Of a DNA stretch of 64,000 nt, positions 1 to 64,000 are shown piece by piece. The translations under genes were made by a program, and so were the position numbers. This DNA comes from Benincasa hispida (taxonomy: Eukaryota; Streptophyta; Magnoliopsida; Cucurbitales; Cucurbitaceae): the NCBI RefSeq assembly GCF_009727055.1, contig NC_052350.1, positions 40,775,993-40,839,992 of the forward strand. The letters run 5' to 3'. The stretch's first letter is position 1; each line of letters starts with the position of its first letter. A model generated the notes under the pieces. That model did no database searches and was not told the origin of the DNA. It saw nothing but the letters and a program-made list of their open reading frames with translations.

Positions 1-789
1 AAGCCTGCCTACAGCAACAGCTGAAACGGCCTCACCAGTACCGACTCTAAGAGTCAACTCTCCAGCTTCCAACTATTTCCAGGAACTAAATCCTTGATGG
101 GAAGAACACACGTGGTTAGTAGCCCCTGAATCAACTATCCAGGCAGAATCATCATTCTCTACTAAGTACGTCTCCAAGACAAATAAATTACATTTATCGT
201 CTTTGGAATTCTTCCTTTTTTGGAGAGTAGTGGGAATAGTATTAGAACCCATATTATAAACTCCAAGTTTCATTTTGAAGGACGAACCTCGTTGATAAAC
301 TTCATCAGAGTTTGCAACAATTGCTTTCTCAGTTAGTCCATTGACATTCAATGTAGACTGGAGATTATTTTGGGAACTAACACTACTGGTTTCATTGTCA
401 TCAATCCCATTTTGTTTAAAAAGTGAGAACTTACGTTCAAACAATTCGTGCAATGATTCCATGATCTCATGTGCAATGACTATGTTCTCAAACCTTTTGG
501 CCAATGCATCAGGTATGCTTTCCAAAATGTGAAGTTGGGCCTTCGAATTAGCCTTCATCCACACCTTATATGCATTACGAACATTTTGTGGTGCATTAGG
601 GGTTAGGACTTGAGGACAATCCTCAAACATGACAATTTCGAGGTCGTTTACCACGAAAAATATTTTAATAGATTCTTTCCACGTCATATAGTTAAAACCG
701 GTCAAAGTAGAATAGGCAATTAACAACAAATCAATCATTGACATTTTGCTAAAAAAACAAACATATTGATCTACATTAGATTTTAGCAT
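1..789 (-). pseudogene. Ty1/Copia polyprotein fragment (gag N-terminus joined to protease)
   Basis: An open frame of 238 codons (789 down to 73) starts with a Copia gag (UBN2-like) segment: the WK-E-I-F-VVNDLEIVM and ANSKAQLHILESIPDAL blocks match the gag at 25814-26374. After about residue 115 the rest of gag and most of the zinc-knuckle region are missing. The frame then runs into a retropepsin motif, WIVDSGATNHVCSS, near residues 217-230. A TAG at about 70-72 ends it, and the same frame continues below (LEAGELTLRVGTGEAV) to the window edge, as expected for protease followed by the pre-integrase region. It is therefore an internally deleted retroelement that continues past base 1. It belongs to the same family as the bodies near 22.6-26.4 kb and 29.3-31 kb. 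A gag-protease protein could still be translated, but I infer no function. Confidence 0.85.
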
Positions 790-2300
790 AACTCTTTAAA
801 ACAAATCCAATCAGGTTTAGCAAAATCTAAATGAACCCTATATAACATCTAGTTTTGCAATGACGCTTCAGTGATTTAGGACAAAAGCCACTGAAGGGTA
901 GTCAAATTCTCTCTTCACTGAATTGAGACACTCTCAACTAATCATTACACTAGAATAACTCTTATTCCTATAATGATCAATCCTCATTGATTGGTAAAAA
1001 AATCATTAACTTGCTTAACAATTTCCCATAAATGTGACCCTTCATTTTAGATCCTAGAGTTCCACCCCAATTAGACAACCAAAGGAAAAAACCGATTAGG
1101 AAAAATACTAAAACGGCCCCATCCATTTCTGGAGTTCGGCTTGATATTGACCAACTGCAAAAACCATCCAAAGGGGGACACTCCCAGGAGCCTCAAGGTC
1201 ATGCAAGAAGGTCTCACGGTGAAAACCAATGTAAGAGACTGTAGGACATATTGACACACATCTTTCTCCTACTTACTATAAATACTCTCTCCATTCACCT
1301 TGATATTGACCCATGCAAACACCATTCGAAGGGGGACGCTCCTAAGGAGCCATGAAGCCAAGCATGAATCTCACGATATGAATATTAAGGGAGAAACGTG
1401 AGTGAAAAAATGACATATCATATATATCTTTTCCTCCCACTGAGTATTTTAACAACCTAGGGTTTAGTTTACTTAGGAAAAATACAGCTAATTATTTTTA
1501 CTAAGTGATTGTTTAAGTTTGCTCAAAAGTAATATTTACTTTAGAAAGTTAAACAATTTTGATTAACATTCATTAAACACTTTAACAAACATTAATCAAC
1601 AATTGCAAGCTTGTAGCAAATCTATCTAATTCACCTTTCTAGATAGGGGTGTTCCGTTTCCGTCAACTTAAATACCCCAGTCTAGCCAAAACCCGCCTTA
1701 GACAAAAGGTCTCTTATAGATAGATATGTTACAAATTTAATCTTTTATTGAAATCAGTTTAATCCTATTAAACTGATTTAAAAAATTAATCTAAATTTCT
1801 AATCTCATTTGTGAGCTTAGGTTATTGATTTTAAAAACTATTTTAAAAAATGATTTTAACTAAGTTTGCATGCAACTCTTGGTTATTGATTTTAATTTCT
1901 AATTTCATTTATTTATAATTCTTATAAAGTAAATGAAACAAATTAAAATCTACATTGCAAACAAGACATACATGAGTTATTTATAACAATTATAAATTAA
2001 CCTAAGGTAGTGTCATGCTTCATGTAATGTTCATTCATTAATAATATATAACTCTTATATAACTAAGTAATGAATTATGCTATAGCATACACACCATACA
2101 TCCATTCAACCTTATATTATAACACTTATAATATAAATGATGCATGGATATGCTATAATGCATTATATTATATGATGCATGAGCATGCTTCATGTAATTT
2201 AAATCATGCATACTAATATATTATAACACTTATAATATAAAATGATGCATGAAAATAAATGCATAACCTATGGTGGGTTTTAAAAACTACATGACATACA
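790..2300 (-). mobile_element. Copia 5' leader/LTR-proximal region, copy a
   Basis: Noncoding sequence upstream of the Copia gag start. It matches 26375-27670 and, in interrupted form, 30961-31063 plus 33654-34450. Shared blocks include TTTGCAATGACG followed by GAAGGGTAGTC, CTAGAATAACTCTTATTCC and the stretch around 1640-1730 (GGTGTTCCGT). A module of roughly 155 bp (CTTGATATTGACC, GCAAACACC, AAGGGGGAC, TCTCACG) occurs twice, near 1140-1230 and 1295-1385. The far end, ACCTATGGTGGGTTTTAAA near 2267, also matches 27641. I could not place an LTR boundary or primer-binding site. Confidence 0.7.
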
Positions 2301-2489
2301 TTATGACATATAATATAAGCATACATCACATGCACATTTAATAAAAGTTGATGGATCGGGATAATTTGTCTCAAAACCGGAAAAAATTCCTAAACTATTA
2401 CAAATGTTGGAGTCAACCGGTTCGAATATGTAAACCGGGTCTTGAATCGCTTTCCCTAAAGCCTCATCACTTGATTTTGTAGAAAATCC

Positions 2490-2920
2490 TCTGATCGTCG
2501 AGTAACGCACGTCAAGTATAAACAAACGTGTAGCAAGGATCGCATGGCTTTGGACTATGCGATGAGCATGAAAGTCCATGCGATCGTGCAATGCGATTCA
2601 AATAACGCATGCCATGCAATTGTGTAGCTAATGACATGCGATGAGCAAGATAGTCTACGCGATCAAGTAGCAAACGCCGAGTATCGTATAGCATGTGATC
2701 GTGTAGCTAATGACTATGCGATGAGCATGATAACCTACACGATCATTTAACGCTTATGCCTTGCGTCAAGTAACAAAATACTGTGTGATCATTTACCTCT
2801 CGAGCGCCTACATGATCATATAGCCAATGGAACACGATCGAGTAAACTCTTTACACGATTGTGTAGCATTAGCTATGTGATCATTTAGCAAATACTACGC
2901 AATCAAGTAGAACAATTCAT
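2490..2920. repeat. Degenerate tandem repeat, unit 79-80 bp, rich in CGATCGTGTAGC
   Basis: The block ATGCGATGAGCA recurs at 2557, 2636 and 2716, giving periods of 79 and 80 bp. Within each unit GCGATC-GTGTAGC-AATGAC is repeated, and decayed copies (GATCATTTA, GATCAAGTAG, GATTGTGTAGC) extend to about 2920. It is more GC-rich than its surroundings and rich in GATC. No coding potential is seen. Confidence 0.75.
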
Positions 2921-2929
2921 TTTGAAAAT

Positions 2930-4191
2930 GTTGATAGTTGGTGATGGTCTAATTATTAATTTGTCTTGAGAGCAAGCATCACATGATAATTTATTAGACT
3001 GAAAAATCTTTTGGCTCATCAATGGATTTTTATGTGATAATTCTTCTCATCATTGTAGATCCTGTATGACTTAATCGGTCATGCCAAATTGTGAATATAT
3101 CTTCATTCGTAAACTTTAGGCTCATTGTTGGATATGTTTCAATTACTCATGTATGAGTATAACATAATCCAGAAGATAACGCATGCAATTTTTCTAGTAA
3201 CGTTTTTCATGTGAGACAGTAGATATAATATAAAGATACTCTATATTATTTTTACTATATTAGTCTCAATATGATAATATTGCAATGTATATCTTTAAAA
3301 GTTAGTAGGTTTCTCTGTGATTGACTAGAGAACAACACATTGTCAATTGTACATTTTGTTCCTCTAGGCAATAATATTTGCTTTTCCAAAACCTTCAATT
3401 AGGTGTACAGAGCTTGATATTGTATTGACTTCTGCTTCCAGCAATTGTCAGTTTGGAAAAATACTTTTTACTTGTAAGTATTGTGTGTAGTTACATAGCC
3501 TCTCAGACATAGATCTTCATTGTTCTTTTTTTGTCACTCACTATATGAAAATTATCCATCCTTCTTCATTAAACAAACTAATTACAAAATTAAAAATATA
3601 AAAGTTTAACCTTAGCTAAAAAATATGAAAGATTAATTTGAAAAAAAACAAACAACATTAATTCTAAATATTCTCAAAATCAAAAGAAACATTTGTTATT
3701 CCATCAATTGTGTCAATTTTCTCTTTATTAGATTTAAAGAAGTCTGTCACATTCAAATTTTTCATATTGGATGGATCAAATATATCATTATCCTAATAGT
3801 GAAAATTAGCCTCCACATTTTTTTTTCTTTTTCCTCCAGAAAAGCTTGATAGAGATCATCAACTAAGTATTTTGACATAATGGCTACATGCCCAATGCCC
3901 AGTCATTCTGTATTAGAAGCATTTTTGTTCAACACTTTTTGAACTCTTATCTTATGGAGCTTTTCCTTTATAATCACCATTGAATGTGGTTCTTTTGAAA
4001 GTTGGATGATTATAACAACCACCACGAAAATAATAACTATTTCTTCCTCTACCACGATCACAACCTCCACCATGACCATGACTTCGACCACAATTATTAA
4101 AATTCATAGCATTCACTTCGGGGAATGATGTTGCTCTAGTTACCTGAGATTCATGATTTTTCATTAATAACTCGCTATTTTGTTCAGCCAT
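2930..4191 (-). pseudogene. Ty1/Copia fragment: gag zinc-knuckle tail, protease-like and GAG-pre-integrase regions
   Basis: Read on the minus strand from 4191, a 79-codon frame encodes a Copia gag C-terminal part (MAEQNSELLMKNHESQ, then a Gly/Arg-rich GRSHGHGGGCDRGRGR stretch). Out-of-frame remains of a zinc knuckle (RMTGHWA) and the acidic tail (QDNDIFDPSN) lie at 3680-3900. Further on, 3190-3520 holds decayed protease/linker sequence (HTILTSKKYF, LTIAGSRS), and 2940-3130 holds the pre-integrase block IFTIWHDRLSHTGSTMMRRI. Many stops and frameshifts show it is dead. The gag differs from that of the family at 1-789, so this is a second Copia family. Integrase and reverse transcriptase are absent; the fragment ends at the tandem repeat. 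Confidence 0.8.
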
Positions 4192-4213
4192 GAGAAGATA
4201 TGAAATGGGTGCA

Positions 4214-4690
4214 CACTACTACAAATTTGGTATTTCTTGGCATGCATGATTTTTGTTTTCTTGATGGTCATGACAAAAGACCATCAAGAAAAATATATTT
4301 CTTGATACAATTAATTTTTATATTTAACTTGATGTGCATGTATATCAACAAAATATCTTTCTTAACACACAAATTCGTAAGTCTAGTCAAAATGGTGAAT
4401 TCTTGGCTTTTAGATTCGTTGATGGTCAAAAGCCATCAAGAAAATTTCTTTCTTGATGGGCAATGACCATCAAGAAACCTACCTATGTTGATGGTCAATG
4501 TCCATTAAGAAACCTATGTTGACGGCCACAAAACCCATCAAGAAGAACCAAGACAATGGGAAAAAGTCAAATTTGTGCATCAGATTGATACCTATTTTGA
4601 CGGTCAACAACTGTCAAGGTTAACTGTATCATTGACAGTTGAAGCCCATCAAGAAAACAACCAAAATGATGTCATTTTGGCCATAGTAAG
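4214..4690. mobile_element. CACTA-like terminus with inverted TTGATGG/CCATCAA subterminal motifs
   Basis: The sequence starts CACTACTACAAATTTGG at 4214, the form expected of a plant CACTA (En/Spm) terminal inverted repeat. It is followed by many copies of TCTTGATGGTCA and its complement GACCATCAAGAA in both orientations up to about 4660, typical of CACTA subterminal repeats. I did not find a matching opposite terminus, so this may be a solitary end or a non-autonomous copy. It lies 22 bp beyond the gag fragment on the left. Confidence 0.6.
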
Positions 4691-4900
4691 ATGACAACAT
4701 TTTGCATTCAAATCAAAACCGATTTATTTTGTTTTAAAAATCAAAACAATATCGTTTTGATAAAGCCAAAACGATGTCGTTTTGAATTAAACCAAAACGG
4801 CATCGTTTTGGCTTTATCAAAACGATATCATTTTGGTTAAATTCAAAATGACTTCGTTTTGGCCTTTAAAGAAAAATGACGTCGTTTTACATTTCCCAAG
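4690..4900. repeat. Array of AAAACGA-TCGTTTT palindromes
   Basis: At least five imperfect palindromes of the form CAAAACGATNTCGTTTTG (for example AAAACGATGTCGTTTTG near 4770, AAAACGGCATCGTTTTG near 4795, AAAATGACTTCGTTTTGG near 4847) occur within about 200 bp. They could form short hairpins. They sit between the CACTA-like terminal motifs and a GC-rich stretch at 4895-5130, and are probably internal sequence of the same element. Confidence 0.6.
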
Positions 4901-5804
4901 CCGCCAGCCGTCGTCGGAACTTAATTTCCATCCCAGGTCGTCGATCTTCTTGTGCAAGCCATCGTCCGTCTTCAAGTCGTTGTCCATCTACTAGTTGCCG
5001 TCGCCAACCGCCGTTGATTAATCATCTTCTAGCCACAACCCTAAATTGCTAGCCGCCAACCCGATTTTCAACTTCTAGCCATAAACCTAAATCGCTAACC
5101 GCCAACCCGATTTCAACTCCTTTGGCCCTAAGTGAGTATTAAATATGTTGATAGACATCTCGTAATACGATTTTTTGTGATCAATCTTTTATTAAGGTCA
5201 AGTATTTTTTTATTTTCAAGTTTGAATGATTATGTTTTTGGGAATTCGACCAAATTTCGATTTCAAATTTGATTTTGTTTCTTTTTATTTTTTTTTAATT
5301 GGATGAATTTGGAGACAACTAAAACAAAAATTATATTGGGAAACCCATGAAAAAGGTGGCACTATGAAGAAGTATAATATAACTGTATAAAATAGGAATT
5401 CGTGTTGATAGCATGTTATAAAATTGTGGAGTAAAATGTGGCACCATGAAGAAATATAATATAACTATATAAAATATATAAACAAATAAAATAACAAAAC
5501 AAAACAACCAGAATTAAAATTAAATAAGAATTTCTCTCTAATTCTCACCTATGTATGTCTCTCCAATTCTCCAAAATCCCTGACGTTGATGCAAGTAAAA
5601 GATCAAAACTTTTGCTCTCGCTCTCACTTCTCGCTTCTAACCCAAAGTTTTAAAATCCAAATTTTCTAATTTTTAAATTTTGGGCTAATTTTCATTTGGG
5701 CTCCTTTGTAAAAAGATCTTTTGATTCTCATTGTTGATGGGATAATTTTCTATTTCAGTTAGTTTGTTTGATTTTCTAAAAAAGAAAATAAAATAACAGA
5801 AAAA

Positions 5805-6111
5805 GTGGGAATAAATTCATCGAGTTTTTTAAAAAAATATTAATTTTATAAGCATTGAAGTCAAAATTTTCCATTGTGTAAATTCATTTTAATTTTTAAA
5901 ATTTCATATTGAAAAAAGAAAGTTTAAATGTTAAAATAATATTTTATCGTACTTTAAGTGGGAATAAAATCATCGAGTTTTTTAAAAAAATATTAATTTT
6001 ATAAGCATCGAAGTCAAAATTTTCCATTGTGTAAATTCATTTTAATTTTTAAAAATTCATATTGAAAAAAAGAAAGTTTAAATGTTAAAATAATATTTTA
6101 TCGTACTTTAA
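5805..6111. repeat. Tandem duplication, two copies of about 153 bp
   Basis: Copy 1 is 5805-5957 and copy 2 is 5958-6111. Both begin GTGGGAATAAA, contain TCAAAATTTTCCATTGTG and end TTTTATCGTACTTTAA. They differ by only a few substitutions and one-base indels, so the duplication is fairly recent. Confidence 0.95.
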
Positions 6112-7439
6112 AACTTATTATTTTAGTTGTTATATTTTTTAATGTCCAAATATAACTTTTGGATAAATCTTAAAATTCTACGACTAAATGTAATTTTAAA
6201 TAATAATAATAATAATTTTTATGCATATACAACATAAATGAAATTGTAAACTTTAGAAGGGGAAATTCAAATCTCTCTAACATTTTAATCAAGAATATAA
6301 TATCTTATAACCATCTTTGGTTTTTACTTTATGTCGAGTTGGAAAATCGATCTTCTGACATCAAAATCGATCATACAAATTTATACCAATTGAGTTATGC
6401 TCATTTTGACAATATTATAGATAAAAGTTACAACAATAATATCATATATCGAATAATTAATTGAGACATTATTGAAGTGCAAGAATATATAAATTATTTG
6501 AAGTGGTTGCTTGTCAAAATAATCAAAGAATACAATGCAGATAAACAAGCCATATCATGCATGGGCTTTATAATTATCTTGTAGTGTTTTGTCTTATTAA
6601 ACAACATTAGAAAAATAATATGTGGAGATAGGCCCTCACATTTGTTTGCTCATTGCCCAAAATTTTCTCAACCTTAAAAAATAATTATTTAAGGATAAGA
6701 GGAAAAAAATCAAATGAAAAATAATGTTGAAAATTAAATATGCATTAAAAAAAAATTGATGTGTGGCCTAAATTTTAAACAGAAGAATGTGGTTGACACT
6801 CAAATGAAACATTATCACATTATCTTTCTCATTGTTGCCTCAACCTCAAGCTTTTCTTTCTTTTTATGGAATAATTAAAGGGAAAAAATATAGTAATTTT
6901 TAAGTTGGAAATTTGAGAATCTCTGACTCTTAATCGAAAATATATATCTTATACCAATTAAATTAGTTCATATTGGCATATTAAAGTAATTATATTTTTT
7001 TAATTTTTCTCAAATTTGAAAAAATAATAGTAAAAAAACAGATTTTTAATTCTCTCTTTAATTTCTCCCAGCCAAAGTTTTTTTTTAAAAAAAAAAATTA
7101 TTCAAAAGAAATAAGATTTTTAATTGTCTCTTTAATTTAGTCTCTCAATTTCTTAAACCAAAAGATTTATATATAGAGTTTTTTTTTTAAAAAAAAAAGT
7201 TATATATAAATTTAAAATTTGTCATTTTTATATAAAAATTTATGGTTCCTTCTTTGCTAGTGAATAATAAATTGCGTCTTTTAATTCTCCATTTGAACTC
7301 CGTTGATTTTTTTTATTTACGAATTAAGTTGTTTACTCATTAATTCTTTCCTTTCGATACAGAAAATGTTTTGAAATTTCAGGCCAATTTTAAAAGGGTT
7401 GTTTTTTAATATAGAAAAATAAATTAAAATATTTATAAA

Positions 7440-7540
7440 ATATGGTAAAATTGGCCTCGATAGTTAGTGATATTGATAGATACGGATAGAAGTCTATCGG
7501 TGTCTATCAACGTCTATCATTGATAATTCGAAAAATTTGT
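7440..7540. repeat. TCTATCA/TGATAGA-rich intergenic repeat
   Basis: Alternating GATAGA and TCTATC motifs (GATAGAAGTCTATCGG, TCTATCAACGTCTATCATTG) form partly self-complementary sequence. Similar stretches lie at 12040-12110 and 18195-18310. I recall this style of repeat as common in cucurbit intergenic DNA; I have not verified that here. Confidence 0.6.
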
Positions 7541-10450
7541 TATATCTTATAAATATTTTTAACAGTTTTACCATTTGAAATAATTTCTCATTTTAAAACG
7601 GTAAAGATAAGTATTTCAAGTGTAGTTTTTTTTTTATTCACTTTTTAATTGAGCTATTTCAACTATTTTAGAAAGTAGATATACAAATAAAATTTAATTT
7701 TTGACCTTAAACTTCATCAATTTCATCAAATTGATAAGTGATTAAGGCTGTGTTTGGCATTGTCTTGGTGCCTCAAAGAGCCCTTTGAAGAAAATCTTTT
7801 TGTGTAGTAATTTAGATGTTTTAAAAAATTATAGAAAATCACCTTTTAAATCTTAGTTTTCACAATATGTTAATACTAGCTTCCACTTTTAGATTGTCTA
7901 ATTTACCATAACTTTTCTTTAATCATTTCATTCACTTTTTTTATCAATCTCTTCTTTTTTTTTTTATTGACTCACTTCTACATCACCATTAGAACATCAC
8001 AATTACGAGAGGAAACAAATTCAAATCAACCATAATTAATTCAAGGTTTTTTTTGTTCAGTTGTTCTTTTTTTTTCTCAATTGTTATTTTCTTTTTCTTT
8101 CTCCTATTTGTCATCGAAATATTTGTTGAATGATTTATCTTCTGATATAATTTTAAAATTTTTATGTTAAGTATAGTTGTATATTTTTCAGCATTATCTA
8201 AAATTGGATGAATTAGAATAATAATGTTGTTTTAAACTGTGTTTAACGAAAATGAAAAATCCATAAATAAAAAGTGAACGGATAGTTGTAGTACTTTTTT
8301 AATTATCTCAAATGTGTTCTCCCATTTGCCATCTAAATGCTTCTTGGTGTACTTTATTTGCATGTATTTATTAACTAATATATTTTATTCTGATTTTCTT
8401 AATGATATCAAGGTTTTTCCCCAAATCAATGGAAACAAAAAAATCTTCAACTGCATAATCTCATTTGACTAACCAATCTTTCTTTCCATTTTATTTATTT
8501 ATCATTTGATTGTGTATATCTAATTTCTTTCAACTCTTACTTGTAACGTTCATCATTAATTGGTCATTTAATCCAATTTCTCTAGCTAAACTGTCCATGT
8601 TGTTATTTCATTAACCCATAATTTTAATTTTGATTTCACTAATTCCAGATGGGTTAAAAAAAACTAATGATGATTGGTATTACCTGCATTCTTGCTTTTT
8701 TATATCTTACCTCTTATTCTTTTCTTGATTTGAAAATTAATAAATCTACCGTATTTGTTGATTATTTTAATATTAAAAATCAGCTAATAATCATAGGTGA
8801 GCCATCTTATATCTTCTACTATTATTTTACGTATCTAGAATTCTGCAACATCTTTTATGAACTATAAAATATTGTAATTGTGCCCATAAAGTTTCTGTGT
8901 TAGCACAGAATGCGTGGATGGTTTTTTTCAAAAAGATTAGATTTAGTTTTTTTATTAATTATTTATGTTTTTTACAAATATAAATTATTGAATCTTTTAA
9001 AAAAAAAACAAAAATAAAGCAAAGGTAAAAGGAAAAAAAAAAAAAACTACTTTCAAATACTAAAACCTATAAAGCACATATACTTCATGTGAGACAAAAA
9101 ATCAGTATTAGATATGTATCAGATATCAATACTTTCATATACTTCCCATATACATATCTGACACACAATTTGACGTATTAGTTCTATGCATACCTTTTTT
9201 AGAGAAAAAAGACAAACAACTTGTCTAATTTTTCCCAATCTAAAACTAGATAACCTATTTAAAAAGTTCAAAGCTAAAAAGAAAAAAATAAATAAAAGAC
9301 CAAACCCTAGAATCATCTAATCTTTATCTTCACATTTGAGTCCCACAAAGTCTACCAAAATATATACCATTTGGATATCTTTGACAATTCAATGAAGAAG
9401 TTCTTTGTTTATCTTCATATTTCTCCCTCTAATCTTCTTCTTCTTTGTAATATGAGCCACTTTTCTATTACATTTTATTAACTATCGTACTTCAACATCT
9501 TAGATGTTGCTTTTTTTTTTATTGTATTTCAGTGTATTGTATTATATTTTGTGCTATTGTTATTAACTTATATGCTAAATTTATTTACATCCTAGATTTT
9601 TTTTAAAAAAAAAGAAAATGTATCTTCAACGTATCAGTATCCTCGTTTTTTAGAAATATATAAATTAAAAATATATATAAAAAATGACGTATCCGTATCT
9701 TAGTTTTTTAGAAATTGACGAATTACCATATCCAGTAACCGTATCTATATCTGTGCTTCATAAACTAAAATAATTCTGAAAAATTTTGTTTTCCCTTTGA
9801 TTTGCATAATTAGTATTGAGAGAGAGAGAAATTTATCTTTATAATCTTTGTATCCTTTCTTTGCTTTGATTAAATTGTACATAAATCTTGATATTTTATA
9901 AATATATTTAAATTTTCATAATTAATTGTTAGATCTTTTAGAAATTATTTATGCTATTGATTCGCTCTAGGATATCTTTGTACCTATGTAATGATAAATA
10001 ATTTTGAAAGATTATGTTTATGATTAACATTTTATAATATAATTTAAGGAAATAACAAGATATAGTTACTTTTTGGGGGTAAAATATTGTTTGTAATTTA
10101 AATTAAATTCTAAATAAATAACTCATAACAATTTAATATACTAAAAAAATAATAATTAAATAATTAAATAATGTCTAATTCGAACATTAACACTAAATTA
10201 TAGCAAATCTGATTTGAACTTATCAAATACGGTTACCTACTGTTTTATGTTTAAAATTGAAACTCACCAAATGTCAATTAATTTCTTGTAACTTTGATTT
10301 TTTTAAAAATACAACTACCGCAATCGTTTTAAAAGTTATAATAATTTTAAACTGAGGTCAACAATAGTCTTAAGTATTTAATTTTTCTAAAGAAAATACT
10401 AATTGTGACTTGGGATGAGAATCATTTGCTCATATGATGGGGTTCTACAA

Positions 10451-10491
10451 AAATAAATAAATAAATAAATAAATTTATTTATTTATTTATT
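10451..10491. repeat. AAAT/ATTT microsatellite hairpin
   Basis: A run of AAAT units is followed directly by ATTT units, giving a near-perfect inverted repeat of about 40 bp that can fold back on itself. It is a simple repeat in AT-rich intergenic DNA. Confidence 0.85.
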
Positions 10492-12039
10492 AGTTTCATA
10501 AACTCTCATTAACGCATTACACATATATCTATCCATAAATTTTACTTCTTACCTCATATGCTAACTTTTACAAATTATTGTTAACACAATCTGTACTATT
10601 TCTTGAGATCGAAGATGCAAATCTCATATAATCCAAAATTATTGTATTAAAAGTAGAAAATTTGTACAAATTATGACGTTACACAAACTAAAGTTTTTAT
10701 AACTTATTTCTTCTAACAACCAAAACATAGATATAAGACAAACTTAAATTTCCTAACCCTAGACTTTTCAAGTTCGGGTTTTTTCCCCTTTTTCTGATAG
10801 AACGAATAATGTAGAGTAAAATGATCTTACCTCCTCCTGCAACAAAACATTATCATCTTGACAAACTCTAAAATTCAATTTTAACTATAATTGTTATCTT
10901 TTTATCAATTTCAAAGCTCAAAATAAAAATAATGGGGACCATGTGGAGTATGAGATTTTGAACCTCCAATCTCAATAGAAGAACTCCATGTCAATTAAAG
11001 TTAAATTATGCTTATTAGCCTTTAAGATTAATTACATAAAAAAAGTAAAATATTCTTGAATAATTCAAAAGGCAAAAGTATGCTTAAAACTTAATATAAA
11101 GCCATGTTTTCCTAAAACATATGTATGTATGCATGTATGTGAAGATTCCACTTTTTACATATTGTTTGACTTGAGATTTTTTAGATGACCGAAAATAAAT
11201 GATGTTTGAGAATAGAATACTTGAAAATAAAATTTTTAAGAATCAAAGATGTATTTAGTTGTGCATTGAAAATGTTATAAGAATTTTATTAAAAAAATTA
11301 TGCTTGATTTAATATGTGAAATTAAGTATGACAATCATATATAATTGTAATAAATAAATTAATTAAAGAATAAATATCATTCAATATATTGCTAAAGTTA
11401 ATTAATTAAGAATAAATAATAATTTTAATTATAATTATTTAAAAATTGAGTAATTTATAAATAAAATTAACCAATTAATATATTAAATGAATGTCATATT
11501 GATTATAACTTAAAACTAATCATTTTTATAATTAATTAAATCAACCTTACTAACTTTAATTTTAAATAAATAATACAAGAAAATATAACTTAATAAAAAA
11601 ACATATTAGATAAAAAGTGAAAATGAGATAAAAATATGATATGTTAATAAAGAATACTAGAAAAGACTTATATTTTTATAATAAAAGATCAAGTTAAAAT
11701 TAATCTCAATAAATAATTGTTTGATTATATATAAAAAAAATCTATTATTATCATTGTAAAATTTGTACTAACTAAATTTAACTAATACTACTTTACTAAG
11801 TACATATATTTAAGATATTGTTAACTAATTATTTAATTGTTTATGTAAAAAAGTAATTTTATTTTAATAAATTTTTATTGTAAAAGTAAGTTAAGTAAAT
11901 ATTTAAATAGATTATTATTGATTTGTTAAAATAAATATTTATATTAATTTTGTTAAATTAATATTAAATAATTAAGTAATTAACTATATTTCAAAAGAAA
12001 AATTATTTTAAATAACAAACTGCTGAAAATATTTATAAA

Positions 12040-12110
12040 TAATAGCAAAATATCACAATCTATCTACGATAGATTAGGATAGACTGCGATAGATTGTGAT
12101 ATTTTGTTGT
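12040..12110. repeat. TCTATC/GATAGA intergenic repeat
   Basis: AATATCACAATCTATC at the left and GATAGATTGTGATATT at the right are reverse complements of each other around ACGATAGATTAGGATAGACTGC. It is a self-complementary block of the same style as 7440-7540 and 18195-18310. Confidence 0.6.
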
Positions 12111-12600
12111 AAATATTTTAGTTCTTTTTCCCATATTTAAAAACAACTCTATTCAAAATGGAATTATATATAAATTGAAAAAGAGATGGAGAAGGAAAAA
12201 GAAAAAACTCATAGTTTTAGAAGGAATTCATAGGCAAAGTGATGAAAACTATGAAACGAACATGAGTTTCGTATGTCAATCTCAATTCATGTATAGAAAA
12301 TCCTTCACCTATACGACTCCTTGACCTTTAAAGATGATTACTTTTTTTAGTTCTCCAAACATAATCGTGGAATCGAATCATCAACTATTCATCTTATCTT
12401 ATTTATTAAAGTTGACTTAGATTGAGAAAAAAAAAAGATTAATAATATCATAGCAATTGAAAAATTGGATGTTGGGTCTAGAAATAAAGGTTAGAAGAAT
12501 AGGATAAGAGATAATTGAAGTGAAAAATAAAGAAATAAAGGAAATAAGGAGAAGCAAAGGCAGCCATGCAAAAAATGAAAGGAACCAATTTGATGTGGGT

Positions 12601-12661
12601 CTTATCTGCCACATGGCGTCACCTGATTGGATGAAATCTCCTCTCGAATGTCTTATAAAAA
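12601..12661 (+). promoter_or_regulatory. Probable promoter of the aminotransferase gene
   Basis: A compact cluster: CTTATC at 12601 (reverse of the GATAAG I-box seen in many light-regulated plant promoters), CACATG at 12610, GATTGG at 12625 (reverse CCAAT) and the TATA box TATAAAAA at 12654-12661. A pyrimidine-rich leader without any ATG follows. The gene it most plausibly serves starts translation at 14654 after a leader intron. A weaker alternative is a TATA-like CTATATATACA near 14448, which would give a short unspliced leader. Confidence 0.55.
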
Positions 12662-12684
12662 GGAATTCCCAATTCTCTGCTCTG

Positions 12685-12766
12685 CTCTGCTTTGTCATTT
12701 CTCAGTTTCTCTGCCCCCAACTTCCCTGGAAATCATTTCCACCACACCATCCATTTCTCTCTCAAG
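12685..12766 (+). other. Probable noncoding 5'-UTR exon and start of a leader intron
   Basis: Pyrimidine-rich sequence about 25-30 bp below the TATA box, free of ATG, ends in CTCTCAAG followed by GTGCCTCTC, a good splice donor at 12767. A matching acceptor, TTTCTCTATCATTCTGTAG, ends at 14617. That implies a leader intron of 1,851 bp and a second UTR part at 14618-14653. The start base is inferred from TATA spacing. RNA reads would settle it. Confidence 0.5.
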
Positions 12767-12770
12767 GTGC

Positions 12771-12796
12771 CTCTCTCTCTCTCTCTCTCTCTCTCT
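12771..12796 (+). repeat. (CT)13 microsatellite
   Basis: Thirteen CT units immediately after the inferred leader splice donor. CT/GA repeats near transcription starts are common in plant genes. The tract is likely polymorphic. Confidence 0.95.
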
Positions 12797-14653
12797 ATTC
12801 TTTTTTTCTTTTAAACTTCTGGTTGCTTCTCTTTGTTCTTCTTCATCTCCATTTTCCTCTCTCTTGTCTATGATTTCGTGGTTTTCTGGGGTTTCTACTT
12901 CGGTTTCTTTGTTGATTTCTGTTCTCATTCTTCATTTTCGGGTTTTGGGGTTTTGGGTATTTTTTTTAATCTTCTTAAAGAATCCATATAATCAAATTTA
13001 CTGTAACTGACCGATTTCTTTTCAGTCATTTGGTGATTTAACATGGTCTTGTGTTAGAACAGTAGAATGTTTTTTCCTTTTAGTTAATACTGATTTCTAC
13101 TTGTCGGATCTTTTAAGAATTTTTAAGCAACCAATAAGGAAGGGTGATAGAGTGTTGAAGTCTTTATGTAATTCAGTTTAGGTTAAAGTATAAAAGTCAC
13201 CCTTGAAATTTACTATTTGTTTCAATAATACGCTTATACTTTTGAAAATTACAATACTACTGTTGAACTTATATCAACGTTTCAAAACTATAAGAGTAGT
13301 TTTGCAATAGAGGTAATATTTTAACTATTAAAAGTACAAAGGTAGTTTGAAACGTTTATGAAAATATAGAGGTAATATTGCTACGGTTGAAACTATAGAG
13401 ACAATTTTAAAACGAATATGAAAATTTAATGGTAATATTGAAACTATTGAAATTACGATGGATTTTTTAATCAGGCTTTGATGCCTCTTGGGATCTTAAG
13501 ACCACAACTTAATGTTTATAAAGTATGAGGGGCAAAACTAAGGAGAGGTGAGAGATTAGTTGAGTAAAAATAACAATCATGCTAACTTAAAGAATATGTA
13601 ACAAGACAACACTAACTTTTAAGAATATGTACAAAAAAAATCTTAGGTTAACTTACAAATTTAATGATTGAGTTTTGAGGTTGTGTTTTAGACCTTGAAC
13701 TTTTAATTTTCAAATTTCTTTCTAAATTTTGAATTTTGAGTGTAATAAATTAAAAAGAAAAAAAAAAAACTGGAATTGGAACTTTGGAACTTCTTGACTA
13801 GTTAGGTTTAAAATCAAAAGTTTGGAATGTAACTAAAACATTTTAATGTTCCAAGACTAAATGAACAAAAGCAATAAAATTTGGAGATGAAATTTGTAAT
13901 TGAACCAAAGATTAAATATCTAAGAATTAAGAAGTATGGGTATAAAAACGAGACATGGATATGACGTAATACAAATATAGTGGCACCTCATTTTTAGAAA
14001 ATCTGGGACATGAACACGGCAAGGATGTATTTATTAAAATATACACCTTTTAAAATATATATAATTTTTATAAAAGATATTTAAAGTCAAGAAGTTTATA
14101 TATACATATGCTTGAAAAAATGAGTTTGTTGTATTTTGATCTCTAAATTTTTTTTGTCCTATATTATTATGTGTCTATTTTGTATACTTAACAAGTGTTC
14201 GATATGTATCTAACAAATATTAGACCTATATTGACTTTGTACAACTAGTGTCTAATCCATATTTGTTGTGCCAACAAGTGTTCGATATGTGCCCAACAAG
14301 TGTCTGTCGCACACGAGTACACTAACCAAACTAAAGTGTTCGTACTTTGTAGTTAAATATCCTATTTCAGATATGGCAATAATTTAAAATGGTATTATAC
14401 GATATCTCTAGTTTAAACCTTTCCTATGACATTTCCTTCTCACATTGGACTATATATACAAAAGATTCAATATACTCTGACCTATTAGTTAAACTTTTGA
14501 TTGTAATAGTAATTTCTTGCAAAGCCCCTTTTCTTTCCTTGTGTGGTTGCTTTGTATTTGGAAATACTAATCCATTTGCTTTGTATCAAAAGAGTAACTT
14601 TCTCTATCATTCTGTAGGTGAAAACTGACAGAGAATTTTGAGAATTAGGAAAA

Positions 14654-17461
14654 ATGGATTACGTATATGCACCTGGAAAGAACCATCTTTTCGTTCCGGG
14701 GCCGGTCAACATACCCGAACCGGTTCTGAGGGCAATGAACCGAAACAATGAGGATTATCGTTCTCCTGCCGTTCCTGCATTGACAAAAACTCTTCTTGAA
14801 GATGTGAAAAAGATTTTCAAATCTACTACTGGAACCACATTCCTGATTCCCACAACAGGTAACTTTCTTTCCCTTTGAAAGCACCCAATCACTTAAGTTG
14901 ATTCTGTACATATTATATGTTAATTTTCATGTTTATGGCTCTCAGGTACTGGTGCTTGGGAAAGTGCTCTTACAAACACTCTGTCTCCTGGAGATAGGAT
15001 TGTGTCCTTTCTGATTGGCCAGTTCAGCCTGCTCTGGATTGATCAGCAGCAACGCCTTAACTTCAACGTCGATGTCGTTGAGAGCGAATGGGGCCAGGGT
15101 GCTAATCTTGATGTCCTGGAATCAAAGCTTGCAGTCGATGCCGGCCACACCATCAAGGCAATTTGCATTGTCCACAATGAGACGGCCACTGGTGTCACCA
15201 ATGACTTGTCTAAAGTCCGGTTTCTACTTGGTAAGAAACGATTGGTTCTGTTTGATAACCGTTAGGTTTTTTAAAGTTGTGCTTGTTCTTTCTTTCATTT
15301 ATTTACAATGCTTTTTATCTTTCTCAAGGAAATATTGTGCATTCTTAATCAAATTTTAGAAATAAAAATAAGTGTATAAAACTACTTTTAATTTTCAAAA
15401 TTTGGCTTGAATTTTAAAAATATATTTGTAAAAACTAGATAACAAAATAAATAAACTCGTAGGTAAAAGTAGTATTTATAATCATTTGATTTTTGAAAAA
15501 TAAGCTTATAAACACTACTTTTTAAAATGGGAGGGTTCCGTATATGAAAGATTATGATACCCTTTGAAAACCATTTTATTTTTTTTTGTTTTTGAGTTTT
15601 GAAAATGGTTTGTTTTCTTACCATTTTTTTACAATGGGATTCAATTTTCTTTAAGGTAACATTTTTTTAGAACATTTTTAAGGTGACAATTGAATTCATA
15701 TAGTCAAATTTTAAAAACAAAAACAAATTAAAAACTCCTTTTTTTTAGTTTTATAGCATAGCTTGAATTTTAGAACGTCCATATGAAGTGGAGAATAAAT
15801 CAAAGAAGTTCATTGATGAAAGTAACTGTAATAAGCTTAATTTTCAAAAACCAAAAACCAAGACATCATTTTGATAACAATTTTGTATTTGGTTTTCAAT
15901 TTTTGAAATTTATGTCGATAGTTTTCACATTTCAGAAACAAGAATACGTTAGGTTACTTTTTTTTATTTCAAAACGTGAAACATTAGTAGAATGTTGATA
16001 AAAAAATAACCAGTAAAGGTGGAAGTAGTGTTTATAAGTTATATTTCAAAAACCCGGGCCAAAATTATAAAACTTTACTCCTCTTTAAGAAAATTTCTAA
16101 CTTACCCCTGTTGGTAAGAACTATCATTTCCCCTGTCTTCAGTCTCTTCTCAATGTTGATTTGAAATCTTCTGCTGAAAAACACAGATAAGTACAAGCAT
16201 CCTGCTCTTTTGCTGGTCGATGGAGTGTCTTCGATATGTGCACTCGATTTTCGAATGGATGAATGGGGAGTCGATGTTGCTTTAACCGGTTCCCAAAAGG
16301 CTCTTTCTCTCCCTACAGGACTTGGAATTATTTGTGCCAGCCCCAAAGCACTAGAGGCATCCAAAACTTCAACATCAGTTAAAGTGTTCTTTGATTGGAA
16401 AGACTATCTCAAGTTTTACAACCTAGGAACATACTGGCCATACACCCCTTCCATTCAGCTCTTGTATGGACTACGAGCAGCTCTGGATCTTCTGTTCGAG
16501 GAAGGTCTCGACAATGTGATCGCCCGACACAGTCGTCTTGGCAAAGCGACAAGGTAGCACATCAAAGATACCAAAAATGAATTATTAGAAACTTCATTGC
16601 TGTTATTTGTGGTCTGAATTCTTTTCTTTTTTCATGGTGAAATTTAGGCTTGCTGTGGAGGCTTGGGGATTGAAGAATTGTACACAAAAAGAGGAATGGT
16701 TTAGTGACACTGTGACTGCTGTGCTTGTTCCTTCTTACATTGACAGTTCAGAGATTGTGAAAAGGGCATGGAAGAGATACAATTTGAGCTTGGGACTTGG
16801 CCTCAACAAAGTTGCTGGGAAAGTCTTTAGAATTGGTCACCTTGGAAACCTTAATGAGGTAAATTATTATCGCTCTCTTACAAATATTGATGTGTCTTAA
16901 ACACTCATTACTAACTGTTGGGGACAATGGATCTCCAAATATCTCTACAATAGTATGATATTATCCACTTTGGACATAAGCCCTCGTGATTTCACCAGAA
17001 AGGTCTCATACCATAGGAGATAGTTGTCCTCCTTTATAAACCCATGATCATCTCTTTATCTACCTAACGTAGAACTTTGATTGTATTTCCAACACTAACC
17101 GTGCCATATGCATCACTAATATGTTTTTTTACCAATCTCGCTTGCATCGAACTCCTATTTGACGTTTTTAGAGAAGTTCTGACTTTCTCAAAATGTACAA
17201 ATATGTCGTCTCTTCGCCATTGAACTGCAAACACATGTCATACTTCTAATTTTTGGTAAAAAAAATTGTTTTGAGCTCAAAGGAGGTTTAACCAATTTCC
17301 ATTGGTTTCTTTCTATTTGTCAGTTGCAATTGTTGGGATGTCTTGCTGGTGTGGAAATGATACTGAAGGATGTAGGGTACCCTGTTAAACTAGGTAGTGG
17401 AGTTGCTGCAGCAAGTGCATACTTGCAAAATAGCATTCCTCTCATTCCTTCAAGGATTTAA
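14654..17461 (+). CDS. AGT1: Serine:glyoxylate aminotransferase (peroxisomal, class V), 5 coding exons
   Basis: Exons: 14654-14858, 14946-15230, 16187-16553, 16648-16858 and 17324-17461, all introns GT-AG. The spliced frame is 1,206 nt, 401 residues, the usual length for plant AGT1. It is a PLP-dependent class-V enzyme transferring the amino group of serine (or alanine) to glyoxylate, giving hydroxypyruvate and glycine in photorespiration. Diagnostic blocks: NHLFVPGPVNIPEP near residue 9, PTTGTGAWESALTNTLSPGD across exons 1-2, HNETATGVTND near 145, LLLVDGVSSICALDFRMDEW near 171, and VALTGSQKALSLPTG, where K201 should be the PLP-binding lysine. The last residues are SRI, a PTS1-type peroxisomal signal. 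The start ATG (GGAAAAATGG) opens MDYVYAPG as in homologues, with no upstream ATG in the inferred leader. No stops, shifts or missing motifs were found. Intron 2 is long (956 bp) and AT-rich. Neighbours are transposons, so there is no operon context. Confidence 0.96.
14859..14945 (+). other. AGT1 intron 1
   Basis: An 87-bp intron: donor ACAACAG|GTAACT, acceptor GGCTCTCAG|GTACTGG. It splits a Gly codon in the PTTGTGAW block after its first base, preserving the motif exactly. Confidence 0.95.
15231..16186 (+). other. AGT1 intron 2 (956 bp)
   Basis: Donor CTACTTG|GTAAGA and acceptor AACACAG|ATAAGTAC join FLL to DKYKHPALLLVDG, matching the family. It is far longer than the other small introns and very AT-rich. 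I see no transposon ends or frames of note in it. Confidence 0.93.
16859..17323 (+). other. AGT1 intron 4 (465 bp)
   Basis: Donor CTTAATGAG|GTAAAT and acceptor TTTGTCAG|TTGCAATTG join HLGNLNE to LQLLGCLAGVE. The fourth exon junction falls exactly between codons. Nothing else is recognisable inside. Confidence 0.93.
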
Positions 17462-18830
17462 TTATATTCATCTGTCATGCCCATGTAATTATTTTCTATT
17501 TTCTTCATCTCCAATACTCTGTAAAAAAAAAAAAAAAAAAAACATTTCTCAATACTCTACTTCTGTTATATATTTTGATATTTTTTTTACTTTGGTATTT
17601 TTTTTGGTGTCCTTTGGGGGGAAAAGAATCTTTGTTTGATCAACCTTGCAAACTTACTCGATCCATTGTTCATAACGAAAATTTTGAAGAAAAAAAATAA
17701 TCAAATGTTCTATAGTTTTTACGGTAAACGACTCGTTTGGATCTTTGAGTTTTGTTACATGGATGTGGATATTTAATTAGTTATACTTGGATGTGTAGAA
17801 TAATTAGTATTGAGAACTTAAGGCTAGTTTGGTAGGTTGAAAATAGAAATTTGAACGGAAGGAATTCATGGAAAATATTTCATCTTTTTCATATATGTTC
17901 GGTAGCATATTCAATAAATTGGTCTCAATTTAAACCATTATTTGATATAATATATTTATAAATTATAAAATTAGTTGTGGTTACCCATGAAATGTTAGGT
18001 TGAATATAAATTATTTAATTAATTTATGAACAGTAATTTATTTTGCACATGTATTATCAATTTTTCAAATATATAATTTTCTTCATCAAAGTTTAAATGT
18101 TATTTCATTATTATACATTAATATTTGGAGGTTTTCAAAAATAGAAAAATAAGAAAAATCATTTACAAAAACTAGGAAGATTATTCATTTTAGACTTTTA
18201 TTAGTTTTTACTATTGATAGACTTCTATCAATCTCTATTAATTGTAGATTTCTATCAGTTTCAATCACTAATAGATATTGACAGAAGTCTATCAGTGTTT
18301 ATCATTATTTTTTTTGCTATTTTTATATTAGTTTGAGATTTTTTTCTATCTATAAAAATTTTTCTTAATATTTATGTCGTTCTTTTCTATACACTATTAA
18401 TATGTGTGGTTTCATACATTTTCATTACTTAAATGTTGTAGTCTCAATATTTAGAGTAAAATATAATTATCTACCAATTTTACTTGAAAGAAATATATTA
18501 AAAAATATTAGAACTTTTGACATTTGCCCACACCAAGATTTAGGAATTTTACTTAGCTATGTGCAATAAATTTGTGAACTATGTAATATTAAAAAGAAAA
18601 TTATTTCTTTTATTTCACACTGAAAAATCAATCTGAAAAGTTAATAAAAACTAAAAACATATTGTTTAATTTAATAAATAAATAAGTATTATTTTGGTAA
18701 CCACAATTTAGTTGGAATAGAAATATATCTAAATCTCAATTCCAAACCAAGAAAATTTAATAATATTGGACTTGTTAATCAAATATTATTTAATTTAATA
18801 AATAAATTTATATATTTTTTAATTTAATAA
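17462..18830. other. 3' flank of AGT1 and AT-rich intergenic DNA
   Basis: A run of about 20 A at 17523 follows CTCTGTA, 60 bp after the stop codon; the mRNA 3' end is probably near here, but I see no clear AATAAA signal. The rest is AT-rich with the TCTATCA-type repeat at 18195-18310 and no supported gene. Confidence 0.6.
18195..18310. repeat. TCTATCA/TGATAGA-rich repeat
   Basis: GATAGACTTCTATCAATCTC, TTTCTATCAGTTTCAATCAC and GACAGAAGTCTATCAGTG follow one another, the same style as 7440-7540 and 12040-12110. It flanks the aminotransferase gene on its downstream side as the other two do upstream. Confidence 0.6.
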
Positions 18831-18894
18831 ATATATGTTATTTTATGGAGTAATTCTAATAAATAGGAAAAAAACCAAAGTATTTACAATCTAT

Positions 18895-19460
18895 AGCAAA
18901 AAAAATTGTCAAAGGAAGTCAAGTTTTGCTTTTTTTTCCCCCAAATTTCCTAAAATATCCTTGCAATCTGAAATCCGCGCGTCCTCACCTAGGCTTCTTC
19001 CTCGTCGTTCTTCAGCTTCTTCCTCGGCATTCTTCCTCATCGACGACGTCTTCTTCCTCGATGTTCTTCTTCATTGAAAACGTTCTTTTTTTACCACAGT
19101 ACGACTTCTTCTTTGATTTTTTTTCTTCGATTTTTTGCTCATGTAGGTCTACAGTTCTTTCTCAATTTTCTTCTTTGATTTTCTACACGTGTCCGCCTAT
19201 GGCTTCTTCCTCGTCCATGACGTCGTGGTTCCTCGACCACGCTATCCTTCGTCATCGTTGATAAGGGATTCTTTGCTCTCCCTTATTACGTCTGACGACT
19301 TCATTACACTATCTTTCATTCCTCGACCATGATATCCTTTTCTTTCGTCCGACGACTTCATTACGTTATCATTCTTCTTCTTCTCTTCTCTTCTTCTCCT
19401 TATCCTTTTCTTCTTCTTCATCCCTTCTCCTTGTCTTCTAAGTTTATAGATCTCAATAAC
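18895..19460 (+). repeat. TTC/CTCGTCG-rich low-complexity region
   Basis: Pyrimidine-rich on the plus strand, with CTTCTTCCTCG units and two similar segments carrying TTTCNTTCNTCGACCA and TCTGACGACTTCATTAC/TCCGACGACTTCATTAC (near 19226-19322 and 19316-19365). An open frame of 111 codons (18926-19261) exists, but its Ser/Phe/Leu-rich composition reflects the base bias; I do not call it a gene. A CTT microsatellite-like run follows at 19372-19430. Confidence 0.55.
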
Positions 19461-19639
19461 ATGTAGGCCTTCTTCTTCTTCTTATTATTTTTTACGTTTT
19501 CAGGATCTTAGAATTCTATCGATATGGTTGTTGTATTTGTGTTCTTTTCAATCTTTTTTTTTTAATTTTTATTATTCTTTGTTTTTGATTTTTTGTTGTG
19601 CAGATAGATAGTTTTTTGTGTCAATATGTATGGATGTGA

Positions 19640-20945
19640 ACATTTCTCTAAAGGAATCCCACAATGGAAGCGTTCTCGTGTGAGATCGCATTGCATCACG
19701 CAATTCGATTTTTACAATAACAAAATCGTTGTACTAGACTTAATAGATAAACATGTAAATTAACATGCTATTGGAGAAAGAATTAGAATGGTTCTTACCT
19801 TTGTAGATTCCTCAAGTGCCACGAACAATCCTCTCCAAGGTTCTAACGAACGGATCTCCAAACGGTCTTGATCAGGAACAACTCCTTGAGCGATCTCGAA
19901 CACTACCACGAGAGTTACCTCGTTATTCTTTGAGATTTCAATAGAGGGATATGTGGTATCCAACTATTGGGAGAGGGAGAGGAGAATAAGGTTTTGGAGA
20001 GTAGGGAGACTTAGAGAAAATTATGCACAATAACAATATGGAGTTGTGTATTGTTAGAGTTACTCTGCTTTTGAGAATTGTGTATTCAATGTATTCAAAA
20101 GGCTATGGAGAGGTATTTATATAGAGAAGGGCCAAGCTCTTTCCTAATATATTTCTTTTTCTATAATTAATTAAATAATATTTATTTAATTAATTAGTCA
20201 ATATAATTAAATAACCAATATTTAATTTGCACAATTAAATAACACTTATTTAATTAATTTGCACAATAATTAAATAACACTAAACCCAATTTAATGTATA
20301 TATTTAATTATCATATACATCCCATGTATATGTGCAAAATCTTTCTATTAGTTTAATTCTTTGTGAATCTAATTCACTTGAATTTTGATTAATTTGAAAT
20401 CATATTCAAATATTACTTTTCAATTTAATTATTAAATCATATCCACAATTAAATTATAATATAATCACATTAATATATAGTTCCCTCAAATTAATTTGAC
20501 CAATTCAAATTATCTCTCTTAAGTTATCCTTTAGTGAGCTAACGAGGGGACCCTGGGGGACCTGGTGGACCTGTAGATCAGAAGCTCCAATGATATGAGA
20601 TTAATTGGTTAAACTCATTAACCAAGTTAATCAATATTCATTAACTATGGGTACTTCCATTAAAGACCCAACAGCTGCACTCTTCTCACTACAAATATAT
20701 TTCTGTGTCCACGTATATAGACCAATACCAGCAAGTTAGTCCTTCACGAGTGTTCGTAACTCTCAACTGGGTCAAATTACCAATTTTACCCTTGGGTTAC
20801 CTTTGGCTTCTTAAGTACCAGTACTCCTCTAATGAACAACTTGTTTATGATCCAACCATAAACATAAATCCCTCTTGGGCAATAAGAAGGTAGGGCCCTT
20901 TGTTCACATCCCAGAGACACCACTAGGGTTGATCAGAAAAGTAGG
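19640..20945 (-). mobile_element. Copia-type LTR unit A
   Basis: The minus strand carries a TATA box (TATATAAATA at 20114-20123) with a downstream leader that ends around GATCTCACACGAGAACGCTT (19665-19690). Upstream, toward 20940, it shares with unit B a run of blocks (GTGAACAAAGGGCCC, CATTAGAGGA, GGTAAAA-GGT, GGAGCTTCTGATCTACAGG). The TATA-distal part is matched in inverted orientation at 34640-35135. Exact ends could not be placed: no clean TG..CA pair with a target duplication was found. Confidence 0.65.
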
Positions 20946-22597
20946 CATGCGCAGCGGAATTAAGGATCAATTTTACTCTAATTGCATAAATTAAACATAC
21001 AACCCTAAATTAGTTAATTAGGGTTTTTTAGAAACATTATCTTTGAAGCTCCCAAAACTCGTCTATCTCCGCTTGAACACGAACCGGACAACCACTAGCT
21101 GATCTACTATTCTCTGGACTCAGAACTGGGTTGTGGGACCCGATGGATGAAGAACCCGAGATAGAGAAAAAGAGATGGAAATAGTAGAGTGAAATTTGGG
21201 TTGAGTTTGAATTTTTTCAGCCCAATTTTTAAAAACCAATTTTGCAAAATTTCCAAAAATGACAAGCTCATATTTATAGAAAAGGGTCATGCAAAATTGC
21301 ATGAAATAACTTCATAAAAACCCAATACCTAGAATCCACTATCGTGGGCTTAATGTCTCCACTATAAGCCAACACCTAACCCACTATTTTGTTAGTGGAA
21401 TTATCCAACAAAAGTTTGGATTTTCCCACTAACTTTAGTCAAAGGGCAAAATAGTCATTTGGTCAAAGTCAAACTTTGACCAAAAAGTAAACATTTTGAC
21501 TTTTTATGATTTTTTTTTCTGTTGACTAATTTTGACCTCCCGAGCATGTATCCGCATTCATTTTCTCGAAATTCAAATCACATTTGAATATAAAGTCGGT
21601 CAAAGTTTGACTTTTCAAAATCAAAAGTCAACTCTTTGACTTTTTACATCTTTGACCATTTCCATCATTTTCGAGCTTCCGAATATGAACGTATTCATAT
21701 TCTTGATATTTAAATCACATTTAAATATTAAAGTTGTATCTCTAAACTAAAAAACCGACACTATATCACATATGCTTGTCGATTTCTCTTTCTTCACCTA
21801 ATTTGAACAATTCGAATTATTCTATCATACTGTTCTAAGTTTACTCCATATGAGCTAGTAGGGGAATCTAATGGACCTATAGATCATGGGCTCCAACGAT
21901 CCGAGATTAGCTGGCTAAACTCTTTAGATGGACCTAATCAACATTCGTCAAATCACGGGTCATTCTACTATAGTCCCGTAGTTGCACTCCCATCACTATA
22001 GATATATTTGTGTCCATATGATATAACTATGATTAGTAAGCTAATCCTTCACAGATTGTTCGTAATCTCGGCTGGGTCATAAAAACCGTTTTACCCCCAA
22101 GACTACATCTTATTCTTTAAGTTCCACTGATCCTCTAATGAACAATTGGTTTAAGGTTCAACCTATAAACCGAACCCCTATCGAGCCAATGAGAGAGTGG
22201 GGCCCCTTGTTCAAGACCTGGATTCAGTACTAAAGGGAACAACCTATCTACTATCTCTATAACAGGTAGGAGTGAATTCCGTCTTGCACCCTATGTTTCT
22301 AGCTATCCATCTGATCTTACCCATGAAATGGGAGGCTTATTGGGCCAGCGATAATGAGCTTCCCTCACCTATGCAGATCTAAGGATAATTCCGAGTGAAC
22401 AGAAGTTCATAGTTAGCTCAGGATTAAGATTAAGTTACCTAGGTCATCAATTAACTAAATAGTCAGTTTTATACATTAAACGGCATTTAGAATGTAAAAG
22501 TGACTATTTCATGGTTCAGTCTTATGTAAACTCTTTACATAGGATGCCCCCATTTTCATGTCTCCACATGAACGGTTTAGGATCACATCGTTTGCTC
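20946..22597 (-). mobile_element. Copia-type LTR unit B
   Basis: Same arrangement as unit A: TATA box on the minus strand (TATAAATA, 21271-21278), preceded by GAACAAGGGGCCCCAC, CATTAGAGGATCAGTGG and GGAGCCCATGATCTATAGG, and ending near TTAATTCCGCTGCGCATGCC (20944-20962). I recognise the far end (GTTTACATAAGACTGAACCATG region, 22500-22590) as LTR sequence of cucurbit Copia elements, from memory only. It is cut at 22597 by a sequencing adapter, so its junction with the Copia body is not trustworthy. Confidence 0.6.
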
Positions 22598-22635
22598 CTG
22601 TCTCTTATACACATCTAGATGTGTATAAGAGACAG
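22598..22635. other. Illumina Nextera mate-pair junction adapter (assembly contaminant)
   Basis: The 19-base Tn5 mosaic end CTGTCTCTTATACACATCT (22598-22616) is followed directly by its exact reverse complement AGATGTGTATAAGAGACAG (22617-22635). This perfect 38-bp palindrome is the circularisation junction used in Nextera mate-pair libraries. It is not plant sequence; the two flanks are probably ends of one circularised fragment rather than neighbours. Confidence 0.98.
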
Positions 22636-25600
22636 GGGTAGATGCATATTTGGAACAACTTCCAAATCTGTCAAGAATTTTCTCAGCCATACTGCTTCTT
22701 TTGCTGCTTGCAAGCAGTTACGTATTCAGCTTCCATTGTGGAGTCAGCTATACAGGTCTGTTTTATGCTTCTCCACACTACTGCTCCTCCGTTAAGAGTG
22801 AACACTGATCCAGATGTAGAATTTCTAGCATCTTTATCAGTTTTGAAATCAAAGTCAGTGTATCCAGTAAGGATCAGATCCTTAGCACTATACACGAGCA
22901 TGTAGTCCCTAGTTCTCCTAAGATACTTTAAGATGTTCTTAATGGCAGTTCAATGATCACGTCCAAGATTAGACCGGTATCTACTGATGATCCCTACTGA
23001 GAAGCATATGTTAGGTCTAGTACATAATATTGTATACATCAGGCTTTCAATTGCAGAGGCATAGGGAATATTTCTCATATTCTCAACTTCTTGAGGTGTC
23101 TTAGGACATTGTCCTTTTGACAGATGAATTCCATGTCTGAAAGGCAACAGTCCCTTTTTGGAATTCTGCATTTTATATCTAGACAATATTTTGTCTATAT
23201 AAGATGCTTGAGACATGGCTAGTGTTCTATTCTTGCGATTCCGAATAATTTGGATCCCAAGAATATACTGCGCATTTCCTAAATCTTTCATTTGAAATTG
23301 TGTATCTAGCCATTGTTTGACGTCAGTAAGATATCCTACATCATTCTCAATGAGTAGAATATCATCAACATATAAAGCTAAGAATGCTATAGTAGAATTG
23401 ATGATCTTCTTGTAAACACAAGGCTCATCAACATTCTGTTCAAAGCCATAAGATTTGATCGCAGTATTAAACCTTATATTCTAGGATCTAGAAGCTTGTT
23501 TCAACCCATAAATGGATTTTTGAAGCTTATAAACTTTTGTTCTTAACCCTGTGCAATAAACCCCTCTGGTTGAGCCATATAGATACTCTCTTCAAGATCG
23601 TCATTTAAAAAGGCTGTCTTGACATCCATCTGCCAAATTTCATAGTCATAAAAGGTGACAATGGATAAGAGTATTCTTATTAACTTTAACATGGGAACAG
23701 GAGAGAAAGTTTCTTCATAGTCCACTCCCTCTCTCTGGGTATAACCCTTTGCCACAAGTCGAGCCTTAAAAGTCTGTACTTTACCGACTTCGTCTCGTTT
23801 TCTCTTGTAGATCCACTTACAACCAATTGGTTTTACATCATTTGGTTGATCTACAAGTTTCCAGATAGAATTGAAGTACATAGACTCCATTTCGAGGTCC
23901 ATGGCTTTGACCCATTGATCACGGTCCACATCTTTCATCGCCTGTTTATAGGTCGATGGATCCTCTATGCCATCATCAGGTATGACTACTTGTGTTTCTG
24001 TTAAACCCAAGAAACGATCAGGCTGATGAACAACCCTCCCACTACATCGAGGCATTCTCAACTCTTGAGAAGGATGTGACTGACCAAATGTACTAGTTTT
24101 ATCTACTACTTTAGTAGATGAACTAGCTCTATCTGTAGCGTCTTTTGAAATTTCTTTCAACACTATTTTACTGCTTGGTTGATGATTTCTAATGTGGTCT
24201 TCCTTTAGGAATGTGGCATTCATTGATACAAATACCTTGTTTTCTTGAGGATGATAAAACAGACTACCCCTTGTTTCCTTTGAATAACCTATAAATAGGC
24301 ATGACTTTGAACGATGTTCCAATTTCTTGGGATTTTGTACCAACACATGTGTTGGGCAACTCCAAATTCTAAAGTGATGTAAACTACTTTTATGCCCTTT
24401 CCATAGCTCATAAGGTGTTTCTAAAACACTTTTAGAGGGAACGTTGTTCAAAATATGGACAACAGATTCAAGTGCATATCCCTAAAAGGAATCAGGCAAT
24501 TGAGCATAGCTCATCATAGAGCGAACCATATCTAATAAGGTTCGGTTTCTTCTTTCTGATACACCATTTTACTGAGGCGTACTAGGTGTAGAGAGTTGTG
24601 ACTGGATCTCGTTTTCTATCAAATAGTCTTGGAATTGTATGTCCATATACTCTCCACTTCGATCTGATCGAACTGTCTTTATTGTTTTACCTAATTCATT
24701 CTCAACTTTAGCCTTATATTCTTTGAACTTTTCAAGAGAATCAGACTTGTTATAAAGCAGGTAAACATGACCATACCTTGAATAATCATCAATAAAACTG
24801 ATGAAATATTCATACTCACCTCGAGCCTTGACATTCATTGGTCCACAAAGGTACGAATGTACGAGCTCTAAGAGTACTTCGGCTCTGAGACCTTTTCCAG
24901 TAAAAAAATCTCTTGGTCATCTTTCCTATCAAGACAGGATTCACATGGAGGTAAAAAGTTATCTTCTAACTGACTTAAAAATCCACTCTTGACCAATCTC
25001 CCAATCCTATTGAGATTTATGTGACCAATTCTTAGGTGCCATAAATAGGCGTTGGAAGAAACCTTTTGTTTTTTATTCTGAGTTTCTAATGTTCTAAACA
25101 TTTCAGTATTTAAAACAAAATTTGCTCTAGTTGGTCTTAACTTATATAAGTTTTCTTCAAGTGTAGCAGAATAAATTTGAATACCTTTACAAAAAATGAA
25201 CGCTTCATTTATATTAAAAGATATTATATATAATTATTCTATAATACAAGTGATAGATATCAAATTTCTCTTCATAAGAGGTGCATACAAAACATTTTTA
25301 AGTACTAGATATCTATCTTCAAAAAACAACTTCAGATCTCCCACTGCTTCAGCTGAGACAACCTCTTCTGTTCCAACTCTGAGGATTATCTCACCTTCTT
25401 CAAGATTTTTCCAAGAACTAGTTTCCTGAAACGAGAAACAAATATGATTAGTGGCTCCTGAATTTCGTATCTAGGTTGAAGTATCATATTCCAGTAAACA
25501 TGTTTCAACGACCTGTAAATCATATTTACCTTGTGCCATTTTCTCAGCTTTATTCTCTACAAGGTACTTTGGGTAATTTCTCTTCTAATGCCTGTTTTGG

Positions 25601-26374
25601 TTACAGTGGAAACATTTTTCTTTATCTGTATCCTTCTTTCCCTTTTTTATCTGGGGAGCCTACCCTTTTCCCTTCTTTTTCATTTGAGCTTTAGAGGGTC
25701 CAGCTTTAGTTTTAGAGGACGATCCTCTTATAAATTTTTTCTCAGTGGTAGCAACATTTTCTTCCACTTCCTTCTCCTTGCCTAAAGTAAGGTTTTAGAA
25801 TCGCTGGAGCTCATTAAGAAAGGGTAGTGAGGTTAAATTCTATCTTATTTAAAGACGCATTTGTCTCAAAAGGTATAAAACTCTTTGAAAGAGATTGTAA
25901 GATAAAGCTAACCTGGTTAGCCTCATCAATGGGTCCGTCATTTACTTCAGCGATATTGAAGTACATCATCATGTCCATGACATGTTCTCTAACAGAGGTC
26001 CCCTTCTTCATCCGCTTCGTGTAAATGTGCTTAATTGCCTCGTGTCTAAGGGACCATGATGGTTGCCCAAACATTTCTCTTAATGAATCTATTATCTCTT
26101 TAGTCGTAGCTAAGGATTCATGTTTCTTTTCCAAAACATCAGACATGCTGGCAAGAATGTAAACACGTGCCTTTTCATTGGCTTTGACCCATCGATCGTA
26201 TGCTTCCTGAACAATTCGGTTAGCATTTAAGGCTGGGGCTTGAAAACATTCCTCAGTTAAGACAAATCTTAAATCGTCAACTACCAGTATTGTGTTTAGA
26301 TTTGATTTCCATGCCGAATAATTATCGTTGTTTAGTTTCTCGGAAGCTAAGAGTTGAATTATCGAGCTATTCAT
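22636..26374 (-). pseudogene. Ty1/Copia gag-pol polyprotein, near full length but broken
   Basis: In order on the minus strand: gag (26374-25814, 186 codons, SEKLNNDNYSAWKSNLNTIL, UBN2-type); decayed zinc-knuckle and protease (25800-25330); pre-integrase (25101-24990, LRIGHINLNRIGRL); integrase core (24838-24569, FIDDYSRYGHVYLL and RSDRSGEYM); integrase tail and reverse-transcriptase start (24451-23543, KWIYKRKRDEVGK, DVKTAFLNDDLEESIYM); RT active site YVDD at 23361-23372; RT tail (23291-22950); RNase H (22901-22683, STSGSVFTLNGGAVVWRS, TMEAEYV). Internal stops and shifts split it into about eight frames. The last part of RNase H and the 3' end are missing at the adapter. The same family supplies 1-789, 29264-30960 and 57764-58593. 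Confidence 0.9.
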
Positions 26375-27690
26375 GCTGAAAAGATAAACATATCCTTTTC
26401 AATAAAAAAAATTAATCTTTTAAATCCAATCAAGTTTAGCAAAAAAAACTAATAATGTACCCTTCATTATTATATTTTGCAACGATATTTCAAAAGTTTA
26501 GAGTAATCTCCACCGAAGGGTAGTCGATTATTCCTCTTTTGAACCAAGACAATCTTGACTAGATGCTAACCCCAGAATAACTCTTTATTCCTATAGAACT
26601 TTAGTTATCGCTACTTTGGTCAAGAATATACAAACATCTTAGTAATTCTTGTAAGCAACCTTCCATTTTTGGATTTCAGAAACCAGAATCAACATGCTCC
26701 CGAAAGTGGAAAGTCAATATGAAAACTGATCTAAGAGAGCCTATCCAGATTTGGAGTTCGCGGTGTTCTGAATCCTATAATACAACCCTCTGAAGGGAAA
26801 GGTCGCTCCAGGGCAGACATGCAGGCGCATTATAGGAATCTCACGGTGCGACATAATGGAAGAGATCGTGGGATACGTTGTTACATACCCCTCACCCATT
26901 TACCATGAACTACTTCCCCTATTCACCTTGATATTGATCCATGCAAACACTCTCCGAAGGGAGTCCGCTCCTAAGCATGACCCAAAGCCCTGCATGGACC
27001 TCACGATGTGAACTCTTAGGGACGTTAGAGCTAAAAGTACGCTACTTCTCTCTAGTTGAAGTGTTCTATAACGATTTAGGGTATAAAAAAATACTTAGAG
27101 ATATATTTCAGCTAAATTAAACATATCCTAAGTCTAGATGATAGATCTACTAGATTTTAACCTATGATGTCTAGGTGATAAACAAATTTTATTACCTCAC
27201 ATCTCTCATGAATGCTCATTAAAACTAGGATTATTTGACTTAGACGACATTTTGATCTCCAGGTAGGAGGTGTTCCGTAAATCGTCATCTTAAGAACTCC
27301 CAACCTTAGACAAGATCTCCCCAGGTAAGTAAATAACTCTTTGTTTAACAAGTAATCGACCTATTCTAACTCTTTAGAAAAGGTGATTGAAATTGCACCA
27401 ATTTAATTCTAGGTGAGTATGCAACTTTTCCTTTGTTATAGATTTTAAAGTCTAGGTTATTTTATAAGAATTATAAAATAAAATATAACCATTATAACCC
27501 TAGAATCATACATCTATAACATACATACATACTTGATAATCATGCTTTGATATAACACTTTATATTAAAAAAAAACTTAACATGTATACTATATACATTA
27601 TAACAATTATAACATATATTAAATGTATGTACATGTTTACCTATGGTGGGATTTTAAATCTATATGGCATACTATATGCACAACAAGATT
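26375..27690 (-). mobile_element. Copia 5' leader/LTR-proximal region, copy b
   Basis: Noncoding leader upstream of the gag start at 26374, collinear with copies a (790-2300) and c. The repeated module (CTTGATATTGATCC, GCAAACACTCTCCGAAGGGA, CTCACGATGTGAACTC) appears twice, near 26760-26850 and 26930-27015. The shared end ACCTATGGTGGGATTTTAAA lies at 27641. A junction to unrelated LTR sequence falls somewhere between 27690 and 27760. Confidence 0.7.
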
Positions 27691-27754
27691 CAAAATTTAA
27701 TTAAAACATTAAACTATGCGTTGATAGCAAATCTATGCGTTAGTCATAAAGCTT

Positions 27755-29263
27755 CAAGAGGAGACACAGTTAGGCAGTGGAGTCTGGAAATAGCATCAAT
27801 TTGGGATGTGGAGTTCTCCAAGAATACTCGTACATTTTAAGTGATTTTAAAGCCACATAAAATCTCTGAGAGTCTAGTTTTCAAGAAAGGGCTGCTGGAG
27901 AAAAAGCTCCAAGGAATTGGGCTGGAGATGAGGAAAAGGCAGAAGGGTTAAGCTATTGGGTAAGCTTGGGCCAGTCTTGAAGATTTTGTGATTCCAGCCA
28001 AACCATTAGAAGTTCTAAGCTCATATTTTAAGGTAAGCTTCCTGAGACATTGTAGAGCATGTTTACAGAAGGAAGTATCGGGATAAGTCATAGAACTATG
28101 AGTAATCTAAGCTTTAAATTGAATCTGGATTTTAGGGATTCAAAAGGGAGCCCGAGGTAAACAAAGAACTTCTAGAGAGAAAAGTTCCTAGACGATCAAG
28201 GTGAGTGAGTAAAATATTTGACTAAATATTTACAATGTTTTAAGAAACCATGTTTTAAAGAAAGATTATTCTCATGCCAACTAGTTTTACAAAGTGATTT
28301 CCAAGCAAACCATGAATTATGTTTTAAACGCATGCATGTATGAAAGTTTATTGAAAAACTATTTATGTGTGTTTAAATACACCCAACATACGCTAATATC
28401 TTTAAAGACATGTTTTCTATATGTTATGCTTTACATGCTTAAAAGAGAAAAGTCATTTATGACTAGTTCTACTTGAAACGCGATACCGAAGGACAGTTGA
28501 GAAGGTATCCGAGCAACTCGATACTGAAGGACAAGTTTAGAGAAGGTACCTGAGCAGAAGTACCCAGAAATATGACGGTACTTAGTATGGCCCCATGCAC
28601 ATAGGGAGTTAAAGTCAGAGATTGAGCAAAAGGGTTCTCTCTTGACTACCAGTTAATGTTGAGGTTTAACCACAACAGAGTTATTTTCAACTTAGAAACA
28701 GTATTTTTTCTGATAAAAAAAACTTTATATGTTTTATGCTTGAAAAATGTTTATACAGCAGTACAAGGTTACTATAGAATTTTATATTTCAGTTTAATCT
28801 CTTTATTGAGAATATTGCATGAGAATCAGTTATCTTTCTTAAGTCACTCACTGGGCTAGCAAGCTTATCCCGTTTTCAAATGTTTTTCTTTTTCCTCAGG
28901 TAGCGGTCAAATCCTCAGGAGATAGCTCTACATCTGCTCTGTCACTAAAGGACAAAGATATTGTAACCTGTATGTTAGGTGGTTACTGTAAATATTGTAC
29001 ACATGTTACAGTTGTTCATATAGGGACTAAGGTTTTGGGTATCGAGACTTGTGAAACTGGTAATGTAATTACTCTAAATATGTTGTGTTTTTGAATTAAT
29101 AAATTTTGGCCTAAGAGGCATCCGCTGTATATGAGTTTATACATTGGTATCAGAGTTATTTCCGCAAGAATTATTAAGCAGTAAGTGTCAACAAAAGGGT
29201 TGATAACTGCGGCAGTCATGTCCTTTCCTAAGCTCAGAGAGTAGTCTGGGAGGGGGTGTGACA
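27755..29263 (+). mobile_element. 5'-truncated LTR, same family as 31064-33653, opposite orientation
   Basis: The plus strand matches the reverse complement of 31064 to about 32560 (for example GCATCAATTT-GATG-GGAG near 27803, GGGCCAGTCTTGA near 27969, TAAGCTTCTTGAGACATT-like sequence near 28035, TTGATAACTG near 29199). It ends GGGGTGTGACA at 29263, the reverse complement of the other copy's start. The promoter half, including the TATA region, is missing. TGGTATCAGAG at 29145-29155 lies 108 bp inside the end. Downstream the Copia body resumes at 29264. Confidence 0.75.
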
Positions 29264-30960
29264 ACTTATGTTTCAATTAAACCCATGTACCGGTCAGGTT
29301 GTTGCACAAACCTCCCACTACGAGGAGGCAATCTCAACTCTTGAGAAGGATGTGAAGTACCAGTTTCATAAAAAACTCTTGTTGATGGACCTACTCTTTC
29401 AACAACTCTTGTTGATGCATTTTTCGTTTCTCTAGACATTTCTTCTATTACTATCTTACTGTGAAGTTGATGATTTTTTATGTGGTCCTCCTCTAGGAAA
29501 GTCGCATTTGTCGATACAAATACCTTGTCTTCCTGAGGATCATAAAAGTAACCACTCTTTGTTTCTTTTGGGTAGCCTACAAATAGGCATACTTTTGAAC
29601 GGTGTTCCAACTTTTTAGGATTCTACACCAACACATGTGCTGGGCAACCCCAAATTTTGAAGTGATGTAAACTTCTTTTACGTCCTCTCCATAGCTCGTA
29701 AGGTATTTTAGAAACACTTTTCAAGGGAACCATGTTCAAAATGTACACTGTAGTTTCAATTGCGTGTCCCGGAAAGAATTTGGTAACTGAGCATAACTCA
29801 TCATAGGACGAACCATGTCCAACAAGGTTATGTTTCTCCTTTCTATCACACCATTTTGTTGAGGTGTGCCAGGGGCTGTGAATTGAGACTAGATTCCATG
29901 TTTTATCAAATAGTTCTAGAATTCCAAGTCCATATACTCACCACCTCGATCCGATCAAAGTGTTTTAAGCTTTTTACCTAATTGGTTCTCAACCTTATAT
30001 TCTTTGAACTTTTCAAATGTTTTAGACTTTTGACGAATTAGGTAAATATGCCCATTCCTTGAATATTCATCAACAAACTTGATAAAATATTCATACCCTT
30101 CTCTAGTTCTAACATTCATAGAACCACAAAGGTCTAAATGTACAAGTTCTAAGGGTTCTTTGGCTCTAAAACCTTTTCCAGAAAAAGATTTTTTTAGTCA
30201 TTTTACCCTCAAGACAAGATTTACATGGCGGTAATGAATAGTCTTCTAACTTATTGAGATTTATGTGACCCAGTCTCAAGTGCCAAAGATAGGCATTTGG
30301 AGAGACTTCCTTTTCTTATTATGAGTTTTAGCTGTTTTAAACATCTTTATGTTCAAAACGGCCTTTACCTCAATCAGTTTTAACAAATACAAGTTATTTT
30401 CTAATTTTGCATAACAAATTTTGATATTCTTTAAAGTAATGAACACTTCATCCTTTTTTAAAGAAACCTTGTAATTTTGTTTTAGCAAACAAGAGATAGA
30501 TATTAAATTTCTTTTCATAGAAGGAATGTAATGAATATTTTTAAGTAAAATGTATCTACATCCTATAAATAATTTCATACCTCCCACTGCTTTAGCTTAA
30601 ACAACCTCCCCGTCCCTACCTTAAAGATTGCTTCGCCTTCTATCAGCTGTCTCCAGGAACTTGTTTCCTGTGAGAAAGTACATATATGATTAGCGGCACC
30701 TGAATCTATTATCCAGATTTTATCATTTTACTATGATAACAAGTAAATCATATTTATTTTCTCATCTATATCGTTCAAAACTTTAGATGAATTGGGAGAT
30801 AGAAGACAATCATCTGTTAAAACTCTTTTAGAACCATCAACTGCTAGTAATTTGTACATTGAATTGATTCTACCGTTAACTAATTCGAAGGGAGTATTCT
30901 AGAAGAATTCGACATGCTGAAACTAATTTAGTAAAATTGCATCTAAATCCAAAATCATTT
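29264..30960 (-). pseudogene. Ty1/Copia body, gag mostly deleted, interrupted at integrase/RT
   Basis: Read from 30960: a short decayed gag start, then a protease motif IIDSGAANHIC (near 30715-30685), the pre-integrase block YILLKNIHYIPSMKRNLISI (30587-30276 frame), an out-of-frame integrase core (30250-29640) and the integrase tail (29610-29266: MEHRSKVCLFVGYPKETKSG, VFVSTNATFLEEDHIKNHQ). The frame ends in GLIET where the LTR terminus begins at 29263, so reverse transcriptase and RNase H are cut away. About 450 bp of gag coding sequence seen at 25814-26374 is missing. Confidence 0.85.
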
Positions 30961-31063
30961 TTTAGAAAAAAAGTAATAATGTACTCATAACCATTATTTA
31001 TTTGCAACGATACTATAGTGTGTCAGAATAAGTGTTACCGAGGGTAGTCAAATTGTCACACCC
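30961..31063 (-). mobile_element. Copia leader copy c, gag-proximal piece
   Basis: TTTGCAACGATACTATAG and ACCGAGGGTAGTCAAAT match the leaders at 26476-26527 and 855-905. The last five bases, CAAAT (31059-31063), are the target duplication of the LTR that splits this leader. It resumes at 33654. Confidence 0.8.
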
Positions 31064-33653
31064 CGCCCTCAGACCACCTTCTCAGTCTGGGAGAGGGATG
31101 CGACTGTAACAATTATCAACCCTTGAGCTGACACTTACTGCCTAATGATTCTTGCGGAATAACTCTGATACCATACTATAACTTATACACAGCGGAATGA
31201 TTAAGTTGAGGAGATAAACTATAACGGATTAAGTAGGCCCATCTTTTATTACAACAGTGATAAACGTTTATACAACTTAAGGACTTAACAACAAAGTTTA
31301 CAACAACAACCGTAGAAACCCTCTGGAAATGTAATTGGGGCACGTGGCAGACCTTGACCTTAGCAAGACCTTGGGACTCCTCATCTTCCACTACCTGAGG
31401 GGGGAGGGGGGNGGGGGGGGGGATTAAGAAAACATTTTGAAGGATGTGAGCTACTAAGGCCAGTAAGTGGTTTTTTTAAGATGAAATTCACTTTGAAAAT
31501 CATCATTTTTGGGAAATCAATCACATGCCAACACCCGCATTATAACTCATGCATAGTCAAAGATATAATCATGCAACCAGTAATCTTTATCTCAAAAGCT
31601 ACATGTAGCATGCATATCATATCATCAATCAATACAATCATCTATGGAAACCTTCCTATGACCCCAATTCCCGCCAATGTGCACATCGATCATTTTATTT
31701 ATCCCGCTAGTCATGCCTAGGTACTTGACCATATTTCCCACCGGTCGTCACCGACTATTATTTCCCGCCGACCATTATTTCCCACCAAGCACCTTTTGTT
31801 AAGCATACTAACCACATCCCGGGCATAATCTCAGTTTCCACAGTCACACACAAACAATATCATGGCAATCATCCTATCATCAAAAGCATGTATTTTGTAT
31901 CTACAGATGCATATATTCCAATATCAGAGTATAAAGCTAAGTGAATACTCATAATATGCATTTACTATCAATACTGTATAAACACACAATATTCTTTATT
32001 TATCAAAGCAACATAACACTCACGATATATTGGAAGTATAACACTATAACACTCACACTATGTGTTAATGATCAAAGCTATAACACTCACACTATGTGTT
32101 AATTATCAAAGCTATAACACTCACCTTAATTGCTTAGGAGCCTTTCTAATAGTTCCCTTTTCTACCTTGGGCTCCCTTTTTACCCCTAGAATCCATATCC
32201 AAATTACATCTTAGATTACTCATAGTTATAAATCTTATTTTGAGATACTTACTTCTACCAAACTATTCTAAAATGTCTCAAGAAGCTTACCATAAAATCT
32301 TAGCTCATAAGTCTTCATGGTTTAGCCGGAATCATCCAAACATCAAGACTGGCCCAGCTTACCCGATAGCTCGACCCCTCTTTCTTTTTCTCATTCTCCA
32401 GCCCCATTCCTTAGAGCTTCTTCTCTGGAAGCCTCCCCATGAAAACTAGACTCTCTTATCTTTCATATGGCTTTGAAATTACATCAAACGCTCGAGTAGA
32501 TTGAGAGATCTCCTCATCTTAAATTGATGCATTCTCCTCCACCCTCACTGTCCAATGCACTCTACTCTCCCCCATTTTTTACGAATTTTATGATTTGTGA
32601 TTTGAAAATGAAATCCCAAAGGCTTTATTTATAGGCGTCCAAACCTCCTATGGTGTTGACACCACCTACTTGCCTGCATGGCCAAATGTTTAATCCTCCC
32701 TTTATCAACGTAAGTTGACTTCACCTTGGTTCAATGTGTTCTTCCCAAACGCATCCAACACAATTTCTTAGGGTTTAAGAATTTCTCTTAATCGGAAACC
32801 TAAATTTTAATTGACGTTTTCCCTTACGTCTTCAAGCTTTGTTTTTATTCAATTTAGGGTTTTCAATGCATAATCTATAAGATCGTGGCCAAATTCAACA
32901 TATAAATGCCCGGCCATTCGATGCACAGGCGGTTTCCTTCGATCGCGTGGGCGTGACGTTCGAATGAGGCGTTCAGGCTGCTCTCGCTCTCTCCCACTTT
33001 TTCACTGGTCTTGCTCCTCTCCGCTCTCGCTCTCTCCCACTTTCTCGCTCACAATCTCGCTCTCTCCACTCTCGCTCTTTTTAACTTTCTCACTCAAACT
33101 CTCGCTTTCTCCACTCTCGCTCTCTCCAACTTCCTCGCTCAAAATCTCGCTCTTCTCCAATCTCGCTTTCTCTCCCATTCTCTCGCTCAAATCAATCTCG
33201 CTCTCTCTCATTCTCGCTCAAATCAATCTCTCGCTGGTGTCGCTCTCACCACTCTCATTCTTTCCAATCTCGTTAGCTACTGTGAATATGGTTTATCTCC
33301 GTGCAACTTCCACACGAATTTTTCCAAATAATTTTCTATATTTTCCTTAGTTCTTCAATCCTTTCTTCACTATTCAAGATTTAAGTCTTCAATGTTTTCT
33401 CTTCTTTTTATCCTTTTAGGGTCCTCCTTACTCGTACTCCAGGATCAAATCTGGTTATCGTAACTATAATACCTAACCATTATAGTTTACATTCACTCTT
33501 ACTAATTGTTGATCCACAGAAGGTGACAATTATTACAGTTATTATGACAATTGTAAAATTATTAGATTATTTACGAAATATAGGATTTAACTTTCTCCTA
33601 ATTAACCCCTTAATCACTTACTTAAGTAGAAAAATGGAGATCTGGGTTTCACA
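31064..33653 (-). mobile_element. Solo LTR (2,590 bp) with perfect 5-bp target duplication
   Basis: The insertion begins TGTCACACCCC and ends GGGTTTCACA on the plus strand, giving TG..CA ends, and is flanked by CAAAT at 31059-31063 and 33654-33658. It interrupts a Copia leader whose two halves join collinearly when it is removed. On the minus strand a TATA box (TATAAATA, 32626-32633) gives the orientation. No gag or pol frame is present, so I read it as a solo LTR. It contains a poly-G tract with an N (31412), a TTTCCC-CC-GACCAT-type repeat near 31735-31785 and a CTCGCTCTC minisatellite (32975-33240). CTCTGATACCA at 31163-31173, the usual tRNA-Met primer-site complement, lies about 100 bp inside the end. 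Confidence 0.8.
32975..33240. repeat. CTCGCTCTCTCC minisatellite
   Basis: Repeats built on CTCGCTCTCTCC-ACTTTCTCGCTCA fill about 265 bp of the solo LTR, with a loose period of 20-50 bp. Because the unit avoids stops, frames stay open on both strands (69 codons minus, 106 and 128 plus). These are compositional, not genes. Confidence 0.85.
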
Positions 33654-34450
33654 CAAATACTCCTTCACTAAAGCAAAACAATTTTGACCAAACACTATCT
33701 CCAGAATAACTCTTATTCCTATAGTCGTTTAGTTACCGTTTTCGGTCAGAAACTACTAACTCTTTAGTAATTTTATAAATGTAACCCTCCATTTTCAGAC
33801 CTCAGAGGTCGGCCCCAACGATGCTGCCGAAATAGAGAGTCAAGGTTGGGAATGGACCTAAGAAATCTTATCTATTTCTGGAGTTTGAGTTGTTTTGAAT
33901 TCTATGTTACAACCCTCCGAGGGATAGTCGTCCTTAAACGGCTAGCAAGGGATGCCTAAAGCAAACCAGTAGGCACAACATAGAAATCTCATGGTCCAAA
34001 CTAACGGAAGAGATCGTAGGATATATTGACACATATCCTTCACCCACTTACTATGAACTACTTTCCTCATTCACCTTGCTCTTGACTCATACAAACACTT
34101 TATGAATGAAGGTCACTCCCAGGGTGACACGAAGCGTCATATGAATCTCACAATGTGAACTTTGTGGAGACATGAAAGTTGAAATCAATGTATCATATAC
34201 TTGATTTTTATTTGAACGGCTTCCCCTTATTCACCTGAATCTTGATTTATGCAAATACTTTCCGAATGGAGGTCACTCCTAGGGTGACACGAAGTATCGC
34301 TTAAATCTTGATTGTGAACTCTTAGGGACATGGGAGCTAGAAATAACGTATCGTATATGTTATTAATCTCTGACTGAAGTATTCTAATAACTTTATCATA
34401 TAAGTTATTAAACTTTCACTGAAGTGTTCTGCTATTAATTTGGGTAACAT
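33654..34450 (-). mobile_element. Copia leader copy c, LTR-proximal piece with three repeat modules
   Basis: It starts with the second CAAAT target copy and continues the leader from 31063 (CCAGAATAACTCTTATTCC matches copies a and b). The module with CACCTTG-TCTTGACTCA, GAATG-AGGTCACTCC and TCTCACAATGTGAAC occurs three times (near 33890-33990, 34070-34165, 34220-34325), against twice in copies a and b. Confidence 0.7.
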
Positions 34451-35135
34451 GTTTTAATCAATTCATAATTTAATTAAATCAAAATCCAATATCTCAAATT
34501 GAATTAAAATTGGAATTTACTTTTGAATTTATAATTAATTAAACATATTTAATTAATTAATTAATTTAATATTAAATATTAAATTAATCTCACATCTAAT
34601 TTTCAATATGAATCTTATTCATTTAATTAATATTTAAATCATTATTGAAATACTCGCAGTTTGTAAAGTTAAACACATTCTATTATCGATAAAGATGTTA
34701 TTCAACACAATTCTCATTACAATGACACTTTGACAATACACAACTCCTGTAGAATTTTCTCTAAGCCATAAATCCTCTCTACTCTCCAAAACCTTATTCT
34801 CCTCTCCCTCTCCCAATAGTTGGATACCACCTATCCTTCTATTGGAATCCTAGAGAATAACAAGGTAACTCTTGTGGTAATGTTCGACATCGCTCAAGGA
34901 ATTATTCGTGATCAAGACCTTTTGGAGGTCCATTCGTTGGAATCTTAGAGAGGATTGTTCGTGGCACTTGGGGAATATACAAAGGTAAGAATCATTCTAC
35001 TTTCCCCAATAGCATGCTAGTTTTTGGGTTTATTTTATTCCGTCTAGTATAACGATTTTATTTATTGTAACAATTGTATAGCGGGATGCAAGGCGATCTC
35101 ACACGAGAAACGCTTTTCAAGATTTGATCCCTACA
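34451..35135 (+). mobile_element. Fragment of Copia LTR unit A, inverted
   Basis: 34640-35135 matches the reverse complement of about 19670-20060: CTCCAAAACCTTATTCTCCT, GGATACCAC, AACAAGGTAACTCTTG, GTGGCACTTG, AGCATGCTA and GGCGATCTCACACGAGAA. The AT-rich part at 34451-34640 (AATTAATT runs) is probably its upstream half. It ends at 35135 where a Gypsy LTR starts. Confidence 0.65.
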
Positions 35136-35818
35136 TGGACGAGGTCATGCAGCCTATAGAAATGCGCTGCACGAACGTGGATAGTAGCTAGAGGAAGGAT
35201 GAGTGGTTGGAGGCGAGCGTTTGGAGGTGGCGATGGATGCCACGGGGTTAACGTCGACTAGGATCTGGGTGACGAGCATAGGTAGCGACCGCGTTGGCAG
35301 CTTGGGCTGGACGTCGGGGAGGGAGGTGGACAACACAAATGGATAAGAAACCAGAAGGAGGGAGCAGCGTTGTCACGAGGAAGAAGAGAGAAATTTCCCT
35401 TTTTTCTTTTTGCCTTGCATGTTTAACGAAACAACCCTAATATATATATATAATATTTTCTTTAAAAACCCTAATACCCCGCCCTCCCCCCCCCCCTCCA
35501 TAACCAAAATATACACATAAAATTTTTATTTCCCCCAATAAAATAAAATTTCCCACTTCAACCCCAACAATTCTAATTCCAAAAGAATTTAAATCTCCAC
35601 CGTTAATCTAATTAAAACCAAATAAAATCCACCCACTCAAAAACCCAAAATGTAATTCAATTATTAATAATTGAATTAAATCCATATATTTTACCAAGTT
35701 TAATTTAAATTGATTTATTTCTTCAAAATAAACAAATTTCAAATCTCTAAAATTTGAAATACAATCCCGAATAATTCAAGATAAATAAATGCAATTTCCT
35801 GAAATTTGGACGGTTACA
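35136..35818 (-). mobile_element. 3' LTR of a Ty3/Gypsy (Tekay-like) element
   Basis: On the minus strand the LTR starts TGTAACCGTCC at 35818, directly after a purine-rich tract (TTCTTAAGGAGGGTAGAA, about 35819-35836), and ends CCTCGTCCA at 35136, giving TG..CA and 683 bp. It includes GC-rich sequence, a poly-C run near 35482 and AT-rich runs. The 5' LTR is absent, so no target duplication can be tested; the five bases before it are CTACA. Confidence 0.7.
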
Positions 35819-38258
35819 TTCTACCCTCCTTAAGAAATTTTCGTCCTAGAAAGTTCTAATCTTGAAAGAGCTCTAGGTACTGAGCTCTCATCTCCTCCTC
35901 TTTTTCCCATGTTGCCTCTTCGAATTGATGATTCTGCCATAAAACCTTCATAGTGTTATCTCTCTGTTGTGCAGAACTTTCACTTCCTTGCAATAATCTG
36001 TATAGGCTTCTCTTCATAACTTAAGTTCTCATTCAACTACAAAAGCTCAAATCCACCACATGAGATGCATTTATTATGTACTTCCTCGGCATTAGGACAT
36101 GGAAAATATTATGTACTGCAAAGAGAGACGATGGTAATGCCAACAGATAAGCCACAAAGCCAATTTGCTCCAAAACCTCAAATGGCCCCATAAAACGCAG
36201 ACTTAGCTTCCCCTTCCTTCCAAACCTATGAACACCTTTCATAGGTGCTACTTTCAGGAACACTTTATCCCCCGCCTTGAACTCAAGATCTTTACAACTA
36301 ACTTCGACATAACTTTTCTATCTACTCTATATTGTTAGCATTCGAGCTCTAATCTTCTGCATGGCCTCATTTTTCATCCGCATCAATTCAGTTTCCACCA
36401 ACTTTCGTCCACCAACCTCACCATCTACAAAATTTACTATACAGAACTTCAAATGATGACATGCCAATAGTAGGCTGATAACTATTATTACATGCAAAGT
36501 CTACCAAATGCATGTGAGCGTCCTAACTTCCTGAGAACTTCAATGCACAAGTGTGCAACATATCTTCCAAAGTCTAATTCTAGTGCTCTGTTTGCCTGTC
36601 AGTCTAAGGGTGGAAGGTATTACTGAAATTCAACCAAGTCCCCAATACTGTCTGAAGGCTCTTCCAAAATCTGGAGTTAAAACAAAGGTCTCTGTCGGAC
36701 ACAATTGACAATGGCACCTTATACATCTCACCACCTCTATCATATACATTTGTGCCCACTTATTTATTGAAAACGTAGGCTTCCCTGGAATGAAATGCAC
36801 TACCTTAGTGAGCTTATCTGCTAACACCCATATTACTGAATAACCCTTCGTTGTTCTTGGTAAACCCAAATGAAATCCATCGAAACACTGTCCCAGTTCC
36901 ATTTTGGAACGCTCAAAGGTTGTAACAAACCTACTGGCTTCTGTCTCGGGGCCTTCATCTACTGACAGACTAAACATTTACTGACATATTCAGCTATCTC
37001 CCTCTTCATATCAAACCACCAATAATATTGTTTCAAGTCTTGATACATCTTGTTGTTGCCAGGATGTATTGAGAATGGAGAGTTATAAGCTTTTGCCAAC
37101 AATTCACTCTTAAGACTATTGTCTGCAGATACGTATAAACATCCCTAGTAAAGAATACCATGATCCAAGGACGTTGAAAATTCATTGTCTTGTCTTAATT
37201 CCACCTGATGGAACTTCTGCATAAGGTACGAATCTCCCTACTGTGCATCTATAATTCTCTGCCTCAAAGTCGATTGTATTGTCAACCGTGCTAGTTGCGA
37301 GGTGACTTCCCCCACCGCTACTGCAATCTCAACTTGTTCAAAATCTATTACATAGTTGAGCTTGTGAGATGATAAGGTTATTGAATGAGATGTCTTTCTA
37401 TTTAGATCATTGGCCACCACATTTGCTTTGCCTGGGTGGTACGGTATCTCACAATCATAATCCTTTACTGATTTGAGCCACTGGCACTGCCTCATATTTA
37501 ACTCTTTCTGGGTGACGAAATATTTCAAACTCTTATGGTCGATGAAAATCTATATCGTTTCCCTGTATAAATAGTGTCTCCAAATATTTAAGGCAAAAAC
37601 CATGTCGCTAGCTCTAAGTCATGAGTGAGATAGTTCTACCCATGGTTCTTCAATTGGCAGAGGCATAGGCAACCACTTTACCATGCTGCATAAGCATACA
37701 GCCTAACCCCTTCTTAGAAGCATTACTTCAAATAAAAAAAACTTTTGGAACCCTCTGTACTGCAAGAATCAGAGTAGAGACCAGCTTCTACTAGAGGTCC
37801 TAGAAACTATCCTTGCAAGCTTTGCTCCAAACAAACGATGCTCCCTTTCTAGTCAATTGAGTCAAAGGGGTGGCTATGCGAGAGAAATTCTCTACAAACT
37901 GATGGTAATAACCTACCAACCCTAGGAAACTGTGCACCTCACAGACTGTCGTGGGACAGGGCCAACTCATAACCACCTCAATTTTAGCTGGGTCCATGAC
38001 ACGCCATTCTTCGACACCACATGCCCAAGAAATAACACTTTACGTAGCCAAAATTCACACTTGGAGAATTTAGCATACAACTTATCCTCCCTTAGAGTTC
38101 CAAAGACCTTCCTAAGATGTTTCTCAAGCTCTGCCTCTGTCTTGTAATAGACCAAAATATCATCAATAAAAACTATCATAAAAGTATCAAAAATATCTTT
38201 GAACATTCTGTTCATCAAGTCTATAAACACTGCTGGAGCATTGGTTCATCCAAACTGT
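35819..38258 (-). pseudogene. Ty3/Gypsy pol fragment (RT, RNase H, integrase), 5' truncated
   Basis: On the minus strand from 38258: reverse transcriptase from [15 protein letters not shown] with active site FIDDILVY (38180-38145), [20 protein letters not shown]; then SFLGLVGYYHQFVENFSRIA (38.0-37.8 kb); RNase H end (37528-37238, [16 protein letters not shown]); integrase core (36977-36630, [23 protein letters not shown]); and the C-terminal block MKGVHRFGRKGKLSLRFMGP (36263-36033) followed by FRGRNF-type end sequence. Stops and shifts break it throughout. Gag, protease and the first half of RT are missing; it begins abruptly at a Copia LTR scrap. Confidence 0.9.
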
Positions 38259-38379
38259 CGAATAAAATTTCTCAGAAATAAATAAATCGTTTGTACATTA
38301 CAATTACAAACTATAAGATCCACGAGATTTAGGGCATTAACCCCAACAATCTTCCACTTGTCCTAAAGCTAGTGGGTGT
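38259..38379 (-). mobile_element. Copia polypurine tract and LTR start, scrap
   Basis: On the minus strand the sequence runs GGACAAGTGGAAGATTG then TTGGGGTTAATGCCC, the common plant Copia polypurine tract followed by an LTR start. About 85 bp of LTR remain before the Gypsy fragment begins at 38258, and it abuts the Athila-like LTR at 38380. This scrap belongs to neither neighbour. Confidence 0.6.
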
Positions 38380-39799
38380 TGAAAAGCATCTAAAAACTGA
38401 TTTATTACCTTCAAATTTAGAACTAATATTGCTAGTTTTGTTTGGTTTATGTGGTTTATTAAGTAATTTCAGGAAACTAAGCATCATGAGCAATTTATGC
38501 AAAAAGGATAAAAAAAAAACCTGGGGCAAAACTCCAATTTTGAGCAGTTACGGATTGGCTATGGAATTAGAAAGAAACTAAGGACCAAAAATCAAGAAAA
38601 GAGGCAAGTTTGGAAGGAAATTTGGGGGGGGGGAGGAGGGCCAGCATTGGAAGAACGTTGCAACGCTGCTCCCTGATGTTGTAGATTTGAGACCAATTGG
38701 AAATAGCGCAGCGTTGCAATGCTACGACTTTGATGTGTGGCTGGCATGGCGCCAGTGTTGCAACGTTGGTTTGCAACATTACAATGCTGAGAGCATATTA
38801 TAAATAATAGTGTTGCACCACCATGTCTGGGGGGAAGAAAAAAGAATGAATCAATTTTGATAGATTTTACCTAAATTCTAATCCGTACAAGAGCCGAAAT
38901 AGAGCAATTCTGATCATTTTTAGTTGAAGATTCGAGATTTTGATTAAGAGTTAATCTGAGAGCGTTTCTGAATTGATCGTGACAGGAAGATCGATCGCGA
39001 TCATGTAGTTTTGTTAAAAAACAATTCGGTATTCGTGGCAAGATTCAAGAAAATTGTGATTAGGATTTGAATCTACTGAGGGAGATCGTTCTACTTTGTT
39101 AATTTATTTTCTGCCATAATGATTGTATGTTTGTTGAATATTGTTATCGGAATCATATGTGGCTAAACTCTTTTATTCTGGGGTGTTTTTCGATTTTAGG
39201 GATTTTACTTTGGATATTGAATTTACAATTTATTCATTTTACATGGATTTCTAAATTATTTGTGCTTATGGCGTTTGATTGACTGATCACTAATTAAATG
39301 AACCTAAGTTAATTAGATGTATCGAGAGAGAATTTAATTCGCTGGACACAATAATTTAGACTGTTATTTGAAATTGCACGAGAGTGAATTTAGAATAATA
39401 AGGTGTGCGATTGAAGGGTCTTAATGCTGTAACTATTCAAGCGATAAAAGAGATTCAGGTCGATGGGTAGTTATTAGGATGGTTTGAGCTCGAGAGAGGA
39501 TTTCCTGATTTTAGAACTTCTAGCCTCAATCTATCAATTTCAATCAATTGCATGTCATATTCATTGTATTCCCTAAATGAAACATCACCTTAGAATTGTT
39601 TTACTTTGAATTGTTATTGTGTGTCTCTGAATTTTTGTCATCCGTAGTTATAGATAAAAATCATCTTTTGGTTTCTTGGATAAAATTAACGAAGAACTGT
39701 GATAGCTAGGTTAGGAAAAATTTGCTCACACCGGTCCCTGAGGATGATACCCTATTTGGGATTTATTACTTCGATTGCGCGCACTTGTGCATACCATCA
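38380..39799 (+). mobile_element. 5' LTR of an Athila-like Ty3/Gypsy element
   Basis: It runs from TGAAAAGCATCT (38380) to ATCA (39799), about 1,420 bp, and aligns to the 3' LTR at 56807-57763 along its first two thirds. A TATA box (TATAAATA, 38799-38806) is preceded by several copies of GCGTTGCAACGCT-like palindromes (38650-38790). After the LTR lie six bases and the primer-binding site. The two LTRs differ at many positions, so the insertion is not recent. Confidence 0.85.
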
Positions 39800-39805
39800 A
39801 GTTTT

Positions 39806-39823
39806 TAGCACCGTTGCCGGGGA
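39806..39823 (+). other. Primer-binding site, tRNA-Asp type
   Basis: TAGCACCGTTGCCGGGGA resembles TGGCGCCGTTGCCGGGGA, the tRNA-Asp-complementary site known for Athila elements, with two changes at the 5' side. It lies six bases after the LTR end and 112 bases before the gag ATG at 39935. Confidence 0.85.
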
Positions 39824-39934
39824 TTGGCACGAAAATTTTTCCCAAATTTAATATTGCTAAAGACTGAGTCGATCTTAATTTAGGCTTTTTGTTTTTGTTC
39901 TATTTTGTAGCTTTCGTAACTTGAGTTTGCCACC

Positions 39935-41232
39935 ATGGGAGATCAAGGGGGATTTAACCGAACCATTAAAGAATATTTCCTTCTAGCTATCCCCACGACC
40001 CAAAGGGGCATTTCAAAGACCCCAATTAATGCCAATAATTTTGAATTGAAACCGAGTTTAATTCAAATGGAACGAGACCTTGCATTCAGAGGAACTCCAC
40101 ATAAAGAACCCACATAAGCACATCCGCTCTTTTCTGGAAATTAGTGGAACTGTAAAAATAAATGGAGTCTCTTCTGATGCTATTCTCTTGTGACTGTTTC
40201 ATTTTTCTATGCAGGACAAGGCAAGGGATTTGTTGGAGTCACTTGCAATGGGGAGCATAACTACATGGGAAGAGTTAGCCCAAGCCTTTTTGAACAAATT
40301 CTTCCCTCCTGCGAAAACCAGTAGATTAAGGACAAAAATTCGGACACCCAAGCAGAAAGAGGATGAGCAACTATTTGAGGCATGGGAATGGTATAAGGAG
40401 TTATTGCAAAAGTGCCCCCAACTTAGGTATTCTGACTGGTTGCATATTCAGTTTTTCTATAATAGATTGACTAGTACTACGAAATCCATCTTGGATGCCA
40501 CTACAGGTGACTCAATTTTTCAAAGACTCCAACTGCTACTCAGGCACTGTAAGAAGATATGGCCACCACAAGTTATAATTGGCCATCAGAACGGGGCACA
40601 TCTAGAGTGGTAGGCCTATACGAGCTCGATGAGATAGGGTCTTAAAGAAACAAGTGGCTATTTTTACTAACGTAATTAGTCATTTGTCTGCAGGTACCCA
40701 ACAATTGCTTTGATAGCAGCATGCCATGCAACGCCATCATGGGAGGTGTTAATCATTGAGCAGGCAAATTTTGTGCATCAACACAACCAGTTTCGAGGAG
40801 TACATTAGAACCCATATCAGACACACCAACCGCCATATTATCAGTCAAGTTTGCGTAATCATGAAAGATTCTCTTATGCTAACACTAAAAGTGTTTTTCA
40901 GGGCCATCCAAGTTTTTCAACTCCTCCACCACCACCTGAGCAGAAGCCCTTAATGGAGGAATTGATAAGGGAGTTCATCACAGAATCTAGAAGTAGGGCG
41001 AACTACTTCGAAAGTACCATGACCAGCCATGGAAAGGCCATTTAGAACCTAAAGGCCCAGTTTAACCAGATGGTGACCACAATGAATGTTATATAGTTAG
41101 GTAAGTTCGCCTGCTGTGCTAAGAAAAGCCATAAGGAGGAGTGCAAGGCAATGAATTTGAGAAGTGGGAGAGTAGTAGCTAAGTCCGAATGGGGGGATGA
41201 GGATGCATAGAAGGCCGATGATCCTATGAGAA
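39935..41232 (+). pseudogene. Athila-like Gypsy gag, broken
   Basis: The frame opens MGDQGGFNRTIKEYF at 39935 (GCCACCATGG context), continues to NNFELKPSLIQM and stops at 40117. The retrotransposon gag core follows at 40209-40613: RDLLESLAMGSITTWEELAQ, NKFFPPAKTSRLRTKI, EAWEWYKELLQKCP. The tail carries TPPPPPEQKPLMEELIREFI (near 40920-40980). Several stops and shifts separate these. Coding sequence is cut at 41232 by the CACTA transposon and resumes at 51606 (protease side). The gag packages element RNA when functional; this copy cannot make a full protein. Confidence 0.88.
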
Positions 41233-42079
41233 CACTACAAGAATTCTGGACTTTAATGTCGATTGTCATTTGAAGCCCAAAATCCATTGAAGCCCTTTAA
41301 ACCGACATTGAAGCCCAGAATCTATGTCCGTTTTTTTCAATTATTGTCCATTTTTTTAAATTCCGTTGTCGAATCCATTTTTAATATCGGTCAAAAAGTT
41401 TAAAACGACATTATATGTCTCATGCTGGGTCAGGAAATGTCAGTCATTGTTTTTTATTAAAAAATATAAAAATATTTGCATGGCAAGCCATCAATATTTG
41501 TCTTCCACTTATGAATTCACTGAACTCAAACATGAAATATAACAATAGACAGAATAATATACTCTACCACAAAACTAAATACAAAGTTATCTGCAATGAA
41601 ACACACTTCTATAATAATTTATCCACAAACAAGAATTAATATTTCCAATCCATTATATATACTCATCAAATATGAAATAAACACACTAATCATCAACATT
41701 TATATATCGATAACACACTTTCATAGAATAATAATGATAATTATCAACCACCTCTATAATAATCATTTCTCTCATTCACTAATATCAATTAGTACTTCCA
41801 TGAATACTTACACCAAATAGCCCATAAACAAAAAAATTATACATAAATCTTCCAATAAACAGATCATGGTTAGATAAATTTACATTCATTCTAAGCTAGC
41901 ATTTACATTCTATTGAGACAAAAAACAAGAAGTACATCCTTACACAAATCGGCCAACAAAACTTGCCCATTGGGTTCGAATTACATCAATCTCTCCTTGG
42001 GTATATACATTTTTTGTATTGAACTACAAAGAGAAAAAAAAAAGGATAAACTCATCATAAGTTTACATCCATTTATTAA

Positions 42080-44775
42080 ATTAAATCTAGTATATAAAAA
42101 ATAAATAATTTACGTACGAGGCTAGTAATGGGAGTAGTAGGATTATGCACTATTTCATGTATATACTTTTGCACATAGTACCCACATCCTAAAGAATCTA
42201 ATTGACGGGGGCATAACATATAAAGAAGTTGAAAACAATTATTCTTATGTTCGAATGAACATAATTGTTTAGAAATGAATGCAAATTTACCTTTACAGGT
42301 TTCCATTTTGGAGAAGACCAATAGTGTTGGAGATCGTGCTTGGCTTGCCATGTTTTAAATCCACTAAATAGTTTGAAAACATTAGTTAAACATAAATACT
42401 TCAATTAAGAGCTAAGAAAGTTCGATTATAGTTTCCATTTTGGAGCTAAGAAAATCCTCTTGAATCTTACTTTGAATAGAGTCCAAAACATAAACAAAAT
42501 TTTCTTGTAGATTGATTACAATCAATATCCAATGATAACTATAATAAGCAACAATTTTGAAATATTAGTACGCGTATAATGAAAATTAAAAATAACTAAA
42601 GAACTTGTATTTACTTAACCTATGCTATATGGAATAAGGACTAATTGGTCCAAATTAGCCAATTCTAGTTGGTTGGCTAAATTTCTGGATTGAATATCTT
42701 GAGACTTCACGTGTGGTAATATTCTTGCTTGATCAATTATAAAAAAACTTCTTTGTAATATCACAACCACATTCATCCCAAAGATATCTAAACAAAGTAA
42801 AAGTTATTATTTAAACATGAAACAAAATATAAATGAGTGAATCTAGATGAGTAATACTTACGCAATGTATGTCAAAATACACATGTACCCTATTTCAACC
42901 ATATTGCAATATTGGATCAGATCATCGTGGCCTAAATAAAAAAAAAAATCTCTTCCAAATACATGCTTGTTCAAATTGATACGGATCAAGTCTACATCAT
43001 TCATGTTATGCATGGCATGTCTGTTCAAGAGTTTGATGGTACAATTAGCGTCAGTATATTTGGAGGACTGGTCGAAGCTCTTAGTTGTTGAATGGTCCTA
43101 CCATAACCAAAGTTACAAAAATTCAAAGTATGAAAAATAATAAATAACCAAACTCATATACTGAAAAAGAGGCATACTTTTAAGTTCACGAGGCCATGTT
43201 ACGAAGTTGTCCATTGCTTGATTTAAGGACTCTATTTTTCCCTTCATAGGAATTGGTATAGGCAAATCTTCTCCCATGACAATGTCAATCAGAAATTTAA
43301 CAGTTAAGCATGACACATCATCATCAAATGTTGTGGCTACTGCAACAATATTATCTACAGTTCCTATAGCCAAGTGACGTGGTGTCCTCTTAACAAATTT
43401 AAAAGAACTAATGTCATACATGGTTAAGCACAATATGATTAAAATTTAAAAGTCACAACAAATAAATTGCCTCCAAATCTTCTTTAGGCATCTTCTCAGT
43501 ATCTTCTTCTTCAGATGCACTTAGTGCGATACTTCCAACAGATGATTTGGACTGATGAGATTGTCTGCTATGAGTTTTTTCTCTTAACACTTTACCATGT
43601 CGAACATTTTTTTCATTAGAGCCTCCTTCAATTTATTGGCTCATTGAAGACTTTGGTTTTACTAATTTGAAATATTGGGAATGGGAAACAAAATCACCCA
43701 TTCCTTTAACACGTCCCCAATATTCCTCTGTACCCAATGCTTTGGTCAAAACATCTTCACCTTCATAGACTTCGGCCAATTTATCCTGTAAAACATATTA
43801 CAATTTTCACACATTATATATATGCCATCTTAAACTTTGCACAATATAAACTTACAATTTGTTAGCACATTCTCGAGTGGCTTCATCAAAGTATTCATTA
43901 TTTTTTCCTTTTCGTGTTTCTTTCCATAAAGTCGCCCGATAAGAAGGATCACTCATTAGGTTCTACATGGACATACATATTTAATTAGCATAAACATATT
44001 AGAATAAAAGATTTAATTTAAGTCAAAAAAATTACTAATTCTTGGGCAAGATTCGTATAACCTTTTCAAGAAATGTGATGATTATATACACATTTCGCAT
44101 GTCTTTCTTTTTGAAGACGACTGATTTCCTGTGCAACAAATCTAATTGAAGTTACCTATTAGTGATAATATTGACATTTATTTAGAATGATTTACATCCC
44201 ATTCTTCACTCAATCATTCATTAACAAATGATGTCCACTGATCTTGCTCTATATGAGAATATTGTTGGGGAGGAAATTGCAAGACCGAGGGTTCATCCTT
44301 AAATGGAAGCATGAACTTTTGAGTCAATGTGGTCATGAAAGTCCAAAACTTCCTAGATGCAGACATGAGTATACCATGTTTGGACTTAGAGTCCACATCG
44401 AGTGACATCTGCACAATGAAAAAAGTAGTAAACAATATACTAATAAACTACTATGCACATGAATTAAAGTTTTAGAAAACATACCACTACATAATCAAAA
44501 AGTTTATCTTTTAAATGGTTTGGAACTTTTTTCCAAGAACTATACGTTATAGGTATTTATTGTCGAACACAAACTCCTATATAACTTTGCATCTTCTTTG
44601 CACCAAATCCAATCAGTTATCCATGTTCATTATAATCAATGGCCAACCGTTGCCCATATGTTCTCATTTGTGCCAACTCAGACATAGTAGTTGAGCCACG
44701 TGGAATACTTATTCTGCTATTTTTTTGTGGGATCAGATTTCTATCATCCTCACTGCTACTTCCTGAATTTTCCAT
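42080..44775 (-). pseudogene. CACTA second gene: Transposase_24 (TNP1/TnpA-like) region with C-terminal Ulp1-like protease
   Basis: It appears to be spliced. A start at 44775 gives MENSGSSSEDDRNLIPQKN and TMSELAQMRTYGQRLAID. Next come SLDVDSKSKHGILMSASRKF and LPFKDEPSVLQFPPQQYSHI (44410-44214), RATLWKETRKGKNNEYFDEA (about 43950-43870) and DKLAEVYEGEDVLTKALGTE (about 43790-43720), the order seen in plant Transposase_24 proteins. 43433-43113 (RTPRHLAIGTVDNIVAVAT, LPIPIPMKGKIESLNQAMD) resembles the DUF8039-type linker. Near 42220-42160 CPRQLDSLGCGYYVQKYIHE matches the catalytic Cys region of C48/Ulp1 SUMO proteases (Cys in GCGYYV). Known TnpA-type proteins bind subterminal repeats. The exon set is inferred; a frameshift or stop near 44617 and others suggest it is dead. 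Exact exon borders are not resolved. Confidence 0.75.
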
Positions 44776-44785
44776 GTCAATCTGC

Positions 44786-44809
44786 AAAAAAAAAAAAAAA
44801 AAAAAAAAA
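44786..44809 (-). repeat. A24 homopolymer upstream of the CACTA second gene
   Basis: Twenty-four A (T on the gene's strand) lie 11 bases upstream of the ATG at 44775. The run is read as poly-Phe if the frame is extended to the ATG at 44820, which argues for the downstream start. Confidence 0.9.
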
Positions 44810-45090
44810 CCATTATTCACACAAAAAACATATAATCTTAATGTTTAAATACATACAATCATAGTAAATACATACCATATTTAATACATTATTTATCGAC
44901 CCATCTACCCTCATAATCAGTTCTAATGTATGTGGATGTTGTATCATCAATCTCAATAAATGTACCAACATTGGACATTCTTTGTATACCTCCATAACCA
45001 CACTCTTGTAGCATATCTTCTATTTCATCTTCATAAAAATCATATTCAATTGTTCATTGTGGAAATGTTAAAACTATTGACCAGCCTGAA

Positions 45091-46998
45091 TTTGCAGGGT
45101 CTTTTACATAAAAGACTTGTTTTGCTTGAGAGACTAAAATAAATGGGTTTGATTTATGTCCAATACGATTGAGGTCTATGATGCGTTTTGTTAATGTGAT
45201 GAAATAATGGTGTAGAATGCGATGGTGGAATATGCGTTGTGCATGAAATTTTTCCCAGCAAGATCCAAGTATAAATCCTACTGAGTTTCCTGGTAAGCCC
45301 AGGGTCAAACACAGGGACTAAGGAAACAGTATGCAATGGTAGTTTTAGATCTCTTTGCGGTGACAAATGAAACAATATGTTGGTTGGTATGTTGTTTGAA
45401 GTATAAAGTTTATGCGGCGGAGTTGATAAAAGTGTTAATAATATGAAAGATGCGATGAGTATGCGGGGGAACGGGTTGAGAAGGGTTTTAGCTAACACTT
45501 CCTAAGGTTGCGTTCATGTTATGTGATCATGCTACATACATATAACAGCAAGTCATCTCTCAATGCAAATGCTATGGCTTCTAGTTTTAGAACGCATGTG
45601 ATGTATGTGATGGTGTCTATAGAACCTACGTTTAAGCCTCTATTCTTGTCTATGCGATGATGAATGACACACACATACACAAGGCGACCGCATACTACCA
45701 TAACCTATCTCTAGGTTGCATGCGATGCATGTTGACAAATAGAGCTTATCTCTAAGTCTCTATCTCTTGCTTATGCAAATCTAATCTTTCTCTCTCGAGT
45801 CTAAATTCAAACTAGCTTTCTCAAGTCTTAGGTTCTTTCTTTAGACTCTCTCTCGAGTAGCTCTAAAGGGTGATGGACGCAACATAAGACAAGATGATCG
45901 CATGCAATGAAGGTCCTAGGTCATGTTAGCTAAGTACTTCTCAACCCATTCAAAAGTTTAGTTACTCATGCGTATTGTAAAGAGAGTGAACAGATGTAGA
46001 AATGCAAGTTCCATTCTATATATGAAATTGAAATACAGAATGACAATGTGAAATACAGATAAAAAGCCTGGTAGCAATTTCTTGCTGCCCAAGGCTTTTA
46101 CACTATTCTTCTCTACTCTGCTCAAAAGATATTCTTGCTCTCGCAAGAGTCGGCTCGCTCTCTATTTTCCATGCTCTCTGGAACTCTTTTGAGCTGACCA
46201 GGACGATTTTCTGGCATCTTTTCCCTTCTCTCGCTTCCACTTTCTAAGTGTAAGAAAACTATGAACAAGGCTAACTATCTTCTTTATGGTGACCTCTCTG
46301 AACTGGGCGAACTCCATAACTCCTTAAATGAAGGTGGCCTTCGATATTTATAGAGCTTCAGGGTGAAGAGCATTTTCTCTCAAATGATTGCACTGATGGG
46401 ATGTCATTAATTCTCTGCCTGATGCGCCGAATAATTGTCACCAAAAAGTTGAGTGTACTTGCTACAGTGTCGTTAACGGCTTGTCAACTTAATTCGGAGT
46501 CGACCATCATCAGCTTTCTGTCCCATCGTGATTTATTAAGCTTTCACCTTGATGCACCGACTCTATGCGGCCATCTTCTTGAGTAGATCTTCGCGAAAGC
46601 ATATGATTGCATAGCCTTACAGTCGCAATCTCTTATGCACTCGGAATAATTTCCTTGGATCTCAATTTCGCCTTGCGTCAACGCATTTTCCTGCATAAAA
46701 TACATAAGTTAGCTGTTTTTAATGCGATGGACGCATGCGTTCATAATGTTATAAACTTAATGCTTTTGTACGCAATTTTATATATTTTTACCGTTGCAAT
46801 CCATCATTGTTTTATAACTTTGCCTGTAATAACGTGCATTTCTGCCTGTTATCAGTCCATAATAGTAAACCCAAACTCGTCTGTTTGCGGGGTCTTTTAC
46901 ATAAAATACTTGTTTTGCTTGAGAGACTAAAATAAATGGGTCTGATTTATGTCCAATACGATTGAGGCCCACAATAGTAAACCTAAACACGTCTGTTT
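45091..46998 (-). repeat. 111-bp tandem duplication in the DUF4216 exon, first copy split by an LTR
   Basis: TTTGC-GGGTCTTTTACATAAAA through CCAATACGATTGAGG occurs at 45091-45174 and 46884-46967 with about three differences. AATAGTAAACC-AAAC-CGTCTGTTT occurs at 46860-46886 and 46971-46998. Together they define a unit of 111 bp repeated in tandem, with the 1.68-kb LTR inserted in the left copy. A shift of 111 bp adds 37 codons and keeps frame. Confidence 0.85.
45179..46854 (-). mobile_element. Solo LTR, 1,676 bp, inside the CACTA transposase gene
   Basis: The insertion runs from TGATGCG (45179) to TTATCA (46854): TGAT/ATCA inverted ends and flanks GTCTA (45174-45178) and GTCCA (46855-46859), a 5-bp target duplication with one change. 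No protein-coding retroelement frame was found inside. The sequence is rich in GCGATG/CGCAT motifs (45190-45700, 46720-46745). Its minus-strand start, TGATAACAGGCAGAAATGCA, resembles the start TGATATCTGGTAGAAATGCA at 58594. The minus orientation is inferred from that likeness. Confidence 0.8.
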
Positions 46999-49900
46999 TG
47001 ACTCCAGTTCTATTCTCAACCTGATTAAATTTGAATAAAATAAATGATAATCCATGATAGTCAAGCTCCCATATTTCTTGTATTACACCATAAAATGTGA
47101 TATCTGACATAACAGGGCTTTTGTCCTTAGCACTAGAGACTTGCATTGTAGTAGTCGTTATACTAACTCCACTATTTTGAACCCTCCTAATATCATCGCG
47201 ATTCTGTGTGATAGTAGTAACCATTGACCACGTAACCAGAATATTTTGCCACAATTGGACAAGGTTCATAAGCTATCCATCTTAAAAAAGGCGATATGAC
47301 ATTTTTGGGAACTTCGAGAGCTAGTGCAACCTACGATATATTTTATAATAGTTTAGTAGTTAACATTTAATTATACATCAAATAGTAGGCCTCTAGAGAT
47401 TACCCATGTGGACAACCATCGACTCAATGTACGATTATGCTCTTCTTGAAGCCACTTTCTACTTTTACTTTTACTAGAATTGAGCTTAGATAAAATATCC
47501 ATATGTTGCCTATTATAAATGACAAAGTTAGTAGATTATTGAATAATCAAGTAACCTAAAACGAGAATAAGATGAAGATCTACATACTTGACGTAAGGAA
47601 GCATATCATTTACATTTTGAATGACATAAAGATGAGTTTGATCCAACTCATCCTTACTCGGTCTGATAAAAGAAGCAGCTGACAATGCTCTATCAATGTT
47701 TGAGTTCGCTTTCTTTGTTGATGAGTTTAGCCCAATAAAATTAACACCAGATACAAATCCAGAACAAAACTCTACAGTCTCTTCGACAATATAATTTTCT
47801 CCAACACATCCTTCTAGTCAATTTCTATTTCATACATAAGTTTTCAACACTTTTATGTATCGTTCAAAAGGATACATCCACCTCAAATAAACAGGTCCAC
47901 AAAACTCAACCTCTCTTATGAGATGCACTACAAGGTATACCATTATTGTAAAGAATGATGATGGAAAATACTTCTCTAAGAGGCATAAAGTAACAACTAT
48001 ATCCTCTTGCATACCCTTTAACTGAGATGAATCGATCGCCTTGCAATATATAGCATTAAAGAAAAAGCATAGGTGAGTAATTGCAAGTCTTATATGTTTG
48101 GGTAAAATAATACGAATGGCTACAGGTAATAATTGTTGCGTAAGAACGTGATGGTCATACAATTTAAGTCCATAAAGTTTCAAATCTGTGAGCGACACTA
48201 AACTTTGAATGTTCGATGAATAGCCTTCAGGTACTTTAATTTCTAATAGTATCTTACAAAAGCTCAATTTCTCAGCTCGTGTTAATGTATAACATGCGGG
48301 AGGTAAAAAGACTTTTTTTCTCTCCTACTTTAGGGGCTAACTCTGATCTAATGTTTCGTTCCACCAAATCTAATCGAGTTTTTATTCCATCCTTCATTTT
48401 ACCAGGAATATCAAGCAATATGCCAATAAGATTTGCACATACAATCTTTTCAATGTGCATCACATCTAAACAATGTCGCACGTCAAGATACTTCAAGAAT
48501 TCTAACTAAAAAAGAATAGATTTTTTCTTCCAATAATTGAAGGGCTCTCTCCAATGTTTTTTTCCTTGATAGTTTTATTACCAAATGAATATTAATACTT
48601 ACTTGTTTCTACAAGAATTTCTTCCCCACTCAATGGTTCTGGAGCAAATTCTAATTCTTGTGCATTATTAAAAGCTTTCTTTTGTTTCCTATATGGATGA
48701 TGGCGTGGTAGAAACTTGTGATGCCCGAGATATGCCATCTTCTTCCCTTTTGGTAAATGAGTGGATGAAGTTTTCTCTCCATAAATTGGACATGCATGAT
48801 ATCCTTTAACCGTACAATCACACAAGTTACCATACGCAGGAAAATCATTAATGGTCCATAATAAAATAGCTTTAAGCATGAAACATTATTCTTCATATGC
48901 ATCATAACATTCTACCCCATTTTTCCAAAGTTTTTTCAAATCATCTATTAACGGAGCTAAATAAACATCTATGTCATTTCCCAGTTGTTTAGGACCAGAT
49001 ATTAGTGCAGTCAACATAAAAAATTTTTGTTTCATGCACAACCATGGAGGTAGATTGTACGTCACTAACATCATTGGCTAACAACTATATCTACTACTAA
49101 GATCTCCATGTGGATTTACCCCATCCGTCGAAAGAGTAAGACGAAGATTTCTAGGTTCTGACCCAAACTCTGGCCACAAATTGTCTTTTTTTTTTCACGA
49201 TAGGGCATCTTTGGGATGTTTTAATAAACCATCTATTTCTCTCTTTTTTTTTTAGCATGCGACATCAATAAACTTGTTATTTCTTTACTTTGAAACATTC
49301 TTTCAAAGCTTGGAATTGGGGAGAAATACCACATGACTTTTGCTGGGATATTATTAGCCCTTTCCTTTAAATTTTTATGAAGCTTCCATCTTGATGTACC
49401 ACAAATGGGGCATACATTTGCATTAGAGGTTCTTTTCTTAACAAGCAACAATCATTGCTACATGCATGAATCTTCTTGTACTTCATTCCAAGAGTACCCA
49501 ACATCTTTTTTGCTTCATAAATAGAAGTTGGAATTTCATTAGGACTAGGTAATATGTCATGAATTAATTCCAACAACTCAGTGAAACTCTTATTGCTCCA
49601 TCCAAATTTAGCTTTCAAATTATATAACTTTACCAATGTAGATATTTTGGAAAAAGTTTTATAATTTGGGTACAATAGTTTCTTTGCATCATCTAATAAT
49701 TCTTCAAAATTATCGGATTTTCATTAAAATAGTTGTATGCAGCCTCAAACATTCCAATTGTGTCATCAACATGAACATCATCCTCATCAACTTAGTCTCT
49801 TTCACTAGTAGACACATTTTCATTCTTTCTCTTAATCGGTAATGATTCACCGTGAAAAATCCATGTCTGATAGCTTTGATCTATACTATTAAAAAATAAA

Positions 49901-50194
49901 TGATCTCTTGTTGTGTTCACATTTAGAGTCTTTGCATTCACACACTTCAAACATGGATAACTCATGGCATTCGGTATATTTGAATGTTGTAGACCATTTT
50001 TCATAAACATCTCAACCCCTAAACTATACTCAGCTGACATTCTATTCATTTTCATCCATGACTTATCCATGATTATAAAATATGCAACTTAATCTACAAA
50101 AAAGACAAATAATAACAAGGAAAACTTACGTAATCATAAGCTTGTAAATTTAACCATAATCAACAATAAGACCTAAAACATTAACAAATTGGTT

Positions 50195-50680
50195 CTGATA
50201 TACACTTGAACTACACCAAGCAAGAATATCAACCAAGTACATGTTTTTTTAACTAATTTCATTCAAACATTAACAAATTTCAAGAAGCTTAATCATTGGA
50301 ACAAAACATAAAATTAATGAAATAACACTTGAACCACACCAATCAAACTTAATCATCCAAATAAGACCAAATTAGTTTATACATAATTGAAAGAAAAGGA
50401 TTTTGATATATACTTAACCACACCAAGCAAGACTATCAACCAAGTACATATTTTTCAACTAATTTCATTCCAACATCAACAAATTTCAAGAAGCTTAATC
50501 ATTAGAACAAAACATAAAATTAATGAAATAACACTTGAACCACACCAATCAATAATCAACAAATTTCAAGACTACCAACCAAGTATATATTCTTCAACTA
50601 ATTTAATTCCAACATTTCAAAATTTCAATAAGCTTAATGATTAAAATAAAAATAAAATGAATGAAATAACTTTAAATTAC
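50195..50680. repeat. Direct repeats between the transposase start and the right CACTA end
   Basis: A segment starting GATATACACTTGAACTACAC at about 50198 and holding CAAATTTCAAGAAGCTTAAT and GAACCACACCAATCA recurs from about 50405 (period about 207 bp), with a third decayed copy near 50570-50670. These lie upstream of the transposase gene, where En/Spm-type elements keep protein-binding repeats; that role is inference. Confidence 0.75.
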
Positions 50681-50859
50681 TAAATTGAAAATTCATATGA
50701 AAATAAAATTTTACCTTTCCAAGAAAACAACTTAAACAACCCACAAACTTGAAGAGATCTGAATCGAAGCTCGAAGATTGGAATGTCAGAGAGCACCGGA
50801 CCTTTGCAAACAGAGTTGAGACGGCAAATTTGACAAACCGCAAGCTGACCACAACATTG

Positions 50860-51360
50860 GCGACTAACCTCTACGACCGGAACTAGTTGGACGAACGACA
50901 AGCTGACCCACTGGAAGAACAACCATGACAAAAAACCACTGGAAAACCAATCGGAGAACAACGCCACTTAAGGGCCATGCGCCGGTGAAGAAACCTCGAA
51001 AGAACACGCGAAGAACCATTAGAACACATGAAGAACAACGGATAACCCACGTGTCGGCGAAGAACAACGCGAGAACACCCACGCGTCGACGAAAACCAAC
51101 CAAAAAACAACTGGAGAACATCCACGACGATGACCCATCACCAGAAGAAGCCCACGACGATGAAGATCCAAGCAAAATCAGTGATGACAACCCACGGGAA
51201 CACCTCAAGAACACCCATGCGCCAACGAAAACCAACTGAAAAATAATAGGAGAACACCCATGACGATGACCCACCACGGAAGAAGCCCACGACAATGGAG
51301 AACCAAGCAACACCGGTGACGAAAACCCACGAACTGATGTGCACCGACCAAGATGAGAGA
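50860..51360. repeat. GC-rich subterminal region with 136-bp direct repeats
   Basis: ACACCCACGCGTCGACGAAA (from 51075) and ACACCCATGCGCCAACGAAA (from 51211) start two copies of a 136-bp unit that also holds ACGATGACCCA-CAC and AGAAGCCCACGAC. The base composition is far more GC-rich than the rest of the element. Open frames on both strands here are compositional. It probably includes the promoter or leader of the transposase gene. Confidence 0.7.
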
Positions 51361-51605
51361 GAAGAGTGTTTGGTAAGAGAGAAGTGAAAGGAGAGAGAAG
51401 ATTTCATTTAATTTGAAATGGATTTTTAATAAAGTAAAAATAAAATGAAATAAATGAGAGGCGGTTAATGTCGGTTTTAAACCGACATTGTAGCCCATCT
51501 TCAATGTTGGTTTAAAATCGACATTAAAGATTCTTTTTTTAACCGACATTATACATCCGAGAGAACTTTTTTCAACCAATATTAAAGTCCAAAATTCTTG
51601 TAGTG

Positions 51606-54600
51606 CAAAAAGAACTGATAAGGAATTTGAAGTGAATGTCGTGAAGGAGGAAATTGATGAGCCCACTCCATCGAATTCAGGGAGTAACCTTTACCTCTTG
51701 TTTGTAACAACATCCTTTATCCTCAACGTTTTCAAAAGAAGAAGCTAAATGATCAATTTGCAAAATTTTTAGACATTTTTAAGAAGCTGCATATAAATAT
51801 CCCTTTTGTAGATACATTGGAATAAATAACTAACTATGCCAAGTTTATAAAGGATGTTTTATCAAAAAAGAAGAAATTTGAAAATTTTGAGACTGTGAAT
51901 TTGATAGAGGAATGCAGTGCAATTTTGCAAAGAAAGTTGCTGCAAAAGATGAAGGATCCTGGGAGTTCTACAATCATCTGCATCATTGGGAGCTTAACGG
52001 TAAGTAGAGCTCTATGTGATTTAGGAGCCTCAATGAATCCGATGCCTTTATCTTTGTACAGGAAATTGGACGTAGGAGAGGTGCAGCCAACAACCATATC
52101 TTTGCAATTAACGGATTACTCTCTTACGTACCCTCGAGGTGTAGTAGAGGATGCACTAGTCAAGATTGGTAAATTCATCTTCCCAGAAAATTTGTACTTC
52201 TGGATATGGAGGAAGATTAAGAGGTTCCCATCATCTTAGGCCGGTCGTTCTTGGTCACAGATAGGGCATTGATCGACGTCTATGACTGTAAACTTACACT
52301 TCGAGTAAACGACAAGGAGGTAAAATTCAATATTTTCCATTCTCTAAAGCATGTTGAGTCTGATAATACTTGATATAGCATTAGTGTTGTGGATAGACAT
52401 ATTGCTGAGTTTCACGAACTGGCCTTAACCACCGATCATTTGAGTCATCGTTTGTTAAACTGTGAGATGGATATGATAGATGGGATAGATGAGGATATTT
52501 GTCTTACACCGAATGCTTGAATAATCTATCTGTGTGTTATGCTAAGCATGTACCTATACCTCTACTGTCTGTTAGTGAGTCTATTGTTAATATGCCACCC
52601 TTATTAGAATTGAAAGACCTACCTGCACATTTGAGGTATGCTTTTCTAGGAGAATCGTCTACATACCCCATAATTATTGCATCTAAATTAAATCGAGTCG
52701 AATAGGAGAAATTGTTGAGAGTTTTGCAGACTTATCGATCGACTTTAGGGTGGTCAATTAGTGACTTGAAAGGAATTAGTCCCTCGATTGTGATGCATAA
52801 GATTTTAATGGAGGATTCCTTTAGTCCCTCGATTGAACCCCAAAGTAGATTGAATCCTACAATGAAAGAAGTTGTAAGTGCTGAGGTACTTAAATTGTTA
52901 AATGCAGGAATTATCTATGCAATATCTGACAACCTTTGGGTGAGTTCGGTGCAGGTGGTACACAAGAAGGGCAGGATGACGGTGATAAAAAATGAGAATA
53001 ATGAAAGTATTCCTATCAGGACAGTTACAAGCTGGAGGGTGTGCATCGATTACAGGAAGCTGAACAAGGCCACTAGAAAAGACCATTTTCCATTGCCTTT
53101 TATTGATCAGATGTTATATAGGCTGGCTGGATATCCTTACTATTGTTTTCTTGATGGTTGTTAAGGTTACAATCAGAATGCTATTGCTCCTGAAGACCAA
53201 GAGAAGACGACGTTCACGTGTCCGTATGGTACATTTGCATTTAAGAGAATGTCGTTCAGCTTATGTAATGCACTAGCCACTTTCCATAGATGCATGATGG
53301 CCATTTTTCATGGGTTGATTGAGGAGATCATGGAGTTTTTATGGATGATTTTTCTATGTTTGGGTCCTCATTTGGTTCTTGTTTAGCTAACCTTTCTCGT
53401 GTTTTACAAAGATGCCAGGAAACTAACCTTGTCTTGAATTGGGAGAAACGCCACTTCATGGTCAAAGAAGGTATTGTGTTAGGGCACAAGATTTCTAAGA
53501 GATGATTAGAGCTTGATGGGGCTAAAGTTTCAGCTATAAACCAGTTACCCCCTCTAGTGAATGTCAAGGTTGTTAGAAGTTTTATAAAAGATTTTTAAAA
53601 AATTACAAAACCCTTGTGTAACCAGTTATGAAAAGACTCAAATTTTGTTTTCGATGAGGCTTGTCTGATTGCTTTTGATTCTTTGAAAGAAAAATTGACT
53701 TCTGCACCTATTATTGTCACACTTGATTGGATTCAGTCATTTGGAATAATGTGTGATGCTAGTGATTTTGCTATAGGGGTCGTTTTAGGCCAACATAGAG
53801 AAAAGTTATTTAGGGAAATTTTATTATGCAAGTAGCACTCTTGATTCTGCCCAGGTAAATTATACAACTACTAAGAAAGAACTAATGACAGTTGTATTTG
53901 CTTTTGATAAGTTCAGGCCCTATCTACTTGGCTCTAAAATAATTATTCACACAGATCATGCTGCTCTGAAATACTTGTTTGAAAAGAAAGATACAAAGCC
54001 TAGACTTATTAGATGGATTTTATTGTTGCAGGAATTTGACTTCACAATCAAGGATCGGAAGGGTTGTGAGAATGTGGTAGCCGATCACCTGTCCAGGATT
54101 GAGCATGAAAGTGACCTGCAATTAACTCCGATAGTTGAAGAATTTCCTGACAAGTGCCTGTACAAGGTAGAATGGAGTATTCCTTGGTTTGCTGATTATG
54201 TGAACTATTTGGCAGTGGGAGTGATGCTTCCTGACTTGAATTATGAACAGAAGAAAAGGTTCCTACACTAGGTTAAGTTTTTCCTTTGGGATAACCCCTT
54301 TTTATTTAAGATCTGTTCTTATAATGTTATTAGGCGATGTGTGCCATTGGAGGAGTATGCTAAAATCTTATTTGAATGTCATTCATCTCCATATGGTGGG
54401 CACTTTGGGCTCGCACGAACTGCAGCAAAGATATTACAATCTGGTTTTTATTGGACTATATTGTTTAGAAATTGTTACACGTATGTGAGAACTTATGATA
54501 GGTGTCAACGTACTGGAAATGTTTCGAGGAAAAGTAAATTTCCTCTTACCTCAATTTTAGAAGTAGAATTATTTGATGTATGGGGTATTGATTTTATGGG

Positions 54601-55435
54601 TCCTTGCCCACCTTTTGAGGGGTACTCTTACATTCTGCTTGTGGTAGATTATGTTTCAAAGTGGGTAGAGACGATTGCTACTAGGACAAATGATGCTCAT
54701 ATGGTCCTTAAATTTTTGCATAAAAGTATTTTCACACGGTTTGGCACCCTACGAGCACTGATTAGCGAAGAGGGATCTCACTTTTGCAATAAGTTGCTTG
54801 ACAGAATGCTTTTTAAATATGGGGTTAAGCATAAGGTATCTTTAGCTTATCACCCCACAGACTAACAGTTTAAGCAAATTCTAGAAAAGACAATTCAAGC
54901 CAACAGGAAGGATTGGACGTTGAAGCTTGATGATGCTTTGTGGGCATATAGAAGGGCTTTTAAAACTCCGATTGGTACGCCCCCGTACAAGTTGGTGTTT
55001 GGAAAGACGTGCCATTTTCCTGTTGAGTTAGAGCATCGAGATTATTAGGCTATTAAGAAGCTGAATTTTGATCTTCAAAAAGCTAGAAAGCACAGATAAC
55101 TACAACTTAATGAGATGGAGGAATTCTGGAACCAAGCATATGAGAATTCTAAGATTTATAAGGAATGCACGGTAAAATGGCATGATAGTCAGATTGTACC
55201 TAGAGCTTTTCTGCCTGGTTAACGGGTTTTGCTGTTTAACTCTCATCTTCGATTGTTTCCAGGAAAACTTAAGTCTCGATGGTCTGAATCGTTCATAATC
55301 AAGGATGTTACTCCTTATGGTGCAATGGAGCTACATGGTAAGGATGGAACAACGTTCAAGGTCAATGCCCAGAGATTGAAACACTACTGTGGAGACAAAG
55401 AGCGACATGTGAAGGACTTACGCTTTACAGAGTGA
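51606..55435 (+). pseudogene. Athila-like Gypsy protease, RT, RNase H and integrase, broken
   Basis: After the CACTA the frame resumes with protease RALCDLGASMNPMPLSLYRK (about 52002-52062). RT follows from 52712 (AGIIYAISDNLWVSSVQVVH, WRVCIDYRKLNKATRKDHFP, FLDGC then TAA at 53162, active site FMDD near 53341 in a shifted frame). RNase H spans 53885-54271 ([30 protein letters not shown]). Integrase spans 54341-55435: zinc-binding part (ECHSSPYGGHFG, CQRTGN), core GIDFMGPCPPFEGYSYILLV, LISEEGSHFCN and C-terminal KSRWSESFIIKDVTPYGAME. Several stops interrupt it. In the integrase core the usual Asp of the second motif is Glu, and the segment that should carry the catalytic Glu after HPTD is missing (54860-54875), so it would be inactive even if read through. 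Confidence 0.9.
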
Positions 55436-56806
55436 TCAATTGGTAGGGTCTAGCTAAAGACATTAAACTAAGCGCTTCTTGGGAGGCAGTCCAAGTGTTA
55501 TTGTTTTATTTCAGTTCTATTTCATTTGTTATTTGATTATTTTATTTTTAGGATAGAGAGTTACCTCATGTCTATTTTGTTTTGATCCTCAAGTTGGAGA
55601 TGATGCTCAAGTGTTTTCAAGCACCAGTTCGCCATCCAGATTCGTGAATCCCTACTCATTACGCAGGCTTGTATCACTCATTTGTTGTGTGATTGTTTTA
55701 GATGTTATGTATTAGGGACAATTCATCTTTTTAAGTTTGGGTGGGAGGCGTACTCTGTGCTTGAATCTTGTGCTTTTATGCATGTTGTTTTTAGTTGATT
55801 GTTTTATGCATGTTATTGTTGATTTTGATGAAAAATTGAATTTTTTTTTTTTGAAAATTCTGAAAAATATTTGATTTTGGTTAGGAAGAATGTTGAGACT
55901 GATTGAATTGTGTTCTTTAGTTTCTTTCGTTTACTATGATGGTTGATGAGTCACTCATGATGTATGCCATGCCATGCTTTGAAGTAGAAATTGGATAACA
56001 TAGTCTTGTCTTGAGTGTTCTTTGTTCTAAATCCTTCTTTGTATCCTCTATTATCTTGAGCACGAACCACTTTAATTTAGAACCTTTAACTGAACAAAGC
56101 ATTAATTTAAGTCAATTTTGGTTGTCACCTCGAAAGGCCCCACTGGTTAGAGAGTGTCTTGCATGATGGTTTGTATTGTTAGACTAAGAGGAAAGAAAAG
56201 AATATTATTATTGCCTAAAAAAAAAGAGAGAGTCTATTCATGTGCTTAAAAGAAATATCTTTTTCTTATTGTAAACTTGTAACATGTATGCACGAATGGG
56301 GGTAAAAAGAGTTGTCTTTGCTGTGATCAGTTAGGATACTTGGGAATTGACTACGTATGGTTCCCTACAGTGGATGTGTGAAAGCTAGTGCCCCTAGGTA
56401 AAATGATGCAAGTTGGGATCCCGTTAAAATAAGTAGTACAGGCATCTTAGTGGACATATTACTTTCTTGAGTGTCGTGATGCTTGATGATTGGTGCTTGA
56501 GCTAGATTAGGGAGAAAAATGATGAAGCTTAATTAAATCTTCAGTCAGATTTTGAGTTTTGAATTAAATGAGGAGTCACACACACACACACAGAGGATAA
56601 AAAATTTTGGTTTTAGAAACTCACAACGATTAGGATGTGTCTGAATTTTTCTATGGATGAGTGTTCTATATGTTAGGAAGCTGATGAAACCAGAATAAGA
56701 GAATGCATGCCTTGAACCTTTTTCATTTCAGTATTCATTATTTCTCCTACTTTGTGTTTCTTTCTTTTCTTTGCTCGTGAATAGAAAAGTTTTAAGTTTG
56801 GGGTAG
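55436..56806 (+). other. Pol-to-LTR spacer and polypurine tract
   Basis: About 1.37 kb without recognisable frames. Athila relatives often carry an extra (env-like) frame here; none is visible. A (CA)n run of about 16 bp lies at 56577-56592. The purine-rich TTTAAGTTTGGGGTAG at 56791-56806 ends directly at the 3' LTR and is the likely plus-strand primer. Confidence 0.7.
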
Positions 56807-57763
56807 TGAAAAACATCTAAAAAGTGCTTTTATTACCTTCAAATTTAGAATTAATATTGCTAGTTTTGTTTGGTTTGACGTAGTTTATTGAGTAATTTTA
56901 GGAAACTAAGCATCAGGAGCAATTTGTGCGAAAAGGATAAAAAAAAACCCAGGGCAAAACTCCAATTTTGAGCAATTACGGGTTGGCTATGGAATTAAGG
57001 ACCCAAGGACCCAAGATCAAGAAAATAGTCAAATTTGGAAGGAAATTCAGGGTGTCGGCGTTAGAAGAACGTCGTAACACTGCTCCCTGACGTTGTAAAC
57101 CTAAGACCAATTAGAAACAGGGCAGCGTTGCAATGCTACTTCTAGCGTTGCAACGCTATGACTTTGACGCGCGACTGGCATGATGCCAGCGTTGCAACGC
57201 TGAGAGCATATTATAAATAGTAGTTTTTTGCCGCCATGTTTGTGGGGAAGAAAAAAAAATGAGTCGATTTTGATAGATTTTACCTAAATTCTAGTCCGTA
57301 ACAGTGCTGAAACATAGCAATTCTTATCGTTTTTGGTTGAAGACTCGAGATTTCTATTGAGAGTTAATCTAAGAGCATTTATGGATTGATCGTGATAGGA
57401 AGATCAATCATGATCGTGCAGTTTTGTTGAAGACCAATTAGGTATTCGTGGCAAGAGTCAAGAAGATTGTGATTAGGATTCGAACCTATTGAGGAGAAAT
57501 CGTTCTTCTTTGTTAATTTATTTTCCACCATAATCATGTGTGGCTAAACTCTTTTATTCTGGGTGTTTGTGGATTTTAGGGATTTTACTTTGGATATTGA
57601 ATTTACAATTGATTGATTTTGCATGGATTTCTAAATTATTTGTGCTTAATGCGTTTGATTAACTGATCACTAATAAAATGAACCTAAGTTAATTAGATGT
57701 CTCGAGAGAGACTTTAATTCGCTGGACCCAATAATTTAGATTGCTATTCGAAATTGCATAAGA
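56807..57763 (+). mobile_element. 3' LTR of the Athila-like element, truncated
   Basis: It starts TGAAAAACATCT, aligns with 38380 onward, and has its TATA box at 57212-57219 after GCGTTGCAACGCT palindromes (57123-57200). Alignment to the 5' LTR stops at GAAATTGCATAAGA (57763; 5' LTR counterpart near 39390), so the last roughly 410 bp are lost and no target duplication can be read. Confidence 0.85.
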
Positions 57764-58593
57764 CAGGAGTATCTGGATAGACTTCAACATGGCAACAGAT
57801 GAGAAAGTCTCTTCATAGTTGACTCCCTCAACTTGGGTGTAACCCTTTGCCACGTCTAGCCTTGAAGGTTTGCACCTTCCTATCAGCACCCTATTTTCTC
57901 TTGTATATCCATTAAAAGCCTATAAGTTTAACCCCATCAGGTTTATCTACAAGATCCCAAACTGAATTGAAGTACATCGACTCCATTTCAAGATCCATAG
58001 CTTTGATCCATTCATTCTTGTGAACATTCTCCATTGCCTTCCTATAAGATAATGGATCCTCAACATCTCCGTCAGCTACAATAGCTAGGGTTTCTGTTAA
58101 ACCCATATAATGAATAGGCGGGTTGCAACCCTCCCACTACGTCGAGGCTCCCTCAATGTTTGGAGGTGGATTTGACCTACAAGATGAACCAACTTCAACA
58201 ACTCTTATTGAAAGTTCAATAGTTTCACTGGAAATTTCATTTAACACTATCTTACTGCAGCGCTTATGCTCACTTATGTGATTCTCTTCTAAAAAGGTAG
58301 CATTTGTCAACATAAACACTTTATTATCTTTAAAATCATAGAAGTAACCACCTCTCGTTCCTTTAGAGTAACCTACAAATAGGCACAATTTTGAACGAGG
58401 TTCCAATTTCTTAGGATTTACCTCAAGCACGTGTGCTAGGAAACCCTAGATCCTGAAATGGCGTAACTACCTTTACGACCATTCCATAATTCCAAAGGTA
58501 TTCCAGTAACACTTTTGAAAGGAACACAGTTCAAAATGTAAGCTAAAGTCTGGACTGTATATCCCCAAAACGAGTCAGGTAATGAAGCATAAC
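57764..58593 (-). pseudogene. Ty1/Copia integrase tail and RT start, fragment
   Basis: From 58593 on the minus strand: integrase tail PKKLEPRSKLCLFVGYSKGT, ATFLEENHISEHKRCSKIVL (58430-58137), then MGLTETLAIVADGDVEDPLS and AMDLEMESMYFNSVWDLVDK (58106-57912), then VAKGYTQVEGVNYEETFSSV (57889-57780). Same family as 23543-24451. It is cut on both sides: by the truncated Athila-like LTR on the left and the LTR-like insertion at 58594 on the right. Confidence 0.88.
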
Positions 58594-59900
58594 TGATATC
58601 TGGTAGAAATGCAAGCTATTGTAGCCTTTTACTTAGAATTATGAGGGCTAACAAGCAGAATATGTGTTGATAATAATAAAAATTTATGTGAAAAATGAGC
58701 TTGCGACGATCAGCACTAAAAATACTTACTAACCTTATATCATGTGTTATACGGTGTCAAAATATCTATTTTTGTAGCTATCGCAGGAATCAATCGTAGG
58801 CGCTGAAGGCAGACCATCACAAAGTTGATTGTATGCGTTGATGACAGACCATCGCAAGGTTGATCGCATGCGTTCATCGCATGGATGTTGCGGCCACAGG
58901 GTAATAACCATGATAGAAGGGTGATTACAAGGTGGGTGGACTGTGTTGGTGCTTCAAAAAAACAAGCATGAACGCATACCTTAGGAGTATCAAAAGGATA
59001 AGNGTAATAACCATGATAGAAGGGTGATCACAAGGTGGGTGGAATGCGTTGGTACTTCAAAAAAACAAGCATGAACGCATACCTTAGGAGTATCAAAAGG
59101 ATAAGATGATGTTGACATTTCACCTACTGCGCCGAAAGTGACAATGATCCAGAACGGGACCACCAATGCTGTCGGCGCTTAAGCTCTATAAATAAAGCTT
59201 CAGAGCCCAAATTCAAGGCATCTGAGCTTCTGCCTTAAGGTAGATCCTTGTGATCACAGATGAGAGCATGAGCAAGACATTCTTTGAGAGTTATTCATTC
59301 CTTCAACCCATTCTGAGTGACGATTGGAGCTTTATCGGAGATAGAGCTCAAGAGAGACTACTCCACCGCCCATCTATGGCACCACCGGTAGCCTTGACGT
59401 ACATATGATGGAAGCAAGAGATTTCCTACATCTAGCCCTCCATCTCTCTTCTTATCTCTATATTGTATTACATTTTGGCTTAAGACATTAATACATTTTG
59501 TAATAAATGCATCTCTTTATTTCCTTCGACACCATCTTCATTATCTTGTTCTTTATCATCCCTTACTTTCATTGCAACGAACTAAGTAAAGATTACAAGT
59601 GTTATCGCATACTCGATCATGCAACATAGAGATATGAAGCATGTAGCAAACCACCGAGAGGTATGCGTTCCGCGAGAATAGTGAGTTAATTCTCTTTGCT
59701 TAGTGTAAGGCTATAGCAACGCTTGTCTATGAGCTGATTAGCCATGACTAACTACCCGAGAAGGTAAGTAGTGGAACTCACTAAGCGAAGTAAGTAGTGT
59801 TCCTAAAGATAGGAATATTCTTATGCTCAACATAACCATGCATTATAGAGATATCAGCATGTGGTTGACTACCGAGAGGTATGCGACGCATTAGTGTGCC
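58594..59900 (+). mobile_element. LTR-like element of unknown family, interrupted by a SIRE-type element
   Basis: It begins TGATATCTGGTAGAAATGCA inside the Copia fragment (after GCATAAC) and runs to 59900 with CGCATGCG/GCGATG-rich sequence, a TATA-like CTATAAATAAAGC near 59187 and TTGTAATAAATGCATC near 59500. This layout and the start resemble the reverse of 45179-46854. No coding frame is seen. Its other end must lie beyond the SIRE-type element, outside the window. Confidence 0.55.
58901..59105. repeat. Near-identical 102-bp copies separated by a single N (assembly join)
   Basis: 58901-59002 and 59004-59105 both begin GTAATAACCATGATAGAAGG and end CAAAAGGATAAG, with about four base differences. 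The one-base gap at 59003 lies exactly between them. Most likely this is an overlap of two contigs or alleles that was not merged, though a true tandem copy is possible. Confidence 0.9.
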
Positions 59901-61022
59901 TGTTGGATTGATATGACAACCCTAGAAAGGGGTGAATAGGGTTTAATTAAACTTTTTTTTTAATTAACCCAATTAAACTAATTAATATACTTTTTATAAA
60001 TAATAAGAAAAATTCAAATTATGCAACAAATAAGATGATAAAAAATGTGATAATTTAATTCGATCAAATTTTAGCAAATAAATAAGAACAAACTAAAACA
60101 TACAATAAATTGCTTAAATTAATTGCAAAAATAAAAAGAAAAGAATTAGAGAAGAAGACACCGTAATTTTTATAGTGGTTCGGTCAAACTCGACCTACTC
60201 CACTCCCCAAGCGCCTCTTGGGAATTTGAATAAAATCTTTTCGACTCTTTCCACGGATTAGAGTCCAACCATTACATCACCGCTCCTTTTACGAGTTCAA
60301 GAGCAAACCTGATCCTTTCCACGGTTTAGGATCAAACCGTTACAAATGTTGGAATTTTTGAAGAACACAATACAACTCTCACTAGAGTGGATTTACAAGT
60401 TTAAGCACTCAACAAGTTTATCCTCACAATACAATAACACTCTCTTAAGAATAAGATGAAATGGAACTTTTAAAATTTGGAGAGAAATAAAAAAACATAC
60501 CATGTATCAAAAACTAGCCGTTAGACACAAACATAAAATAATATTAAATTCATTTTCCTTTTAATTCATTTTATTTTTAATTCATTCTCTTTAAAGTCAA
60601 TCCAAAATAAAAAAACATACCATGTGTAATATTACATTTATTTTCCTTTTAAATTTCTTTTTAATTTTAATTTTTTTAATTTTAAATCAATCCAAAAATC
60701 AAAAGTCCATCATATATTAATCTCCTAATAATCCACCATTCAACTAATATGCTGCCACATGTCTACATGCAAAGGTCTGGTTATGCCACGTCATCCACCA
60801 CGGTATTTTCTCTATAGAATTGTTTCGGTCATATCGTTTCGTTTTAGCTCCGATTTGAGTGATTCAAGAGGTGTTGGAATCGTTGTTCCGAGCACTACGT
60901 TATGGACATATTAAAACACTAAGATTTTCAGTAATTAAAAATTGAGTTTGTTATCATCAAAATATTGATTAATTAATTAATTAAAATTAATTAATTTGAG
61001 ATTAAGGGCCAAAAAGCCAACA
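59901..61022 (-). mobile_element. 3' LTR of a SIRE-type Ty1/Copia element
   Basis: On the minus strand the LTR starts TGTTGGCTTTTTGGCCC at 61022 and ends GTCATATCAATCCAACA at 59901: 1,122 bp with TGTTGG/CCAACA inverted ends. The inner neighbour is the purine tract AAAAAGGGGAGAT. The end with ACCC-TTTCTAGGGTTGTCATA is typical of SIRE/Maximus LTRs as I know them. It contains a direct repeat of about 120 bp period (AAATAAAAAAACATACCATG near 60486 and 60606). Confidence 0.88.
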
Positions 61023-61037
61023 ATCTCCCCTTTTTGA
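61023..61037 (-). other. Polypurine tract of the SIRE-type element
   Basis: On the minus strand AAAAAGGGGAGAT directly precedes the LTR start TGTTGG; its upstream neighbour GTTTGTCATCATC is also the usual SIRE sequence. Confidence 0.85.
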
Positions 61038-64000
61038 TGATGACAAACATTCAAGAAAAATAGCTTGAAATACATGTAAACCATATGTAACACATAATAA
61101 AATTCAACATATCACCATAAAGATCATTCTTGAAATTCACTCAAAAAAAATAAATTCTCCCCCTAATTAATACAATCAAAATCATAACAAATTTATAGCA
61201 TATCTTTCTTACACTTCTCCCCCTTTGAAATCATCAAAAAAGAATAATTAAGAAAAATTTAGAATTATATAAATATTTCCCTTAAAAACATGAACATAAA
61301 TTTAGCACAACTCCCCCTAAGAATATTAACACATGCTTTCCATATCTCCCCTATCAAATACTCTTCAAAGATTTAAGAAGTAAAATTATAAAATCAAGAG
61401 GCATCACAACGAATAATACCGAGCTCAAGCCTATTTTTGCAAAGTTTTCTTCATTCAAAGGCTTGGTAAAAATATCCGCTAATTGATTATTAGAGCCTAC
61501 AAATTCAAGAGTAATATTATCATTTTGCACATGCTCTCTAATAAAGTGATGCCTAATATCAATATTCTTAGTCCTAGAATGATGTATAGGATTTTTAGTC
61601 AAATTAATAGCACTAGTATTTTCATAAAACATAGGCACTTATCAAACTTTAATCCAAAATCACAAAGAGTTTGTTTCATCCAAAGAATTTGAGCACAACA
61701 ACTAGCAACTGAAATATATTTTGCTTCGGTAGTGGATAAGGCAACCGAATTTTGCTTTTTACTAAACCAAGAAACTAAGGAATTACCAAGAAATTGACAA
61801 GTCCCACTAGTACTCTTACGGTCAAGTAAACTACCCGCAAAATCCGCATCGGAATATCCTACCAAATTAAATTCAACATTTCTGGATACCATAAGCCTAA
61901 ATCAATAGTACCAAGCAAATATTTAAAAATTCTTTTAATGGCATGTAAATGTGATTCCTTAGGACAAGATTGAAATCTAGCACAAAGACATACACCAAAC
62001 ATAATGTGGGGTCTACTAGCGGTTAAATAAAGTAAAGATCCAATCATACCTCTATAAGTTTTAATATCCACACACTTAACCTTTTTCATCATTGTCAAGC
62101 TTAGTGGATGTGCTCATAGGAGTTTTTGCAATTTTACCTTCATTGAATTTGAAACTTTTGACAAATCCCTTGTGTATTTTTCTTGACTTATGAAAATACC
62201 ATCCTTGAGTTGTTTTGATTTGGAGTCCAAGGAAGAAGCTAAGTTCTCCCATCATACTCATCTCAAATTCACTATGCATATACTTAGAAAATTCTTCATA
62301 CAAAGATGGATTAGTATAACCAAAAATAATATCATCCACATATATTTGTACTAAAAGCATATCATTTCTTTAGTCTTATAAAAAGGTAGTATCAATTTTA
62401 CTCATTTTAAATCCATTCTCAAGCAAGAAATTACTAAGTCTATCATACCAAGCTCTTGGAGCTTGTTTTAAGCCATAAAGAGCTTTTATCAACTTATAGG
62501 CATGATTAGAAAAATAAAAACTTTCAAACCCCGGAGGTTGTTCTACATAAACTTCCTCCATGATATAACCATTTAAAATGCACTTTTCACATCCATTTGA
62601 TACAAAATGAAATTCTTATAAGAAGCAAAAGCAAGGAAAATACCAACATCCGTCTTATAATCAAATTTTCAATGATGCAATTCTTTTTATCAAACACAAC
62701 TTTAAAGCCTTTATCACACAATTGACTAATACTAAGTAAATCATGCTTCAAACCATCAACCAAAAGTACATTTTCAATTAAAATAGAAGATTGATTACCT
62801 ATACTACCTTTATCAATTATTTTACCTTTCTTGTTGTCACCAAAGGTTACAAGACCTCTATCCTTTTTGGGAGAGAGAGATAAACTTGGATGGGTCTCCC
62901 ATCATGTGCCTCGAGCAACCACTATCCAAGTACCACTTGTTTTTCTTAGAGGCTTTCAAACAAACCTACAAACACAAATGTTCAAGTTTGATTCTTTGGT
63001 ACCCACACTTGTTTGGGTCCTAGATGGTTAGCATTGACAAACTTGGGAATCCATTTCATTTTTTCATAGACATTTAAGGTATTGGATTTAGACAAGTAGC
63101 AAGAATAAGTTGTATGTCCAAACTTGCCACATGAGAAACAAACAACATTATGCAAAAGATTTATCTCTTACAACAAATTTATGCACTCTACTTTTCTTGG
63201 AGAAATTATTCTTTGGAGCATTGTGAAACTTTTACCCTTTGAGAAAAAATTCTTCTTGGAGAAGTAGTATGAGCATATTTCAATTTAAAACACTTAAGTC
63301 TAATATGGCCTTCAATACCACAATAATGACATATAGGCACAAAGTTAGATTTAACATGCTTAGACACAACCTTAGGCATATTAAGCTTAGGCATATTATG
63401 AGATGCTTTAACAAAGATAGTTTTAGAACTTGAAGGAGTAGAACATTCATCAATATAGCCTAAACCTCTTTTATCACCAAAAGACTTGCCTACATCAATT
63501 ATCTTGTCTAATTTTTGAGCACCTATTGTCAACTTTTAATAGATTCTTTAGCCTTATCAAGTTCTTGCAAAGCACTAAATTCATTTTCTTTGAGTAATTT
63601 AATCAAATTATCTTTTTCAAATATCATGCTCAAGAAATTTAACTTTGCAAGCAAGCATTTTTCTCATCACAATCAAAAGCATGCTTGTCACAAGAGATAT
63701 TCATTTCATCAATATGCATAGCATCATGCTCATTCTCTTTCAAGCAAGCAATTTCTTCAAGTAAAGATTATTTTTACTAGATAAAACATTGTATTTCTTT
63801 TTAAGCACAACATACTTAGAACTAAGTTTTTCTTAATCATTTTTGCATATTTTCAAAAGCTTCGAACAATTCATTATAAGAAAGAGGTTCTAGAGTTATC
63901 TCATCATTTTGTTCATCCTCTTTGTCACTGAGCCATGAAGCAAAAATTGGCCACTTCTTCATTATCACTCCCACTTTCACTTTCATCGCTATCATCCCAG
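61038..64000 (-). pseudogene. SIRE-type Copia gag-pol, integrase deleted, runs off the window
   Basis: From the right edge on the minus strand: gag C-terminal part (63999-63206), with acidic start DSDESESGSDNEEVA and zinc knuckle CHYCGIEGHIRLKC (about 63330-63290); a second CFVCGKFGHTTYSC-like knuckle in a shifted frame near 63150; protease WYLDSGCSRHMMGD (about 62945-62900); pre-integrase DRGLVTFGDNKKGKI (about 62865-62825) to KKNCIIEN (about 62670). The sequence then jumps to the RT block MDVKSAF (near 62600), EVYVEQPPGFES, LYGLKQAPRAWYDRLSNFLL (62561-62376), YVDDIIFGYTNPSLYEEFSK (62345-62290), and RNase H (61892-61354, DRKSTSGTCQFLGNSLVSWF, HHFIREHVQNDNITLEFVGS). The integrase and first half of RT are absent. 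Shifts and stops break the rest. Confidence 0.9.

Follow-up and report, generated by a model that had tools for sequence, protein, structure and literature searches.

Mate-Pair Circularization and Its Junction Adapters

The closest described counterparts of the sequence considered here are adapters used to circularize long DNA fragments for sequencing. In the Nextera mate-pair procedure, as outlined in the description of NextClip, fragments bear a 19 bp adaptor at each end, the two adaptors are joined on circularization, and the product is recognized with a 38-base query; inserts of up to 12 kb are given for such libraries (PMC3928519). The mosaic end itself is presented as a hybrid of the natural ends of Tn5 that is used in vitro (PMC4248319, PMC5765368). 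A second protocol employs a ring adapter for circularizing fragments of approximately 4 kb and prints the identical 38 letters; in the passages of that paper that deal with the adapter, it is ligated to sonicated DNA and not placed by a transposase (PMC7357533). Among cucurbits, the Momordica charantia project describes the use of Nextera mate pairs of 2–8 kb (PMC5381343), and that of Cucurbita pepo of 10 and 20 kb (PMC5978595).

The 38-Base Site in Benincasa hispida

The window, that is, the whole stretch of DNA analyzed, comprises 64 kb of a Benincasa hispida chromosome. Positions 22598–22635 consist of the exact 19-base Tn5 mosaic end on the plus strand (22598–22616) followed by its exact reverse complement (22617–22635, minus strand), with no mismatch in either arm of the palindrome. 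The site thus has in common with a Nextera mate-pair junction two 19-base adaptors, each the reverse complement of the other, in the circularization-joined form of 38 bases, but it differs in that it stands in finished sequence rather than in a read, and in that the second flank copy expected from local circularization is absent from the window. A perfect palindrome of the mosaic end had been reported here by an earlier sequence-only reading; it is exact, and with up to two mismatches allowed the 38-mer has no other match in the 64 kb. None appeared in 100 dinucleotide-shuffled versions of the window either, and outside 22598–22635 the longest fragments of the mosaic end were two 10-mers, with no 11-mer. 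Searches of the window for adapters of other kits or loxP-type linkers, using query sequences from general knowledge, returned no match, and nothing was found in Rfam at gathering thresholds.

The same 38 bases recur widely in deposited sequences. Among prokaryote contigs, at least 120 stretches contain them, and these belong to 19 assemblies of distant groups (counted by eye among the matches listed), and 14 of these 19 carry the 38-mer more than once (likewise by eye among the matches listed). Seven stretches of viral contigs and five plasmid records also contain it, while megablast searches of complete E. coli genomes and of phage records with the 38-mer found none. A sequence that turns up in organisms of no close kinship and is concentrated in particular assemblies fits an artefact of library construction. 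The sequence also persists in records titled complete, namely CP017948.1 (L101) and all four of the five plasmid records that were opened; these and the other loci gathered (L001–L127 and L128–L131) point to a wider contamination problem.

Exact sequence identity together with recurrence in unrelated assemblies identifies the 38 bases, with very little room for doubt, as an untrimmed mate-pair junction adapter, the in vitro product of circularizing a long fragment tagged with mosaic ends, and it is nearly certain that they are an artefact of library or assembly rather than biology. The previous identification of a mate-pair circularization junction is therefore upheld by the exact 38-mer, the published adapter descriptions and the recurrence across assemblies. 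Its attribution to Nextera holds in part: Nextera is the most probable kit, with at least one alternative, since the ring-adapter protocol, in the text that describes it, ligates the same 38-mer, and by those bases alone the two cannot be told apart (PMC7357533). That the 38 bases are truly part of the plant DNA, for example as a remnant in a line engineered by in vitro transposition, is extremely improbable. Nothing speaks for it other than the presence of the sequence, whereas a real Tn5 insertion gives a 9-base target duplication and none surrounds the 38-mer (CGTTTGCTC versus GGGTAGATG); moreover, recurrence clumps by assembly, and the mosaic end is, as far as the sources cited above describe it, a laboratory hybrid of natural Tn5 ends. 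Across the other 38-mer junctions tested, a 9-base match spanned the junction in one of 151.

Retroelement Sequences Flanking the Adapter

To the right of the adapter lie the pieces of a Copia retrotransposon on the minus strand, with gag, integrase, reverse transcriptase and RNase H in the order characteristic of such elements. Gag occupies 25814–26398 (Retrotran_gag_2), followed in the direction of transcription by integrase and gag-pre-integrase pieces at 24569–25233 (rve at 24569–24916 and gag_pre-integrs at 24868–25233), by a reverse transcriptase and SH3-like region, also in pieces, at 22950–24481 (RVT_2 and SH3_retrovirus in 22950–23480 and 23543–24481), and by a frameshifted RNase H region at 22636–22949 that was recognized from protein matches to relatives. 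The set of domains and their order on one strand are those of a Copia LTR retrotransposon; the differences are that the reading frames are broken, that the RNase H ends at the adapter, and that neither a second LTR nor a primer-binding site was found. For the latter, no match within two mismatches was present near 26.4–27 kb, the motif being taken from general knowledge.

The end of the RNase H is the most informative part of this flank. Positions 22683–22949 gave no Pfam hit but yielded 445 protein matches at E ≤ 0.001, of which the best 120 were considered; the top match, also the best among named proteins, is a gag/pol protein of Cucumis melo with 81% identity, which suggests cucurbit DNA. 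The domain continues in another frame as far as AVWLRKFLTDLEVVPNMHLP, ending in VPNMHLP, the final codon of which abuts the adapter. Relatives P0099 and P0062 read on from this point as ITLYCDNSGAV, and P0101 and P0108 do so with close variants, extending 38 and 37 residues beyond the adapter point, respectively. Pattern matching located the local RNase H motif in 42 of the best 120 of the 445 relatives, and 30 of these 42 extend past the adapter point, as judged by eye within the same 120. To go by these alignments, the element loses the remainder of its RNase H exactly at the adapter. Comparison of the RNase H piece with viral contigs, and of the reverse transcriptase piece with genome contigs, gave pattern matches and no confirmed relative.

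The left flank contains two LTR-like units of the same, minus-strand orientation. Unit 1 lies at 19639–20925 and was recognized by similarity and a TATA-like match; unit 2, at 20940–22597 with an approximate lower boundary, runs into the adapter and is a putative LTR on the strength of its likeness to unit 1 and a TATA-like match. The two are 67% alike over 549 bp (21703–22232 versus 20385–20925). Each has a long TATA-like match on the minus strand, ending near 20121 and 21278, respectively, and a shorter match in unit 2, CTATAAA, is on the plus strand at 22163. No LTR ends were found in either unit, no near-identical second LTR copy was found, including to the right of gag, and no direct pair of LTRs brackets the Copia coding part within the window. 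The left flank is likely to be LTR sequence, as had been suggested: the two like units and their minus-strand TATA-like matches bear this out, while the LTR ends and second copy that would complete the assignment were not found. A further pair of LTR-like stretches, 19668–20317 and 34475–35115, are in opposite orientation and 74% alike over 664 aligned columns, rising to 81% over the better 427 columns.

Copies of either flank were sought on the opposite side of the junction, a test that bears on whether a circle arose from this locus and not on the identity of the adapter. The 41,365 bp rightwards of the junction contain no exact match to any 16-mer of the left flank's terminal 2,000 bp, and the 22,597 bp leftwards contain none to any 14-mer of the right flank's initial 4,000 bp; nor was any mutual overlap of the two flanks found. 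More sensitive searches to the right of the junction returned a distant similarity of 63% over 186 bp at 34470–34652 and the similarity to unit 1 at 34475–35115 in opposite orientation; to the left, they returned a gag relative with 41% identity at 439–765. Upstream of gag, at 26.4–28 kb, no likeness to the LTR-like left flank was found.

Circularization Geometry at Other Loci

When a fragment is circularized, its right flank lies upstream of its left flank in the genome, on the same strand. This rule was examined at other loci carrying the 38-mer, using the 110 fetched loci that hold exactly one copy; 17 of the 127 fetched were dropped as multi-adapter loci, because the same flank copy is counted repeatedly there. 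Flanks were too short at six of the 110, no second flank copy was found at 74, and 30 had one. The second copy was at least 300 bp away at 14 loci, 12 of which have same-strand copies solely on the side predicted by circularization (one of the 12, L006, has an additional reverse-strand copy of the other flank), and the remaining two have it on the opposite side (L104) or show a mixture (L110). A single Enterococcus assembly accounts for eight of these 14 long-range loci, and the cases are therefore not independent. Where the second copy was closer than 300 bp, 13 loci agree with the predicted side and three disagree, many of these short-range copies being overlaps of the two flanks; 77 of 151 junctions lack any flank overlap. 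Counted per flank over all 154 junctions, copies at 300 bp or more fell on the predicted side 27 times and on the other 10 times.

Three of the five plasmid records were compared with relatives, L129 and H2 being left out. At two of these three junctions, the listed relatives keep both flanks together and in the order seen. For the plasmid junction L130, the flanks span 1,176 bp in six of seven listed relatives and 1,198 bp in the seventh; for the second, they span 1,245–1,254 bp in all seven listed, each with a query of 1,238 bases. At the third, an IS element occupies the site and obscures the comparison. A junction adapter can therefore separate flanks that are correctly ordered. The geometric rule put forward in the sequence-only reading is sound in general, as the 12 of 14 long-range loci indicate (with the one Enterococcus assembly supplying eight of the 14), but swapped flanks are not the sole outcome.

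Other Features of the Window

The only clear host gene noticed in the window is a serine-glyoxylate aminotransferase-like gene on the plus strand at approximately 14.6–17.4 kb, with at least five exons. Among the eight entries compared, its identity is highest, at 91.3%, to Carya illinoinensis, followed by 90.6% to Gossypium stocksii, 90.4% to Cucurbita argyrosperma and 89.5% to Cucumis sativus, in a database clustered at 90% identity in which nearer members may be hidden; these values do not single out one species. The Cucurbita entry is itself 77–85% identical to the other seven, so that its 90.4% faintly hints at a relationship with the window.

Two single N positions occur within the window. 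That at 59003 lies where two 103-bp copies, 95% similar to each other, meet (58898–59000 and 59001–59103); they look like overlapping contig ends left unmerged. The other, at 31412, is within a G-rich run at 31399–31422 made up of six Gs, an A, six Gs, the N and ten Gs; such a run is odd in sequence of 33.5% G+C and may be another artefact of the assembly or the reads.

Origin of the Join

The join at 22598–22635 is unsafe, and its flanks should not count as true neighbors. They are not simple neighbors within an intact element, because the RNase H breaks off at the adapter and its relatives go on past that point; the earlier contentions that a Copia RNase H is cut mid-domain here and that the flanks are not truly joined both find support in this. 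As to how the two came together, we give somewhat better than an even chance to an untrimmed junction adapter in a read from another repeat copy having bridged a gap in a Copia element, the order of the flanks being perhaps right and the sequence between them missing. On this view, a gap in a multi-copy Copia element would have been filled during assembly with a read that crossed a junction; LTR sequence would have been matched on the left of that read and RNase H on its right, so that it linked two contigs. The read would most likely have come from another copy of the repeat, since the window offers no further exact copy of either flank. The order of LTR-like sequence and then RNase H may be right, as the 3′ LTR of a minus-strand element would likewise follow immediately after its RNase H, and the two of three plasmid junctions with correctly ordered flanks provide a precedent. 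The rest of the RNase H, and anything between it and the LTR-like sequence, would then be missing, with the adapter in their place. Against this reading, LTR ends, a second LTR and a primer-binding site were not found, which leaves the assignment of the left flank to this element putative; the long-range loci elsewhere are swapped rather than correctly ordered in 12 of 14 cases, and the shorter TATA-like match of unit 2 is on the plus strand.

The main competing explanation, to which we would assign perhaps half that weight, is a wholly false or chimeric join, in which each flank comes from a repeat copy or place of its own and the two adjoin in no order. Repeats crowd the region, neither flank is copied exactly across the junction, and chimeras made up about 40% of some zucchini mate-pair reads, a figure that the source gives for pre-Nextera libraries of 3 and 7 kb (PMC5978595). 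It would, however, make it a coincidence that the sequence immediately following RNase H is LTR-like and has the matching orientation. The model of the sequence-only reading, that a single local fragment was circularized and that pol really lies a few kb to the left of the LTR with the order swapped, is rather unlikely at this locus, even though it is the geometry expected from circularization and that observed at 12 of the 14 informative loci elsewhere. The right flank was not seen upstream of the left flank within insert size in the window; exact copies of the flanks are missing from the expected sides (41,365 bp rightwards and 22,597 bp leftwards), and the 26.4–28 kb region upstream of gag is unlike the LTR-like left flank, so that a swapped order would need a further misjoin; a scaffold break that would allow one is possible at 31412, where a lone N stands 8.8 kb rightwards of the junction. 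This part of the earlier account is not borne out. Finally, the flanks could be truly adjacent through an old truncation of the element, with the adapter merely inserted between them, as the adjacency of the flanks in relatives of the plasmid junction L130 would allow; an old truncation at the exact adapter base would be needed in a domain that otherwise continues in relatives, and this explanation is very improbable. The bridging of a gap by a read from another repeat copy is thus the account we prefer.

Implications for the Assembly

The caution urged earlier over annotation across 22.6 kb is justified: retroelement annotation, the dating of insertions and structural-variant calls that cross this point would be unreliable, and the assembly should be broken or re-closed there. 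The result is of use to the curators of this assembly and is no biological discovery. Beyond this chromosome, the 38-mer provides a simple marker for suspect joins in deposited assemblies, and the geometry of the flanks can sometimes be read from the loci that carry it.
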